Below the pieces are notes generated by a model. The model did no database searches. It was not told the origin of the DNA and was given only the letters and a program-made list of their open reading frames with translations. A stretch of 64,000 nucleotides of DNA from positions 1 through 64,000 of the forward strand of contig NZ_KB897909.1 of the NCBI RefSeq assembly GCF_000377205.1, given 5' to 3'. Each line of letters opens with the position of its first letter. The stretch's first letter is position 1. Both the position numbers and the translations under genes were made by a program. Below, piece by piece: positions 1-64,000 of the stretch. The stretch is from Thioalkalivibrio sp. ALJ3 (GTDB taxonomy: Bacteria > Pseudomonadota > Gammaproteobacteria > Ectothiorhodospirales > Ectothiorhodospiraceae).

Positions 1-81
1 CTTGACCTTGCCCGCCTCCAGATCCCGGACCCACATGCAGTCGAGCTTGTTCTTGCTGACATCAATGCCAATATGAGCCAT
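1..81 (-). CDS. IS110-family transposase/recombinase, N-terminal fragment (cut by window edge)
   Basis: Only the first 27 codons lie in the window. The start MAHIGIDVSKNKLDC carries the GIDVSK..LD signature that opens the RuvC-like DEDD domain of IS110-family recombinases; the Asp of GID is the first catalytic acid. A GAGAGGA-like ribosome binding site precedes the ATG at 81. These enzymes move their IS through a bridge RNA encoded in a non-coding end of the element. The gene points off the left edge, so positions 82 to about 268 are its upstream non-coding end. Whether the rest is intact cannot be seen. Confidence 0.85.
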   Translation of the reverse strand, partial: MAHIGIDVSKNKLDCMWVRDLEAGKVK

Positions 82-268
82 CTCGTCCTCTCACCTTGTC
101 CGTACAGCCTCACCCGCCCTTCACGGGGAGCTTGGATACCGTTCAAACTTCGAGATGAAAAAGGACTCGGGGGCCCATCTACGGCACAGGTTCGTGACCT
201 CAGGATGCGATCGGGTTACCCCGAGTCCGGTGCGGTCCATGGTAGCGATCCGTGAACCGCAAGACACA
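82..268 (-). ncRNA. Candidate IS110 non-coding end with possible bridge-RNA fold
   Basis: No convincing gene lies here. A perfect 10-bp inverted repeat, GGACTCGGGG (163-172) and CCCCGAGTCC (219-228), encloses a 46-nt loop. In the loop, 202-211 reads AGGATGCGAT, identical to the start of the REP elements at 269-278 and 8762-8771. In IS110-family IS621 the bridge RNA is encoded just upstream of the recombinase and its target loop matches REP sequence. Upstream of the REP at 271 the usual CGTAG context is replaced by ACAAG, as expected if the IS ends near 267-270. Function is inferred only. Confidence 0.35.
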
Positions 269-270
269 AG

Positions 271-297
271 GATGCGATGAGCAAAGCGAATCGCATC
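271..297 (+). repeat. REP palindrome, class A
   Basis: A 27-nt imperfect palindrome: GATGCGATGAGC, three bases, GCGAATCGCATC. Further copies lie at 907-933 (inverted), 981-1007, 8764-8790, 12416-12442 and 30456-30483. This copy sits between the IS110 end and the RAYT gene. Confidence 0.85.
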
Positions 298-318
298 AAT
301 CCCTGAATCTCCAACCCC

Positions 319-858
319 TCAATCCCTCTCCCCCAAAGGCCAATCCTCCATCTCAGGCACCCCGCCCCAGTCCGCCGGATACACCCCAGCCCGCACAAAC
401 CGGTGGAAGCTGGAATATGGCCAATCCGCCACGGCCCGAACCCAGCCGTGCTTGACCGGGTTGTAATGGATGTAATCGACGTGCCGCGCCCAATCCTGCT
501 CGTCACGGATGCAACGTTCCCAGAACCGGCGCTGCCAGATGCCGCGCTCGCCGCGCTGAGCCCGGCTGTATGTTCGGGTTTCGAACGGCGCAATCGAACG
601 CGAAAAGCGTGCCTTGATCAGTCGCCATCTCCGACTGAAATCGGTATCGCCGTCAGGCAACCGCCAGATGCAGTGCAGATGCTCGGGCAGCACCACCATT
701 GCGTCTATAACGAACGGGTGCCGTCGCCGTACCTCGCGAAATGCGTCCCTCAGGGCATCAATATGATCGATCAGCAGGGTGGTGTTGCGACGCCAGGCGG
801 CGTTCACGGTAAAAAAGTACGTGCCGCCGGGCACGTATACGCGGCGATAATCCGTCAT
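319..858 (-). CDS. REP-associated tyrosine transposase (RAYT, Y1_Tnp/IS200-like)
   Basis: A 179-aa HUH-type single-strand endonuclease. The HUH motif is in PEHLHCIW (about residues 58-65), and the probable catalytic Tyr is in the DYIHYNPVKHG segment (about residues 128-138) typical of RAYTs. RAYTs are domesticated IS200/IS605 relatives that cleave and spread REP palindromes rather than themselves. An AAGGGGG ribosome binding site lies about 6 bases before the ATG at 858. The gene is framed by REP class A copies at 271-297 on its 3' side and 907-933 and 981-1007 on its 5' side, the usual RAYT arrangement. It appears full length with no frameshift. Confidence 0.9.
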   Translation of the reverse strand: MTDYRRVYVPGGTYFFTVNAAWRRNTTLLIDHIDALRDAFREVRRRHPFVIDAMVVLPEHLHCIWRLPDGDTDFSRRWRLIKARFSRSIAPFETRTYSRAQRGERGIWQRRFWERCIRDEQDWARHVDYIHYNPVKHGWVRAVADWPYSSFHRFVRAGVYPADWGGVPEMEDWPLGERD

Positions 859-906
859 CCATAGCCCCCTTCCCTGGGTTCATGGTCTTCAACGTTGTTG
901 CGGAAT

Positions 907-933
907 GATGCGATTCGCTTCGCTCATCACATC
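907..933 (-). repeat. REP palindrome, class A (inverted copy)
   Basis: Reads GATGCGATTCGC..GCTCATCACATC on the plus strand, the reverse complement of the class A consensus with one change. With the direct copy at 981-1007 it forms an inverted pair (BIME-like) upstream of the RAYT gene. Confidence 0.85.
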
Positions 934-980
934 CTACCCAAGCATTACCCCCCGAGGCACACCCTATACCCCGACCGTAA

Positions 981-1007
981 GATGCGATGAGCCCCGCGAA
1001 TCGCATC
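981..1007 (+). repeat. REP palindrome, class A
   Basis: Arms GATGCGATGAGC and GCGAATCGCATC separated by CCC. It lies 27 bases past the stop of the lipocalin-like lipoprotein gene and 47 bases from the inverted copy at 907-933. Confidence 0.85.
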
Positions 1008-1034
1008 AATGCACGACACCGCCCAAGCCCCCGC

Positions 1035-2207
1035 CTACTCGTCATCGTACCCGGTCAGCTCCACGAAGCCGCGACCCACCGGCTCGCCATCCGCATCCAA
1101 GATATCCACCGCGCCTTCCCAATAGCGGATCACGGTGTCCATCTCCTGTTCGTCGCGGATGGCACGCACAGTGAATTCGCGTGGAGCCGAGCCGTCCGGC
1201 GGTTCGATGCGCATCGCCCATTCCACGGGATAGCGATTGCCGGACGGCTGCGTGGCCCAGCGTCGGGGCTCCAGTTCGACCTGGAAGGGTTCCAGCAGCC
1301 GGTCGTCGGCATCCGCCGGCATCCAGCGGCCCTTGGACAGCGGGTGCGGCTCCCCGTCCTCCTTGCGTAGCTGGTAATACATCACGTCCAGCCCGTCGTC
1401 GAACTGCAGCGCGAACCAGTCCCAGCCCACCTGATCCTCGGACAGCGCACTGGTGCTCCACTCGCGGTCCATCCAGGCCTGACCGGTCACCGCCAGGGGT
1501 CCGAGCTGAGCACGCTCGACCTCGCCGCTCACTTTGATGCGGGGCATGGAGTAGTAATAGGAGGCATTGCCCGGCTCCGGGCCCTTCTGGCTGAGGCCCG
1601 CCTCGCCCTGGAGGACCGGGCCGCGCAGGGGCTCCAGTTCCAGCGCCAGCCGGTAGTCGTCCACGCTGAAATCCAGCGTCCAGCGATCCCGGTCCAGATC
1701 CGCCAGCTGCCAGTCCTCGGCCCAGACCCGGCCGACCGGCTCCGTGGCCCCGGCCAGCCCCGCCCCGTCGCGCACGAAGCGCTCCTCGGAGGCGTGGTGC
1801 CCGGCCTCGCGGTCAATCACTGCCGTATGCGCCATCCAGATATCCGGGCTGGCCCAGGCCGACTCGTGCCAGCGGGCGTCCCCCGCCAACTCCGGCGCCA
1901 GCCCGACGCGGAAGAAAGTGATGTGAAAGCCCAGCCGCTCGCCCTCCGGCCCGTCGAGGTTGCCGGTCACATACCACCACTCGTTGCGAAACCCCGGGTG
2001 CGGCCCGTGGTCACGCGGAAAATCGAACTCCCGCGGCGCATCCGCACGCCGGAACCCGGCCGTCTCCTCCCCGCCCAGGGCCTCGCCCACGCGCAGGCCG
2101 GACACCTCGGCCTCGCGCGCATCGGGCGGCTCCGCCCCATCACAGGCCGCCAGCAGCACAACAAGCCCAACCAGCACCAACAGGCGCAGGACCTTCTGAG
2201 GAAACAT
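1035..2207 (-). CDS. AttH/lipocalin-like (carotenoid 1,2-hydratase-type) lipoprotein of an ABC operon
   Basis: From the ATG at 2207 the protein has 390 aa. It begins with a lipoprotein signal (MFPQKVLRLL..VVLLAAC, lipobox LAAC), followed by an AttH-like domain with the motif FRNEWWYVTGNL. The family is a pair of lipocalin-like beta barrels. It is commonly encoded next to an FtsX-type permease and a LolD-type ATPase, as here, and probably binds or transfers a hydrophobic or envelope substrate. That role is inferred; I see no carotenoid genes. The frame stays open upstream to an ATG at 2333 that overlaps the permease stop as ATGA, but the extension would translate a REP palindrome (2221-2301) and no clear ribosome binding site precedes 2207. 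The start is therefore uncertain. Confidence 0.8.
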   Translation of the reverse strand: MFPQKVLRLLVLVGLVVLLAACDGAEPPDAREAEVSGLRVGEALGGEETAGFRRADAPREFDFPRDHGPHPGFRNEWWYVTGNLDGPEGERLGFHITFFRVGLAPELAGDARWHESAWASPDIWMAHTAVIDREAGHHASEERFVRDGAGLAGATEPVGRVWAEDWQLADLDRDRWTLDFSVDDYRLALELEPLRGPVLQGEAGLSQKGPEPGNASYYYSMPRIKVSGEVERAQLGPLAVTGQAWMDREWSTSALSEDQVGWDWFALQFDDGLDVMYYQLRKEDGEPHPLSKGRWMPADADDRLLEPFQVELEPRRWATQPSGNRYPVEWAMRIEPPDGSAPREFTVRAIRDEQEMDTVIRYWEGAVDILDADGEPVGRGFVELTGYDDE

Positions 2208-2220
2208 CTTTGGGGACTTC

Positions 2221-2301
2221 TGTGGGAGCGGGCTTGCCCGCGAAAGGACCTTGCCAGAGCCTGGCGCGGGCAGGGGCTTCGCGGGCAAGCCCGCTCCCAC
2301 A
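2221..2301. repeat. REP-like inverted pair, GTGGGAGCGGGC type
   Basis: A perfect 24-bp inverted repeat: 2221-2244 begins TGTGGGAGCGGGCTTG and 2278-2301 is its reverse complement. The spacer is 33 bp and GC-rich. It resembles the REP sequences of Pseudomonas and is unrelated to classes A and B in this window. It lies between the permease gene and the mature part of the lipoprotein gene and does not close the reading frame. Confidence 0.85.
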
Positions 2302-2332
2302 AAGCCCACTCCAACATGCTGCAACCAGGCCA

Positions 2333-4869
2333 TCAGGGCACCTCCCGCAAGGCGGGCACCAACCGCATGCGCGCCATTCGCCAGGCCGGGATCAGCGCCG
2401 CCAGCAGCGCCGCCCCCACGCCCAGGGCGACGGTCTCGGCGATCTCGCGGCCCGGCCAGCGCAGGTCCATGCCCCAGCCGAAGGCCTCGCGGTTGATCAC
2501 CTCGATCAGTAGCCAGCCCATGCCCAACCCCAGCGGGATCGCGGCCAGCGCAGCGAAGGCACCCAGTACCGCCCCCTGAAACACCACCAGCCCGCGCACC
2601 CCGCCGGGCAGCAGGCCAAGGCTGCGCAGCGTGGCGAACTCGCGCGCGCGTTCCATCTGCAGGGCCATCAACGCCCCGAGGATCGCGATGAACGCGACCA
2701 GCAGCGTGATCACCCGCAGCAGGTGCGTGATCGCAAAGGTGCGGTCGAAGATCGCCATGGACTCCTGCTCTATATCGCCGGGCCGCGTAACCATCGCCGC
2801 CGTCTCGCGCTCGGCCAGCCACGCCTCCAGGCGCTCGATCGCCGCGCCGGCATCCACGCCGTCGGGCAGGCGCAGCCCAAACGAGCCCACCTCCTCTGCA
2901 CCGGCCGTGCCTGCATAGAACCGCTCGCCCAGCATCAGCACGGTGCCCTGCGGACTACCGTAGTCGCGATACACGCCCGCCACCTCGAACATCCGCCGCC
3001 CGTCATCCACACGGATATCCAGCCGATCACCCACACCCACGTCGTGATGGGCGGCAAAGGGCTCAGTGACCAGCACCGCATCGGTCTCGCGCAGGCGCCG
3101 GTCGAGTTCTTCTCCCTTGGCCTCGGCCCGCAGCAGTGGCAGGTAATCCAGCCAGACCGGATGCGGCTCGACCACGTAGAGATCGATCATCCCGACGTCA
3201 CTCGGTGTGTCCTGGCTGGAGCCGGTGCTGACCGACTCCGCCTCGGCGATGCGGGCGAGCGTCTCCCCCCAGTCCGCAGGCAGTCGCGCCCCGCTGCGCG
3301 CCGCGGCGGGGGCCACTGGTACTACGTACAAATCCGAGGTGAGTGCCTGGCCCAGCCACTGCTCCACGCTGTCGCGAAAGCTCCCGACCATCACCGACAC
3401 GCTGATCGCGGCCGCCAGGGCCAGCGTCAGCGCCGAGGTAGCCGGCGCGCTGCGCGACAGGCTCCGCTCCAAGCTACGCACCCCGATACGCGGTAGCGTC
3501 TGCCCGCGACCCAGCCGCGCCAGACCGCGCAGGACCCAGGCCAGCACCAGCGGAAGCAACAGCACAAAGCCGGTGATCAGCAGGAACAGCGCGACAAAGC
3601 TGCCCACCAGCCCTCCGACCCCGAGCAGCAGCATCGCGCCACCCGCCGCCAGCAGCACGACGGCCGCTGCCGCCAGCCCGCGCAGGCCCCGGCGCGCCCG
3701 GCGCTCCAACCGCCCGCGTCCAAGGCTGCCGGGGCTGGCCGCCCGCGCCGCCTCCCAGGCCGGGGCCAGCGCCGCCAGCAGCGACAGCCCCACCCCCAAC
3801 GCGATCACCGCCAGCAGCGCCAGCGGGCGCGGCGTCACCTCCGTTACCGCCACCACAAAGAAATGATCCGTCACCGTCTGCGCGACCTGACCGACCAGCA
3901 CCTGCGCCAGGCCGATCCCGACCAGCACACCCAGCAGCGTGCCGATCACACCGACCAGCAAGGCCTCCAGCATCACCACACCGAACAGCGCCCGCCGGCC
4001 GGCCCCAACCAGGCGCAGGCTCGCCAGCACCTCGCGTCGGCGCAGTACCGCGAAGGTCTGCGTGTTGTAGATCAGGAACGCCGCAATCAGCAATGCCAGC
4101 AGGCTCATCGCCGTCAGATTGATGCGAAAGGCCTGCGCCAGCTCGCGCGAGGCCTGGTCGCGCGCCGCGACCGGCACGAGTTCCAGGTCATCCGGAAGCT
4201 GCTCCGCGAAGGCGCCGATGTCGGCGTCGTCGAGGCGCACGTCGATGCGATCGAGCCGCCCCGGCCGGCCGAGCAGCGTCTGCGCGGTGGCGATGTCCGT
4301 GACCCACAGCGAACCGCCCTCATCGTCCGATCCGGACGCCGCTTCATCGCGCTCCGCTTCACGGTCAAGCAGGGTGACCTCGAAGCGCCCGGCAGCGGTC
4401 TCGAGTGCCAGGCGATCCTCGTGGGTCATCCCGGCATCCGCCCACCAGCCACTCGGCGGCAGGATCGTGCCCGGCTCGGTGACCAGCCGCTGAACCGGGG
4501 CATCCCCGATATCCGAGGCGGCCCCGCGGAACGGGCCCTCGGCCAGCGGATCGACCCCCAGTACATAGATCGTGCGCCCGTCCGGAAGCCGCGCGGGTCC
4601 TTCCACGATCGGTGCGGCATCGCGCCAGCCGGCCAGCCGCAGATCGCGATAATGCGCCTCGTCGAAGCCCCGGGCCGGCCCCAGAATCTGGTGGGTCGCC
4701 GTACCCGCCACCTCGTCCATCGAGCGATCGAACGCACGCTGCGCCGACTGGTTGGCCAGATCCACCGCCAGCACCACGGCCACGGCGATCACCACTCCCA
4801 CCAGCGTCAGCAGCCGCTGCAACGGGCGCCTTCGCCAGTCGCGCAGCCAGGCTTTCACCAGCAGTGAGC

Positions 4870-4873
<4 letters not shown>
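2333..4873 (-). CDS. ABC transporter permease, FtsX/MacB-like, large two-module form
   Basis: An 846-aa membrane protein with an N-terminal transmembrane anchor (about residues 20-40), a periplasmic domain, and two FtsX-type three-helix blocks (about 255-370 and 710-830), with further helices near 400-450. This is the layout of the large permeases that pair with LolD-like ATPases. The start is GTG at 4873; GTGA overlaps the ATPase stop, indicating translational coupling. The stop also forms ATGA with a possible start of the lipoprotein gene. It probably powers removal or relocation of a hydrophobic substrate from the inner membrane together with the AttH-like lipoprotein. The substrate is unknown. 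Confidence 0.88.
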
Positions 4874-5583
<710 letters not shown>

Positions 5584-5725
5584 TACGTAGCCCCTGCCTG
5601 GCCGGTCGAATCGTGTCGAAACGGCTGCTCCATATGCCCCTTCATATCGCTGCAACGTGCAACCCGCATCCTGCCGAGACAGACCCCTGACAGGAGAGGA
5701 ATGTTTCAAAAAAGCCCCCAAGCGG

Positions 5726-5753
5726 TTGATTGCGGCCCGACATCCGTTAGAAT
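5726..5753 (+). promoter_or_regulatory. Sigma-70-like promoter upstream of the mgtE pair
   Basis: TTGATT (5726-5731), 16-base spacer, TAGAAT (5748-5753). It would start transcription near 5760, giving a leader of about 240 nt before the first mgtE gene. Predicted from sequence only. Confidence 0.55.
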
Positions 5754-5760
5754 ACCGGTA

Positions 5761-5999
5761 TCTCCACACACGGGAACGCGCCTTGAAACGTCGATCACGC
5801 AGTCGATCTATCTGCGCCTCGCGGTAAGCGCCTTCTTCCCGAACCGGACGCTTCCCGCTGGGCCTCTAAGTACTAGAGTGCCGGGAGCGGCCGGGCCCCA
5901 GCCCGATCCCGACCGGACCAAGACACCGCATCCGTGCGGCGCCTTGTGAGGCTGTGTATCCAGCCCCCTGGCCCGCGGATGGCAGCCGGGAGTAAGGGC
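5761..5999 (+). promoter_or_regulatory. Long structured 5' leader of the mgtE operon
   Basis: About 240 nt without a convincing gene. It can form a hairpin at 5861-5882 (CTCTA/TAGAG extended by GGC/GCC) and another at 5926-5939 (CCGCA, TCCG loop, TGCGG), with a GC-rich segment between. Magnesium transporter genes often have RNA-based control in their leaders, but I do not recognise an M-box or another known riboswitch core here. The leader ends with GGGAGTAAGGGC next to the ATG at 6000. Confidence 0.35.
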
Positions 6000-7358
6000 A
6001 TGGATTTGCATCTGGAACAATCCATCATCGAGCTGAAGGAGCTGCTGCGTCTGGACGACCGCGACGGCATCCAGGAACTGCTCGACTACACGCGCGTGCA
6101 GGATATCGCGCATGCGCTGATGGAACTGGGCGACGACGACCTGTGCGCGGTGTTCAACCTGCTGGAGCCCGGGCGCAAGGCGGATGTCTTTTCCTACCTC
6201 GACACCCCGCACCAGATCCGGCTGCTCGAGGCCTCGCCGAAGGACGACGCCCGCTTCATCCTCTCCGAGATGGAGGCCGACGACCTCACCGGCCTGCTCC
6301 AGACGCTGGACCCGGAGACCCTGCGCGGCTACCTGCGGCTGCTGCCGTTTCGTGCCATCCGCCGCGCCCTCAAGCAGCTCAACTACCCGGAGGACTCCGC
6401 CGGTCGCGTGATGTCCCCGGACGTCGTCGCGGTGGACCCCGACTGGACGCTCAAGCGCGCACTGGCCTTCATCCGTCGCAACGCGGACGAACACTCGAAC
6501 AACGTGATCTTCGTGGTCGATCAGGACCGCGTGCTGCTTGCGGCCGTGCCGATCCGGCACTTCCTGCGCGCCTCGGCGGACAGCCCGGTGCGCGAGCTGC
6601 TGGGCGAATCCGATCCGATCTCCATCCCGGTATCCGCCACTGCCGTCGAGGCCGCGCGCAAGATCCAGCACTACGACCTGGAGACCCTGCCCGTGGTCGG
6701 CGAGACCGGCGAGCTGCTGGGGGTGATCACGGTCGACGACGTGATGGACGTGCTGGAGGCGGAATCCACCGAGGACTTCCACAAGATCGGGGCGGTCGGG
6801 ACCCTCCCGCTCTCGCCACAGGATGCGAGCCCGTTCCTTTTGTACCGCAAGCGCGTGGGCTGGCTGATCGGTCTGGTCGCGTTCAACACCATCGGCGCGC
6901 TGATGATCTCGCAGTACGAGGAGGCCATTGAGGCGCTGGTGGTGCTGGTGTTCTTCCTGCCGCTGATTATCGACTCAGGCGGCAACGCGGGCGCCCAGAG
7001 CGCCACGCTGATGGTGCGTGCCCTGGCCACCGGCGAGGTCACGTCCAAGGACTGGCTGCGGCTGTGGGGCAAGGAACTCGGCGTGGCCGTCGGGATCGGC
7101 GTAACCATGGGCCTGGCCGTATCGGTTCTCGGCCTGTGGCGCGGCGGGGCCGACATCGCCCTGCTGGTCGCGATCGCGATGACGCTGATCGTCGCGTTCG
7201 CCAGCATGGTGGGCATGCTGCTGCCGTTCATCCTCAGCCGCCTGAAGCTGGACCCGGCGACCGCCAGCGTGCCGCTGATCACCGCGATCGCCGACCTGGG
7301 CGGCATCATGATCTATTTCTCCCTGGCCGTGGCAATGCTCGGCCTGGCGACTCCGTAG
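6000..7358 (+). CDS. mgtE: Magnesium transporter MgtE (copy 1)
   Basis: 452 aa from the ATG at 6000; an in-frame ATG at 5934 gives an implausible N-terminus. It has an N-terminal MgtE_N superhelical domain (about residues 10-115), two CBS domains (about 120-250) and five transmembrane helices (about 270-450). The signature IDSGGNAGAQSATL and an Asp in the last helix (IADLGGIMIYF) are present; this Asp matches the pore Asp of characterised MgtE channels. MgtE admits Mg2+ down its gradient and is gated by Mg2+ binding to the cytosolic domains. Eleven bases separate it from a second mgtE of identical length, so the two are probably co-transcribed. Confidence 0.95.
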   Translation: MDLHLEQSIIELKELLRLDDRDGIQELLDYTRVQDIAHALMELGDDDLCAVFNLLEPGRKADVFSYLDTPHQIRLLEASPKDDARFILSEMEADDLTGLLQTLDPETLRGYLRLLPFRAIRRALKQLNYPEDSAGRVMSPDVVAVDPDWTLKRALAFIRRNADEHSNNVIFVVDQDRVLLAAVPIRHFLRASADSPVRELLGESDPISIPVSATAVEAARKIQHYDLETLPVVGETGELLGVITVDDVMDVLEAESTEDFHKIGAVGTLPLSPQDASPFLLYRKRVGWLIGLVAFNTIGALMISQYEEAIEALVVLVFFLPLIIDSGGNAGAQSATLMVRALATGEVTSKDWLRLWGKELGVAVGIGVTMGLAVSVLGLWRGGADIALLVAIAMTLIVAFASMVGMLLPFILSRLKLDPATASVPLITAIADLGGIMIYFSLAVAMLGLATP

Positions 7359-7369
7359 GGGACTGACCG

Positions 7370-8728
7370 ATGAGCCCGACCGACGACGACATCCAGACCC
7401 TGCCGCAGACACTCAAGACCGCGCTGAACCAGCCCACGGAAGACTCGCTTCAGGGACTTTGCGACGCCCATGCGGGCGCCGACCTGTCGGACGCGCTGGA
7501 GGCCCTGCCGGAAGACCAAATGCTGGACTTCTTCCGGCGTCTCGACGTGTCCTGCACCGCCGATGTCTACGCGCACCTGGAGCCCGACCACCAGACGCGC
7601 GTGCTGCACGCGCTCGACGAGGACCATGCCAGCCAGCTGATGTCGGCGCTGTCCTACGACGACGCCGCCTCGGTCCTGGAAGGCCTCCAGGACGACCACG
7701 CCGAATCCCTGCTCGAGACCCTGCCGGACGACGACCAGGAGGCGCTGGAAACCCTGCTCGGCTACCCGGAGGAAAGCGCCGGGCGCCTGATGACGCCCGA
7801 GTACGCCACCGTGCAGCCGGACTGGTCGGTCGGCGAGGCGATGGACCACCTGCGCGAACACCACGAACTGGCGGAGACGGTCAACACCATCTTCGTGACC
7901 ACGCCGGAGGGCGAGCTGCTGGGCTGGGTGCGCCTGAAGGAACTGCTGCTGTCGCGCCCCACCACCAGCGTGCGCGAGCGCATGCACACCGATGTCGTCA
8001 GCATCGCGGCCGAGGAAGACCGCGAAGAGGCGGCCCACCGCATCGGTCATTACGACCTCGACGTCCTCCCCGTGGTCGACGACAACGGCCACCTGCTCGG
8101 CATCATCACCGTCGACGACGTGATGGACGTGCTGCGCGCCGAGACCACCGAGGACTTCCACCGCATGGCGGCGGTCGGCGACATGGTGCTCTCACTGCGC
8201 GACGCCAGCATGAGCCTGCTCTACCGCAAGCGCATCGGCTGGCTGCTCATCCTGGTCGCGGTCAACATCTTTGCCGGCATCGCCATCGGCTACTACGAGG
8301 CCGCGATCGAGGCGGTCGTGGCGCTGGTCTTCTTCCTGCCCATGGTCATCGCCTCCGGCGGCAACGCCGGGGCCCAGGCCGCCACGCTGGTCGTGCGATC
8401 ACTGGCGGTAAACGACATACAGCTACGCGACTGGTGGCGCCTCGGCGGCAAGGAAGTCCTGGTCGCCACCGCGCTCGGCGTCACCCTCGCCGCAGCCATC
8501 TGGGTCTCCGGCAACTGGCTGGGCACCGTCGAGGTCGCCAACGCGATCGCCCTGGGCATGTTTTTCGTGATCATCTTCGGCTCGCTGTTCGGCCTGTTCC
8601 TGCCGTTCGCCCTCACCCGCGTCGGCTTCGACCCGGCCGTGGCCAGCGCCCCGCTGATCACCTCCGTGATCGACATCGTCGGCATCCTGATCTACTTCGG
8701 CGTCGCCGTCGCCATGCTCGGCCTCTGA
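7370..8728 (+). CDS. mgtE: Magnesium transporter MgtE (copy 2)
   Basis: Also 452 aa, with MgtE_N, two CBS domains and five transmembrane helices. The signature is IASGGNAGAQAATL and the last helix carries VIDIVGILIYF with the pore Asp. A GGGGAC element lies 5-10 bases before the ATG. The N-terminal domain is notably acidic (PTDDDIQ.., EDD and DDD runs) and differs clearly from copy 1, while the CBS and membrane parts are close. This fits an old tandem duplication with divergence of the sensor part. The two may differ in gating threshold or form mixed dimers; that is inference. Confidence 0.95.
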   Translation: MSPTDDDIQTLPQTLKTALNQPTEDSLQGLCDAHAGADLSDALEALPEDQMLDFFRRLDVSCTADVYAHLEPDHQTRVLHALDEDHASQLMSALSYDDAASVLEGLQDDHAESLLETLPDDDQEALETLLGYPEESAGRLMTPEYATVQPDWSVGEAMDHLREHHELAETVNTIFVTTPEGELLGWVRLKELLLSRPTTSVRERMHTDVVSIAAEEDREEAAHRIGHYDLDVLPVVDDNGHLLGIITVDDVMDVLRAETTEDFHRMAAVGDMVLSLRDASMSLLYRKRIGWLLILVAVNIFAGIAIGYYEAAIEAVVALVFFLPMVIASGGNAGAQAATLVVRSLAVNDIQLRDWWRLGGKEVLVATALGVTLAAAIWVSGNWLGTVEVANAIALGMFFVIIFGSLFGLFLPFALTRVGFDPAVASAPLITSVIDIVGILIYFGVAVAMLGL

Positions 8729-8758
8729 CCGCCCGCCCGGCTACGCCCATCGACCACC

Positions 8759-8840
8759 CGTAGGATGCGATGAGCGCAGCGAATCGCATCATCACACCTG
8801 CCCACAACCGGTGCGTTTCACCAGGCTCAACCCACCCTGC
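8759..8840 (+). repeat. Composite REP module (class A then class B)
   Basis: A class A palindrome (8764-8790), a 19-bp spacer and a class B palindrome (8810-8836; GGTGCGTTTCAC..GCTCAACCCACC, slightly decayed). The module starts with CGTAG and ends CCTGCG where other copies have CCTACG or CCTACA. The same order and orientation recur at 12411-12499 and 30451-30537. Confidence 0.85.
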
Positions 8841-9109
8841 GAATCGCTTTGTCATCTCGGCTGCACCCCCGTCATCCCGGCCCCAGCGCAGCGAAGAGCC
8901 CGGATCTCCACCCCCAGCCGAAACCCCTGCCTGGCGCCATCCGCCCGGCACAACACCCCGCAAACCCCGAACACTGACAATGTGCGTCAGTTCACATGAC
9001 AAAATTGGTCACATGCCCCCTGTCACAGAGTGACCAAAGCCGTCATACTCGGGGCATCAGGCAACCCATACCCGCCTGACTACGGGGCTTTTCGCGAAAT
9101 CGGACGAGT
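8841..9109. other. Intergenic region upstream of the pilin gene, with possible enhancer site
   Basis: No gene is visible. Around 8879-8916, CATCCCGGC and a GAGCCCGGATC-like arm form a further degenerate palindrome. GGTCAC (9007-9012) and GTGACC (9030-9035) are an inverted repeat flanked by more TCACATG/TGTCAC words. It lies 75-100 bases upstream of the sigma-54 promoter, where a PilR-type enhancer-binding protein would sit. PilR itself is not in the window. Confidence 0.4.
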
Positions 9110-9125
9110 TGGCACCCGCCTTGCA
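9110..9125 (+). promoter_or_regulatory. Sigma-54 (RpoN) promoter of the pilin gene
   Basis: TGGCAC, five bases, TTGCA: an exact match to the -24/-12 consensus (GG at 9111-9112, GC at 9123-9124). Transcription would start near 9136, about 50 bases before the pilin ATG. RpoN control with PilR is the known mode for pilA in pseudomonads. Confidence 0.85.
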
Positions 9126-9187
9126 TCCACCAGAACGGATGCCGCACGGCGGCGCTCCGTCTTCCGTCACACACAGGGAGTAACACA

Positions 9188-9637
9188 ATGCAGAAGAAAA
9201 CCACCCAACAGGGTTTTACGCTTATCGAACTGATGATCGTTGTGGCGATCATCGGGATTTTGGCGGCGATTGCGCTGCCGGCTTATCAGGATTATACGGG
9301 GCGCGCGCAGGCGTCTGAAGCGTTTAGCGCGACTTCTGGCGTACGTGCTGATATCGGCGTCTATCTCTCCGAGAACGGCGAGCTACCAGATGCTGGAGAC
9401 GATGCGGAAATCGATTCCACTCTGGCTGAACTTGAAGGCAACTATTTTGGCGCAGGGGACGCTTCCCTTACTGACGAAGGAACCATTTCCATTGCTTTTG
9501 ACTCTGGCGTTCATAACGGTGAAACGATGACGCTTGAGGCGATTCTTAATACAGCCGGAAATCAGATTCGTCGCTGGGAATGCGATGGCCTTGACACTAG
9601 GTTCCTCCCGACTGCCTGTCGTCCGGAAGGCAGCTAA
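9188..9637 (+). CDS. pilA: Type IV pilus major pilin
   Basis: 149 aa. The short basic leader MQKKTTQQG is cut before Phe10, and mature residue 5 is Glu14 within [16 protein letters not shown], the standard class IVa pilin helix. A C-terminal disulfide loop is formed by Cys132 and Cys144. The ribosome binding site is GGGAG, 8-12 bases before the ATG. Codon use and base composition are clearly less GC-rich than in neighbouring genes, which is common for highly expressed, variable pilins and may indicate exchange. It has its own sigma-54 promoter and Rho-independent terminator, so it is a single-gene unit. Confidence 0.95.
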
Positions 9638-9687
9638 AGTCCACAAATATGTCAGACCTTTTGCTGGGATGGGGCTGGTACGTAGGT

Positions 9688-9843
9688 ACACCCACTTAGC
9701 ACTAGAGCCCCGGCCTTGTGCCGGGGCTTTTTCTTTTTCCGGTACCTAGGCACTTTGCATTTCTGTGGCACACCCACTTCCCTGGTTGTCATAAGCCCCG
9801 GCGATGCCCTCGGATCATCTGCGCATCTACGGGACACCCACTT
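9688..9843 (+). repeat. Three short direct repeats ACACCCACTT
   Basis: Exact 10-mers at 9688-9697, 9770-9779 and 9834-9843, spaced 82 and 64 bases, spanning the pilin terminator and the leader of the next gene. Purpose unknown. Confidence 0.5.
9706..9738 (+). terminator. Rho-independent terminator of the pilin gene
   Basis: AGCCCCGGC (9706-9714), loop CTTGT, GCCGGGGCT (9720-9728), then a T-rich tail TTTTCTTTTT. Perfect 9-bp GC-rich stem. Confidence 0.95.
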
Positions 9844-9869
9844 TCCTCCATCCTACTCTCGGCCATCTC

Positions 9870-10703
9870 ATGATCTCTCGACTGCCGCCCAGCGTTGTTG
9901 TTGGCCTTTCCCTATCTGCCCTCAGCGTCTTATGGGCCTGGGTCGCGCTCGCGGATATCGCAGCGATGGAGGTGGCACGAACCGACTGGCTACTCGCCGA
10001 CTCCCCGCTTCCGCTCCTCTGGTATACGCTGTTTAGCGAAGGCAGGGCTGTGGAGATGGTGCAGTGGGCCTTGCTTTTCCTGTCAACCGTGCTGGCCACC
10101 AGCTGGTGGTTCTCGCGCCGAAGCACCGCCTCGTCCGCCGAACGGTTGCCGTTTCTATTGCTGGCCAGCGCACTGCTCTTGATGCTGGTCGAGGACTCCC
10201 TGAACCTACGACATGTCGTAGCGGATGACTATCTGCCGCTTCTGCACAGCCACCTGCCCTTTACCGAGTCCTTCATTAACCGGCTCATATGGGAATTGTC
10301 CTTCTATTCCATGTTGGCGGCGATGATGCTTGGTTCGATCGCGACTATTGTTCTTCGCCACAGGCCCCGCCGGAAGACACTCGTGTGGCTTTCTCTCGCG
10401 TTCGTCGTCTACGGTTCCGTGGGGTTTGGATCCGCCTTGCGACGAATCGGGAACTGGCAGGAACGTCTCGGTACATGGCTGATGGAGCGATTCGACCTGT
10501 ACGGCCTTCCATACTGGCAGGATGCGCTCGAGATTATGGAACGGCCCAGGGAAATTCGTGAAAGTTACAGCCTCACCCTTGAGTACCTGCTCGTCGACCA
10601 TCTGCTGGAGGAGTCGGTGGAGCTGATTGCGGCCAGCCTACTGTTAGCGGCTCTTCTGTACCTTTCCCGCGACATCCAGCCGCGGTCCGTACCAGTGCCG
10701 TGA
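9870..10703 (+). CDS. Hypothetical multi-pass membrane protein
   Basis: 277 aa from the ATG at 9870. An earlier in-frame ATG at 9804 would add 22 residues translated from the ACACCCACTT repeat region and looks less likely. Six to seven hydrophobic segments can be seen: about 8-30, 65-80, 95-113, 147-170, 178-198 and 248-265. A soluble stretch at about 200-245 is rich in Arg, Glu and Trp. I recognise no family motif. It follows the pilin terminator and is on the same strand; no ribosome binding site is obvious. Base composition is somewhat lower in GC than the housekeeping genes, suggesting an accessory gene. Confidence 0.6.
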   Translation: MISRLPPSVVVGLSLSALSVLWAWVALADIAAMEVARTDWLLADSPLPLLWYTLFSEGRAVEMVQWALLFLSTVLATSWWFSRRSTASSAERLPFLLLASALLLMLVEDSLNLRHVVADDYLPLLHSHLPFTESFINRLIWELSFYSMLAAMMLGSIATIVLRHRPRRKTLVWLSLAFVVYGSVGFGSALRRIGNWQERLGTWLMERFDLYGLPYWQDALEIMERPREIRESYSLTLEYLLVDHLLEESVELIAASLLLAALLYLSRDIQPRSVPVP

Positions 10704-11034
10704 CCCACCGAGACCTGTCGCCTGTGGGGCATCTATGCGGCATCCGCTTTTCTCTCTTCAATGCTACCGGCCGGTTCGAGAAGGCCATCCCGTCTTCGTT
10801 CGAGGATCATCTGGAACTGACCGATGCGCTGGGGCGTTGCGTGCATGCAGCGATGCAGAGATCTATTGCGGACGGTCGGGCTCGGCCATAGGCGCGCCCC
10901 AGCAGTCGGTGGATCTGGCTACACGGCGGCAGTGCTGCTATCTGCGGGGCATGTCCATGGCTCGGTCGCTGTTCGCTCGCCACACTGCTCGCTGCGTTCA
11001 GGGAAGAACAGAAACCACAGGAAGCCAGCTTTTC

Positions 11035-11061
11035 GGTGCGATTCGCGTTGCTCTTCGCACC
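11035..11061 (+). repeat. REP palindrome, class B (variant)
   Basis: GGTGCGATTCGC..GCTCTTCGCACC followed by CTACGG, matching the class B arms and the CCTACG tail of the other copies, with substitutions in the second arm. Confidence 0.6.
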
Positions 11062-11097
11062 CTACGGGCCGTGCTGGCTGGTGACGAGGGACAGGTA

Positions 11098-11140
11098 CAA
11101 AAAGAAAGAGCCACCCGGGCTTCCGTTCCTGGGCGGCTCT
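11098..11140 (-). terminator. Terminator-like hairpin on the minus strand
   Basis: On the minus strand AGAGCCGCCC (11140-11131) and GGGTGGCTCT (11116-11107) pair around a 14-base loop and are followed by TTCTTTTTG. No minus-strand gene that would need it is visible upstream before leuA, which lies beyond the oppositely oriented channel gene. Confidence 0.45.
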
Positions 11141-11481
11141 AGTGAAGGCGTCCCTGCCTTCGCGGTTAAAAGTAGCACACCGTTTACCGATTTCTAGACT
11201 TATTCCGCGTTTTTTGCCGAACGGCGCCGTGTGAACGATGAACGGTGTTTTCTCCAAAAGATCAACGATCATTTCATTCGTTTTGGCAAATCCAATCAGT
11301 CACATGGCTTCGCTTTGTGCGGTCGGCGCAGGGGGCATTGCCACGCAAGGCCGGTCGATGATTGCCGCTGATTCGGGTTTCGCCTACTCTTTGGCGCCTT
11401 CCCCGCGTGGCGCCCGGCAGTCACACAGCCGCGCCGCCGCGGGAAGCTCCATTCGTAATCAATACCAGGCAACCAAGCACC

Positions 11482-12324
11482 ATGAGCGAGCCCATCACGC
11501 TGCGCGGCCGTCTCGGCCAGTTCATCGAGGCGCGCCTGACCCAGCGCGCCATCATCGCAATCATCCTGCTGAATGCCGTGACGCTCGGACTGGAGACGTC
11601 CGACACCGTGATGGGCTGGATGGGGCCGGTGATCATCGCCGCAGACGTGACCATCCTGTCGATCTTCACCGCCGAGGTGCTGATCAAGCTGTTTGTCTAT
11701 CGCCTCAGCTTCTGGCGCAACCCGTGGAACGTCTTTGATTTCCTCGTGGTGGCGATCGCCCTGGTCCCGGCCACCGGGCCATTCCAGGTGTTGCGCGTGC
11801 TGCGACTGCTGCGCCTGGTGTCGATGGTGCCGAAACTGCGCTTTATCGTGGAGGCGCTGTTGAGGGCCATTCCCGGGATCATGTCGATCATGGGCCTGTT
11901 GATACTGATCTTCTACGTGTTCGCGATCATCGCGACCGGGCTTTTCAGCGACTCGTTTCCGCAAAAATTCGGGACGCTCGGGGCCTCGATGTATAGCCTG
12001 TTCCAGGTGATGACACTGGAAGGCTGGTCCGAAGACATCGCACGCCCGGTGATGGAGGTCTACCCCTGGGCCTGGGCGTTCTTCGTACCGTTCATCCTGA
12101 TCGCCACGTTCACCGTGTTGAACCTGTTCATCGCGATTATCGTGGACGCGATGCAGCGCATGCATGACCGCGCGATGGAGATCGAGCAGCAGATGATCCA
12201 CGACAGCGTGCACGAGGAGAACAAGGCGCTGCATTCGGAGATCCACGAGCTGCAGCAGGAGACGGTCAAACTCCAGGAACGCCTGATCCGCATGCAGAGC
12301 ATGCTGGAGAAACGGGTGAAGTGA
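11482..12324 (+). CDS. Prokaryotic voltage-gated cation channel (NaChBac family) with TLEGW selectivity filter
   Basis: 280 aa from the ATG at 11482. Six transmembrane segments plus a pore loop match homotetrameric NaChBac/NavAb channels. S4 (about residues 102-120) carries R105, R108, R111, then K118 and R120; the position of the first NavAb gating Arg appears to be Gln102. The filter FQVMTLEGWSED (T178 L179 E180 G181 W182 S183 E184 D185) differs from the usual TLESWSMG. S6 is VLNLFIAIIVDAM, and the C-terminus (about 240-277) is a heptad coiled coil as in NavMs and NaChBac. The extra upstream frame to 11362 has no channel homology. It conducts Na+ and/or Ca2+ into the cell; selectivity is inferred. 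Confidence 0.93.
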   Translation: MSEPITLRGRLGQFIEARLTQRAIIAIILLNAVTLGLETSDTVMGWMGPVIIAADVTILSIFTAEVLIKLFVYRLSFWRNPWNVFDFLVVAIALVPATGPFQVLRVLRLLRLVSMVPKLRFIVEALLRAIPGIMSIMGLLILIFYVFAIIATGLFSDSFPQKFGTLGASMYSLFQVMTLEGWSEDIARPVMEVYPWAWAFFVPFILIATFTVLNLFIAIIVDAMQRMHDRAMEIEQQMIHDSVHEENKALHSEIHELQQETVKLQERLIRMQSMLEKRVK

Positions 12325-12410
12325 CGACCTGACGAATGGCGGCATGCGCACGGTTCGCGTGCGAGCACGCTCCCGCAGGGTCCGGAATGTCCTCCGGGCC
12401 CATGGAAATC

Positions 12411-12499
12411 CGTAGGATGCAATGAGCGCAGCGAATTGCATCAATGCCGCGCCGCCCCCCAGCGACCGGTGCGTTTCGCGAGGCTCAACGCACCCTACG
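12411..12499 (+). repeat. Composite REP module (class A then class B)
   Basis: CGTAG, class A palindrome (12416-12442, with a compensating A/T pair change in both arms), 25-bp spacer, class B palindrome (12468-12494), CTACG. It lies between the convergent channel and leuA genes, where it could act as a bidirectional 3' stem. Confidence 0.85.
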
Positions 12500-12527
12500 A
12501 AGCCTCCGGTAGTCCGTGGTCGCTGGA

Positions 12528-14213
12528 TCAGGCGTTGGCGGCGACCTGCTCGGCCGCGGGTTCGCCCAGACGGCGGCCGGTGGCGTTGAGTACGGCCTGC
12601 AGCGTGGCGGCGGTCGTGTCCTCGCCCAGGGCGACGCCGACGGAACGCTCGCCGTCGACCTGTACGTCCACCGCGGCCATGGCGCGCGCCTCGGTGCCCG
12701 CCTCCATCGCATGCTCGTCAAAGTGGTTCACCTTGACCTCCACGCCCCGGTCGGCCTTCATCGCGGCGGTCAGGGCCTCGACCGCGCCGTGGCCCTCGCC
12801 CTTCAGGCGTGACTCGCGTCCGGGCGGGCCCATGGTTGCGTCCAGCCGCACCACCGCGCCTTCCTTCTCGATTTCGTAGCGCACCAGATCCCAGCCGGCG
12901 ACCGGCGTCAGGTAGTGCTGTTCGAACAGCCGGTGGATACGCTTCGAGGAGACCTCAACCTGGGTGGTCTCGGCGTCCTTCTGCACGATGCGGGCGAACT
13001 CGATCGCCAGCCAGCGCGGCAGCTCAATGCCGTAGTCGCGCTCCAGCACATGGGACACCCCGCCCTTGCCGGACTGGCTGTTGATGCGCACAACCTCTTC
13101 GTAGCGCCGACCCAGATCGCTCGGGTCGATCGGCAGGTAGGGCACGTTCCAGTGGCCGCCCTTCTCCTTGTAGTGCGCCAGGCCCTTGCGGATCGCATCC
13201 TGATGGCTGCCGGAGAACGCGGTGTAGACCAGCTCGCCGGCCCACGGGTGGCGCGGATGGACGGGCATGTCGGTGCACTCCTTGTACACGTCCATCAGCC
13301 GTTCCATGTCGGACAGGTCGATGGTCGGGTCGATCCCCTGCGAGTACAGGTTCATGCCGACGGTGACCAGGTCCATGTTGCCGGTGCGCTCGCCGTTGCC
13401 GAACAGCGTGCCCTCCAGGCGGTCGGCCCCGGCCAGCAGGCCCAGTTCGGCCGCGGCCACACCGGTGCCCCGGTCGTTGTGCGTGTGCAGCGACACGCAG
13501 AAGTGCTCGCGATACTGCACGTGGTCGCAGAACCACTCGACCTGGTCGGCGAAGACATTCGGCGTGGCCGACTCGACCGTGGCCGGCAGGTTGATCACCA
13601 CCTTCTGGCCCTGATCCGGGCGCCAGATCGCGTTTACTGCATCCACGACCTCGACCGCGTAGTCCAGCTCGGTGGTGGAAAAGCTTTCCGGCGAGTACTG
13701 GAAGATCCAGTCCGTCTGCGAGTACTTCGCCGCGTAGTCACGCACCCAGCGCGCGCCGTTCTCGGCGATGCCGCGGATGCCGGCGCGGTCCATGCGGAAG
13801 ACCTGCTCGCGCTGGGCCGGGTTGGTGGAGTTGTACACGTGCACCACCGCGCGCGGTGAGCCCTCCAATGCCGCGAAGGTCTTCTGGATCAGGTCCTCGC
13901 GCGCCTGGGTCAGCACCTGGATATACACGCCCTCGGGGATACGGTCTTCCTCGATCAGGCGGCGGGTGAAGTCGTAGTCAATCTGCGAGGCGGAGGGGAA
14001 GCCGATCTCGATCTCGGTCAGGCCGATGTCCACCAGCACCTCGAAGAAGCGCATCTTCTGCTCGACGCTCATCGGATGCACCAGCGCCTGGTTGCCGTCG
14101 CGCAGGTCCACCGCGCAGAAGCGCGGCGCAACCGTGGTGCGCTTCGCCGGCCAGCGGCGATCCGCCTTGTCGATCGGCGGGAACGGGGCATATTTGGTGT
14201 GATCGAAGGCCAT
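12528..14213 (-). CDS. leuA: 2-isopropylmalate synthase (LeuA type 2)
   Basis: 561 aa, the length of the type 2 (actinobacterial-like) LeuA group. It condenses acetyl-CoA with 2-oxoisovalerate, the first committed step of leucine synthesis. The catalytic barrel opens with DLRDGNQAL (R38, D39), the metal-binding HTHND is in SLHTHNDRG, and GNGERTGN follows. The C-terminal LeuA dimer/regulatory domain (about residues 440-545) is present and should bind leucine for feedback inhibition. The ribosome binding site is AGGAGAG before the ATG at 14213. It is divergent from an Lrp-type regulator with shared upstream DNA, which suggests local control. Confidence 0.96.
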   Translation of the reverse strand: MAFDHTKYAPFPPIDKADRRWPAKRTTVAPRFCAVDLRDGNQALVHPMSVEQKMRFFEVLVDIGLTEIEIGFPSASQIDYDFTRRLIEEDRIPEGVYIQVLTQAREDLIQKTFAALEGSPRAVVHVYNSTNPAQREQVFRMDRAGIRGIAENGARWVRDYAAKYSQTDWIFQYSPESFSTTELDYAVEVVDAVNAIWRPDQGQKVVINLPATVESATPNVFADQVEWFCDHVQYREHFCVSLHTHNDRGTGVAAAELGLLAGADRLEGTLFGNGERTGNMDLVTVGMNLYSQGIDPTIDLSDMERLMDVYKECTDMPVHPRHPWAGELVYTAFSGSHQDAIRKGLAHYKEKGGHWNVPYLPIDPSDLGRRYEEVVRINSQSGKGGVSHVLERDYGIELPRWLAIEFARIVQKDAETTQVEVSSKRIHRLFEQHYLTPVAGWDLVRYEIEKEGAVVRLDATMGPPGRESRLKGEGHGAVEALTAAMKADRGVEVKVNHFDEHAMEAGTEARAMAAVDVQVDGERSVGVALGEDTTAATLQAVLNATGRRLGEPAAEQVAANA

Positions 14214-14278
14214 CTTGATTCTCTCCTGGGGCCGCAGCGTTCATCTGCGGCGATTCGTCCACTTGCACATTATCCTAA

Positions 14279-14364
14279 CGAATTTATGCGGACAGAACCT
14301 TGCTTATTTCGCATGGAACCGCCTCGATGAGGCTCATTATTGCGCAGAAGAGCGAATTTATCGC
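14279..14364. promoter_or_regulatory. Candidate Lrp-type operator pair between leuA and lrp-like gene
   Basis: CGAATTTATGCG (14279-14290) and CGAATTTATCGC (14353-14364) are near-identical AT-rich words 74 bases apart, about seven helical turns, in an otherwise GC-rich genome. This spacing on one DNA face suits octameric Lrp/AsnC wrapping. A small palindrome, GCCTC/GAGGC, lies between them. Confidence 0.45.
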
Positions 14365-14375
14365 AATATTCCACC

Positions 14376-14867
14376 ATGGAACCGCAACCGCACAAGCTCG
14401 ACCGCTTTGATCGCCACATCCTGGAGATCCTGCAGGAGGACGCGAGCCTGTCGAACCAGGCACTCGCCGATCGCGTGGGGCTGAGTCCTTCGCCGTGCCT
14501 GCGGCGGGTCCGAGCACTGGAACAGGCCGGAATCCTGATCCGGCGCGTGGCCCTGCTCGACCGGCGCGCCCTGGGGCTGGAACTGACCGCGCTGATCCAC
14601 ATCGGCATGGACCGCCACACCCCGGAGCGCTTCGCCCGCTTCGAGGAGGCGATCTCCAGCTATCCCGAGGTGCAGCACCTGTATCTGATCACCGGACAAT
14701 CAGCCGACTACATGCTGCAGGTCGTGGTCCCGGACATGGATGCCTACCAGGACTTCCTGCTGCGCCGGGTCACCCGGCTGGAAGGAGTGGACTCGGTGCA
14801 CTCGAGCTTCGTGCTGCGCCGCGTGGTGGATCGCACCTCGCTGCCGCTGGACTACATCCGCGACTGA
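14376..14867 (+). CDS. Lrp/AsnC family transcriptional regulator
   Basis: 163 aa from the ATG at 14376. It has an N-terminal winged helix-turn-helix (about residues 8-60; SNQALADRVGLSPSPCLRRVRAL contains the recognition helix) and a C-terminal RAM/AsnC ligand domain (about 68-150, with GQSADYMLQV). This is typical Lrp layout and length. Divergent placement next to leuA suggests it senses leucine or another amino acid and controls leuA and itself. The effector is not deducible from sequence. Confidence 0.92.
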   Translation: MEPQPHKLDRFDRHILEILQEDASLSNQALADRVGLSPSPCLRRVRALEQAGILIRRVALLDRRALGLELTALIHIGMDRHTPERFARFEEAISSYPEVQHLYLITGQSADYMLQVVVPDMDAYQDFLLRRVTRLEGVDSVHSSFVLRRVVDRTSLPLDYIRD

Positions 14868-14906
14868 CGGCGGACCACGACCGGTCCTGCGACACGGCTT
14901 CGTTGC

Positions 14907-15728
14907 TCAGCGCCCGCCGAACTGGGGCAGCAGACGCGCGGGCAACAGGTGGACCAGGATAAAGCCCAGCATCGCGGCGACGACGATCGTGGGCCCGGTA
15001 GGGGTGTCATACTGGAACGAACCCCAGACACCGGCGATGACCGCCAGCATGCCGATCACACCCGCCAGCAGTGCCATCTGCTCCGGCGTCGAGGCAAAGC
15101 GCCGGGCACTCGCGGCCGGGATGATCATCAACGCCGTGATCAGCAGCACGCCCACCACCTGCATCGCCGCCGCGATCACCAGCGCGATCAGCAGCATCAG
15201 CCCCAGACGCACGGCCAGCACCGGTACGCCCTCGACCCGCGCCAGCTCCTCGTGCACGGTCAGCGCCAGCAGCGGCCGCCAGAGCAGCACCAGCAGCAAC
15301 AGCGCAATGCCGCCGCCGATGGCGATCGCCAGCAGGTCGCTCGTGCCCACCGCGAGGATGTCGCCAAACAGATAGGCCATCAGATCCACCCGCAGGCCCT
15401 CAATAAAGGTGACCGCCACGATCCCCAGCGACAGCGCGCTGTGCGCGAGGATCCCCAGCAGCGTGTCGGAGGCCAACTCCTGGCGCCGCTGGAGGATCAC
15501 CAGCAGCACCGCGATCGCGACGCAGACGATGGTCACCATCAGGTTGAGATTCGTCCCCAGCAGAAACCCGAGCGCTACCCCCAGCAGGGCGGAATGCGAG
15601 ATCGTGTCGCCGAAATAGGCCATGCGCCGCCAGACCACAAAGGCACCCAGCGGTCCGGCCACGGCCGCCACCATCAGCCCGGCCAGCACCGCGCGGACCA
15701 GGAAGTCGTCCAGCCAGGCGTCGATCAT
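14907..15728 (-). CDS. znuB: Zinc ABC transporter permease ZnuB
   Basis: 273-aa ABC-3 family integral membrane protein with about eight transmembrane helices. The early motif RRMAYFGDTISHSALLGVALG is characteristic of ZnuB/MntB permeases. Its start at 15728 overlaps the znuC stop by four bases (ATGA), so the two are translationally coupled. It forms the channel of the high-affinity Zn2+ importer with ZnuC and ZnuA, and is controlled through the Zur box upstream of znuC. Confidence 0.95.
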   Translation of the reverse strand: MIDAWLDDFLVRAVLAGLMVAAVAGPLGAFVVWRRMAYFGDTISHSALLGVALGFLLGTNLNLMVTIVCVAIAVLLVILQRRQELASDTLLGILAHSALSLGIVAVTFIEGLRVDLMAYLFGDILAVGTSDLLAIAIGGGIALLLLVLLWRPLLALTVHEELARVEGVPVLAVRLGLMLLIALVIAAAMQVVGVLLITALMIIPAASARRFASTPEQMALLAGVIGMLAVIAGVWGSFQYDTPTGPTIVVAAMLGFILVHLLPARLLPQFGGR

Positions 15729-16555
15729 CGTTTCGGCCTTCCCTGTCCGTGATGGTGAGCGTGGCCACAGCCGTGTGACCCGCCCGTCCCGTTGTCGTCC
15801 AGATCATGCACCTCGCCGTGCAGGTCGTGGACATGGTTGTGGTCATGTTTGTAGATACCGATGCCCTGCACATCGGCGGTGGGGAACAGGCGCTGGTACT
15901 CCGGGTGGCGCGAGACCTCCTCTGGCCGGCCGGTGCAGCAGACGTGCTGGTTCAGGCAGATCACGGCATCTGCACCCGCCATGACTAGATGCAGGTCATG
16001 CGAGACCATCAGTACCCCGCAGCCCGTCTCGCGCCGAATGTCGTCGATCAGGCGAAAGACCTCCCCCTGCCCGACGATATCCACGCCCTGCGCCGGCTCG
16101 TCCAGCACCAGCAGGTTGGGCCGGTTGAGCAGGGCCCGTGCCAGCAGCACACGCTGCATCTCGCCCCCGGACAGGGACTGCACCGGCTTGTCCAGCAGAT
16201 GCGGGACACCCACTCGCTCCAGGTGGGCCAGCAACTCGGCCCTCGGCGCGCGCTGGCGCAGCGTCAGAAACCGCCGCACCGACAGCGGCAGCACTGGTTC
16301 GATCTGCAGGCGCTGCGGCATGTAGCCGATGCGCAGCCCGCGACGACGCTTCACCTGCCCCCGCGTCGGCTGCCACAGGCCCAGCAACACACGCAGCAGG
16401 GATGTCTTGCCCGCACCATTGGGACCAATCACCACTGCGACCTCGGCCGGCGGGATCTGCACCGAGACCCGGTCCAGGATCAGCTTGCCCCCGCGCTCCA
16501 GGGAGATGTCACGGGCATCCAGCAGCGGGCTGTGGTCCGATTCCGGTGCGGACAT
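15725..16555 (-). CDS. znuC: Zinc ABC transporter ATPase ZnuC with His-rich tail
   Basis: 276 aa from the ATG at 16555. Walker A is GPNGAGKT, the signature is LSGGEMQR and Walker B ends LVLDEPAQGVD. An ATG at 16579 is in frame, but no ribosome binding site precedes it and the Zur box ends four bases away; AGGGA lies about 12 bases before 16555. After the ABC domain comes an unusual His/Asp/Gly-rich tail (about the last 40 residues, with HDHNHVHDLHGEVHD and GCGHAHHH) that could bind zinc and tie uptake to cytosolic Zn. Confidence 0.94.
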   Translation of the reverse strand: MSAPESDHSPLLDARDISLERGGKLILDRVSVQIPPAEVAVVIGPNGAGKTSLLRVLLGLWQPTRGQVKRRRGLRIGYMPQRLQIEPVLPLSVRRFLTLRQRAPRAELLAHLERVGVPHLLDKPVQSLSGGEMQRVLLARALLNRPNLLVLDEPAQGVDIVGQGEVFRLIDDIRRETGCGVLMVSHDLHLVMAGADAVICLNQHVCCTGRPEEVSRHPEYQRLFPTADVQGIGIYKHDHNHVHDLHGEVHDLDDNGTGGSHGCGHAHHHGQGRPKR

Positions 16556-16582
16556 GGTGGCAGGGCTTCCCTTGTTCATGTT

Positions 16583-16595
16583 GATATACTATAAC
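16583..16595. promoter_or_regulatory. Zur box between znuC and znuA
   Basis: GATATACTATAAC matches the proteobacterial Zur core GTTATANTATAAC at 12 of 13 positions and sits in the 54-78 base gap between the two divergent starts. The TATACT (plus) and TATAGT (minus) within it could serve as -10 elements, so Zn-loaded Zur would block both promoters. Confidence 0.8.
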
Positions 16596-16633
16596 GTTCT
16601 CTGATTGCGATCCGACACCCTGGAGACTCCGCC

Positions 16634-17728
16634 ATGCACTCGCGCCCGTGCCACCCCTTCGGGATTTCGCTGACCGTCAGCCTGCTGGCCATCCTGGGCC
16701 TGTTGCTCCCGGGGATGGCCGCCGCGGACAAGCCGCGCATCGTCGCGACCATTCTACCGATTCACAGCATCGTCGCCGCCCTGGGCGAGGACGCCTTCGA
16801 CGTGGAACTGCTGGTCCCCGCCACCGCCTCGCCGCACGGATACTCCATGCGGCCATCCGAGGCGCGCCGTCTGCAGAACGCGGACATGGTGGTCTGGGTC
16901 GGCCCGGATCTCGAGACCTTTCTGGAGCGTCCGCTCCGCAGTGCCGGCAGCCGCGAGATTATCAGCCTGATGGACGACCTCGACCTGGACCTGAAGCCCA
17001 CGCGCGAAGGGGGCGTCTGGGAGCATCACCACGACCACGGGGACGATGATCACGGCCACGGCGACCATGACCACGATCACAATGGCCATGGCCACAGCCA
17101 CGACGACGGGCACCCCGACGACAATCACGGCCACAACGGCCATGGCCACAACCATGATCACGGCCACCACGACGAGGCCCATGGGCACGACCATGATCAC
17201 CATCACGGCGACTACGATGCCCATATCTGGCTTTCGCCCGCAGTGGTGCGCGCGATCACCGAGCAGCTCGCTGACAAGCTGATGCAATGGGATCCGGAAC
17301 GCGCCGAGACCGTGGAGGCCAACCGCGATGCCCTGCTCGAACACATCGACGATCTGGACGAACGCCTGGCGGAGCAGCTCAGGCCGGTGCGCGATCAGGC
17401 CTTTATCGTGTTCCACGACGCCTACCAGTACTTCGAGCAGCACTACGGCCTGAACGCCGCCGGTTCAATCAGCATCGACCCCTCGCGCAGCCCGGGGCCA
17501 CGACGCATCAGCGAGCTGCGCGAACGCGTCGCCGACGGCGACGTGGTCTGCCTGTTCACCGAGCCGCAATTCCGTCCGGCCCTGGCCGAAACCGTGGCCG
17601 AGGGCACCGATACACGACTTGGCGTGCTGGACCCGGTCGGTGCCGAGTTGGAACCCGGCCCGGATGCCTGGTTCGAGTTGATGCAGAACATGGCGGACGG
17701 CTTTGCCGACTGCCTGAGGAAGGAATAG
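16634..17728 (+). CDS. znuA: Zinc-binding periplasmic protein ZnuA with long His-rich loop
   Basis: 364 aa. The signal peptide runs to about residue 31 (AAADKPRIV). Zinc ligands expected by family comparison are H68 (ASPHGYS), H197 (DAHIWLSP) and H261 (VFHDAYQYF). Residues about 131-191 form a His/Asp/Gly-rich loop with more than 25 His, the known variable Zn-collecting loop of ZnuA, here longer than in E. coli. TGGAGA precedes the ATG. It captures periplasmic Zn2+ for ZnuBC and is transcribed divergently from them across the shared Zur box. Confidence 0.96.
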   Translation: MHSRPCHPFGISLTVSLLAILGLLLPGMAAADKPRIVATILPIHSIVAALGEDAFDVELLVPATASPHGYSMRPSEARRLQNADMVVWVGPDLETFLERPLRSAGSREIISLMDDLDLDLKPTREGGVWEHHHDHGDDDHGHGDHDHDHNGHGHSHDDGHPDDNHGHNGHGHNHDHGHHDEAHGHDHDHHHGDYDAHIWLSPAVVRAITEQLADKLMQWDPERAETVEANRDALLEHIDDLDERLAEQLRPVRDQAFIVFHDAYQYFEQHYGLNAAGSISIDPSRSPGPRRISELRERVADGDVVCLFTEPQFRPALAETVAEGTDTRLGVLDPVGAELEPGPDAWFELMQNMADGFADCLRKE

Positions 17729-17748
17729 CCCGCGGGACAAGCCAAGGC

Positions 17749-17775
17749 GGTGCGTTTCGCTGCACTCAACGCACC
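17749..17775 (+). repeat. REP palindrome, class B
   Basis: GGTGCGTTTCGC..ACTCAACGCACC followed by CTACG. It lies between the convergent znuA and GGDEF-remnant ends. Confidence 0.85.
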
Positions 17776-17802
17776 CTACGCGGTTGAGTTACGGCCGAGG
17801 GA

Positions 17803-18156
17803 TCATGAAGTCGCTTCCGGCAAAGCCGCTACCGCCACTCGGTTGCGGCCCTCGCCCTTGGCGCGATAAAGCGCCTCGTCGACCCGGCGCAGCAATCCGG
17901 TACGCGGCTCGCCCGGAGAAGAGGCCGCCACACCGAGGCTGATCGTAACCCGGCCGGCCCCCGGGAACTCATGCTGTGCCACCCGCGCCCGCATAAGCTT
18001 GAGTGTCTCGGCGGAATAACGGTAGAAGCCCGCTGCGGCAGGCTCGCCAAGCAACTGGGGTGCGGGTACTGATGGTAAAGGGCTGCTCGTAGACCTGGGC
18101 CGCGGAGTCACCCTAGGGTCGGCGCTGAGCAGTGACCTGGATTGATCGTCATGCAC
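17803..18156 (-). pseudogene. GGDEF domain remnant (C-terminal part of a diguanylate cyclase)
   Basis: Only the end of a GGDEF domain is recognisable: VTISLGVAASSPGE.. and VDEALYRAKGEGRNRV, equivalent to the last 60 or so residues of the intact domain in the gene upstream. The GG(D/E)EF loop and substrate-binding half are absent. The upstream 40 codons, opened by a GTG overlapping the stop of the intact cyclase gene, show no homology. It looks like a decayed or deletion-fused second cyclase copy and should have no cyclase activity. Confidence 0.75.
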
Positions 18157-20524
18157 TCAGTTGCACGACACGATTACGTCCGCCTTTCTTGGCTGCATAC
18201 ATGGCATCGTCCGCCCGTTTGATCCAGTCCTTGATGGGCTCGCCGAGCCGGTACTCTGAAACCCCCAGGCTGATCGTAATAGAGCCCACGCGCGGAAACG
18301 GCGTACCGGCAACCTGCTCGCGCAGCTGTTCCGCGACATGGTGGGCACGCTCGGCTTCGGTGCCCGGCAGCAGCACCACAAATTCTTCTCCGCCCCAGCG
18401 CCCCAGCGTATCGGTCTCGCGCAAGCGGGATGTCATGACCTGCACCAGTCTGTGCAGGACCTCATCGCCCACTTCATGGCCAAAGGTATCGTTAACGCGC
18501 TTGAAGTGGTCGATATCCAGCAACAGGAGCGAGCAGGGGTGTTCGTACCGCTGCGCGCGGCGTGCCTCCTGTTCCAGCAAAGTTTCGAAATAGCCTCGGT
18601 TGGCGGCGTCGGTCAGCGGATCGTAGAAGGCCTGGTGCTCAAGAGCCGCTTCCAGCTCTTTCTGCCGCGTGATGTCGTGGAACATGGCCACGTAGTACTC
18701 GACTTCGCCGCGATCATCGCGAATCGCCGTGATGATCTCGTGCAATGGAAAAATCTCGCCATCCTTGCGGCGATTCCAGATGTCGCCCTCCCAGTATCCG
18801 GTCTCCCGCACCGTACGGAACATTGCCTCGTAGAAATCGCGGTCCTGGCGCCCGGAATTCAGGATGCGCGGATTGGCCCCCACCGCCTCCTCCTCCGTAT
18901 AGCCGGTGAGCCTGGTGAACGTCGCATTCACCCGCTGGATCGTACCCGCGACATCGGTAATGAAAATGGCCTGACTGGTCTCGAAGGTCGCCGCCAGTAG
19001 ACGTTGCTCCTGTTCCAGGTGGTGCTGCTCGGTGATGTCCTGCACCGTGCCCACCATGCGCTCGGGCATGCCGCAGGGACCAAGCTCGACGGAACCGCGT
19101 TCGCGCACTACGCGCTCGGTTCCGTCCGGACGCACGATGCGGTGAGTAACATCGAACTGCTCCACCCCTGCCAGGGCCCGATCTACCGCCGCCTGGACAC
19201 TCTCTCGATCCTCCGGATGCACGGCCTGCATGAATGCCCCATGCGTACCCGCCCAGCGGGATCGGTCCATCCCGAAGATGCGATAGACCTCGTCGGACCA
19301 GCGAACCTCACGGTTCTGGAAATCGGAAACCCAGTTGCCGACATGCGCGATCCGCTGCGCCAGGGCCAACTCGCGTTCACTGCGCTGCAAGGCCCGCTCA
19401 ACACGAACCCGTTGGGTAATATCCAGAATCACGCCATGCCAGAGGACACTGCCATCTTCCAGCGATTCGGGACTCGCGTGGCCTTCCAGCCAGATCTCGC
19501 TCCGTCCGGGGCGCATCACGCGGTAGCGCTGCAACCATGGCTCCAGCGAACGCATCGATGCCTCGATGCTCGCACGGATGCGGTCGACATCTTCCGGATG
19601 GATCACCCGAAAAACAGCCTCGGCATCGCGCATCGCCTCCTCGGGCGCGATGCCGAAGATATCGGTCATACCCTCACTGGCATACGGGTAGCAGGCACGC
19701 CCGTCGGGATGCTGGCGGTACTGGTAGATCACGCCGGGCAGGTTGTGGGCGATCTTTTCCAGATGACGTTCGGTCTCGATCCGTGCGCCGACATCCTGGA
19801 ACGCACCCACCAGTTCGGTCACCGCGCCCGTTTCGTCACGAATGGCGGTGATCTGGTCCTCCAGCCACTGCCAGTGGCCATTGGGCATCCGCTGACGGTA
19901 GTTCAGCCGGCAGAAACCGCGCGCACCGTCGTCGAGCCATCGCCTCACCTGGCTGGCGCAACGGCTATAGTCCTCGGGCGAGAGATGGGTGCGTAACCAG
20001 TCGGCAGTCGAACTGATCTGCTCGGGGGTCCATCCGGTCACCGCGATCGAATTTCGGCTAAGCCAGGTCATGGTGCCCAGGTCATCGGGATCCATGGTGT
20101 AGATGACCGCCGGACTGGCGCGCAGCAGGGTGTCCATGCGCTGTTCGGTTCGCTTGCGCGCTTCGATGTCGGCAAACGCCCCCAGCAGGGCCTCCGGGCC
20201 GTCGGAAGTCGCGGGAATGCGGCTTATGCTGATCTCGACCCAGCGGGGTGCACCCGTGGCGTCAATCAGGCGAACCTCCACCCGACAATTGGGGCAGACC
20301 CCGTCGAGCAGGTCGCGACGCCACGCCTCGCAAGGCTCGACATCGTCGGGACACAGGCGATCGTGCAGCCACGCTCCTGCCAGATCCACCGGGTCGCACG
20401 CGAGCATTTCACCCAGGCGCGGGTTGGCGCGCAGGATGCGCCCCTCCGTGTCCATCTCCGCCAGTCCCACCGGCGCGTGTTCGAATAGCGCGGCGTACCC
20501 ATGGACGGCACAAATCTCCGTCAT
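18149..20524 (-). CDS. Multi-PAS diguanylate cyclase (GGDEF)
   Basis: 791 aa from the ATG at 20524. About five PAS/PAC repeats come first (roughly residues 8-110, 122-245, 255-370, 385-500 and 505-620), including the GYTEEEAVGANPRIL type. The GGDEF domain occupies about 630-790. The active loop is RWGGEEF (about residue 709), so it is catalytically competent, and RETD five residues before it is an inhibitory I-site. It makes c-di-GMP from GTP. There is no transmembrane segment, so it is a cytosolic sensor of light, redox or a ligand; the signal is unknown. No EAL domain. A GGDEF remnant overlaps its stop. Confidence 0.93.
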   Translation of the reverse strand: MTEICAVHGYAALFEHAPVGLAEMDTEGRILRANPRLGEMLACDPVDLAGAWLHDRLCPDDVEPCEAWRRDLLDGVCPNCRVEVRLIDATGAPRWVEISISRIPATSDGPEALLGAFADIEARKRTEQRMDTLLRASPAVIYTMDPDDLGTMTWLSRNSIAVTGWTPEQISSTADWLRTHLSPEDYSRCASQVRRWLDDGARGFCRLNYRQRMPNGHWQWLEDQITAIRDETGAVTELVGAFQDVGARIETERHLEKIAHNLPGVIYQYRQHPDGRACYPYASEGMTDIFGIAPEEAMRDAEAVFRVIHPEDVDRIRASIEASMRSLEPWLQRYRVMRPGRSEIWLEGHASPESLEDGSVLWHGVILDITQRVRVERALQRSERELALAQRIAHVGNWVSDFQNREVRWSDEVYRIFGMDRSRWAGTHGAFMQAVHPEDRESVQAAVDRALAGVEQFDVTHRIVRPDGTERVVRERGSVELGPCGMPERMVGTVQDITEQHHLEQEQRLLAATFETSQAIFITDVAGTIQRVNATFTRLTGYTEEEAVGANPRILNSGRQDRDFYEAMFRTVRETGYWEGDIWNRRKDGEIFPLHEIITAIRDDRGEVEYYVAMFHDITRQKELEAALEHQAFYDPLTDAANRGYFETLLEQEARRAQRYEHPCSLLLLDIDHFKRVNDTFGHEVGDEVLHRLVQVMTSRLRETDTLGRWGGEEFVVLLPGTEAERAHHVAEQLREQVAGTPFPRVGSITISLGVSEYRLGEPIKDWIKRADDAMYAAKKGGRNRVVQLSA

Positions 20525-20684
20525 TCCTCGTCCTTGCCCGCCACGAAAAGACCTGCTGGCCCTTCCACCCCCCTGCCGGGAGACCCCACGGACGTGGTAA
20601 TGGATTTCGATATCCAGTCTAAAACTTACCACAAAACTTGGGATTATTTCGCGCCCTCGTCAAGAAAAGGACCCGACAAGACAC

Positions 20685-20713
20685 AAAAAAAAGCCCCCGA
20701 GACCGGGGGCTTG
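20685..20713 (-). terminator. Rho-independent terminator of the gcv operon
   Basis: On the minus strand AAGCCCCCGG, TCT loop region, CGGGGGCTT, then eight T. It lies 32 bases past the gcvPB stop. Confidence 0.93.
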
Positions 20714-20744
20714 TACCAAATGGCCAACTGTACAGGGGCGGGTG

Positions 20745-22256
20745 CTAGCCGCTGGTTCCGGTACGCGGGGCAGGCTCGCCATCCTGAGCGCCCGGTTCAA
20801 GGTAGACCACGTCGAGCGCCTTCGCGGCAGCGACCTCGTTGAAGCGGCGGTTCGGCAGGTTGTGCGGCGAGGCCTTGATCGTGTCGATATCGCGACCGGC
20901 CTCTTCCAGGATCGCGGCCATCGCCTCGACAAACCCGTCCAGCGTCTCCTTCGACTCGGTCTCGGTCGGTTCGACCAGCAGGCACTCCGGCACCAGCAGC
21001 GGGAAATAGGTCGTCGGCGCATGGTAGCCGTGGTCGAGCAGACGCTTGGCGACATCACCCGCGGTCAGCCCCAGCTCCTTCGCCTGCTTCTTCAGCGTGA
21101 CGATGAACTCGTGGGTCGCGCGGCGCTCGGGATAGGCCAGGTCGAAGCCGGCACTCTCCAGCTCGCGCGCCAGGTAGTTGGCGTTCAGCGTGGCGAACTC
21201 GGACACGCGTTGCATGCCCTCGCGGCCCAGCATGCGCATGTAGACATAGGCGCGCAGCAGCACGCCGGCGTTGCCGGCAAATGCAGACAGGCGGCCGATG
21301 GTCTCCGGATAGTCCGTCTCGGTGGCGAAGCGGTACCCATCTTCACCGTTCTCGACCACGTGCGGCACCGGCAGGTACGGCAGCAGGCGCTCGCCGACCC
21401 CGACCGCACCGGACCCCGGGCCACCCCCGCCATGCGGCGTGGAGAAGGTCTTGTGCAGGTTCATGTGGATCACGTCGAAGCCCATGTCGCCGGGACGCAC
21501 CTTGCCGAGGATCGCGTTCAGGTTGGCGCCGTCGTAGTACAGCAGGCCGCCGGCGTCGTGGACGATCTTCGCGATCTCGGAGATGCGGCGCTCGAACACG
21601 CCCACGGTGGACGGGTTGGTCAGCATAATCCCGGCGGTCTGCGGGCCCACGGCCTCCTTCAAGGCCTCAAGGTTCACGTCGCCGCTCGCGTCGGTGGGGA
21701 TCTCGCGTACCTCGTAGCCGCACATGATCGCGGTGGCCGGATTGGTGCCGTGCGCGGCATCCGGGACGATGATCTCGCGGCGTTCGCTGTCGCCGCGCGC
21801 ATCGTGGTAGGCACGGATCATCGCCACACCGGTGTACTCGCCCTGCGCACCGGCCATCGGCGCCAGCGACACGGCCTTCATGCCGGTCACGTCCTTCAGC
21901 ATCTCCTGCAGCTCGAACATCGTGTGCAGGAAGCCCTGGCTGTGGCTGGCCGGGGCATGCGGGTGCCGGTTCAGGAAGCCGGGCAGCATGGCCAGGCTGT
22001 TACAGGCGCGCGGGTTGTATTTCATCGTGCACGAGCCCAGCGGGTAGAACTCGGTATCGATGGAGAAGTTCTTCTGCGACAACCGCGTGTAGTGACGCAC
22101 CACATCCAGCTCCGAGGCCGCAGGCAGGCCGGGGGCCGATTTGCGCTGCAGGTTCGCGGGGATGGCGGTCGTGGCATGCGCGCGCGGCGCCTGGGCCACG
22201 GCCGAGCGACCGGCACGCGAACGTTCGAAGATCAGATGGTTTTCCGTGGTGTTCAT
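20745..22256 (-). CDS. gcvPB: Glycine dehydrogenase (decarboxylating) subunit 2
   Basis: 503 aa from the ATG at 22256. This is the PLP-binding half of the split P-protein: the Schiff-base Lys is in [16 protein letters not shown] (about residue 270), and the Gly-rich run is characteristic. With GcvPA it decarboxylates glycine and passes the aminomethyl group to lipoyl-GcvH. It is the last gene of the gcv operon, separated from gcvPA by tpx, and followed by a strong terminator. The frame is open 20 codons upstream, but the [11 protein letters not shown] start fits the family. Confidence 0.96.
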
Positions 22257-22327
22257 AGCGGTTTCTCGCTTCAGGAATTCGTTGAAGGCGGCCGGGCCCG
22301 AAAGTCCGGCCGCCAATGGCCCGTGAT

Positions 22328-22855
22328 TTATTGCGTCGGGCTCAGATCGGCCCGGTCATCCAGACCCTTGAAGATGGCGTCATAGTCCGGCTCCTCGCCG
22401 ATCTCGGAGACAAGCTCCGCGTGCATCACCAGATTGTCGGTGTCCAGCAGCACGACGCCGCGGGCGGTGATGCCCTCAAGCGGGCCGTCCTGGATCAGCA
22501 CGCCGTAGTCCTTGGCGAAGTTGCGATCGCGCATCATCGACAGCACGGTCACGCGCTCGAGGTTCTCGGCGGCACAGAAGCGGCCCATCGCGAACGGCAG
22601 GTCGGCGGAGACCACCAGGATCTCCAGATCCGGGCGCTGCTTGACCATATCCTCGAACTTCTTGGTGGACTCGGCACAGACCGGGGTGTCCAGGCTCGGG
22701 ACGATCGAGATCAGCTTGCGCTTGTCGCCAAAGTTGGCGAGCGAGACGTCCTCGAGGTCCTTGGTCGTGAGCTTGAAATCCGGGGCCGGCGAGCCGACGT
22801 GCGGCAGGTCGCCGTTGGTATGGATCGGATTACCCTTCAGTTTGACTTCGGCCAT
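22328..22855 (-). CDS. tpx: Thiol peroxidase Tpx (atypical 2-Cys peroxiredoxin)
   Basis: 175 aa (E. coli Tpx has 168). Peroxidatic Cys60 is in [12 protein letters not shown] and resolving Cys94 in GRFCAAENL, the exact Tpx pattern. It reduces lipid and small peroxides using thioredoxin. It sits inside the glycine-cleavage operon, 50 bases after gcvPA and 71 before gcvPB, all on the same strand with no terminator between, so it should be expressed from the glycine-riboswitch transcript unless it has its own promoter. Confidence 0.96.
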
Positions 22856-22905
22856 GGCGTGCCTCCTCAGGCTTGTGGTGTATGGCGCGTCGGGTGCAAC
22901 CCGCG

Positions 22906-24264
22906 TCAGGCGGCCTTCGCCTGCTCGCAGGTCGTCACATACTGCTCAAGATCGGCATCCGTCTTGGTCTCGGTCGCGCAGGCCAGCACGCAGCCGTCGA
23001 GCTGGGCGTAGTCGCGGCCGAGTTGGTAACCGGCCAGCACACCGGCATCGGCCATCGCCTGCACGCGACTCGCGGCGTCCCCGCCGAAGTCCAGCGCGAC
23101 TTCGTGGAAGTACTCGCCGGTAAAGCGCGGCTTGATGCCCTTGGCCGCGAGCTTCTCCACCAGCGCGTGGGTGTTGGCGTAGCAGGCCTCGGCCACGCGG
23201 GTCAGGCCCTCGTCACCCAGCATGGACATGTGGATGGTCGCGGCGGTGACCACCAGGCCCTGGTTGGTGCAGATGTTCGAGGTCGCCTTGGAGCGGCGGA
23301 TGTGCTGCTCGCGCGCCTGCAGTGTCAGCACGTAGCCCGGTTTGCCGTCGGCATCCTCGGCACGGCCGACGATGCGCCCCGGCATCTGCCGAATGTGCTT
23401 CTTCCGCGTGGTCATGAAGCCGAAGTACGGCCCGCCGGAGGACAGCGGGGCTCCCAGCGGCTGGCCCTCGCCCACCACGATATCGACACCGTTGCTGCCC
23501 CACTCGCCCGGCGGCTTCAGCAGGGCCAGCGAGACCGGGTTGACCACGGCGATCACCGGGATTTCGCGCTGCTCGGCCCAGCCGGTGAGTGCGTCGACAT
23601 CTTCCAGGATCCCGAAGAAGTTCGGCTGGCTGATGATCATCGCGGTGACGTCGTCGTCCGCGAACGGCGCCAGCGCCTCGACCGGCGTCTGGCCGGAGGT
23701 CTCGTCGAACGGGATCTCGACCAGTTCGATGCCCTGGTTGCCGATCAGGGTGTGGATCACGCGGCGATAATCCGGGTGCAGCGCGCCCGGGACCAGCACC
23801 TTCTTGCTCTTCGAGCGGCGGTTCACGCGCACGGCCATCAGCACGGCTTCGGCCAGCGCGGAGGCGCCGTCATACAGCGAGGCGTTGGAGGCCTCCATGC
23901 CGGTCAGACGGCTGATCATCGTCTGGTATTCGTAGATCAGCTGCAGCGTGCCCTGGCTGGCCTCCGCCTGGTACGGCGTGTAGGCGCTGTAGAACTCGCC
24001 ACGCGTGGCGATCTGCCACACGGCCGCCGGGATATGGTGCTCGTAGGCCCCGGCGCCGATGAAATTGGACGCCATGCCGTCCCGCGCCGCACGCTCCTGC
24101 ATCAGGCGCGAGATCGCCATCTCGTTCAGGCCCTCGGGGACCTTCTCGAGCGCCGGTGCGCGCAGTTCTTTCGGGATCTCGTCGAACAGATCCTCGATGG
24201 AATCGGCGCCGATGCGGTCGAGCATCGCGCGGATGTCTTCTTCGGTATGCGGGATAAAGGGCAT
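22906..24264 (-). CDS. gcvPA: Glycine dehydrogenase (decarboxylating) subunit 1
   Basis: 452 aa, the N-terminal half of the split P-protein ([15 protein letters not shown] start, [18 protein letters not shown], and [10 protein letters not shown] typical of the family). It lacks the PLP lysine, which is in GcvPB. It follows gcvH by 119 bases in the operon. The split alpha2beta2 form is the one found in many bacteria without a fused GcvP. Confidence 0.96.
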
Positions 24265-24383
24265 GTCGTACTCGCTTTCGCTACTGCGAAGTTCGGATCG
24301 GGCCCCGGGCCGGATGCCCGGGGCGCCTTCTCGCTCCTGCCAGGTCGGCTTCCGTCAGGAACCGCCCCGTGGGGAACGTCGAA

Positions 24384-24776
24384 TCAGGACTCGGCCTCGA
24401 CGTGCGCGGCGTAGGCGTCGGCGTCCATCAGGGCGTCGAGCTGGCTCGCGTCGGAGGGCTTCATCTTGAACAGCCAGCCCTCGTCAAACGGGGACTCGTT
24501 AACCTTCTCGGGGCTGTCGGCCAGTTCTTCGTTGGCCTCGGTCACCTCGCCGGACAGCGGGGCATACACGTCCGAGGCGGCCTTGACCGACTCCACCGTC
24601 GCGCAGGCGGAACCGGCCTCGACCGAGGCGCCCGCCTCCGGGGCCTCCACGAACACCAGATCGCCCAGCAGTTCCTGCGCGTGATCGGTAATGCCGATGG
24701 TCACGCTGCCGTCGGCCTCCTGGCGCACCCACTCGTGGCTCTTGGTGTACTTCAGATCCTTCGGTGCTTCGCTCAT
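24384..24776 (-). CDS. gcvH: Glycine cleavage system H protein
   Basis: 130 aa from the ATG at 24776, preceded by GAAAGGAAG. Lys65 in [14 protein letters not shown] is the lipoylation site, and SHEWVR near the N-terminus is conserved. It carries the aminomethyl group between P- and T-proteins and is reoxidised by L-protein (not in the window). It lies 74 bases after gcvT. Confidence 0.97.
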
Positions 24777-24850
24777 GACGTCTTCCTTTCTCGTTTGGAT
24801 CCCGCCTGCGCAGTGTAGTCTGTGGCAGGCGGCATGAGGCAATAAAATCG

Positions 24851-25948
24851 CTAGCGATTCAGTTCGATCTGCGGCTCGCCGTTGCGCACGAACACGGGCT
24901 TGACCACCCGCACCGGCAGCATGCGCCCGCGGATGTCGGCCTGCAGCTCCTCGGCGTCCACCGCGGCCGGGATGCGCGCGAACGCAACCGACACGCCCAA
25001 GCTCGGCGAGAAGCTGCCGGAGGTCACCACGCCGTCGCCGGCCGGGGTCTCGATCCGAGTGCCGCCACGCAGCACGCCGCGGCCTTCGAGCACCAGCCCG
25101 ACCATGCGCTCCGGCACGCCCTCGGCCTTCCACTGCTCGATGGCCTTGCGGCCGATGAAGTCGCGTTCGGCGTCCTTCAGGGCGATGGTCCAGCCGAGGT
25201 TCGCGGTCAGCGGATTGGTCCGGTCGTCCATGTCCGTGCCGTAGAGATTCATGCCGGCCTCCAGGCGCAGCGTGTCCCGCGCGCCCAGGCCGATCGGGTT
25301 CACGCCGGCGTCCTTCAGCTGTTCCCAGAAGCCGTCGGCCTGCTCCGCCGGCAGCATCACCTCGAAGCCGTCCTCGCCGGTGTAGCCGGTTCGGGCGACA
25401 AACCAGAAATCGTTCCAGACGGCGGAGAAGGGCTTGAGATCGTCGGCCTTGCGCAGGTCTTCCGGCAGCAGCGGCAGCGTCTTCTGCACGGCCTGCGGGC
25501 CCTGGATCGCGATCAGCGCGAACTCCGGGCGCGGCTCGACGTTCACCTCGAAGTCCTTCGCCACCTGCTGCATGTGGGCGATATCACCCTCGGCGGTCGC
25601 GGCGTTGACCACGGCGCGGTAGCTGTCGCCCCCGGTCCAGTAGATGATCAGGTCGTCGATTACGCCACCGGCCTCGTTCAGCATGCAGCTGTACAGGGCG
25701 CGGCCCTCGGTCTTCAGCTTGGCGACGTCATTGGCCAACAGGTAGCGCAGGAAGGCCTGCGCCTGCGGGCCGTGGATGTCGACGACCTGCATGTGCGAGA
25801 CATCGAACATGCCGGCCCCGGCGCGCACCATCTTGTGCTCCTCCATCTGGGAGCCGTAGTGCAACGGCATCTCCCAGCCGGCGAAATCGACCAGCTTGGC
25901 CCCGGCGCGCTGGTGCGCGGCGTGAAGCGGCGTTTTCTTCAGACTCAT
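24851..25948 (-). CDS. gcvT: Glycine cleavage system aminomethyltransferase (T protein)
   Basis: 365 aa, full length. It has [17 protein letters not shown] at the N-terminus and [17 protein letters not shown] and [18 protein letters not shown], which form the folate-binding core. It transfers the methylene unit from aminomethyl-lipoyl-H to tetrahydrofolate, releasing ammonia. It is the first gene of the operon after the riboswitch. Its ATG lies about 245 bases downstream of the riboswitch terminator, behind a chain of hairpins. Confidence 0.97.
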
Positions 25949-25977
25949 CTTTTGTCGCCTTGCGTCTTTTGTGAGGC

Positions 25978-26153
25978 GCTGAACAAAGCCATCCTGGCTT
26001 TCTCAGCGCACGCGGCGCTACAAACGCGGTTTGCAGCTTGCTTCGGAACCAACCCCTACGGTGTCGGTTCCGGCGGCACGTCCCTGTTTGCCGCCGGTAA
26101 ACGCCGATCAATCGGCGTTTACCCAGTTCGTGAGACGGGTCGGCTGCCGACCC
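25978..26153 (-). repeat. Chain of six inverted repeats in the gcvT leader
   Basis: In transcript order: 26153-26137 (GGGTCGG/CCGACCC), 26122-26097 (GTAAACGCCGAT/ATCGGCGTTTAC, perfect, 2-base loop), 26097-26070 (CCGGCGGCA/TGCCGCCGG), 26072-26044 (CGGAACC/GGTTCCG, overlapping the previous one by three bases), 26037-26017 (GCTGCAAAC/GTTTGTAGC) and 26007-25978 (GCTGA..AAAGCCA/TGGCTTT..TCAGC). There is no reading frame of interest. They lie between the riboswitch terminator and the gcvT ATG. Confidence 0.8.
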
Positions 26154-26194
26154 GACGCGGCCCCTGCCATACACGCGGCGCGTACGCGGGGCAT

Positions 26195-26235
26195 AAAAAA
26201 AGGGCGGCCAGCAGGGTCTACCTGCCAGCCGCCCC
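26195..26235 (-). terminator. Riboswitch-linked Rho-independent terminator
   Basis: On the minus strand GGGGCGGCTGGCAGG, loop TAGA, CCTGCTGGCCGCCC, then seven T. It directly follows the second glycine aptamer, so read-through is likely glycine-dependent (an ON switch). Confidence 0.9.
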
Positions 26236-26448
26236 TCTGTCCTGAAACCTGAGAGTTTGCGCCGTGCCAGCGATTACTCGCTGCAGGGCCGCCCCCTTCG
26301 GTGGGCCGTCGCCGGCCGCTCTCCAGAGTGTGTCTCCTGCACCGTTCCGGTCCGGTAGCCTGAGCGATTCCGGGCGGATGTTGCGCCTTCGGCGTCTGCC
26401 AATCGATCGCGATCGCAGATCTCTTCCAGAACGGTGTGCGGGCATTGT
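26236..26448 (-). promoter_or_regulatory. Tandem glycine riboswitch (gcvT element)
   Basis: Two aptamers in tandem on the minus strand. The first (about 26448-26340) contains CTGGAAGAG, GCCGAAGGCGCAAC and CGCTCAGGC. The second (about 26339-26236) contains CTGGAGAGC, ACCGAAGGGG and AAACTCTCAGGTTTCAGGAC. These are the conserved blocks of the glycine riboswitch (the Rfam Glycine family) and stand directly upstream of a terminator and the gcvT operon. Glycine binding should favour transcription of gcvT-gcvH-gcvPA-tpx-gcvPB. Confidence 0.93.
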
Positions 26449-26470
26449 CGGGCACCCGCAGACGAAACTA

Positions 26471-26476
26471 ATTGTA
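26471..26476 (-). promoter_or_regulatory. Candidate -10 element for the gcv transcript
   Basis: TACAAT on the minus strand, about 20 bases before the first aptamer. The expected -35 region is poor (TTCGCG at 17 bases), so the promoter call is tentative. Confidence 0.4.
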
Positions 26477-26622
26477 CACCCAAATACCTCCTTCGCGAAA
26501 GCCCAGACGGGTGGCGGCGACTTTTCGGCGCCGGGCTTGCGGCCCCATCTCACCCCCAGCCGAACCTAAGGGGCGCTGCCACTACACGCCTCGCAAGGAC
26601 AGCGTCGGAACCCGCGCCGGCG

Positions 26623-27552
26623 CTACAACGCCAGGTCGATCGCCAGGAGCGCGACGAAGCCGACCAGCACGCCGACGGTCGCCTGGGCCTCGTGCCCCTT
26701 GCGGTGCGATTCAGGGATGATCTCGTGGCTGATCACGAACAGCATCGCCCCCGCGGCGAAGGCCAGGCCCCAGGGCAGCAGGAACTCCATCAACGTGATC
26801 GCGCCGGCCCCGATCAACCCGCCGATCGGCTGCACCAAGCCGGTCAGCAGGGTCACGCCGAAAGCGGCCCACTTGCTGTAGCCCAGTGACAGCAGCGCAA
26901 CCGCAACCACCAGCCCCTCGGGCATGTTCTGCAGCCCGATCGCGATCGCCAGGGTGATGCCGTCACTGACGTCGTCGCCGCCGAAGCCGACCCCGACGGC
27001 CAGACCCTCCGGCAGGTTGTGCAAGGCGATCGCGAAGATGAACAGCCAGACACGCCGGATCTTGGCCGGATCGGCGCCACTTTGGCGACCGATGTGAAAG
27101 TGTTCGTGCGGGACCAGCTTGTGCAGTGCCAGTAACGCCCCGCCGCCCAGGGCCATACCCACCGACAGCACCAGGATCGCCATGCCGACCCCGCCGTACT
27201 GAACCTCGGCATGCTCCACCGATGGCAGCACCAACTCGAAGGCGGTGGCCGAGAGCATGACCCCGGCCCCGAAGCCCATCATCGCGTCCTCGACCGACTG
27301 GCTGATCCGGCGCAGGAAGAAGATCGGAATCGCGCCCACGGCCGTCATCAGACCGGCAACAAAGCTCGCCAGCAGACCGATCTGCAGGGTGCTCATGCCC
27401 GCGATGTGCCCTTCCAGGGTCGGCCAGATCACGCTGACCAGCCAGATGAACGCGGCCAATGCAATCAGTGATCCGACCAGAAAGATCCGCGGAACGGGCT
27501 TGGCCGAATCGACATCGCCCTGATGACTCGGCTGTTCTCGATCCTCCGTCAT
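26623..27552 (-). CDS. ZIP family divalent metal transporter
   Basis: 309 aa from the ATG at 27552, preceded by AGGGAGGG. A 40-residue polar N-terminus and one transmembrane segment (about 24-45) precede the standard eight-helix ZIP core. The metal-site motifs are HNLPEGLAVG in TM4 and QNMPEGL in TM5, with HEHFH in the TM3-TM4 loop. ZIP proteins bring Zn2+, Fe2+ or Mn2+ into the cytosol. The extra N-terminal helix places it in the larger bacterial ZIP subgroup. No Zur box is visible in front, so its control differs from that of the znu genes. Confidence 0.92.
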   Translation of the reverse strand: MTEDREQPSHQGDVDSAKPVPRIFLVGSLIALAAFIWLVSVIWPTLEGHIAGMSTLQIGLLASFVAGLMTAVGAIPIFFLRRISQSVEDAMMGFGAGVMLSATAFELVLPSVEHAEVQYGGVGMAILVLSVGMALGGGALLALHKLVPHEHFHIGRQSGADPAKIRRVWLFIFAIALHNLPEGLAVGVGFGGDDVSDGITLAIAIGLQNMPEGLVVAVALLSLGYSKWAAFGVTLLTGLVQPIGGLIGAGAITLMEFLLPWGLAFAAGAMLFVISHEIIPESHRKGHEAQATVGVLVGFVALLAIDLAL

Positions 27553-27719
27553 GTTCCCTCCCTGAGATCCATTCCCTTGGCTGTTGAGAAGGCGCGATTT
27601 CGCCCCGGTTCCCGCACGTTTTCTATCGCGGCATTCGAGTTTTCCTATCGTCAACGCGGAAAAGGCGCGGTACATTCGCCCGGAGTGCCCACTGCATGCC
27701 CGGCAAAAGGACCTTCGCG

Positions 27720-29111
27720 ATGCTCGATACCCTCGACCAGTTCCTCGGCGATACCGCCAGCCTCCTGTGGGGCAACCCGATCACGCTGATCCTGCTGCTG
27801 GGCACAGGACTCTACCTGACCATCCGCCTGGGACTGGTCCAGGTTGTCGCCTTCCGCCAGGGCTGGCGCGCGCTGCGCGGCACCGACGGGCGTGCCGGTG
27901 GCGCTGGCCAGATCTCGCCATTCCAGGCTCTGTCCACGGCCCTGTCCGGCACCATCGGGACCGGGAACATCGCCGGCGTGGCCACGGCCATTGCCCTCGG
28001 TGGCCCCGGCGCACTCTTCTGGATGTGGGTGACCGCCTTCTTCGGCATGGCCACCAAGTTCGCCGAGACCACGCTCGCCGTGCGCTACCGCGAAGTGGGA
28101 CCGGACGGCACCATCGCCGGTGGCCCGATGTTCACCCTGCTGCACGGCCTGAACATGAAGAAGATGGCGATCCTGTTCGCCGCCTTCACCCTGATCGCCT
28201 CGTTCGGTATCGGCAACATGGTGCAGGCGAACTCGGTGGTCGATGGCCTCACCTTCATGGTCCCGGACCTGCGCGCCGATGACGACATCATGGGCTGGAT
28301 GGCGCTGATCATCGGCCTGACCATGGCCGTGCTGGTCGCGCTGGTGATCATTGGCGGGGTCAAGCGCATTGCGATGATCGCCTCCGCCATCGTGCCGTTC
28401 ATGGCGGTGGTATACATGCTGGGCGCATTCATCGTAATCGTGGCGAATATCGAGGCCGTGCCGGCGGCCGTCGCCACCATCCTGAACCTCGCGCTGAATC
28501 CATGGGCCGCCGGGGGTGGCGCCATTGGCCTGGCCATCCAGTACGGAGTCGCGCGCGGCATGTTCTCCAACGAAGCGGGCCTGGGCTCCTCCGCGATGGC
28601 CCACGCCGCGGCCAAAAACGGCGATCCGCCCCGCGAAGGCTCGGTGGCCATGCTTGAGCCGTTCATCGACACCATCGTCGTCTGCACCCTGACCGGGCTG
28701 GCGATCGTGGTCACCGGCGCCTATATCGACCGCGCCGACGACGTGGTCGGCGCCTCGCTGACCGCCACCGCGTTCAGCAGCACGCTGGGGCCGTTCGGCG
28801 CGATGGTGGTCGGCTTCAGCCTGATGCTGTTCGCCTTCTCCACGATGATTGCCTGGTCCTACTATGGCGACCGCTCGGCCTACTTCCTGTTCGGCGACCG
28901 CGCGGTGATGCCTTATCGCATCACGTTCGTGATCCTGATCGTCATCGGGGCGACCATCCCGCTGGGCATGGTCTGGAACTTCTCCGATATCGCCAACATT
29001 CTGATGGCCGCGCCCAATCTGATCGCGCTGATCCTGCTGGCCGGGCTGGTGAAGAAACTGCGCGACGACTATGTGTCCGGCCGTCCGATGCCCGATCGCC
29101 ATGATGGCTGA
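27720..29111 (+). CDS. Sodium/amino acid symporter, AGCS family
   Basis: 463 aa from the ATG at 27720; AAAGGA lies 8-13 bases before it, better than the ATG at 27696. About eleven transmembrane helices. The AGCS signatures ALSGTIGTGNIAGVATAI and GMFSNEAGLGSSAMAHAAAK are present. It imports alanine or glycine with Na+. Proximity to the gcv operon would fit glycine uptake, but that is inference. Its end overlaps the start of nadC by 11 bases, so the two genes are co-transcribed. Confidence 0.95.
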   Translation: MLDTLDQFLGDTASLLWGNPITLILLLGTGLYLTIRLGLVQVVAFRQGWRALRGTDGRAGGAGQISPFQALSTALSGTIGTGNIAGVATAIALGGPGALFWMWVTAFFGMATKFAETTLAVRYREVGPDGTIAGGPMFTLLHGLNMKKMAILFAAFTLIASFGIGNMVQANSVVDGLTFMVPDLRADDDIMGWMALIIGLTMAVLVALVIIGGVKRIAMIASAIVPFMAVVYMLGAFIVIVANIEAVPAAVATILNLALNPWAAGGGAIGLAIQYGVARGMFSNEAGLGSSAMAHAAAKNGDPPREGSVAMLEPFIDTIVVCTLTGLAIVVTGAYIDRADDVVGASLTATAFSSTLGPFGAMVVGFSLMLFAFSTMIAWSYYGDRSAYFLFGDRAVMPYRITFVILIVIGATIPLGMVWNFSDIANILMAAPNLIALILLAGLVKKLRDDYVSGRPMPDRHDG

Positions 29112-30009
29112 GCACGACCACCAACGCGCGCCGCATGACCCGTTTGCCCAGGGCCCCGCCCGGCCGGACGGGGCCATGCTGGTGCGCGAGGTCGAGATGG
29201 CGCTCGATGAGGACCTCGGGCCCGATGCACTCGCCGGCGACATCACCGCGGCACTGGTACCGGAGGACCGCGTCGCCCGCGCCACTCTGCTGCTGAAAGA
29301 ACCCGGCGTGCTGTGTGGCCAGGCGTGGTTCGACCGCGTGTTTGCGCGCCTTGCACCCGAAATTCGGATCGACTGGCAGGTAGCCGAGGGCGCCGCGCTG
29401 GAACCCGAGGGAGCACAGCCCGTCGCCACGCTCGAGGGCCCGGCACGCGCCGTACTGGCCGCCGAGCGCGCCGCACTCAACCTGCTGCAAACGCTGTCCG
29501 GGACCGCCACCGAGACCGCCCGTTGGGTCGCCCGCTTGGGAAACGCCCACAGTCGCATCCTCGATACCCGGAAGACACTCCCGGGCCTGCGTCATGGACA
29601 GAAATACGCCGTGCGCATCGGCGGCGGGTACAACCATCGCCTGGGGCTCTGGGATGCCGTGCTGATCAAGGAGAACCACATCGCCGCCTGTGGCTCGATC
29701 GCGGCCGCCGTGGAGCGCGCCCGCGCGCTCAGGGTCGGGCGCTGGGTGGAGGTGGAAACCGAGAACCTGGACGAGGTCGACCAGGCCTTGGCCGCCGGCG
29801 CCGACGTGATCATGCTGGACGAACTCTCGCGGGACGACCTCGCCACCGCCGTGCAGCGTATCCGGGGGCGGGCCATCTCCGAAGCCTCGGGCGGGGTCAC
29901 GCCGGACAGCCTCGCCGAGATCGCGGCCACCGGCGTCGACTACATCTCGGTCGGCGCCCTGACCAAGCACGTCCGCGCCATCGACTTCTCCCTGCGCCTC
30001 GACTCGTAA
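29101..30009 (+). CDS. nadC: Nicotinate-nucleotide pyrophosphorylase (quinolinate phosphoribosyltransferase)
   Basis: 302 aa. It converts quinolinate and PRPP to nicotinate mononucleotide in de novo NAD synthesis. Key segments are LDTRKTLPGLRHGQKYAVRIGG, LIKENHI, VEVETEN, MLDE and the C-terminal ASGGVTPDSL..TGVDYISVGALTKHV. The start is taken at the ATG at 29101 (ATGATG; 29104 is equally possible), overlapping the symporter stop. Standard length with no oddities. An unusual partner for an AGCS transporter, so the grouping is probably incidental. Confidence 0.96.
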   Translation: MMAEHDHQRAPHDPFAQGPARPDGAMLVREVEMALDEDLGPDALAGDITAALVPEDRVARATLLLKEPGVLCGQAWFDRVFARLAPEIRIDWQVAEGAALEPEGAQPVATLEGPARAVLAAERAALNLLQTLSGTATETARWVARLGNAHSRILDTRKTLPGLRHGQKYAVRIGGGYNHRLGLWDAVLIKENHIAACGSIAAAVERARALRVGRWVEVETENLDEVDQALAAGADVIMLDELSRDDLATAVQRIRGRAISEASGGVTPDSLAEIAATGVDYISVGALTKHVRAIDFSLRLDS

Positions 30010-30132
30010 CCGCTTCGCGTTAAGCCTCGCTGAGAGCCGATATCCAGCCGCATACGCCGTTGTGGCTGGCCCTGGTTCGTCGTCGGTGTTTACGTGCCTT
30101 CGGTCCGCATACTGCCGTGCGCTCACTCGCGA

Positions 30133-30776
30133 GCGCGCCGCGAGGTACTTTCTTGCTTGCCCAAGAAAGTACCCAAAGAAGGGCACCCGGATTCCGCCCG
30201 GGGACCTTGCTCCAGGGCCCTCGGGCCGGCGGCGCTGAAACTCGCTGCGCTACGCTCCGCTCAGACAGTCAGCGCCTCTCTTCCGTCCCGAGGACCCTTC
30301 CGCAAGGGGCTTCATACGGGGAATGAAGGTCAAGACAACGGCTAACCTGATGTTCTTGCGAATGGATGGAGGCAAGGTGTTCCAGCATCCTGGGCACGCG
30401 CGGCCTTCGGCCCTGGCGTGCCGCGCCCGCGAGCGGGCGCCAGACCCCATCGTAGGATGCGGATGAGCGCCGCGAATCGCATCAGGGTTGCCCCGACGTT
30501 GGCATGGTGCGTTTCGCTGCGCTCAACGCACCCTACAGCTCGGGGCCTACGGCACGTGCTGGAACACCGCCTGTTTTGACCTTCCCTCCCGATATGAACC
30601 CCTTGTGGAGGGCGTGACAGGCCGGGAGAAGGCGCTGACTGTCTGAGCGAAGCCAAAGGCGTAGCGAGTTTCAGCGCCGCCGGCCTGGCGCGGCCGGAGC
30701 AAGGTTCCCGGGCGAATCCCGGGCGTGTTTCTTGGGTACTTCTTTGCACGAGCAAAGAAGTACCTCGCGGCGCGCT
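30133..30776. repeat. Large imperfect inverted repeat flanking a REP module
   Basis: About 200 bases at 30133-30334 recur in inverted orientation at 30575-30776. Both contain GCCGCGAGGTACTT, an AAGAAAGTACCC/AAGAAGTACCC hairpin, GGCGGCGCTGAAACTCGCT, GCTCAGACAGTCAGCGCC and a GGAAGGTCAA-like end. The symmetry continues inward (GGTGTTCCAGCA near 30378 against TGCTGGAACACC near 30557). A composite REP module fills the centre. I see no gene in the whole 30010-30860 stretch. It looks like a non-autonomous or decayed palindromic element. Confidence 0.75.
30451..30537 (+). repeat. Composite REP module (class A then class B)
   Basis: CGTAG, class A palindrome (30456-30483, one extra base), 22-bp spacer, class B palindrome (30506-30532), CTACA. 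Same order and orientation as at 8759 and 12411. Confidence 0.85.
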
Positions 30777-30860
30777 GGCGAAACAGCGCAGGCAGGCGGC
30801 AAGACGAAGCCACCGTAAACACCGGATGCCGAACCAGGGTCAGCCTCAAACAGGTGAGTG

Positions 30861-32063
30861 TCAGGCGAGGACAGACGCGAGGCGGTCCAGTGCTTCGCGC
30901 AGGCGGGATTCGCGCTGGGTGTAGGCGATGCGCAGGTAGCGCTGGCCCGCGCTGGGGCTGAAGTCTGTGCCCGGCGTCAGGGCCACGCCCGCCTCGTCGA
31001 GGATGCGTGCACAAAGCGCCTCGGAGTCGTCCCCGTGTGCCGTGCAGTCGGCGTAGATGTAGAACGCCCCATCGGGGCGGGCCTGGACCGCGAGGCCCAG
31101 TGCCGGGAGGGCCTCCAGCAGCACGTCACGCCGTGTCTGCAACTCGCGCACCTGGCGTTGCAGTCTCTCCTCGGTCTCGGGCGCGAAGGCCTCGACAGCG
31201 GCCGTCTGCGCCATGCTGGCCGGGGCCACGAACAGGTTCTGGGCGATCCGGCGAGCCGGGTCGATCCACATCTGCGGGACCACCATCCACCCCAGCCGCC
31301 AGCCGGTCATCGCGAAATACTTGGAAAAGCTGTTGATTACGATCACATCGGGATGGAAGGCCGCGGCACTGCGCTGCGGTTCGTCGAACAGGATCTGGCC
31401 GTAGATCTCGTCCACGATTACCAGACCGCCCCGCGCCCGTACGACGTCGACGATGTCCGCGAGACGATCAGCGGACAGCCGGGTACCGGTGGGATTTGCA
31501 GGTGAGCCGAGCAGCACGGCCCGGGTACGCTCCCCCCAGGCCTGCGCCACCGTCTCCGCGGTGGGCTGGAAGGCATGTTCGGCCGTTACTGGAAGGCCAA
31601 CCGGGACGGCCCCACGCGCCGCGACAAACTGACGGTTGCAGGCATAGCCCGGGTCCGGGAGCAGCACTTCCTCGCCGGGGTTCACTCCGGCGGCCAGCGC
31701 GAGCAGGATCGCAGCAGAGGCCCCCGCCGTGATCACGATGCGCTCGGGATCGATGTCGGCCTGATGGCGGCGCCGGTAGTCGGCCGAGACGGCCTCACGC
31801 AGTTCGCGGGTGCCGTGCGCGGGGGTGTAGCGGGTATCCCCGGCCGCCAGCGCCAGCTCCCCGGCGCGCAGGACCGCAGGGGGCGTGGGGAAGTCCGGTT
31901 CCCCCACCTCGAGGTGGATGATGTCGCGCCCGGCACGTTCGGCGGCTTGGGCGCGTGCCAGGATGTCCATCACCCGGAAGGGCTCCACCGCTCGGCCGAA
32001 TGCGGACAACTCGGGGGCGTGCGGCGCGCTCGCCGGGGACTGGGTCGGATCAGCGCCGGACAT
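30861..32063 (-). CDS. Pyridoxal-phosphate aminotransferase, class I fold
   Basis: 400 aa. An aspartate-aminotransferase-fold enzyme with [26 protein letters not shown], the PLP Lys in [16 protein letters not shown], and the carboxylate-binding Arg near YLRIAYTQ. It resembles the group often annotated as aminotransferase A or pyridoxal-dependent aminotransferase; the amino acid substrate cannot be fixed from sequence. The start overlaps the der stop by 14 bases, so it is translated from the der transcript. Confidence 0.9.
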
Positions 32064-33513
32064 GGCGCATCATGCGCTTGCGCTTGCGCTGCTGGCGGGG
32101 AGTGAGGATGTTGCGACGCCCGGCGTATGGATTCCGTCCGGAGCGAAACTCCATGCGCAGCGGTGTTCCGATCAGCCCGAGGTGCTTGCGGAAAAAGTTC
32201 TCCAGATAGCGCTTGTAACTGCCTGGCAAGGCGTCCGTCTGGTTGCCGTGGATCACGATGACCGGGGGATTCTGTCCGCCCTGATGGGCATAGCGCAGTT
32301 TGATGCGGCGACCGCTGACCAGCGGTGGCGCATGCTCGGCGACTGCACTCTCCAGCAGACGGGTCAACTCGGGGGTCGAGACCTTGGCGAACGCACTGGC
32401 ATGGGCCTCCTGCACGTCTTCGAGCAGGTGACCCACGTTGGTCCCATGCAGGGCGGAGATCAGCCGCAGCCGGGCAAAGTTGACGAAGCCAAGGCGTCGG
32501 TCCAGATCGTCGCGCACGCGCTCGCGTTCCTCCGGCGCCATGCCGTCCCACTTGTTCACGGCGAGCACCAGCGCGCGGCCGGAGTCGATCACCAGGCCCA
32601 GCAGGTGGGCATCCTGTTCCGACAGCCCCGCCTGGGCATCCATCACCAGGATCACGACATGCGCGGCCTCGATCGCCTGCAGCGTCTTGATCACGCTGAA
32701 CTTCTCGATGGTCTCGTGCACACGCGCCCGCCGCCGCACCCCCGCGGTGTCGATCAGGGTGTAGTCCTCCCCGTCGCGCGCGAACGGGACAAAGATGGAG
32801 TCGCGGGTCGTGCCGGCGACATCCGTGGCCACCACGCGTTCATCACCGAGGATGCGATTGACCAGTGTGGACTTGCCGACATTCGGGCGCCCGACGATGG
32901 CTACGCGGATACCCGGCCAGTCATCCAGCGCGGCCTGCTGCGAGGCCTTGTCCAGCCCATCCTCCGCGGCCTCCGCGGCCTCGTCCCCCGCCCCCTCGGC
33001 TGCTTCGGCCTCGCGCCGCTCGGCGGCGACGGCGCGCCGGACCTTCTGCATCAGGCCCTTGATGCCGCGACCATGGGCCGCGGCGATCGAGGTGATCTCG
33101 CCCATCCCCAGGGTATAGAACTCGGCACTCACGGCGTCGGCATCCAGACCGTCGGTCTTGTTCACCACGACTCGGGCCTTGACCCCGGCCGAACGCAGTT
33201 GGTCGGCGATGGCCTGGTCCTGAGGCGTCAGGCCATCGCGCGCATCCACCAGAAACAGGACATGATCCGCCTCCGCGACGGCCCGCTGGGTCTGCTCGGC
33301 CATCGCCCGATCCATCTCGGCACCCTCGCCCGACAGACCACCGGTATCCACCACCAGGTAGGGAAAGTCGCCCACCTTGCCGATGCCGTACTGACGATCG
33401 CGAGTCAGGCCCGCGACATCGGCCACCAGCGCATCACGCGAGCGCGTGAGCTGATTGAACAGGGTCGATTTGCCAACATTCGGTCGGCCGACCAGAGCAA
33501 TGACGGGGATCAT
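32050..33513 (-). CDS. der: Ribosome-assembly GTPase Der (EngA)
   Basis: 487 aa with two tandem GTPase domains. GRPNVGKST occurs near residue 9 and again near residue 211, with DTGG and DTAG switch motifs and NKTD/NKWD base-recognition motifs. A C-terminal KH-like domain and a basic tail ([12 protein letters not shown]) bind the 50S subunit. The acidic linker between the G domains (about residues 165-195, Glu/Ala-rich) is somewhat long. It follows bamB, the standard gammaproteobacterial order. Confidence 0.97.
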
Positions 33514-33540
33514 GAGGCAACGTTACCGCAACCGCAGGAT

Positions 33541-33574
33541 CCGGGGGTGAGCGCCAGCGACGCTCATCCCCCGG
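33541..33574 (-). repeat. Hairpin between bamB and der overlapping the bamB stop
   Basis: CCGGGGGTGAGCG (33541-33553) pairs with CGCTCATCCCCCGG (33561-33574) with one bulged base. The bamB stop codon (33564-33566) lies in the second arm. No T-run follows, so it is more likely an mRNA stability or processing stem than a terminator. Confidence 0.6.
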
Positions 33575-34754
33575 AGCCCAAACGCGGATTGACGGCGGTG
33601 AGCCGACCGTTGTCGGTCACCACGTAGAGGATATCGTCCACCAGCACGGGGCGGGTCACGACCGCGCCGGAACTCGCCCGCAGACGCGCCACGATGCGCC
33701 CGTCCTCCAGGTGGAACCAGTGAAGGTAGCCTTCGTAATCCCCGACGATGGCGTAGTCACCCACCACGACCGGGGCGGTGACGCCACGCAGGCGCAGCTG
33801 GTCGTTTTGCCAGAGGTCGGCACCATTGCGCGGATCCAGACCCCACAGGTGGCTCTCGGCATCGGTCACCGCGAGGACGTTCGCCTCGTTCGTCACATCC
33901 CCGCCCTGGTAGGACGAAAAGTCGCGTGCCCAGAAGATCTCGCCGGAGTTCAGGTCGATGGCGGCCAGACGCCCCTGATAGCCGGATGCGATCGCCGCGC
34001 CCTGATAGATCGGCATGTAGCCATCCACGTCGACCATGCGCTCCACCTCGGAGCGGCCGGTCGGGATGCCGAGGGTGGTTTCCCACAGCACATTGCCACG
34101 CTCCCGCCCGAGCATCACCACGCGCCCGTTATCAAAGCCAGTGAGCACGCGACCGGCCGTCATCTGGGGCCGATGCGCACCGCGCAGGCTCAGCGAGGGT
34201 GTGGTCCGCAGCGCGGTCCACTGCGTGGCGCCGGAGGCTGCATCCAGGGCATGAACACGGCCATCGTTGGTGCGTGCAATCACGACGCCCGAGGCGACAT
34301 CCGAAATCGCCACAACCTCGCTGGACAGACGCGAGCGCCAACGCTCGCCGTCACCCTGCAGATCCACCGCGATGGCCTCGCCATCCAGGGTACCGACCAC
34401 CGCGATCTCGTCGCCCACACCAACACCTGCCGACACCCGCGCGTCGTCCAGGCGCACGCGCCAGCGCTGGCTCCCCGTTTCCGGGTTCAACCCGGAGACG
34501 CGGCCATCGGCATCGACCATCACCAGCATGTCGTCCGCCACCCCTGGATAGACCTGCCAGAGGAAGCGTTCACCACCGCTTCCCACCGAGCGTGACCACA
34601 ACTGTTCCGGTTGTGCCTCCGCCTCGAATTCGGGCAGGTCGGCCGGCGGCTCCGTGGTATCGCGTTGCCAAAGGCCACAGGCACTCAGCGACAGCATGAG
34701 CGCACCGGCAATCAGCAGGCGCACGGCAGTCTTCGTCGGGGCAGACACGGACAT
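33564..34754 (-). CDS. bamB: Outer membrane assembly lipoprotein BamB
   Basis: 396 aa. Lipoprotein signal with lipobox LSAC (Cys26). The rest is an eight-bladed PQQ-type beta propeller with repeated GxVxALD/LxPxTGxxxW-like blades (for example VSGLNPETGSQRWRV, VHALDAASGATQW, LAAIDLNSGEIFWARDF). It is part of the BAM complex that inserts beta-barrel proteins in the outer membrane. It sits between yfgM and der as in E. coli. Confidence 0.96.
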   Translation of the reverse strand: MSVSAPTKTAVRLLIAGALMLSLSACGLWQRDTTEPPADLPEFEAEAQPEQLWSRSVGSGGERFLWQVYPGVADDMLVMVDADGRVSGLNPETGSQRWRVRLDDARVSAGVGVGDEIAVVGTLDGEAIAVDLQGDGERWRSRLSSEVVAISDVASGVVIARTNDGRVHALDAASGATQWTALRTTPSLSLRGAHRPQMTAGRVLTGFDNGRVVMLGRERGNVLWETTLGIPTGRSEVERMVDVDGYMPIYQGAAIASGYQGRLAAIDLNSGEIFWARDFSSYQGGDVTNEANVLAVTDAESHLWGLDPRNGADLWQNDQLRLRGVTAPVVVGDYAIVGDYEGYLHWFHLEDGRIVARLRASSGAVVTRPVLVDDILYVVTDNGRLTAVNPRLGSGG

Positions 34755-34769
34755 GGGAGGTCAGTTCCT

Positions 34770-35384
34770 TTAGGCGGAGAGCTCTTCGTACTTCAGGCTC
34801 AGGTATTCGGGTGTATGGCCATGGTCGAGCGCTTCGCGATAGCGCTCGCGGGCCAGGTCGCGATCCCCGCGCGCCCGCGCGAGGTCCCCTTCCAGTTCCA
34901 GACGCAGGCCGCGAAACGCGTCACGACGCACATCTCCAAGGGCCGATTCGGCGTCGTCATACTGCTCCGCAAGGATCATCTGACGCGCCATGCGCAAAGT
35001 CAGCAGTTCGCGGTAGCCGCGATCCGGCGAGGCATCACGTGCCGACCGCAGCGCCTCGATCGCCGCCTCGTGATCACCCTCGGAAACTGCCAGATCGGCA
35101 CGAAACATCCAGGCCAACGCGCGGTATGGCGTACCCCGCCCCTGTTCGATCAACTGGTCAGCCAGTTCCATCGCACGGACATTGTCGCCGGTCTGGGCGG
35201 CGCCCTGCATGGCGATATACATGTCGGAGGCCCCGGCCGCGCGTTCCTCCTGGTGACCGGTCCACCAGTTCCAGCCGATCAGGCCGCCAATACCCAGCAC
35301 CAGACCGGCAATAATCGCGATCGCGTTATCCGACCACCATTGCTTGATGCGCTCGGCTTTTTCTTCGTCAGTGAGGTAGCTCAT
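34770..35384 (-). CDS. yfgM: YfgM family tetratricopeptide protein (SecYEG-associated)
   Basis: 204 aa. A cytosolic N-terminus (YLTDEEKAERIKQWW) and one transmembrane helix (about residues 22-42) precede a periplasmic TPR-like domain (TPR_21). YfgM binds the Sec translocon and periplasmic chaperones. It lies between hisS and bamB, the usual neighbours. Confidence 0.94.
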   Translation of the reverse strand: MSYLTDEEKAERIKQWWSDNAIAIIAGLVLGIGGLIGWNWWTGHQEERAAGASDMYIAMQGAAQTGDNVRAMELADQLIEQGRGTPYRALAWMFRADLAVSEGDHEAAIEALRSARDASPDRGYRELLTLRMARQMILAEQYDDAESALGDVRRDAFRGLRLELEGDLARARGDRDLARERYREALDHGHTPEYLSLKYEELSA

Positions 35385-35427
35385 CGTCCTCTTGATCCTT
35401 CAGTAACGGTACGCACCTGAACGCCGG

Positions 35428-36711
35428 TCAGGCAGCGGGCGTGTGCAGGGCCTGTTCCAGATGGCGCGCCAGATCCTCGCGCGGTACGGCACTTTGTTCG
35501 GCTCCCGGCGATCTTAACGGCTTCACCGTCACCGTGCCCGCGGCGTGTTCGTCAGTTCCGAGCACCAGCGCAAAATGCGCGCCCAGGCGGTCCGCCCGCT
35601 TCATCTGCGACTTGAAGCTGCCGCCCCCGCAATGCTGGACCAGCCGCAATCCGGGCAGTTCGTTGCGCAGCCGCTCGGCCAGTTCCAGCGCCGGGCCCAC
35701 CAACTCGTCACCGCCCACAATCAGGTAGGCATCCGGCGCCGGCGACTGCGGTGCGGCTTCCCGAGCCTCCAGCAGCGCGACCAGCCGCTCCAGTCCCATG
35801 GCCATACCAATGGCCGGGGTGCCGCGTCCACCCAGCTGCTCGACCAGCCCATCGAAACGGCCCCCGGCGCAGACCGTGCCCTGGGCTCCAAGGTCGTCCG
35901 TGATCCACTCGAACACGGTGTGCGTATAGTAGTCCAGCCCACGTACCAGACGTGGGTTATGAACGTACCGGATACCCAGCACATCCAGATGCGAGCGCAA
36001 GGCGTCGAAGTGCGCGCGCGACTCGGCGTCCAGGTGGTCCATCAGGCTGGGCGCGTTGGCGACCACAGCCCGCGTCTCGGGATGCTTGCTGTCCAGGATG
36101 CGCATGGGGTTGTCATGCAGGCGTCGCAGCGCCTCTTCGTCCAGCGAGTCCCGATGCTGTTCAAGGTAAGCGATCAGATGCTCTCGATACCGGGCACGAC
36201 TCGCGGGCGTACCCAGGGTGTTCAACTCCAGGCGCACATTGTCCAGGCCCAGCATCTGCCAGAGCCGCGCGGTCATGGCGATCATCTCGGCATCCACGTC
36301 CGGACCGTGAAGCCCGAACACCTCCACACCGACTTGATGAAACTGACGGTAGCGACCCTTTTGCGGGCGCTCGTGCCGGAACATCGGCCCCAGATACCAA
36401 AGGCGCTGGACCTGGTTGTGCAGCAAGCCGTGCTGAATCCCGGCCCGCACACAGGAGGCGGTTCCCTCTGGCCGCAGGCTCAGGCTGTCGCCATTGCGGT
36501 CCTCGAAGGTGTACATCTCCTTCTCGACGATATCCGTGACATCACCGATGGAGCGCTTGAACAGTTCCGTCGCCTCGACAATCGGCATGCGAATTTCCTG
36601 GTATCCGTAGCGATCGAGCAGGTCGCGCAGGCGGTCCTCCAGGTGCTGCCAGACATGGATCGACTCGGGCAGGATGTCGTGCATCCCGCGGATGGACTTG
36701 ATTGCTTTCAT
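35428..36711 (-). CDS. hisS: Histidyl-tRNA synthetase
   Basis: 427-aa class II aminoacyl-tRNA synthetase. Motif 2 region [38 protein letters not shown], the histidine-binding [15 protein letters not shown], motif 3 [11 protein letters not shown], and a C-terminal anticodon-binding domain. It charges tRNA-His. Normally ispG precedes it in this gene block; here rodZ does, with a 63-base gap. Confidence 0.97.
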
Positions 36712-36774
36712 GTTGCCTTTGTGGATTCGGGGCCGGCCACGCTTTGATTGACTAGCGCACCCGGGGTCGAAAAT

Positions 36775-37956
36775 TCAGGGCTCGAGGTCGAAACGGGCGG
36801 TCCGGTCGCCCCGTATGTGCGGCTCGAAATCAAAGGGCTCGCCATCCAGGGTCAGCTCGACCCCACGGGCGTTCCCGAGAACCACGCGCCCGGGCAGCAT
36901 CAATTCCAGTTCCTCGCGATCGCCGCCGCTCAGCACCCCGGTCAATACCACTTCGTCGTCGGCGTCGCGAATCTCGACCCACGAGGTCTCGCTGACTTCC
37001 AGGACCAGGCGGTTCAGACCCTCGCGTTGTGCCGCATCGGGCTCGGCCGCGTCCTCATCCTGCGCCGGGTCCGTACTGGCGCCACCGGTCAGCAGCACCA
37101 TGTCCGAGACGGGGCCGGATGTCGACGACTCGGCCGTATGATCCGCCTCTGTCTCGTCGGCCGCGGTGTCGTCCGAGGGTACCGGCTCGGTCAGGGTGTC
37201 CAGCGCGGGTTCTGGGTCCCGTTCCTCGTCGGCCCCACTCGCGTCGGCATCGGCGGTGGTCTCCGACTCGGGCTCCGGCTCCTTGGCCAGCGCCGGGGGC
37301 GCGCTCAACTCGTCGGCCGGCGCCCTGCCAACTGCATCTTCGGACGCAGCACCCGAGTCTTCGTGAGTCCATCCCAGTGACGGGAATGACGGCGTACCGC
37401 CTCCGCGTTCCGTCCATGCGTAGACCCCCAGCGCCAGCAGCGCCAGCAGCAGCAGGAAAGTCAGCCAGTAAGGAGCGCTGGAACGACGGCTTCCCCTGGA
37501 ACGTGCAGAGGAGGTGGCCACGGCACGCAGTTCAGGATCCGCCAGACCGTGCGTCTCGAACGACCGAAGCCACGGATCGACATTGACCCCCAGCTCGCGA
37601 GCGCAGGCCCGCAGGTAGCCTCGTACATACGCCGGGGCCATGTGGTCGAATCGGTTCGCCTCCAGGTCTTCCAGCGTTCCTCGGCCGAGGTGGATACGAT
37701 GGGCCAGCGTTGCGGTATCCAGACCGGCCGCCTCGCGCGCCCGTCGCAGACTGTTCCCGGGCTCGCCTTCGCCACCCTCGGGATCGGGTGGCGGGGGCTG
37801 ATCCCGCGTCGTCAGACCACTGGCGGCGGGAAACTCCAGCGCCGCATGGGGGTCGTCGTCCGTGGTACGTAACGGTTCCATCTCGGAAACGGAATCGTCG
37901 ACTTCGTCGACCCGGCCCAGACCCGGCTCCTTGTCATCACGCGGCTCAGCCACCAT
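36775..37956 (-). CDS. rodZ: Cell-shape protein RodZ
   Basis: 393 aa from the ATG at 37956, overlapping the pilW stop by 11 bases. An acidic N-terminal extension of about 70 residues precedes the Xre-like helix-turn-helix domain (about 68-135; SLRRAREAAGLDTATLAHRIHLGRGTLEDLE). A transmembrane helix follows near 163-185, then a long acidic Pro/Glu/Asp/Thr-rich periplasmic linker (about 190-305) and the C-terminal DUF4115 domain (about 310-390). RodZ links MreB filaments to the wall synthesis machinery. The N-terminal extension and the very acidic linker would suit a salt-adapted cell. Confidence 0.92.
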   Translation of the reverse strand: MVAEPRDDKEPGLGRVDEVDDSVSEMEPLRTTDDDPHAALEFPAASGLTTRDQPPPPDPEGGEGEPGNSLRRAREAAGLDTATLAHRIHLGRGTLEDLEANRFDHMAPAYVRGYLRACARELGVNVDPWLRSFETHGLADPELRAVATSSARSRGSRRSSAPYWLTFLLLLALLALGVYAWTERGGGTPSFPSLGWTHEDSGAASEDAVGRAPADELSAPPALAKEPEPESETTADADASGADEERDPEPALDTLTEPVPSDDTAADETEADHTAESSTSGPVSDMVLLTGGASTDPAQDEDAAEPDAAQREGLNRLVLEVSETSWVEIRDADDEVVLTGVLSGGDREELELMLPGRVVLGNARGVELTLDGEPFDFEPHIRGDRTARFDLEP

Positions 37957-38716
37957 TGCGCTCCATGTCTTCCAACCGGACCAGCTCCATGCTGTCCGGG
38001 TACTGACGACGCAGACGCTCGGCACAGTCATTCGCCACTCGGCGGTTACCGAGCGCCAGTTCCGCCTGATAGCAGAGGAACAGCGTCTCCGAGTTTTCCA
38101 CGCCCATTCCTTCCAGACGCTGGAGGAATGCCCGTGTCTGCATCGGACGATCGTCCTCGTAGGTCAGGTTGGCCATTTCCAGAAGGGCCCGCGGATACTG
38201 CGGATTGATGCGCAGCGCCTCGCGCAGCTTCTCTTCGGCGCGTTCGGTCTGTCCGGCATCGGCGAAGCACACCCCCGAATTCATCAGCGCGATCTCGCGC
38301 TGGTCGTAATCCGGATTGTCGATCGCCTTGGCAAACAACTCCTGCGCCTCGTCAAAGGCCTGGCGTCGACACAACAGGGCCCCAAGGCTGGTCTGCACGT
38401 AAGGGTTTCCTTCGTCCCGGCGCAGCGCCCGGCGGTAGTGATCTTCCGCCCGGTCATGCGCACCACGACGCTCGTAGACATTGGCCATACCCAGATTGGC
38501 GAGCGGATGGTTCGGATCGAACTCCAGCGCCCGCTTCAGATTGCGCTCCGCCTGGTCGACCTCCCCCTCGCGCAGATAGCCAATACCCAGCTCGGCGTTG
38601 ACCTCGGCGGCCTCCGCACGCTCCCCGGTCACCTCGCGCTCGGCCATCGCCGCGCATCCCCCGAGTACCAGCCCCAGTAACATCACGGCGGCCGGACGCC
38701 ACCAGCGCAGTCCCAT
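37946..38716 (-). CDS. pilW: Type IV pilus biogenesis/stability lipoprotein PilW (PilF)
   Basis: 256 aa. Lipobox LGGC ends the signal peptide, and about six TPR motifs follow (for example AELGIGYLREGEVDQAERNLKRAL, ANLGMANVYERRGAHDRAEDHYRRAL). PilW/PilF pilots secretin PilQ multimerisation in the outer membrane, so the pilin at 9188 belongs to the same machine. The ATG at 38716 overlaps the rlmN stop as ATGA. Order rlmN-pilW-rodZ is conserved in gammaproteobacteria. Confidence 0.95.
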   Translation of the reverse strand: MGLRWWRPAAVMLLGLVLGGCAAMAEREVTGERAEAAEVNAELGIGYLREGEVDQAERNLKRALEFDPNHPLANLGMANVYERRGAHDRAEDHYRRALRRDEGNPYVQTSLGALLCRRQAFDEAQELFAKAIDNPDYDQREIALMNSGVCFADAGQTERAEEKLREALRINPQYPRALLEMANLTYEDDRPMQTRAFLQRLEGMGVENSETLFLCYQAELALGNRRVANDCAERLRRQYPDSMELVRLEDMERNGG

Positions 38717-39849
38717 CAAGAGGCCCTCCGTGGCCGATCAGGCAGTTCCGCGTGCAGACGAATCATGCGCATCCCCCGATTGGTACGGTCCTCCACCTGC
38801 CCCACCAGCTGACCACAGGCCGCATCGATGTCGTCTCCGCGCGTCCGACGCACGGTGGTAACATAGCCCGCCTTTTGCAGCTGACGCTCGAAACGCTCGA
38901 TGTCCGGTTCCGCGGGACGGTCGAAGGGTGCACCGGGAAACGGGTTGAACGGGATCAGGTTGATCTTGCCCGGAATCCCCCGCAGGACACCGGCGAGCTG
39001 ATTCGCATGCTCGGGCCGGTCATTCACACCGGCCAGCAGCACGTACTCGAAGGTCACACCACTGTGCGCGCCGGTCGCCTCGACATAGCGCCGGCAACTC
39101 TCCATCAGGCGCGCAATTGGATACTTGCGGTTGATCGGTACCAGACGGTCGCGCAGTTCGTCGTTCGGGGCATGCAGGCTGACCGCCAGGGCCACGTCGG
39201 TGTGCTCGCTCAGCCGGTCCAGCGCCGGCACCAGGCCGGAAGTGGAAAGCGTCACCCGTCGACGGCTCAGACCGTAGGCATTGTCGTCAGTCATCAGTTG
39301 GCAGGCGGCGACCACGGCATCGTAGTTGGCCAGGGGCTCGCCCATGCCCATCAGTACCACGTTGCTGACCGCCCGTGGGCGACCCTCCGGCGCTGGCAGG
39401 CGCTGCATCGCCAGCCAGACCTGTCCGATGATCTCGGCGGCCGTCAGATTGCGGTTAAAGCCCTGCTGGGCGGTAGAACAGAAGGTACAATCCAGCGCAC
39501 AGCCCACCTGGGAGGAGATGCACAGGGTCCCGCGTCCGGACTCGGGGATGTAGACCGTCTCGATCGCATTGCCGTCATGCAGACGCAGTACCCACTTCAC
39601 GGTACCGTCGCCGGAGGCCTTCTCCAGTGCGATCTCGGGCAGGGCGATCTCGGTTTCGCGCGCCAGGCGCTCGCGCAGCTTGCGCGAGACGTCCGTCATC
39701 GCGGCGTAGTCGGTCACGCCACGCCGGTGCATCCACTTGACCAGCTGGGTGGCACGAAAACGCGGCTCACCCCACTGCGCCAGCAGCTCGGTGAGCTGAC
39801 GGCGGCTGTAACCCAGCAGATTCAGAGGTGTAGAGGTTCCCGCTGCCAT
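38716..39849 (-). CDS. rlmN: 23S rRNA (A2503-C2)/tRNA (A37-C2) methyltransferase RlmN
   Basis: 377-aa radical SAM enzyme with the cluster motif CALDCTFC (CxxxCxxC) and GMGEPLANYD, plus the C-terminal methyl-accepting Cys in AACGQLVGQ. It methylates A2503 of 23S rRNA and some tRNAs, supporting translational accuracy. It lies after ndk with a 128-base gap that shows no gene. Confidence 0.97.
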   Translation of the reverse strand: MAAGTSTPLNLLGYSRRQLTELLAQWGEPRFRATQLVKWMHRRGVTDYAAMTDVSRKLRERLARETEIALPEIALEKASGDGTVKWVLRLHDGNAIETVYIPESGRGTLCISSQVGCALDCTFCSTAQQGFNRNLTAAEIIGQVWLAMQRLPAPEGRPRAVSNVVLMGMGEPLANYDAVVAACQLMTDDNAYGLSRRRVTLSTSGLVPALDRLSEHTDVALAVSLHAPNDELRDRLVPINRKYPIARLMESCRRYVEATGAHSGVTFEYVLLAGVNDRPEHANQLAGVLRGIPGKINLIPFNPFPGAPFDRPAEPDIERFERQLQKAGYVTTVRRTRGDDIDAACGQLVGQVEDRTNRGMRMIRLHAELPDRPRRAS

Positions 39850-39977
39850 GTTCGCGACCGGTTGAAAACACCCCCTAGTGTACTGTGCATGGGGGATTCC
39901 TGCCTATGGGGCCCGCAAAAGGCCCCGCGACAGCCAAAAGGAAGCGGGTGGCTCCCTCCACGTCCCCGAACCGGTAC

Positions 39978-40409
39978 TTAACGGGTGCGCGGGCAGATCC
40001 CGTCGTTGCCGAAGAAGAATTCGATCTCGCGCGCGGCGGTTTCTGCGGCATCCGAACCATGGACGGCATTCTCGTCGATCGAGGTCGCGAAGTCCGCACG
40101 GATCGTGCCCGGGGCCGCTTCCTTCGGATTGGTCGCACCCATGATTTCACGGTTCTTGGCGATCGCATCCTCGCCTTCGAGGACCTGCACAATCACCGGA
40201 CCGGAGATCATGAATTCGACCAGATCGTTAAAGAACGGGCGCTCCTTGTGCACATCGTAAAAGCCCTCGGCCTGCTCGCGGCTCAACTGCATCATGCGCG
40301 CGGCGACGATCTTCAGACCGGCCTTCTCGAAGCGGCTGTAGATCTCGCCAATCACGTTCTTGGAAACGGCATCCGGCTTGATGATGGACAAGGTACGTTC
40401 TGCGGCCAT
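39978..40409 (-). CDS. ndk: Nucleoside diphosphate kinase
   Basis: 143 aa from the ATG at 40409, preceded by AGGAGAG. The phosphorylated His117 is in [16 protein letters not shown], and [10 protein letters not shown] opens the protein. It balances nucleoside triphosphate pools using ATP. Standard length. Confidence 0.97.
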
Positions 40410-40602
40410 ATCGGCTCTCCTGACTAACGTTGACAAATTCGGGTGTTCTCTTGCTTCGCGAGCGCGAGCCTTCGCCGAACGGCGGGCTCCAGGGAGGCAT
40501 CAGCAATGACCGCCCGGGCGCGTGCGTGCCGAGCAGAAGCAGCTTGCGGCGCGTAGTGTAGGCAAACTCGCCCCCGGACGCACGCAGCTGAGAACGCTCG
40601 CA

Positions 40603-41226
40603 TCAGGCGTGCGCGGGCTTGCGAAACTCCACCTGCTTCCAGTAGCCGAACAGGCTGGCCGGCGCCACCGTAGCCGGCTCCTGGCCGGTCACATGCACGA
40701 AGTCCTCGAATTCCATGTCCGGACGAAACCCGACCGCACGCGACAACGGCCGCAGGCAGCGCTCGAACCCGCGCAGCAGCCATTGCCGCGAGGCAAAGTG
40801 GTTGATCACAAGGATCTGGCCGCCGGGCCGGCAGACCCGCCACATCTCGGCAAACAGGCGATCGGGGTTCGGTACCACGGTGGCGACATACATCGCCACC
40901 ACGGCATCAAAACTGCCGTCGGCGAAGCCAAGCTGCTCGGCATCCATCTCGCACAGTCCGGAAACCGCGGGCAGCCCGCCATTCAGACGGCCGCGCGCCA
41001 CATCCAGCATCTCGCGGGAGATATCGATCCCGACCACCTCGCAGTCGTCCGGATAGTCCGGCAGCGAGAGACCGGTGCCCACACCCACCTCCAGCACACG
41101 CTTGCCGGGCAGCGGCGCCAGCGTCTCCTGGGCGCGCTCGCGACCGGTGGCGAACACCCGTCCGAAGGTGGCGTCGTAGTGGCGGGCGTAGCGCTTGTAA
41201 CTCTTGCGGATACTGACCAGATCCAT
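40603..41226 (-). CDS. SAM-dependent methyltransferase, PmtA-like
   Basis: 207 aa from the ATG at 41226. Class I Rossmann methyltransferase with motif I VLEVGVGTGLSLP and the start YKRYARHYDATFGRVFATGR, which closely resembles Rhodobacter-type phosphatidylethanolamine N-methyltransferases. It may therefore methylate phosphatidylethanolamine toward phosphatidylcholine, although many of these proteins are uncharacterised. It lies between ndk and pnp on the same strand, with 63 bases to the pnp stop. Confidence 0.8.
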   Translation of the reverse strand: MDLVSIRKSYKRYARHYDATFGRVFATGRERAQETLAPLPGKRVLEVGVGTGLSLPDYPDDCEVVGIDISREMLDVARGRLNGGLPAVSGLCEMDAEQLGFADGSFDAVVAMYVATVVPNPDRLFAEMWRVCRPGGQILVINHFASRQWLLRGFERCLRPLSRAVGFRPDMEFEDFVHVTGQEPATVAPASLFGYWKQVEFRKPAHA

Positions 41227-41289
41227 GCCGTTACGTCCCGAATACCGATGGCCGGGCACCCGCGGGTGCCCGCTGCGTGACAGGCCCAA

Positions 41290-43377
41290 TCAGGCCTCGG
41301 GCTCGACCGCCTTCATGCTCAGGCGGATGCGTCCCTGCTTGTCCACTTCCAGCACCTTGACGGTGACCGAGTCACCCTCGGCCAGAAAATCGGCCACGTT
41401 CTCCACCCGCTCGTCGGAGATCTGCGAGATGTGCACCAGGCCGTCGCGGCCCGGCAGGATGGAGACGAACGCCCCGAAGTCCATGATCTTCGCGACCTTG
41501 CCAGTGTACTGGCGGCCGACCTCGATGTCGGCAGTCAGCTCCTCGATACGGCGCTTGGCCTCAAGGCCCGCAGCCTGGTCGGTGGAGGCGACCTTGACGG
41601 TACCATCGTCCTGGATGTCGATCGTCGCGCCGGTTTCCTCGGTCAGGGCGCGGATCGTGGCCCCGCCCTTGCCGATCACGTCGCGGATCTTGTCCGGGTT
41701 GATCTTCATGGTGATAAAGCGCGGCGCGTGCGAGGACATCTCCTCGCGGTGGCTCGGCAGCACCTCGTTCATGCAGCCCAGGATATGCATCCGGCCTTCG
41801 CGCGCCTGTGCCAGCGCCTGCTCCATGATCTCGCGGGTAATCCCGTCGATCTTGATGTCCATCTGCAGCGCAGTCACCCCGTTGGTGGTGCCAGCCACCT
41901 TGAAGTCCATGTCGCCGAGATGGTCCTCGTCACCGAGGATGTCCGACAGCACGGCAAAGCGCTCGCCTTCCTTGATCAGCCCCATCGCGATGCCCGCGAC
42001 CGGGGCCTTCAGCGGCACGCCCGCATCCATCAGGGCCAGCGAGGTTCCACAAACGGAGGCCATGGAGCTGGAGCCATTGGATTCGGTGATCTCGGACACC
42101 ACGCGAACCACATAGGGAAAGTCTTCGGCCGTCGGCATCACCGCGGCCACGCCCCGCTTGGCCAGACGGCCATGACCGATCTCGCGGCGCTTGGGGGAAC
42201 CGACGAACCCGGTCTCGCCGGTGCAGTAGGGCGGGAAATTGTAGTGCAGCATGAAGCGGTCGCGGCGCTCGCCCTCGATCGCGTCGATCACCTGGGCATC
42301 GCGGTCCGTACCCAGCGTGGCCACCACCAGCGCTTGGGTCTCGCCACGAGTAAATACTGCCGAGCCGTGAGCGCGCGGCAGGACCCCGGTCTGGACGCTG
42401 ATCGGACGCACGGTCTTGTTGTCGCGCCCGTCGATGCGCGGGTTGGCATCCAGGATGCGGTCGCGCACCAGACGGTACTCGAGATCATGGAACGCCGTCT
42501 TCACGTCTTCCGCGCTGGGACCTGAGTCGTCTTCGCTCGCGATCGCCTCGACGGCCTGGTTGCGCAGTTCGCTGATGCGCTGGGTGCGGGCCTGCTTCTC
42601 CGCGATCTGGTAAGCCGCGACGAGGTCGTTGCCCACGGCCTCCTTGACGCGGTCTTCCAGCGACGCCTCGGACGGCGGTGCCTGCCAGTCCCAGGCTGGC
42701 TTGCCAGCCTCCGCGGCCAGTTCCTTGATCGCCTGGATCGCGGCCTGCATCTGTTCGTGACCAAACATCACCGCGCCCAGCATCACTTCCTCGGAGAGCT
42801 CACTGGCTTCCGATTCCACCATGAGCACGGCCTGCTCGGTGCCTGCCACGACCAGGTCGAGGTCCGACTCTTCCAGGGCGCTGTAGGTCGGGTTCAGCAG
42901 GTATTCGCCGGCACGGTAGCCGACACGCGCGGCACCGATCGGGCCGGCGAACGGGACACCGGACAGCGCCAGCGCCGCCGAGGCGCCCAGCAGGGCGGGG
43001 ATGTCGGGATCGATGTCGGGGTTGATCGACATGACCGTGGCCACGATCTGGGTCTCGTTCTTGAAACCCTCGGGGAACAGCGGACGGATCGGACGGTCGA
43101 TCAGACGCGAGGTCAGCGTTTCCTTCTCGTTCGGACGCCCTTCGCGCTTGAAGAAGCCACCCGGAATCTTGCCAGCGGCGTAGGTCCGTTCCTGGTAATT
43201 CACGGTCAGCGGGAAGAAGTCGCGGCCGGGATCGGCCTCCTTGCGCGCGACGGCAGTCACCAGGACCACGGTCTCGGCCATGTTGACGAGGACGGCGCCA
43301 CTGGCCTGGCGGGCGATGTCACCGGTCTCGAAGGTGACCGTATGGTTTCCGTACTGGAACGACTTCTTGTGTGCCAC
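41290..43377 (-). CDS. pnp: Polyribonucleotide nucleotidyltransferase (PNPase)
   Basis: 695 aa from a GTG at 43377 (reads [19 protein letters not shown]), which aligns with other PNPases; an ATG ten codons earlier has no ribosome binding site. Two RNase PH domains, then KH ([21 protein letters not shown]) and S1 ([23 protein letters not shown]) RNA-binding domains. It performs phosphorolytic 3'-5' RNA decay and belongs to the degradosome. It follows rpsO with a long hairpin between them. Confidence 0.97.
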
Positions 43378-43462
43378 GTTATATCCCGTTTCCCGTAGTG
43401 CGTGCATCGAACTTGCTTGCGACGGGCCGGCTCGCGCCCCTGCGCGGCCACCCCTGAAAATG

Positions 43463-43493
43463 AACGGGCCCGCACCAGTGGCGCGGGCCCGTT
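43463..43493 (-). promoter_or_regulatory. Stem-loop between rpsO and pnp
   Basis: A perfect 11-bp inverted repeat: AACGGGCCCGC (43463-43473) and GCGGGCCCGTT (43483-43493). In E. coli a stem in the pnp leader is cut by RNase III and mediates PNPase autoregulation, and the rpsO attenuator lies at the same place. The following tail (CATTTTCAGG) makes it a weak terminator. Confidence 0.65.
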
Positions 43494-43502
43494 GTGCCTG
43501 CC

Positions 43503-43772
43503 TTAGCGGCGCAGGCCAAGCTCCTGAACCAGGGCCTGATAGCGGTCCTGGTCATTGCGCTTGAGATAGGTCAGCAGCTTGCGGCGCTGGCTGACCATCT
43601 TCAGCAGCCCGCGACGCGAGTGGTGATCCTGCTTGTGCTTTTCGAAATGCCCCATCAGATGCTGGATGCGGGCCGTCAGCAGCGCGACCTGGACTTCCGG
43701 CGAACCGGTGTCGTTGGCATCGCGTTTGTGTTTCTCGACGATGGCCGATTTTTCTTCGGTAGTGAGCGACAT
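43503..43772 (-). CDS. rpsO: 30S ribosomal protein S15
   Basis: 89 aa, exact family length. Conserved H[10 protein letters not shown] core ([21 protein letters not shown]) binds 16S rRNA helix 22. It lies between truB and pnp as in E. coli. Confidence 0.98.
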
Positions 43773-43883
43773 GAAAACCTGACTCCTGAAATTTCTTGAC
43801 CGTTAATCGACCAGTGGCGCTGGCGATAGGCGCGCAATGTTAGCACGACACGCGGGCCTTGGATAGGAAGAATCCCGGCCCCT

Positions 43884-44843
43884 TCAGGGGGCCGAAACAA
43901 ACAGGCGGCGAGGCCGTACCTGACCGTCGGGCGTACGCACGCCCACCGCCAGAAAACGGCCTTCACCGTCATGCACCCGCAGCAGCGGCCAGCCGGTTTC
44001 GGGGTCTAGCGGCGTATCTCCCGCTCCCGCGGCTTGCGCCTCGACCGCCTCGGAAAACGCCGGGTGGCCGTGACGCAGGGCCGTACTGGCCTGCTCGTTC
44101 AGGGACACGGAAGGCCAGTCTCTCAATGCGGCCTCCGGGGGCTGCAGCATGACCTCGATCGCGGCCGCGCCCCCCGCGTCGAAGGCGGCCTCTACCTGAT
44201 CCATCGTGACCATGGCGGCGGCCTCGAACGGGCCATGCCCGACCCGGCGCAGACTGTCGACCGCGGCCCCGCAACCCAGCTCATGCCCAATATCCGCCAC
44301 CAACGAACGCACATAGGTGCCCTTGCTGCAGCGCACATCGATACGTAGCCGATCGGGAGCGGTGTGCTCGATGGACAGGGCGTGGATCTGCACCGGCCGC
44401 GGGGGGCGTTCGACTTCCACACCCTGACGCGCCAGCTCATACAGCCGTTTGCCGTCATGCTTTAGGGCCGAGACCATGGGCGGCACCTGCCCCTGCGCCC
44501 CACTGAACTGCCGCTCCAGCGCCCGCAGTTGCTCCGACTCGATGGCCGGCACCGACGCCTCGCGAATGATCGCGCCATCGAGATCCGCACTGTCGGTCTC
44601 GATCCCCAACTGTGCCTCGGCGATGTAGTGCTTGTCGGCATCCAGCAGCCAGCCCGAAACCTTGGTGGCCTGACCGAAGCACAACGGCAAAAGGCCGGTC
44701 GCACGCGGATCCAGCGCCCCGGTGTGACCGGCCTTTTTGGCCTGCAGCAGATACTTCACGCGCCCCAGGACCTGCGTGGAACTCGGTCCCCGGGGCTTGT
44801 CCAGCAGCAGGATACCGTCGACCTCGCGACGTACGCGCGCCAT
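43884..44843 (-). CDS. truB: tRNA pseudouridine-55 synthase
   Basis: 319 aa from the ATG at 44843. GILLLDKPRGPSS at the N-terminus; the catalytic Asp is in HTGALDPRATGLLPLC. A C-terminal PUA-like region ends FLAVGVRT. It makes pseudouridine 55 in the T loop of tRNAs. The ATG lies 13 bases after the rbfA stop; a longer upstream frame overlaps rbfA and is not homologous. Confidence 0.97.
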   Translation of the reverse strand: MARVRREVDGILLLDKPRGPSSTQVLGRVKYLLQAKKAGHTGALDPRATGLLPLCFGQATKVSGWLLDADKHYIAEAQLGIETDSADLDGAIIREASVPAIESEQLRALERQFSGAQGQVPPMVSALKHDGKRLYELARQGVEVERPPRPVQIHALSIEHTAPDRLRIDVRCSKGTYVRSLVADIGHELGCGAAVDSLRRVGHGPFEAAAMVTMDQVEAAFDAGGAAAIEVMLQPPEAALRDWPSVSLNEQASTALRHGHPAFSEAVEAQAAGAGDTPLDPETGWPLLRVHDGEGRFLAVGVRTPDGQVRPRRLFVSAP

Positions 44844-44856
44844 CGGAAGCCGGCGG

Positions 44857-45300
44857 TCAGGCCCCGCGGCCCGGGTCCTGCGAATCCTCGGCCCCGTCCT
44901 GCTCGCCACTGCCGGTTCCCTCGGCATCTGCGTGGTGGGCACGATCCTCGGCCAGGGCCTGGTCGATCAGGGAGGACATGCGAGCACCGCGCTCCGGCGT
45001 GTCGTCGTAGACAAACCGGAGCTGGGGAACGCTGCGCAGTCGCATGCGCTGACCGAGTGCCCGGCGCAGAAATCCCGCCGCGTGATTCAGCCCCTGCTGT
45101 GCCTCGCGTCCTTTCTCCTCGCCCCCCAGCTGGGTAAAGAACACCTTGGCATGGGCGAGATCCCGCGAAACCTCGACATCCGCCAGCGTGATCATCCCCA
45201 CGCGCGGATCCTTGACCTCCAGACGAATCAGGTCCGCCAGCTCGCGCAGGATCTGGTCCCCGACCCGGTCCGAACGATGAAACTCGCGATTACCGGGCAT
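44857..45300 (-). CDS. rbfA: Ribosome-binding factor A
   Basis: 147 aa. KH-type fold with SDRVGDQILRELADLIRLEVKDPRVGMITLADVEVSRDLAHAKVFFT; the C-terminus is acidic and slightly longer than in E. coli (133 aa). It helps 30S maturation and cold adaptation. The start overlaps the last base of infB. Confidence 0.97.
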   Translation of the reverse strand: MPGNREFHRSDRVGDQILRELADLIRLEVKDPRVGMITLADVEVSRDLAHAKVFFTQLGGEEKGREAQQGLNHAAGFLRRALGQRMRLRSVPQLRFVYDDTPERGARMSSLIDQALAEDRAHHADAEGTGSGEQDGAEDSQDPGRGA

Positions 45301-48008
45301 CAGAGCGTCCGGGCCACCTCGACGCGCTGGAAGACCTCAATCTGGTCACCGGCCTTCACGTCGTTGTAGTTCTTCACCGCGATCCCGCACTCGGTACCGG
45401 CCTTGACCTCGTTCACGTCGTCCTTGAAGCGGCGCAGGCTCTCCAGCTCGCCCTCGTAGATCACCACGTTGTCGCGCAGCACGCGGATCGGGTTGCCCCG
45501 CTTGACCGCACCCTCGACCACGAGACAGCCGGCGACCTGACCAAAGCCGGAGGCCTTGAACACGTCGCGGACTTCCGCCAGACCGATGACCTCTTCGCGG
45601 ATCTCAGCGGACAGCAGGCCCGACAGCGCCTGCTTGACATCGTCGATCGCCTCGTAGATTACCGAGTAATAGCGCACGTCGAGCTCGTTCTCGGCGGCCA
45701 GGCGCTTGGCGCCGGCATCGGCACGCACGTTGAACGCGATCACGATCGCCTCGGAGGCCATGGCGAGGTTCAGGTCGGACTCGGAGATCCCGCCGACCCC
45801 AGCAGACACCACCTTCACGCGGACCTCGTCGGTCGACAGCTTGACCAGCGACTCGCGCAGCGCCTCGGCCGAGCCCTGAACATCCGCCTTGATCAGGATG
45901 TTCACGGTAGCGATCTCGCCTTCCTGCATCTGGTTGAAGATGTTCTCCAGCTTGGCGGCCTGCTGCGCGGCCAGCTTGCGCTCGCGCTGCTTGGCGTCGC
46001 GGTGCTCGGCGACCTCGCGGGCGGTCTTGTCGTCCGCGACGACCAGGACCTCGTCGCCGGCCTCCGGCACGCCGGACAGGCCCAGCACCTCGACCGGCAT
46101 GGACGGACCGATTTCCTTAACCGGCTTGCCAGTATCGTTGAACATCGCACGCACGCGACCGTATTCCTTGCCCGAGAGCAGGATGTCGCCATGCTTGAGG
46201 CGACCGGACTGAACCAGGATGGTCGCCACCGGACCGCGGCCCTTGTCCAGGCGCGATTCGATCACCACGCCACGTGCGGGGCCCTCGTCCGGGGCCTTCA
46301 GTTCCATCACCTCGGCCTGCAGGCCCAGGGCCTCCAGCAGCTGGTCGATCCCCTCGCCCGTATGCGCCGACACATTGATGAACTGCGTATCGCCACCCCA
46401 GGCCTCGGGGATGACCTCGTGCTGGGCGAGATCGTTCATCACGCGCTCGGGTTCGGCCTCCGCCTTGTCGATCTTGTTGACCGCAACCACCATCGGCACA
46501 CCGGCGGCCTTTGAGTGCTGGATGGCCTCGAGCGTCTGCGGCATCACGCCGTCGTCCGCCGCGACCACCAGGATCACGATATCGGTGGACTGCGCCCCAC
46601 GGGCGCGCATCGCGGTAAACGCGGCATGCCCCGGAGTATCCAGGAACGTCACCCCATCGTGGCCATTGTCGACGTGATAGGCGCCGATGTGCTGGGTGAT
46701 CCCACCGGCCTCGCCGGATGCGACCTTTTCCTTGCGGATGTAGTCCAGCAGCGAGGTCTTGCCGTGGTCGACATGGCCCATCACGGTCACGACCGGCGGG
46801 CGCGGCTTGGCCTCGGCGGTCTGTTCCAGACCCGTGTCGATCTCGTCCTCGACGGAGGTTTCCTTCGCGGCGATCGGCTTGTGTCCCATCTCCTCGACCA
46901 CCAGCATTGCCGTGTCCTGGTCGATGGACTGATTGATGGTCGCCATGACCCCCATGCCCATCAGGGACTTGATCAACTGCGGCGCCTTGATCGCCATCGC
47001 CTGCGCGAGATCGGCGACGGTAATCGTCTCCGGCACTTCGACTTCGCGCACCACCGGTGCGGTCGGCTTGGCAAAGCCATGCTTGCTGGCGACGGCTTGC
47101 GCTGCGGCCGACTGCGCCTTGCGGCCCTCGCCCTTCTTGCGGCGACCCCGACGGTCCCCCGCCACATGCAGTTCCTTGCGGTCGTCCTTGCGAGCACCCT
47201 TGCGTGCCTTGCCGCCGCTCTTGGCCGATTCGGCCTCGGCCGCAGCCTGGCGCTGGGCCGCCTCGCGCTCCAGACGCGCCTGCTCTTCTTTCTCGCGCTT
47301 GGCCTCCTGCGCCTCCAGTTCCTGCTGGCGGCGCTTCTGGCGCTCGCCGCGCTCGGCCTCCTCCTGCTTGCGCGCCTCAAGCGCCTTGCGCTGGGCGTCG
47401 CGCTCGGCCTCGACCTGCATGGCCAGCTGCTCGGTGCGACTCAGCGCGCGTTTCGGTTTGTCCGGGGCTGCCTCGGGCTCGGGCTCGGGCTCGGGCTCTG
47501 CCTCGGATTCCGACTTCTCGATCTCTTCGCTAGCCGCAGCCTCAACCGGCTCTTCCTCGGCGGCCTCGACTTCGGGCGTAGTGCTCTCCTCGGCCTCCTG
47601 CGGCTTGGGCTCCTCGGCCACGGGCTCGGCCGGAACCTCTTTCGGGGTCGGGGTCGGCTCGGCGGTCGGCGCGACGTCGGCCTCGACCGAGGCCTCGACG
47701 GGCTCCTCAGCCGGTTTGCGCTTGATCGTGCGCTTCTTGCGCACCTCGACGTTCACGGTCTTGGAGCGACCCGGCCCGGAACTCACCTTCAGCGTCTGGG
47801 CCTGAGAGCGGCGCTTGAGCGTCACACGGCCGCCCTCACTCTCGCCATGCGACTGCCGGAGGTGATCGAGCAGCTTGCGCTTCTCGGCATCGGTAATCGC
47901 CGCTTCCGGGCCATCCACCGCGACGCCCGCCTCCTTGAGCTGTTCCATGAGGCGGTCCACCGGCTTGCCAACCGATTCCGCGAATTGCTGCACTGTCATT
48001 TGCGCCAT
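45300..48008 (-). CDS. infB: Translation initiation factor IF-2
   Basis: 902 aa. An N-terminal IF2_N domain is followed by a long charged region (about residues 85-320, with Glu/Pro/Ala repeats and a coiled-coil-like Arg/Gln/Glu stretch) and a second IF2_N copy. The GTPase domain begins with [13 protein letters not shown] near residue 407, then come domains II-IV. It places fMet-tRNA on the 30S subunit; the initiator tRNA is encoded upstream in this same block. GGAGGTAA precedes the ATG. Gene order nusA-infB-rbfA is conserved. Confidence 0.98.
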
Positions 48009-48089
48009 GGCGCCTTACCTCCATTCCATATTCTTTTCAGGCCAGCCGACGGCCTGTCACACGGGCTTCGCGATCCATTCGTCCGGGCG

Positions 48090-49577
48090 TTATTCGCCGG
48101 TTTCGAACCACGGGGCGCGCGCCGTCATAATCAGCTCGGACGCCTCTTCCGTGCTCAATCCAGTCATTTCGACCACGTCGTCGGCTGCCTGCTCCGCGAG
48201 GTCTTCCATGGTGCAGACGCCGTGCGAGGCCAGCTTGTTGGCCACGCCCTGGGTCATGCCGTCCATGTTCAGCAGGTCCTCGGCGGGCTGGTAGTTCTCG
48301 CCGCCCGCGATCGCACGGGTCAGCAGGGCGTCGCTGGCGCGGTTGCGCAACTCGGCCACGATGTCCTCGTCGAACTCCTCGATCGCCAGCAGTTCGGCCT
48401 CGTCGACATAGGCCACCTCGTCCAGCGTGCTGAAACCTTCCTGCACCAGGATGCCGGCCACTTCCTCGTCCACATCCAGCGCCTCCATGAAGAAGGTCAC
48501 CAGTTGCTGCGCCTCGGCCTCGCTCTTCTCGGCCGCCTGCTCCTCGGTCATCACATTCAGTTCCCAGCCAGTCAGCTGGGAGGCCAGACGGATATTCTGC
48601 CCCCCACGGCCAATGGCCAGGGAGAGCTTGTCCTCCTCGACCGCGATGTCCATCGACTGCTTGTCCTCGTCGACCACGATCGACAGGACTTCGGCCGGGG
48701 ACATGGCGTTGATCACGAACTGCGCCGGATTCTCGTCCCAGACGATAATGTCGATACGCTCGCCGGCCAGCTCGTTGGACACCGACTGCACGCGCGAACC
48801 GCGCATGCCGACGCAGGCACCGACCGGATCCAGACGCGGGTCGTTGGAGCGCACCGCGATCTTCGCGCGCTGGCCCGGGTCACGCGCCGCACCCATGATA
48901 TCGATGATCTCCTGCCCGACCTCCGGCACCTCGAGCTTGAACAGCTCGATCAGGAACTCCGGCACGGTACGGCTCAGGATCAACTGCGGCCCGCGCGCGT
49001 CGGGGCGAATCTCCTTGAGATAACCACGCAGGCGGTCGTTGGTGCGCACGGTTTCGCGCGGGATCATGTGCTCGCGCGGGATCAGGGCCTCGGCGTTGCT
49101 GCCGAGATCGACATAGGTGCCGTTGCGGTCGGTACGCTTGACGATACCCATCACCAGCGTACCCACTCGATCCTGATACTCCTCGACCACCTTGGCGCGC
49201 TCGGCCTCGCGCACCTTCTGCACGATCACCTGCTTCGCGGTCTGCGCGGCGATGCGGCCGAAATCAACGGCCTCCACCGGCTCTTCGATCACATCACCGA
49301 CCTGCGCATCGGCGTTCTTCTGCTGCGCATAGGACAGCAGGATCTGGTATTCCGGGGATTCGAACTCGGGGTCCTCGTCATCCACCACGGTCCAGCGGCG
49401 GAAGGCCTCGTAGTCACCTTCCTCGCGGTCGATGCTCACGCGCACGTCCATCTTGCCGCCGTGGTACTTGCGGGTCGCCATGGCCAGTGCCGATTCCAGG
49501 GCATCGAAGATGATGTCCTTCTCGACACCTTTCTCGTTCGCCACGGCATCCGCGACCAGCAGGATCTCCTTGTTCAT
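48090..49577 (-). CDS. nusA: Transcription termination/antitermination factor NusA
   Basis: 495 aa from the ATG at 49577 (MNKEILLVADAVANEKGV), preceded by GGAGAG. N-terminal RNA polymerase-binding domain, S1 (MGIVKRTDRNGTYVDLG), two KH domains (GACVGMRGSRVQSV; AIGRGGQNIRLA) and two C-terminal acidic repeats. It follows rimP with a 58-base gap. The 28 further upstream codons in frame are not homologous. Confidence 0.98.
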   Translation of the reverse strand: MNKEILLVADAVANEKGVEKDIIFDALESALAMATRKYHGGKMDVRVSIDREEGDYEAFRRWTVVDDEDPEFESPEYQILLSYAQQKNADAQVGDVIEEPVEAVDFGRIAAQTAKQVIVQKVREAERAKVVEEYQDRVGTLVMGIVKRTDRNGTYVDLGSNAEALIPREHMIPRETVRTNDRLRGYLKEIRPDARGPQLILSRTVPEFLIELFKLEVPEVGQEIIDIMGAARDPGQRAKIAVRSNDPRLDPVGACVGMRGSRVQSVSNELAGERIDIIVWDENPAQFVINAMSPAEVLSIVVDEDKQSMDIAVEEDKLSLAIGRGGQNIRLASQLTGWELNVMTEEQAAEKSEAEAQQLVTFFMEALDVDEEVAGILVQEGFSTLDEVAYVDEAELLAIEEFDEDIVAELRNRASDALLTRAIAGGENYQPAEDLLNMDGMTQGVANKLASHGVCTMEDLAEQAADDVVEMTGLSTEEASELIMTARAPWFETGE

Positions 49578-49635
49578 CTCTTGTCTCTCCGCACCTCGGC
49601 GGTCACCCGCCGATTCAACAAAACCGTACGCCGGT

Positions 49636-50091
49636 CTACAGCTGTTCCAGGACCCGCGCATTGTGGATAGCGTTCAACGGCAGCTCGTAGGCCATGCCGT
49701 CGACCTCGACTTCGATCATCTCCTCGTCCACCCCGATCAGCGTGCCGCGATAGTTCCGCCGACCGTGCTCGGGCCAGCTCAACCGCACCTTCACCGGATG
49801 ACCGATATACCCCCGGTACTGATCGGGCGTGAACAGCGGCCGTTCGATGCCCGGACTGGAGACCTCCAGGGTGTAGTTGCCACGCAGGGCCTGTTCGACC
49901 TCGAGCACCGCACCGGCCTGTTCGCTCACCAGCGCGCAATCATCCACCGTCACCCCTTCGGGACTGTCGATGTAGATGCGCAGCATCACGGGCTTGGAAC
50001 CGGGGTGGTACTCCAGCCCCCAGAACACGAACCCCTGCCCCTCGACCACCGGGGCCAGCAGTGCGCTCAGTTGTTCGGACTTTTCCGCCAC
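49636..50091 (-). CDS. rimP: Ribosome maturation factor RimP
   Basis: 151 aa from a GTG at 50091 (VAEKSEQLSALLAPVV), with GGAG at 8-11 bases upstream. An ATG 18 codons earlier would run through the terminator stem. Conserved segments are GLEYHPGSKPVMLRIYID and VSSPGIERPLF. It supports 30S assembly and is first in the rimP-nusA-infB operon. Confidence 0.95.
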   Translation of the reverse strand: MAEKSEQLSALLAPVVEGQGFVFWGLEYHPGSKPVMLRIYIDSPEGVTVDDCALVSEQAGAVLEVEQALRGNYTLEVSSPGIERPLFTPDQYRGYIGHPVKVRLSWPEHGRRNYRGTLIGVDEEMIEVEVDGMAYELPLNAIHNARVLEQL

Positions 50092-50143
50092 CTGACTCCA
50101 CTCGGCACGATTCGCGCAACGGCCCTTTCCAAGGCCCGGAAAC

Positions 50144-50165
50144 AAAAAAAGGGCGATAAACGCCC
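50144..50165 (-). terminator. Terminator-like hairpin between tRNA-fMet and rimP
   Basis: On the minus strand GGGCG, TTTAT loop, CGCCC, then seven T. A second stop after the tRNA, or an attenuator in front of rimP-nusA-infB. Confidence 0.7.
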
Positions 50166-50257
50166 CTCGAACACCTCAGCGATGACTGCAGCCAGTCGTA
50201 CCGACTGCATGGCGCGCGGGAGCGCAGCCCGGCAAGACCATATCGGACCTGCCTAAC

Positions 50258-50278
50258 AAAAAGGCCCCATATGGGGCC
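50258..50278 (-). terminator. Rho-independent terminator of tRNA-fMet
   Basis: On the minus strand GGCCCC, ATAT, GGGGCC and five T, starting 12 bases after the tRNA 3' end. Confidence 0.85.
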
Positions 50279-50289
50279 TCTCTGAAAAT

Positions 50290-50366
50290 TGGTAGCGGGG
50301 GCAGGATTTGAACCTGCGACCTTCGGGTTATGAGCCCGACGAGCTGCCAGACTGCTCCACCCCGCA
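50290..50366 (-). tRNA. Initiator tRNA-fMet (CAT anticodon)
   Basis: 77 nt including an encoded CCA. It aligns base by base with E. coli tRNA-fMet: U8, A11-U24 in the D stem, CTCATAA anticodon loop, and the three consecutive G-C pairs of the anticodon stem (GGG/CCC) that mark initiators. Positions 1 and 72 do not pair, as required for formylation, but here the mismatch is U1-U72 rather than the C1-A72 of E. coli. It has its own promoter and terminator upstream of rimP. Confidence 0.96.
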
Positions 50367-50379
50367 TCCGAGACGCGAA

Positions 50380-50408
50380 ACTATAGCAAAGCGGGTTGGG
50401 GCCCGCAA
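50380..50408 (-). promoter_or_regulatory. Sigma-70 promoter of tRNA-fMet
   Basis: On the minus strand TTGCGG (50408-50403), 17-base spacer, TATAGT (50385-50380). The GC-rich stretch CGCG just after the -10 resembles the discriminator of stringently controlled stable-RNA promoters. Start expected near 50373, 7 bases before the tRNA. Confidence 0.75.
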
Positions 50409-50464
50409 GGAGAAGCGCGAGTTTTTTCCGGGTCGGAAGCCCCCCTCGCGCCTTTCGAGATCGC

Positions 50465-50809
50465 TTACCGCGAGCGGTGCGCCCGGCTCCTCAGATGCTG
50501 CTTGAGATCGTAGCGCCAGATGTATCCCGGCAGCGCGAACACCGCGAACATGGACAGGGTGATCACGTAGAACTCCCAACCCTGCGTATGGATCCCACCG
50601 GTCGCCTGATATTCCAGGCCCTTGCCGATCAGCCCCGCCAGGAAGTAGAGCCCGACCCATTCAAAGATGCGGATCCAGGGGCCCTTCACGCCGCTGGCCG
50701 GCAGGACCATCAGGCCGATGCGCTCGGTGAGCCAGGGCAGGTTCGCCGAAATAAAGGCGACAACGACAAAACCCCAGACCAGAACTTCAAACGGAATCCA
50801 CTGTGTCAC
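50465..50809 (-). CDS. DUF2818 family membrane protein at the end of the nuo operon
   Basis: 114 aa with three to four transmembrane helices (about residues 7-27, 45-65 and 76-98) and a basic C-terminus. It matches DUF2818, found next to nuoN in many beta- and gammaproteobacteria. The gap to nuoN is 3 bases, so it is translated with the complex I genes. Its role is unknown; it may be an accessory or assembly factor of complex I. Confidence 0.85.
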   Translation of the reverse strand: MTQWIPFEVLVWGFVVVAFISANLPWLTERIGLMVLPASGVKGPWIRIFEWVGLYFLAGLIGKGLEYQATGGIHTQGWEFYVITLSMFAVFALPGYIWRYDLKQHLRSRAHRSR

Positions 50810-50812
50810 GAC

Positions 50813-52261
50813 TTAGCCCATGATTGCGTAGTGGGTGACAGACAACAGCAGGCCCGGAAAAATTCCAAGAAGCAGCACTGCGAGCCCGTTAATACTGAGC
50901 GCGGTGGCAAACGCGCCGGAGGGCTGAATCGGCTCCTTCGCGTCTTCCTGCGGGTCGTCGAAGAACATCATCTTGACCACGCGCAGGTAGTAGAACGCCC
51001 CGATGATCGAGAAGATCACGGCGACCACCGCCAGCCAGACCAGATCGGCGCCCACCGCGGCCTGGATCACCGCGAGCTTGGCGTAGAAGCCGACCGTCGG
51101 AGGCACCCCGGCCATCGAGAACATCAGCAGCAGCATGATGAACGCAAACCATGGGTTACGCTTGGCCAGGCCCTTGAAATCATCAATCTGGTCGGCTTCA
51201 AAGCCCTTGCGCGACAGGAACACGATCATGCCGAAGCCACCGGCCGCGGTAATCGCGTAGACGATCACATAGAACATCGCCGAGGCGTAGCCGCTGTCGG
51301 TCCCGGCCAGGATACCCATGAACACGAAGCCGACATGCGCGATGGTCGAGTAGGCCAGCATGCGCTTGATGCTGGTCTGTGCGATCGCGATCACGTTGCC
51401 CACCGCCAGCGACAGCACGGCCAGGATCACGAACATGCCCTGCCAGTCGGCATGCATCGGGCCCATACCCTCCACCAGCAGGCGCATCAGGAAAGCAAAG
51501 GCGGCGATCTTCGGCGCGGTGGCGATGAACAGCGTGACCGCCGTCGGGGCGCCGTCGTAGACGTCCGGCACCCACATGTGGAACGGCACGGCCCCCAGCT
51601 TGAACGCGATCGCGACCACCAGGAACACCAGGCCGAAGACCAGCGGGATGTTAAGCGTCTCATCGGCCGCCACCAGCTCGGCGGCAATAACCGCGATATC
51701 CAGCGAGCCGGTCATGCCGTAGATCATCGACATGCCGTAGAGCAGCAGACCAGAAGCCAGCGCGCCCAGGACGAAGTATTTCATCGCCGCTTCGGTCGCG
51801 CGGGTGTTGTCGCGCCAGAACGCGACCAGCGCATAGGACGACAGCGACAGCAGCTCCAGACCCAGGTACAGCGTCAGCAGGTTGTGCCCGGAGATCATGA
51901 TCATCATCCCGAGCACGGCGAACAGGCCCAGGATGTAGAACTCGCCCTTGTGGATTCCGCGCTCCATCAGGTACGGACGCGCATACAAGAACACCAGGAA
52001 GCTGGTCACATAGACCGCGACCTTCAGGATGTCCGCCATCGGATCCTTAATGAAGCTGTCCGAGAAGGTCAGCACCGTCTCCGGACCCATCATCCAAAGG
52101 GTAAGGCCGGCGGCCGCGACCAGGGTCGCCTGCACCAGGCCGTAGGTGATGTCGCGCCGCGAATCCGGCAGGAACGCGTCGATCACCAGGATCAGGCACG
52201 CCATCCCGAGCACGAACATCTCGGGCACGGCGGGGAGGAAGTTGGGGATCTCGAAAGTCAT
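50813..52261 (-). CDS. nuoN: NADH-quinone oxidoreductase subunit N
   Basis: 482 aa, about 14 transmembrane helices, antiporter-like proton-pumping subunit of complex I. Conserved [27 protein letters not shown] and YSTIAHVGF segments with the expected Lys and Glu residues in broken helices. Thirteen bases separate it from nuoM. Confidence 0.97.
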
Positions 52262-52274
52262 GTCAGGCGTCCGT

Positions 52275-53789
52275 TCAGAGCTTCGACTGCGCGATATGCG
52301 CCACGAGGTGGTCGATGGTCGCGTTCATCACATCCAGCAGCGGCGCCGGCCACACACCCAGCAGCAGGGTGAAGAAGGCCAGCACGCCCATCAGGAAGAA
52401 CTCGCGGCGGTTCATGTCGGACAGACCGGCCACGTTGTCGTTGGCCACCGCGCCGAAGATCACGCGCTTGACCAGCCACAGGGTGTAGCCCGCCGCCAGG
52501 ATCAGCGTGGTCGCGGCGAGGAAGGCAATCCAGAAATCCGCCTTGAACGCGGCCAGGATGACCATGAACTCGCCGACGAAGCCGGAGGTGCCCGGCAGGC
52601 CGGTGTTGGCCATCGCGAACAGCACGAAGAACGCGGCGAACCAGGGCATGGTGTTCACCACACCGCCGTAGTCCGAGATCTGCCGGCTGTGCAGGCGGTC
52701 GTACAGCACGCCGACTGCGAGGAACATCGCCGCGGAGATAAAGCCGTGCGAGATCATCTGCACCATGCCGCCGGCGATACCCAGCGAGGCGCCTTCCCAG
52801 TCACCGGTGTTCGAATAGATGTAGAAGGCGAGGAAGAAGCCCAGCGTCACAAAGCCCATGTGGGCGATCGACGAATAGGCGATCAGCTTCTTCATGTCGC
52901 TCTGGATCAGCGCCACCAGGCCGATGTAGACGATCGCAATCAGCGACAGCACGATCATCAGCGTATCCAGCACCGCCGAGGCATCCGGCGTGATCGGCAG
53001 CGAGAAGCGCAGGAAGCCGTAGCCCCCAATCTTCAGCATGATCGCCGCCAGGATCACCGAGCCGCCGGTCGGTGCCTCCACGTGCGCATCCGGCAGCCAG
53101 GTATGCACCGGGAACATCGGGATCTTCACCGCGAACGCCATGAAGAACGCGAGGAAAATCAGTATCTGCGCGGTCATGCCGATCTGCAGGGCATGGAAGT
53201 CCTGGATCAGGAAGCTGCCGGACTGGATGTACATCCAGATCAGCGCGACCAGCATGAACACCGAGCCCAGGAAGGTATAGAGGAAGAACTTGATGGTCGC
53301 GTAGACGCGCCGCGGCCCGCCCCAGATCCCGATCACCAGGAACATCGGGATCAGCATCGCCTCGAAAAACACGTAGAACAGCACCGCGTCCATCGCCGCG
53401 AACATGCCGATCATCAGGCCTTCCATCACCAGCATCGCCGACATGTAGTAGGCGATCCGATCTTTCACCGACTCCCAGGCCGCAATGATCACGATTACGG
53501 TGATCAGCGTGGTCAGCAGGATCAGCGGCATGGAGATGCCGTCCACGCCCAAGTGGTAATTCACGTTGAACGCCGGGATCCACGAGGCCAGTTCCTGGAA
53601 CTGCATCTCGGCGGTGCCACGCTCGAACGCAAACCACAACGGCAGACTGGCCACAAACGTCGCCACGGCCACCGCGAGCCCGAGCCGCCGCGCCACATGG
53701 GGCGCATCGCGCCCGGCGGCAAGCACCAGGAAGCCGCCGAGAATCGGCAGCCAGATCAACAGACTCAAGATAGGCCAGTCAGCAAACAT
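52275..53789 (-). CDS. nuoM: NADH-quinone oxidoreductase subunit M
   Basis: 504 aa, about 14 transmembrane helices, second antiporter-like subunit. [33 protein letters not shown] and [10 protein letters not shown] are diagnostic. It pumps protons (or possibly Na+, which cannot be decided here) with NuoL and NuoN. Confidence 0.97.
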
Positions 53790-53841
53790 GGTCGTTCCTT
53801 GAAACAGCGATGGGCTTCGAGCGCATGGGTGTCGAAGCCGC

Positions 53842-55851
53842 TCAGATCACGAAGGCGAACATCAGGACCAGCAGGCCGATGATCATCACGAACGCGTAGT
53901 GGTAGAGGAAACCGGACTGCATATGGCGGATGCGCGCCGAGATCCAGCCGACCGAGCGTGCGGTGCCGTTCACCAGCAGCCCGTCGATGATCAGCGCATC
54001 ACCATAGCGCCACAGCGCGCGGCCCAGACGGACGGTCCCGCCCGCGAAGAACCAGTCATTGAAGCGGTCGAAGCCGTACTTGTCCTCGAGGATGCGTACG
54101 CCCAGCTTCAGCCGTTCGGCGATCACGCCCGGCAGCTCGGGCCGCTTCATGTACAGGTACCAGGCCGTGCCCAGGCCGGCCATCGCCAGCCAGAATGCGG
54201 GCAGCATCAGGCCATGCAACACGAAGCCGATCACGCCGGTGTAGGTCTCGCCTTTGGTGGCCAGCACATCCTGCTCCGGCAGCACGAACAGGCTATCAGC
54301 GAAGAAGTCGCCAAACAGCATCGGGCCGATGAAGTAGCCGGCCACCACCGACGGGATCGCCAGCAAGATTAGTGGCACCGTCACCACCCACGGCGATTCC
54401 TTCGGTTGCAACGGGCCGTGGTGATGATCGTCGCCGTGCTCGTCGTCGTGGTCATCACCATGGTCGGGCATATACTTGTGCGCCTGGTCATAGCGCTCCT
54501 CGCCATGGAAGACGAGGAAGAACATGCGGAAGGTGTACAGCGCGGTCACGAACACCCCGGCCAGGACCAGCCAGTAGGCAAAGGTCGCCCCCGGAATCTC
54601 GGAGTAGCCGACCGCCTCGATGATCGCGTCCTTGGAGAAGAACCCGGAGAAGAACGGGAAGCCGATCAGCGCCAGCGAGCCGATCAGCGCGGTCGCATAG
54701 GTAATCGGCATGTGCCGGCGCAGCCCGCCCATCGCGCGCATGTCCTGCAGGTGGTGCATCGCGATGATCACCGAGCCCGCGGCCAGGAACAGCAGCGCCT
54801 TGAAGAAGGCATGCGTCATCAGGTGGAACAGACCGGCGGCATAGGCGGAGGCGCCCAGCGCCACGGTCATGTAGCCCAGTTGCGACAGCGTCGAATAGGC
54901 CACCACTCGCTTGATGTCGTTCTGGACGAGCCCGATCAGGCCCATGAAGAACGCGGTGATCGCCCCGATGATCAGGATCATCGACAGCGCCGGCACGGAG
55001 AACTCGTACAGCGGCGACATACGCGCCACCATGAAGATGCCCGCGGTCACCATGGTCGCCGCGTGGATCAGCGCGGAGATCGGGGTCGGGCCTTCCATGG
55101 AGTCCGGCAGCCAGACGTGCAACGGCACCTGGGCGGATTTACCCATCGCGCCGATGAACAGGAAGATCAGCGCCAGATCCAGCAGGCCGAAGGTCCAGCC
55201 CGGCCAGATGGTGATGGTCGCCTCGCTCATCGACTGGCCTTCGGCGAACACATCGGCGTAGTTCAGGCTGCCGGTGTAGAAGACCAGCGCGGCGATCCCG
55301 ATCAGGAAGCCGAAGTCCCCCACGCGGTTCACGATGAACGCCTTCATGTTGGCGTAGATGGCGGTCGGGCGCTTGTACCAGAAGCCGATCAGCAGGTAGG
55401 AAACCAGCCCCACGGCCTCCCAGCCGAAGAACAGCTGCATGAAGTTGTTCGCCATCACCAGCATCAGCATCGAGAAGGTGAACAGCGAGATGTAGGCAAA
55501 GAAGCGCTGGTAGCCCGGATCGTCCTGCATGTAGCCGATGGTGTAGATGTGCACCATCAGCGAGACGAAGGTGACGACCAGCATCATCAGCGCGGTCAGG
55601 TTGTCGACCAGGAACCCGACCTCGAACTGGATGCCGTCGGAGACCATCCAGGTATAGACCGTCTCGTTGTAGACCCCGGCATCGCCGAACACATGGGCCC
55701 AGAAGACCACCACGGACAGGATGAACGAGATCGCCACCCCGAGGATGGTGACGCTGTGCGCCCCGGCGCGGCCGATCTGACGGCCAAACAGGCCGGCGAT
55801 GATCGCGCCGAACAGCGGCGCCAGGACGATCAGTAGATAGATGGTATCCAT
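53842..55851 (-). CDS. nuoL: NADH-quinone oxidoreductase subunit L
   Basis: 669 aa, about 16 transmembrane helices including the C-terminal lateral helix. VPLHVWLPDSMEGPTPISALIHAATMV and YSTLSQLGYM are family motifs. A cytosolic or periplasmic loop at about residues 460-480 is unusually rich in His and Asp (DHGDDHDDEHGDDHHHG). It is the distal proton-pumping subunit of complex I. Confidence 0.97.
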   Translation of the reverse strand: MDTIYLLIVLAPLFGAIIAGLFGRQIGRAGAHSVTILGVAISFILSVVVFWAHVFGDAGVYNETVYTWMVSDGIQFEVGFLVDNLTALMMLVVTFVSLMVHIYTIGYMQDDPGYQRFFAYISLFTFSMLMLVMANNFMQLFFGWEAVGLVSYLLIGFWYKRPTAIYANMKAFIVNRVGDFGFLIGIAALVFYTGSLNYADVFAEGQSMSEATITIWPGWTFGLLDLALIFLFIGAMGKSAQVPLHVWLPDSMEGPTPISALIHAATMVTAGIFMVARMSPLYEFSVPALSMILIIGAITAFFMGLIGLVQNDIKRVVAYSTLSQLGYMTVALGASAYAAGLFHLMTHAFFKALLFLAAGSVIIAMHHLQDMRAMGGLRRHMPITYATALIGSLALIGFPFFSGFFSKDAIIEAVGYSEIPGATFAYWLVLAGVFVTALYTFRMFFLVFHGEERYDQAHKYMPDHGDDHDDEHGDDHHHGPLQPKESPWVVTVPLILLAIPSVVAGYFIGPMLFGDFFADSLFVLPEQDVLATKGETYTGVIGFVLHGLMLPAFWLAMAGLGTAWYLYMKRPELPGVIAERLKLGVRILEDKYGFDRFNDWFFAGGTVRLGRALWRYGDALIIDGLLVNGTARSVGWISARIRHMQSGFLYHYAFVMIIGLLVLMFAFVI

Positions 55852-55857
55852 GGCCCG

Positions 55858-56163
55858 TTATCCCTTCATTGCGTCCAGATCCTGGACGTTGATGGTTCCG
55901 CGATTACGGAACAGCAACACCAGGATGGCGAGGCCGATGGCCGCCTCGGCCGCGGCGACGGTCAGGATGAAGAACACGAACACCTGGCCCGCGAGGTCCT
56001 GCAGGAAGAACGAAAAGGCAATGAAGTTGATGTTCACCGCGAGCAGCATCAGCTCGATGCACATCAACAGCACGATCACGTTTTTCCGGTTCAGGAAGAT
56101 CCCGGCCACACTGATCGAAAACAACAGCGCGGCCAGCACCAGGTAGTGCTCTAGCGTAATCAT
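55858..56163 (-). CDS. nuoK: NADH-quinone oxidoreductase subunit K
   Basis: 101 aa, three transmembrane helices with the two conserved Glu residues ([21 protein letters not shown]). Exact family length; 6 bases from nuoL. Confidence 0.97.
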
Positions 56164-56183
56164 GTTCTAGCCCTGAGTTCTTT

Positions 56184-56204
56184 CGGGGGCGGCATCCGCC
56201 CCCG
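56184..56204 (-). repeat. Hairpin in the nuoJ-nuoK gap
   Basis: GGGGGCGG (56185-56192), CAT, CCGCCCCC (56196-56203), perfect 8-bp stem without a T-run. It sits in the only long gap (103 bases) inside the nuo operon and may set relative expression through mRNA processing. Confidence 0.6.
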
Positions 56205-56266
56205 GTGTCCGGGTCCCGACCTCTGGCCGGAATGCCTAGTTACTCGGATTGTCTATTTCCGGATTG

Positions 56267-56920
56267 CTATTTCGACGGGTCGTCCTGCTCCCCTTCCGCG
56301 TCGCCGCCCTGGGCACCACGACGCGGCGACTTCTTCTTCTCGGAGGGCATGGAGACCATGCGCACCCGACCCTCGCGCGAGACCGCCATCTGCTGGCCCG
56401 GATCGATCGACTTGTTGTCCGGGCGCTTGCGCATGGTCAGCGAGATCGCCGCGATGATCGCGACCAGCAGGATCACGGCCGCGATCTCGAACGGATAGAC
56501 GTATTCGGTGTAGAGGATCGCGCCCAGCGCCTCGGTGTTGGCGTATTCCGGCCCGGCACGCTCCGGCACATCCATTGTGATGTAGCGGGTGATCACGGCT
56601 ACCAGCACAACCGACATCGCAACCGCGACCACGATGCCCACCGGCAGATATTCGGTGAAGCCCTCACGCAGCTTGGCCAGGTTGATATCAAGCATCATCA
56701 CCACGAACAGGAACAACACCATGACCGCGCCGACATAGACCAGCACCAGCACGATGCCGAGGAACTCGGCCTCCGCCAGGAGCCAGATCGCGGCCGCAGC
56801 GAAAAAGCACAGCACGAGGAACAGGGCCGCGTGTACCGGGTTGCGCACGCTGATCATCGCCAGTGCGCCGCCCAGCAGGATCGCGCCGAAGAGGTAGAAA
56901 AGAAGCAGCTCGAAGGTCAT
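56267..56920 (-). CDS. nuoJ: NADH-quinone oxidoreductase subunit J
   Basis: 217 aa, five transmembrane helices in the first 165 residues (with VYVGAVMVLFLFVVMMLD), then a hydrophilic, charged C-terminal tail of about 50 residues that is poorly conserved in the family. Membrane subunit of complex I. Confidence 0.96.
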   Translation of the reverse strand: MTFELLLFYLFGAILLGGALAMISVRNPVHAALFLVLCFFAAAAIWLLAEAEFLGIVLVLVYVGAVMVLFLFVVMMLDINLAKLREGFTEYLPVGIVVAVAMSVVLVAVITRYITMDVPERAGPEYANTEALGAILYTEYVYPFEIAAVILLVAIIAAISLTMRKRPDNKSIDPGQQMAVSREGRVRMVSMPSEKKKSPRRGAQGGDAEGEQDDPSK

Positions 56921-56935
56921 GGGGCGTTCCCTGCG

Positions 56936-57424
56936 TTACCGGTACGGGGCGTCGACCGCGCGGGCCTCGGCGATCTCTTTCTCGAAGCGGTCACCAATGG
57001 CCAGGAGCTTGTCCTTGGTCATGATCTGCTCGCCCCGGTTTTCGAAGTGGTACTCGAAGATGTGCGTCTCGACGATGGAATCCACCGGGCAGGCCTCCTC
57101 GCAGAAGCCGCAGAAGATGCACTTGAACAGGTCGATGTCGTAGCGCGTGGTACGACGCGTACCATCCGCGCGTTCCTCGGACTCGATGGTGATCGCCAAC
57201 GCCGGGCAGACGGCCTCGCACAGCTTGCAGGCGATGCAGCGCTCCTCGCCGTTCGGATAGCGGCGCAGGGCGTGCAGGCCCCGGAAGCGCGGCGACATCG
57301 GGGTCTTCTCGTCCGGGTACTGCACAGTGAACTTCCGGCTCAGCAGGTAACGCCCGGTCAGGCGCAGACCCAGCAGCAGCTCAAAGAACAGAAAACTCTT
57401 CAGGTAACGGCGCAACGCTTTCAT
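56936..57424 (-). CDS. nuoI: NADH-quinone oxidoreductase subunit I
   Basis: 162 aa from the ATG at 57424. Two 4Fe-4S motifs, [12 protein letters not shown] and [12 protein letters not shown], carry clusters N6a and N6b, passing electrons from NuoG toward NuoB. The N-terminal helix associates with the membrane. 10 bases after nuoH. Confidence 0.97.
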
Positions 57425-57434
57425 GACGAACTCC

Positions 57435-58499
57435 TCAGGCGAACCACGGGCCGACGTTGAATGCGACCAGCACGCCCTCGACAAACAGCCAGAGGATGGT
57501 CACCGGGATCAGAACCTTCCAGCCCAGACGCATGATCTGGTCATAGCGATACCGGGGGAAAGTGGCGCGGAACCACAAGAAGGCAAACAGGAACACGGCC
57601 GTCTTGAACAGGAACCAGTGGATACCGTGACCCAGCAGCGCACCGATGACCGGCAGGTCAAAAGCCGCTTGCGGCAGGATCCCCTGGAACGGCGACAGCC
57701 AGCCACCGAGGAACAGGATCGCGACCAGTGCCGAGATCAGGATCATGTTCGCGTACTCGGCCAGGAAGAACACGGCAAAGGCCATGCCCGAGTACTCGAC
57801 GTGGAAACCGGCGACGATCTCGGACTCGCCCTCGGCCACGTCGAACGGGGCACGGTTGGTCTCGGCGATCCCGGAGATGAAATACACAAAGAACAGCGGC
57901 AGCAGCGGCAGCAGGAACCAGTGGTATATGCTGCCGGACTGCGCCTCGACGATACCGCCGACATTCAGTGTGCCGGCAGCCATCAGCACGCCCACCAGGG
58001 CGAAGCCCATCGCAATTTCGTAGGACACCAGCTGTGCGGCCGAACGCAGCGAGCCCAGCAGCGCGTACTTCGAGTTCGAGGCCCAGCCGGCGATGATGAT
58101 GCCGTACACGCCCAGCGAAGTCAGGGCCAGCAGGTACAACAGACCGGCATTCACATCGGCCAGGGCTCCGCCCTCGAAAAACGGGATCACCGCCCAGGCC
58201 GCCAGTGCCGGGGCAATGGTCAGCACCGGGGCACTGAGGAACAGGAAGCGGTTGGCATTGGTCGGGAGGATGACCTCCTTGGTCAACAGCTTCAGCGCAT
58301 CCGCGATCGGCTGCAGCCAGCCGCGCGGGCCCACCCGGTTCGGCCCCACGCGCACGTGGGCATAGCCGATGACCTTGCGCTCGGCGAAGGTCGTGTAGGC
58401 GACGGCCAGCATCAGCGGGATCACGATCAGCTGAATGCCGATCAGGATCTGCATCACCGTCGGCAGGCTGCTGTAGAGGTTCATCATCCAGTCGAACAT
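57435..58499 (-). CDS. nuoH: NADH-quinone oxidoreductase subunit H
   Basis: 354 aa, eight transmembrane helices. [26 protein letters not shown] and the quinone-site region [27 protein letters not shown] are diagnostic. It forms the quinone chamber with NuoB and NuoD. Confidence 0.98.
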
Positions 58500-58512
58500 G
58501 TCTTACGTTCCC

Positions 58513-60909
58513 TCAGGCACGCGCGAGCGTGACCGTGGCGTTCGGGGCGCCCAGCCGGCCCATGGCCGTCGAGCCCGCAAAGGTCACCGCCAGGCCCACC
58601 GGCACGGCGTCGTCCAGAATCAGGGTCAGCTCCGTCTCGGCGCCGTCCTGGCGCAGTTTCACGCGCGACCCCGTATCAAGCCCGCCAGCCGACTCCGGAT
58701 GCACCATCACGCACTCGGCCAGCCGACCCTCGGGGCTGGTTTGCAGCGGCTCGGCGCGGCGCACCAGGGCATCGGTGCTGTAGAGCCCAGCGGCCTGCAC
58801 GCGATACAGGTCTCCTTGTATCGGCTCCGGCATGGCCAACTGGGCCTTGTTCATGTTGACCGCGGTATCGAAGCTGGCCGCCGCGAGCAGGCCCTTCAGC
58901 TCGTCCCGCACGGCACGCGAGTCCAGATAGTCCATGCCGCGTTGATCCAGCAGATTGCCCAGCACACGCCAGACCTTCCAGCCGGGGCGAACGTCTTCCG
59001 GCGCACGGGCTGCGGCACGATAGCTTTGCCAGCGACCCTCGACATTCACGAAGGTGCCGGAATTCTCGAAGCTGGTCGCGACCGGCAGCAGGACATCGGC
59101 CACGGCTTCCATGTCGGCGCTGGCAAACGCGGACAACGCCACGACGAATCCCGCCTTTTCCAGCGTGGCCCGCAATGCGACCGGGTCCGCCCCGTCGTGC
59201 CCGGGCTCGATCCCGGCAATCACGAATGCCTCGCGACCCTCGGCGATCATTTCGGCAGCGTTGTTGCCGGTGGACTCGACCTCGCCCCCGGCAGGACCGC
59301 GGTGCGGCAGCACCCCGGCCAGCCAGGCCCCCGCGGCATTGGCACCTGCCGGCAGGTAGCCCAAACGGGCACCGGTATGCTTGGCGATCCAGCCCGCCAG
59401 GGCGCGCAAGGTGCCAAAGGCGGGTCCGTGGATCGCGACCTGACCGAGCAGGACATGTCCCTGTTTCCCTTCCAGCAGCGATTTCGCAATGTGCTCGAAG
59501 GCGGCACGCGTGTCGGCATCCCGGCTCTCGGCGTCCTTGACGATTTTTTCCAGCTTTTTCGGCAGCGACTTGCCGGCAGCGGCGATTTGCCCGGCGACGC
59601 CCGCCAGGGCCATTACCTGGTCGCGCTCGTGGCCAACCAGCTGGGCCTGGACGGGATAGGTCAGGTCGAGCAGCATGTCGTTAATCAGACTGACCCGCGC
59701 CCCGCGCGAGGCCGCCTTGCGCAGACGATGGGCCAGCAGCGGCTGCTCGCGGCGCGGATTGCAGCCGACCAGCAGCACCGCGTCAGCATCCTCGAGATCA
59801 CCGATCGCCACGCCCAGATAGGGGAACAGCGGTGCGGCCGACTCGTCGGAGAAGTCGACCTGGTCCAGCCGGTGATCGATGTCGACGACCCCCATCCCGC
59901 GCAGAACCTTCTGCGCCAGGTAGTGCTCTTCCACCGACAGCGACGGCGACAGCAGCGCGCCGATACGCTCGGGGGCGATCTCCTTCAGCCCCTCGACCGC
60001 ATAGCTCAGCGCCGTCTCCCAGGAGACATCCTGCCACTGGCCGTCCACCTTCATGCGCGGACAGGTCAGGCGGTCCTCGGCATACAGGCCGGTGTAGCTG
60101 AAGCGATCCCGGTCGGAGATCCAGGTCTCGTTGACCGCCTCGTTGTCACGCGGCACCACGCGCATCGCACGTCCGTCGTAAGTATGCAGGTAGAGATTGG
60201 AGCCGACCGCGTCGTGCGGGGCGATCGTGGCGGCCTGCGACAGCTCCCAGGCACGCGCGGTGTAGCGCGACGGCTTGGCGGTCAGCGCACCGACCGGGCA
60301 CAGGTCGATCACGTTGCCGGACAGCTCGTGGGCCACGGTCTTCTCGACATAGGTGCCGATGCGCATGTGCTCGCCACGCCCGGTCGCGCCCAGCTCGCGC
60401 ACCCCGGCGATCTCTTCGCCAAAGCGCACGCAGCGGGTGCAGTGGATGCAGCGGGTCATCTCGGTCTCGATCAGCGGCCCGATGTCCTTGTCCTTGACCA
60501 CGCGCTTGGCTTCGGTGTACTTGGATACACTGTCGCCGTAGCCCATGGCCACGTCCTGGAGCTCGCACTCGCCGCCCTGGTCGCAGATCGGGCAGTCCAG
60601 CGGATGGTTGATCAGCAGGAATTCCATGGTCCCCTTCTGCGCGCGCAGCGCCAGCGGAGACTGGGTGTAGACCTTCATCCCGTCCATGACCGGGGTCGCG
60701 CAGGCGGGCAGCGGCTTGGGCGCCTTCTCCACCTCGACCAGACACATACGGCAGTTCGCCGCCACCGACAGCTTCTTGTGGTAGCAAAACCGCGGAATGC
60801 GGATATCGGCATCGTCCGCCACGTCGATCAGCATGGCGCCCTTGGGCGCCTCGATCGTACGGCCGTCAATCTCGATGCTGACCAGATCCTGCTTCTGATC
60901 CTGACTCAT
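58513..60909 (-). CDS. nuoG: NADH-quinone oxidoreductase subunit G
   Basis: 798 aa from the ATG at 60909 (CAGGAA upstream). An N-terminal ferredoxin-like 2Fe-2S domain (RFCYHKKLSVAANCRMCLVE) is followed by a His/Cys-ligated 4Fe-4S (CDQGGECELQD), a second 4Fe-4S (CIHCTRCVRF) and a molybdopterin-oxidoreductase-like domain without cofactor role. It carries electrons from NuoEF to NuoI. Confidence 0.97.
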   Translation of the reverse strand: MSQDQKQDLVSIEIDGRTIEAPKGAMLIDVADDADIRIPRFCYHKKLSVAANCRMCLVEVEKAPKPLPACATPVMDGMKVYTQSPLALRAQKGTMEFLLINHPLDCPICDQGGECELQDVAMGYGDSVSKYTEAKRVVKDKDIGPLIETEMTRCIHCTRCVRFGEEIAGVRELGATGRGEHMRIGTYVEKTVAHELSGNVIDLCPVGALTAKPSRYTARAWELSQAATIAPHDAVGSNLYLHTYDGRAMRVVPRDNEAVNETWISDRDRFSYTGLYAEDRLTCPRMKVDGQWQDVSWETALSYAVEGLKEIAPERIGALLSPSLSVEEHYLAQKVLRGMGVVDIDHRLDQVDFSDESAAPLFPYLGVAIGDLEDADAVLLVGCNPRREQPLLAHRLRKAASRGARVSLINDMLLDLTYPVQAQLVGHERDQVMALAGVAGQIAAAGKSLPKKLEKIVKDAESRDADTRAAFEHIAKSLLEGKQGHVLLGQVAIHGPAFGTLRALAGWIAKHTGARLGYLPAGANAAGAWLAGVLPHRGPAGGEVESTGNNAAEMIAEGREAFVIAGIEPGHDGADPVALRATLEKAGFVVALSAFASADMEAVADVLLPVATSFENSGTFVNVEGRWQSYRAAARAPEDVRPGWKVWRVLGNLLDQRGMDYLDSRAVRDELKGLLAAASFDTAVNMNKAQLAMPEPIQGDLYRVQAAGLYSTDALVRRAEPLQTSPEGRLAECVMVHPESAGGLDTGSRVKLRQDGAETELTLILDDAVPVGLAVTFAGSTAMGRLGAPNATVTLARA

Positions 60910-60941
60910 GCTCGATTCCTGCTGCGGATGCGCGGAGGGCG

Positions 60942-62222
60942 TCAGGCGGCGTCTGCCACCGGACTCCGACCGTGCTGGATGTAGTATTCGAATTCGTGGC
61001 GGAAATGCTTGACGAAGCTGCGCACCGGCATCGCGGCGGCATCGCCCAGGGCGCAGATGGTGTGCCCCTCGATCTTGCTGGCCACGTCGTCCAGGCGTTC
61101 CAGGTCCTCGGGACGGCCCTGCCCCTCCACGATGCGGGTCAGCATGCGATAGAGCCAGCCGGTCCCCTCGCGGCAGGGCGTGCACTGACCGCAGGACTCG
61201 GAGAAGTAGAACCGCGAGATGCGCTGCAGGGCCTTGACCATGTCGGCGGTCTCGTCCATCACGATCACCGCGCCGGAGCCCAGCATGGACCCGGCCTGGG
61301 CGATGGAGTCGAAGTCCATGTTGGCCTTCAGCATCACGTCACCCGGCACCACCGGCACCGACGACCCGCCGGGAATCACGGCCTTCAGCTTGCGCCCGTT
61401 CAGCACGCCGCCGGCCATTTCCAGCAGATCCTTGAACGGCGTGCCCAGCGCGATCTCGAAGTTGCCCGGATTGTTCACGTGCCCGGAGACGGAGAACAGC
61501 TTCTCGCCACCGGACTTCGGCACCCCCAGATCGGCGAACCACTGCCCGCCGTTGCGGATGATGGCCGGTATCGAGGCCAGGGACTCGGTGTTGTTGATGG
61601 TGGTCGGCTTGCCGTAGAGGCCAAAGTTGGCCGGGAACGGCGGCTTGAAACGCGGCTGGCCCTTCTTGCCTTCCAGGGACTCGAGCAGTGCTGTCTCCTC
61701 GCCGCAGATGTAGGCCCCGGCTCCCAGCGACGGGTAGAGATCGAAATCGACCCCGGAGCCGAAGATGTCCTTGCCCAGGTAACCGTTCGCGTAGGCTTCG
61801 TCCAGCGCGGCCATGAAGCGGGTGTTGACCTCGTCCATGAACTCGCCGCGCATGTAGTTGTAGCCCACCGTCGCGCCAATCGCGTAGCCGGCGATCGCCA
61901 TGCCCTCGATCAGGGCATGCGGGTTGTACATCAGGATTTCGCGGTCCTTGCAGGTGCCCGGCTCGGACTCGTCCGAGTTGCAGACGATGTACTTCTGCCC
62001 CGGGGTGTTGCGCGGCATGAAGGACCACTTGAGCCCGGTCGGGAAGCCCGCCCCGCCGCGGCCGCGCAGGTTGGAGGTCTTGACCTCCTCGATCACGTCC
62101 TCGGGGGCCATCTTGCCCTTGTAAACCTTCTCCAGCGCCTGGTAGCCGCCGACGCTCTTGTAGGTCTCGAGCGAGGCCGGATCGTCCAGGTAGCGGGTCG
62201 CAAAGCAGATCTGGTTGGCCAT
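60942..62222 (-). CDS. nuoF: NADH-quinone oxidoreductase subunit F
   Basis: 426 aa. NADH/FMN-binding [15 protein letters not shown], and the 4Fe-4S N3 ligands in [12 protein letters not shown]. It oxidises NADH and reduces FMN. One base separates it from nuoE. Confidence 0.98.
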
Positions 62223-62223
62223 G

Positions 62224-62754
62224 CTACTTCTCCAGACCGTCGAGAATCTCGTCCACCTTCTCGGGGGTGAGATTCTCGTAGTAGACGTGATCTACCTGCA
62301 TCATCGGGGCGCCACAGCAGGCCGCCAGGCACTCCTCTTCCATCTTCAGGTAGAACTTGCCGTCCGGCGTGCTCTCACCAAGCTTGATGCCGAGACGTTT
62401 CTCCAGGTGCTCGATGATCTGTTCCGAGCCGCGCAGCATGCAGGAGATGTTGTTGCACACCATGATGGTGTGCTTCCCAACCGGTTCCAGCGAATACATG
62501 GAGTAGAACGAGCCGACCTCGTAGACCGCGATTGCCGGCAAATCGAGATACTCGGCCACAGCGTCCATCTTCGCGGTGGAGAGGTAGCCATCCTCGTGCT
62601 GAACCGCACGCAGGGCAGCCAGTACCGCGGAGCGCTTCTGGTCGTCCGGGTAGCGCGCCAGCCAGGTATCGATCTCCTCGCGCTCGTGTTCGCTGAGCTC
62701 CACCTGCTTGCCGGCGGGCTTGTGGAAGGCGACGGTTTTCTGTTCGGCAGCCAT
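62224..62754 (-). CDS. nuoE: NADH-quinone oxidoreductase subunit E
   Basis: 176 aa from the ATG at 62754, overlapping the nuoD stop as ATGA. The thioredoxin-like 2Fe-2S domain has ligands in [11 protein letters not shown] and [10 protein letters not shown]. It partners with NuoF. Confidence 0.97.
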
Positions 62755-64000
62755 CAGCGGTCGATCTCCCCGAATACGATGTCCTGTGTCCCGATGATCG
62801 CGACCACATCGGCCAGCATGTGGCCGCGCGCCATCTCGTCCAGCGCGGACAGGTGCACAAAGCCCGGCGGACGGACCTTCAGGCGATAGGGCTTGTTGGA
62901 ACCATCCGAGACGAGGTACACGCCGAACTCGCCCTTCGGATGCTCCACTGCGGCATAGGCCTCGCCTTCCGGCAGGCACATCCCCTCGGTGAACAGCTTG
63001 AAGTGGTGGATCAGGGCCTCCATGTCGGCCTTCATCTCCTCGCGCTTGGGCGGGGTGATCTTGTGATCCTCCAGCAGCACCGGACCCGGGTTCTGGCGCA
63101 GCCAGTCCACACACTGGCGGATGATGCGGTTGGACTGGCGCATCTCCTCGATGCGCACCAGGTAGCGGTCATAGCAGTCGCCGTTGGCGCCGACCGGAAT
63201 ATCGAAATCGAGCCGGTCATAGACCTCGTAGGGCTGCTTCTTGCGCAGATCCCACTCGATGCCGGAGCCGCGCAGCATCGGGCCGGTAAAGCCCAGTTGC
63301 ATGGCACGTTCGGGGTCGACCACCCCGATACCCACGGTGCGCTGCTTCCAGATACGGTTGTCGGTCAACAGAGTCTCGTACTCGTCCACGCACCCCGGGA
63401 AACGCTCGGTAAACGCCTCAATGAAGTCCAGCAGCGAGCCCTGACGAATCCTGTTCAGGTCATCCACGACGTCCTGGGACTTCCACGAAGACGGCTGGTA
63501 CTGCGGCATCGTACTCGGCAGGTCGCGCGCAACGCCGCCTGGGCGATAGTAGGTCGCGTGCATCCGCGCACCCGAGACCGCCTCGTAGCAGTCCATCAGG
63601 TCTTCGCGCTCGCGGAAGGCATACAGGAACACCGCCATCGCGCCGATATCCAGCGCGTGCGCGCCCAGCCACATCAGGTGATTGAGGATGCGGGTGATCT
63701 CGTCGAACATCACCCGGATGTACTGCGCTCGCAGCGGGGCCTCGATCTGGAGCAGCTTTTCCATCGCGAGCACATACCCGTGCTCATTGGCCATCATCGA
63801 CACGTAGTCGAGGCGGTCCATGTAGCCGATGGACTGATTGTACGGTTTGCTCTCGGCGAGCTTTTCGGTGCCGCGGTGGAGCAGACCGATATGCGGATCG
63901 GCACGCTGGACGACCTCGCCATCCATCTCCAGCACCAGGCGCAGCACGCCGTGGGCAGACGGATGCTGCGGCCCGAAGTTCAGGGTGAAGTTGCGAATCT
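62754..64000 (-). CDS. nuoD: NADH-quinone oxidoreductase subunit D (5' end beyond window)
   Basis: About 415 codons are visible; the N-terminus lies past the right edge. [19 protein letters not shown] at the edge is the conserved quinone-binding start (HPSAHG), and [10 protein letters not shown] and [19 protein letters not shown] follow. It is a separate nuoD, not fused to nuoC. It builds the quinone site with NuoB and NuoH. Confidence 0.97.

Follow-up and report, generated by a model that had tools for sequence, protein, structure and literature searches.

Within Thioalkalivibrio, a genus that thrives on salt and alkali, a BacNav channel gene occurs with two alternative selectivity filters, TLEGWSED and TLESWSMG, and comparisons of the sequences indicate that the pore segment carrying these filters has been switched between lineages at least twice, by either recombination or coupled replacement. 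The existence of the gene, its membership in the family, the fixed and coupled residue changes, and the repeated switching are directly established, and this switching is a stronger finding than the Ca2+ candidacy upon which the original prediction was centered. Calcium permeation of the channel is plausible, judging from its filter residues and from analogy to related channels. With an ordinary filter in close relatives and a gene that is otherwise very similar, the genus provides a natural experiment on ion choice.

The channel was read from the window (the whole 64,000-nucleotide stretch analyzed, on contig C5 of a 2.63 Mb genome) as an ORF of 280 aa starting with an ATG at 11482. Its features and the gene downstream are as follows:

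11482..12324 (+): BacNav channel of the NavAb-like group, single-domain voltage-gated cation type, 280 aa (ORF; Pfam Ion_trans PF00520; NavAb match)
11782..11820 (+): S4 core of the voltage sensor, FQVLRVLRLLRLV, containing three arginines (NavAb and ortholog alignments)
11947..12069 (+): pore segment, residues 156-196, comprising turret, P1, filter and P2 (fixed-difference comparison; borders set after the data were seen)
11965..11967 (+): turret residue K162 (motif PQKFG); the 14 TLEGWSED copies have K or M at this site, whereas the 14 TLESWSMG copies of the genus have Trp, the equivalent of NavAb W159 (alignment)
12013..12036 (+): selectivity filter TLEGWSED, residues 178-185, equivalent to NavAb T175-G182 (translation, NavAb alignment)
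12169..12312 (+): C-terminal helix or coiled-coil tail, 3' of S6 (NavAb alignment; heptads by eye only)
12528..14213 (-): gene downstream of the channel, presumably leuA-type to go by its sequence; shared by the majority of close TLEGWSED strains and by ALJ16 and ALJT, which have TLESWSMG (neighbor comparison)

The hallmarks of BacNav/NaChBac channels are all present, namely a single Ion_trans domain (PF00520, 1.5e-42), R-x-x-R repeats in S4, a TxExW pore loop, and a C-terminal coiled coil, the last recognized only via the NavAb alignment. NavAb chains in the PDB match residues 10-268 at E about 1e-75, in agreement with the earlier view that S6 and the coiled coil are intact, and the top PDB match is 9uc3, whose aligned chain contains TLEGWSM, the engineered NavAb S178G sequence. 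NCBIfam profiles yielded no match to the channel. The nearest named relatives, the Thioalkalivibrio strains ALJ21 and ARh2, share 94% identity with it, and the 16 nearest orthologs can be aligned with it from a common Met, which lends the start codon little support, as the script chose the start nearest to the expected one. Since the leuA-type neighbor is common to ALJ16, ALJT and most of the close TLEGWSED strains (tblastn, best match per gene and locus only), the channel locus is orthologous among them. Upstream of the channel, at 9804-10703 (+), the window encodes a predicted membrane protein of 299 aa, for which tblastn found no match in the other 49 loci, most of which extend no further than about 1.5 kb upstream. 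The sole further Ion_trans match in the genome at E <= 0.001 (L002, G000:C8:93577-93870) lies in a frame of 441 aa with the potassium filter TTVGYGD and flanks that, by eye, resemble a split periplasmic ligand-binding domain, a layout like that of prokaryotic ionotropic glutamate receptors.

Residues T178-D185 exactly match the TLEGWSED filter originally placed at 12013-12036 in a NaChBac-family channel, and the Pfam and NavAb matches bear out the family. It is also evident that the filter is as unusual as was proposed: TLESWSMG, the filter conserved in the NavAb-like group, is not kept, and the departures from TLESWxxG fall at positions 4, 7, and 8 (Gly181, Glu184 and Asp185). In the alignment with NavAb, which is gapless over the pore, G181 corresponds to S178, E184 to M181, D185 to G182, and K162 to W159. 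The original prediction had additionally drawn attention to Gln102 as the first S4 gating position. This residue (11785-11787) indeed occupies the place of NavAb R1, but it does not serve as evidence for calcium, as the S4 stretch is 3 residues shorter than that of NavAb and this shortening is lineage-wide and unrelated to the filter. Among 140 aligned channels, 41 have R..R..R only, 98 have four arginines in register, and one has neither; the 28 genus copies have Ser (26) or Gln (2) at the Gln102 position. By these alignments, the absent R1 is a lineage trait found in TLESWSMG members as well.

Of the 30 Thioalkalivibrio genomes searched, 27 encode the channel, in 28 places and without a single internal stop among the 28 matches, and it is present in all 23 genomes of the genus with completeness >= 90% and contamination <= 5%. 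TLEGWSED is found in 14 places of 13 genomes and TLESWSMG in 14 places of 14 genomes, whereas the rest of the family outside the genus has no Gly filter in 14 further pattern places. The octet TLEGWSED is identical in 14/14 copies despite pairwise protein identities down to 77.5% and synonymous variation at seven of its eight codons (all but Trp). Therefore, the filter is no sequencing or chance oddity, but is maintained rather than drifting, and the codon pattern indicates that purifying selection acts upon the octet. A correlate of filter type was sought in Ca2+ exchangers, but PF01699 matches occur in 30/30 genomes of the genus and hence do not discriminate. All channel-bearing genomes of the genus have one match except G005, which has two TLEGWSED copies 7 kb apart (L110 at C1:1815743 and L086 at C1:1822665). 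The best leuA match near L110 covers only about 86 codons and there is none within 1.5 kb of L086, an arrangement that suggests duplication or rearrangement.

When the two types are compared between close relatives, the differences are confined to the pore. The three nearest TLESWSMG copies (L094 from ALJ16, L095 from ALJT, and L096 from a MAG) are separated from the 12 close TLEGWSED copies by 11 fixed amino acid differences, all of them inside residues 156-196 and none in the other 239 residues; the borders of this segment are post hoc, so Fisher p values for it are descriptive. Against L094 and L095 alone, 11 of 14 fixed differences are in the pore segment and three are outside. The distant TLEGWSED copies L097 and L098 differ from the same three TLESWSMG copies at 9 positions inside the segment and 24 outside. 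Genus-wide, six positions are perfectly diagnostic of filter type (162, 172, 181, 184, 185, and 187), none of which lies outside the segment. The diagnostic nucleotides of L094-L096 are of TLEGWSED type at most sites flanking the segment, but of TLESWSMG type in codons 159-162, 172-185, and 193-194, with codons 168 and 187 mixed. The orthologs thus constitute natural matched pairs, being about 85% identical overall with all (11/11) or nearly all (11/14) fixed group differences in the pore segment.

In both protein and DNA trees from which residues 152-200 were removed, L094 and L095 fall among the TLEGWSED copies, and three filter changes are needed, at least two of which are forced by starred branches. 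AU tests reject a single TLEGWSED clade both for the non-pore part of the gene (p 5e-5) and for pnp+nuoL markers in 27 genomes (p-AU 2.5e-4), G016, G021, and G023 being represented without the nuoL part. Purely vertical descent from one TLEGWSED origin within the genus is thereby excluded, and the pore must have switched at least twice. The DNA of the pore segment tells a different story from the rest of the gene, as its tree has a branch (89/94) that separates all TLEGWSED copies from the others, and it rejects the gene-tree placement of L094 and L095 with the 12 close copies (p-AU 2.5e-4). However, the 29 pore-segment codons with an invariant amino acid do not reject this placement (p 0.11), and the discordance may consequently reflect selection on amino acids instead of recombination; counts of synonymous differences across the segment are no clearer on the matter. 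We lean somewhat towards homologous recombination, the simpler cause, over repeated coupled replacement.

The glycine at position 4 also occurs beyond the genus. A search of 398 genomes across the phylum for FQxMTLExW identified 45 places in 44 genomes, 42 with Ser4 and three, including that of the window, with Gly4. In the class of G367, probably Alphaproteobacteria by its tree neighbors, a Gly4 version is found in 15 of 387 genomes (13 TLEGW and 2 TLDGW). Among 139 natural channels aligned, the Gly4 rows of which were enriched through a Gly4-only search, Met7 is absent from all 35 Gly4 channels, 14 of which are genus copies, and 34 of them carry an acidic residue at either position 7 or 8, the lone one without being L045 (TLDGWSSG). 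Outside of the genus, the corresponding counts are 21/21 and 20/21. The turret Trp is lost in 28 of the 35 Gly4 channels and kept in seven. Ser4 channels, on the other hand, have Met7 in 100/103, the turret Trp in 99/103 and an acidic residue at either of the two sites in 0/103. Left out of these counts and of the pairs below were L001-L016 (the window, 14 loci from strains that appear again in L083-L110, and the potassium-channel locus), the truncated L049, L140, which is identical to L074, and L144-L173, which are genus and family loci fetched again, including nine family loci, six of them new.

In the best tree of these channels, position 4 must change 14 times, and starred branches force no fewer than six of the changes, although this is a quick tree of long rows, with weak deep branches and a program warning on meeting long branches. 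In six independent pairs defined by starred branches, the loss of Met7 goes the same way in five to six and the gain of an acid in five, and no pair runs counter to either trend (sign test p 0.03-0.06). For loss of the turret Trp, four to five pairs agree, and a few of the pairings include one pair that runs the opposite way (p 0.06-0.38). Gly4 is recurrent among NavAb-like channels. In the CC-licensed literature, to which this statement is limited, no publication on TLEGW in the NavAb-like group was found.

Two characterized channels share the glycine, and they point in opposite directions. NavAb is of the same group and fold and aligns without gaps over the pore, and its engineered S178G form likewise reads TLEGW, although NavAb itself has Met181, Gly182, and the turret Trp159 where Glu, Asp, and Lys are found here. 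CavMr of Meiothermus ruber, a member of the AnclNav group, likewise has TLEGW and an acidic position 7. In the G240A background, CavMr exhibits a PCa/PNa of 218, which falls to 11.9 in G4S and 40.1 in V6T (PMC7041947, Table 1), and that paper assigns its Ca2+ selectivity to Gly4 and Val6, with Asp7 being dispensable. By comparison, NavAb S178G has a PCa/PNa below 0.05 together with increased Li+ selectivity (PLi/PNa 2.18; PMC12919392, Table 1), while values of 0.36 for M181A and 0.47 for S178G-M181A are given in the same source. Thus, the originally proposed role of the glycine as a Ca2+ determinant holds for CavMr, but the NavAb S178G data rule out its sufficiency.

The likeness to CavMr, from which the calcium candidacy was partly derived, covers TLEGW and the acidic position 7. 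Ser6 takes the place of Val6, so the Gly4 plus Val6 combination of CavMr is absent, and the channel has no Cys anywhere in its 280 aa by inspection of the sequence, is gapless to NavAb from P2 to S6, and lacks the P2-S6 (L6) loop extension with a disulfide described for CavMr in PMC10120453. Furthermore, it groups with NavAb and the FQxMTLESW channels, apart from 21 TL/FEDWTD channels (SH-aLRT 91 in a quick tree, on a branch that is not starred), and the Thioalkalivibrio channels nest among TLESWSM relatives in the trees. The TL/FEDWTD set is a stand-in for the AnclNav clade (CavMr, NavPp), with filters identical or close to that of NavPp; the search yielded 61 places in 55 of 281 genomes, from which 30 loci were taken and 9 without a channel-like frame dropped. 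Membership in the CavMr clade is disfavored by both this stand-in tree and the loop anatomy. The Ca2+ selectivity of CavMr is a measured property. The engineered TLDDW filters of CavAb and CaChBac (PMC7041947) also add acids to a BacNav pore, but as Asp at positions 3 and 4, where Glu and Gly are found here. NsvBa of Bacillus alcalophilus, with TLDSWGS as opposed to the TLESWAS of close Na+-selective channels (PMC4225499 and PMC7041947), is changed at positions 3 and 6, unlike the present channel, and was shown to be non-selective; we have seen no closer precedent for natural filter switching in an alkaliphile (PMC4225499).

Based upon these comparisons, the explanation we favor, at slightly less than even odds, is a weakly selective channel (PCa/PNa about 0.3-10) that conducts Na+ and lets in or binds Ca2+ much more readily than NavAb does. 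It would be a NavAb-like cation channel, presumably a homotetramer opened by depolarization, with a pore loop altered as one unit. The Gly at position 4 would leave the outer mouth without its Ser side chain, Glu replaces the equivalent of Met181, which supports Na+ selectivity in NavAb, and the next residue is Asp, with three acidic positions per subunit (E180, E184, and D185) predicted to lie at the mouth. Since the natural Gly4 channels aligned never keep Met7, alongside which glycine in NavAb is tolerated with Ca2+ still shut out, and since nearly all of them gain an acid at one of the last two positions (7 or 8), mixed Na+/Ca2+ permeation would seem most likely. The candidacy as a Ca2+-permeable channel accordingly stands upon the loss of the Met181 equivalent (to Glu184), which the original prediction did not name, and the two added acids, not upon the glycine alone. 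The soda lakes inhabited by Thioalkalivibrio are described in PMC4766312 as being without major divalent cations, which speaks against bulk Ca2+ influx as its main role. Cation re-entry feeding antiporters and pH homeostasis, as proposed for alkaliphile channels, fits better and is likely its role in the cell; such re-entry for pH homeostasis is described in alkaliphilic Bacillus (PMC4225499).

A true native Ca2+ channel with a PCa/PNa above 10, its mouth widened by glycine, as has been proposed for CavMr and for Cav repeats I and III, and its Ca2+ affinity derived from the two acids, is an unlikely but serious alternative. The CavMr values above, the recurrence of Gly4 with an acid among NavAb-like channels, and the classification by Spafford 2023 of one-domain channels with Gly at this position as Ca2+-selective (PMC10120453) are all in its favor, yet S178G and even S178G-M181A remain far short of such a ratio in NavAb, Ser6 replaces Val6, the stand-in tree puts the channel in the other group, the L6 loop is missing, and the habitats of the genus are poor in divalents. 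Equally unlikely but serious is a pore that is still Na+-selective, or conducts Na+ with Ca2+ block like NavPp, and is adapted not to calcium but to the handling of Na+ (or Li+) at very high Na+ and pH. Loss of Met181 in NavAb costs divalent exclusion (PMC12919392), which is at odds with this scenario, even though S178G keeps Na+ over Ca2+ and favors Li+, NavPp with its three-acid TLEDWTD filter is Na+-permeable and inhibited by Ca2+ (PMC7041947), soda lakes are rich in Na+ and poor in divalents (PMC4766312), and Na+ re-entry is the job of alkaliphile channels (PMC4225499). Lastly, it is highly improbable that the pore is broken or drifting and serves no specific function, given the invariant octet amid synonymous variation, the intact frames, and the retention of the channel in every good-quality genome.

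The choice between Na+ and Ca2+ by four-fold pores has been argued from conflicting mutants, with Gly4 being needed in CavMr and not sufficient in NavAb. The matched pairs of Thioalkalivibrio and the further Gly4 channels with the same partner changes bear on whether what the glycine requires in addition is the change at Met181 together with the added acids. Two broader propositions, which taken together we regard as doubtful though conceivable, would be that NavAb-like channels have repeatedly become divalent-permeable in nature by a coupled switch (Ser4 to Gly, loss of Met7, and an acid at position 7 or 8), a route unlike that of the CavMr lineage, and that both pores of Thioalkalivibrio are exchangeable alleles of a single gene, a 40-residue cassette moved by recombination.

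Several other pores were encountered during the searches. All three loci from Nesterenkonia haasae, N. salmonea, and N. natronophila (L061, L063, and L069) encode a BacNav filter TLSSWET, in which Ser replaces the high-field-strength Glu at position 3 and Glu is found at position 6, and their ion selectivity should be unusual, to go by these residues. The TLESWSMG channels L127 (G254) and L128 (G229) carry a CPxC motif in their turret, ahead of P1, which recalls the extracellular-loop disulfides of eukaryotic channels. In the class of G367, L179 (G780, C88:12872-12898) is a NavAb-like channel with the filter TLEGWVEI, nearly the TLEGWVD of CavMr, and is perhaps a better candidate for a native Ca2+ channel than that of the window.
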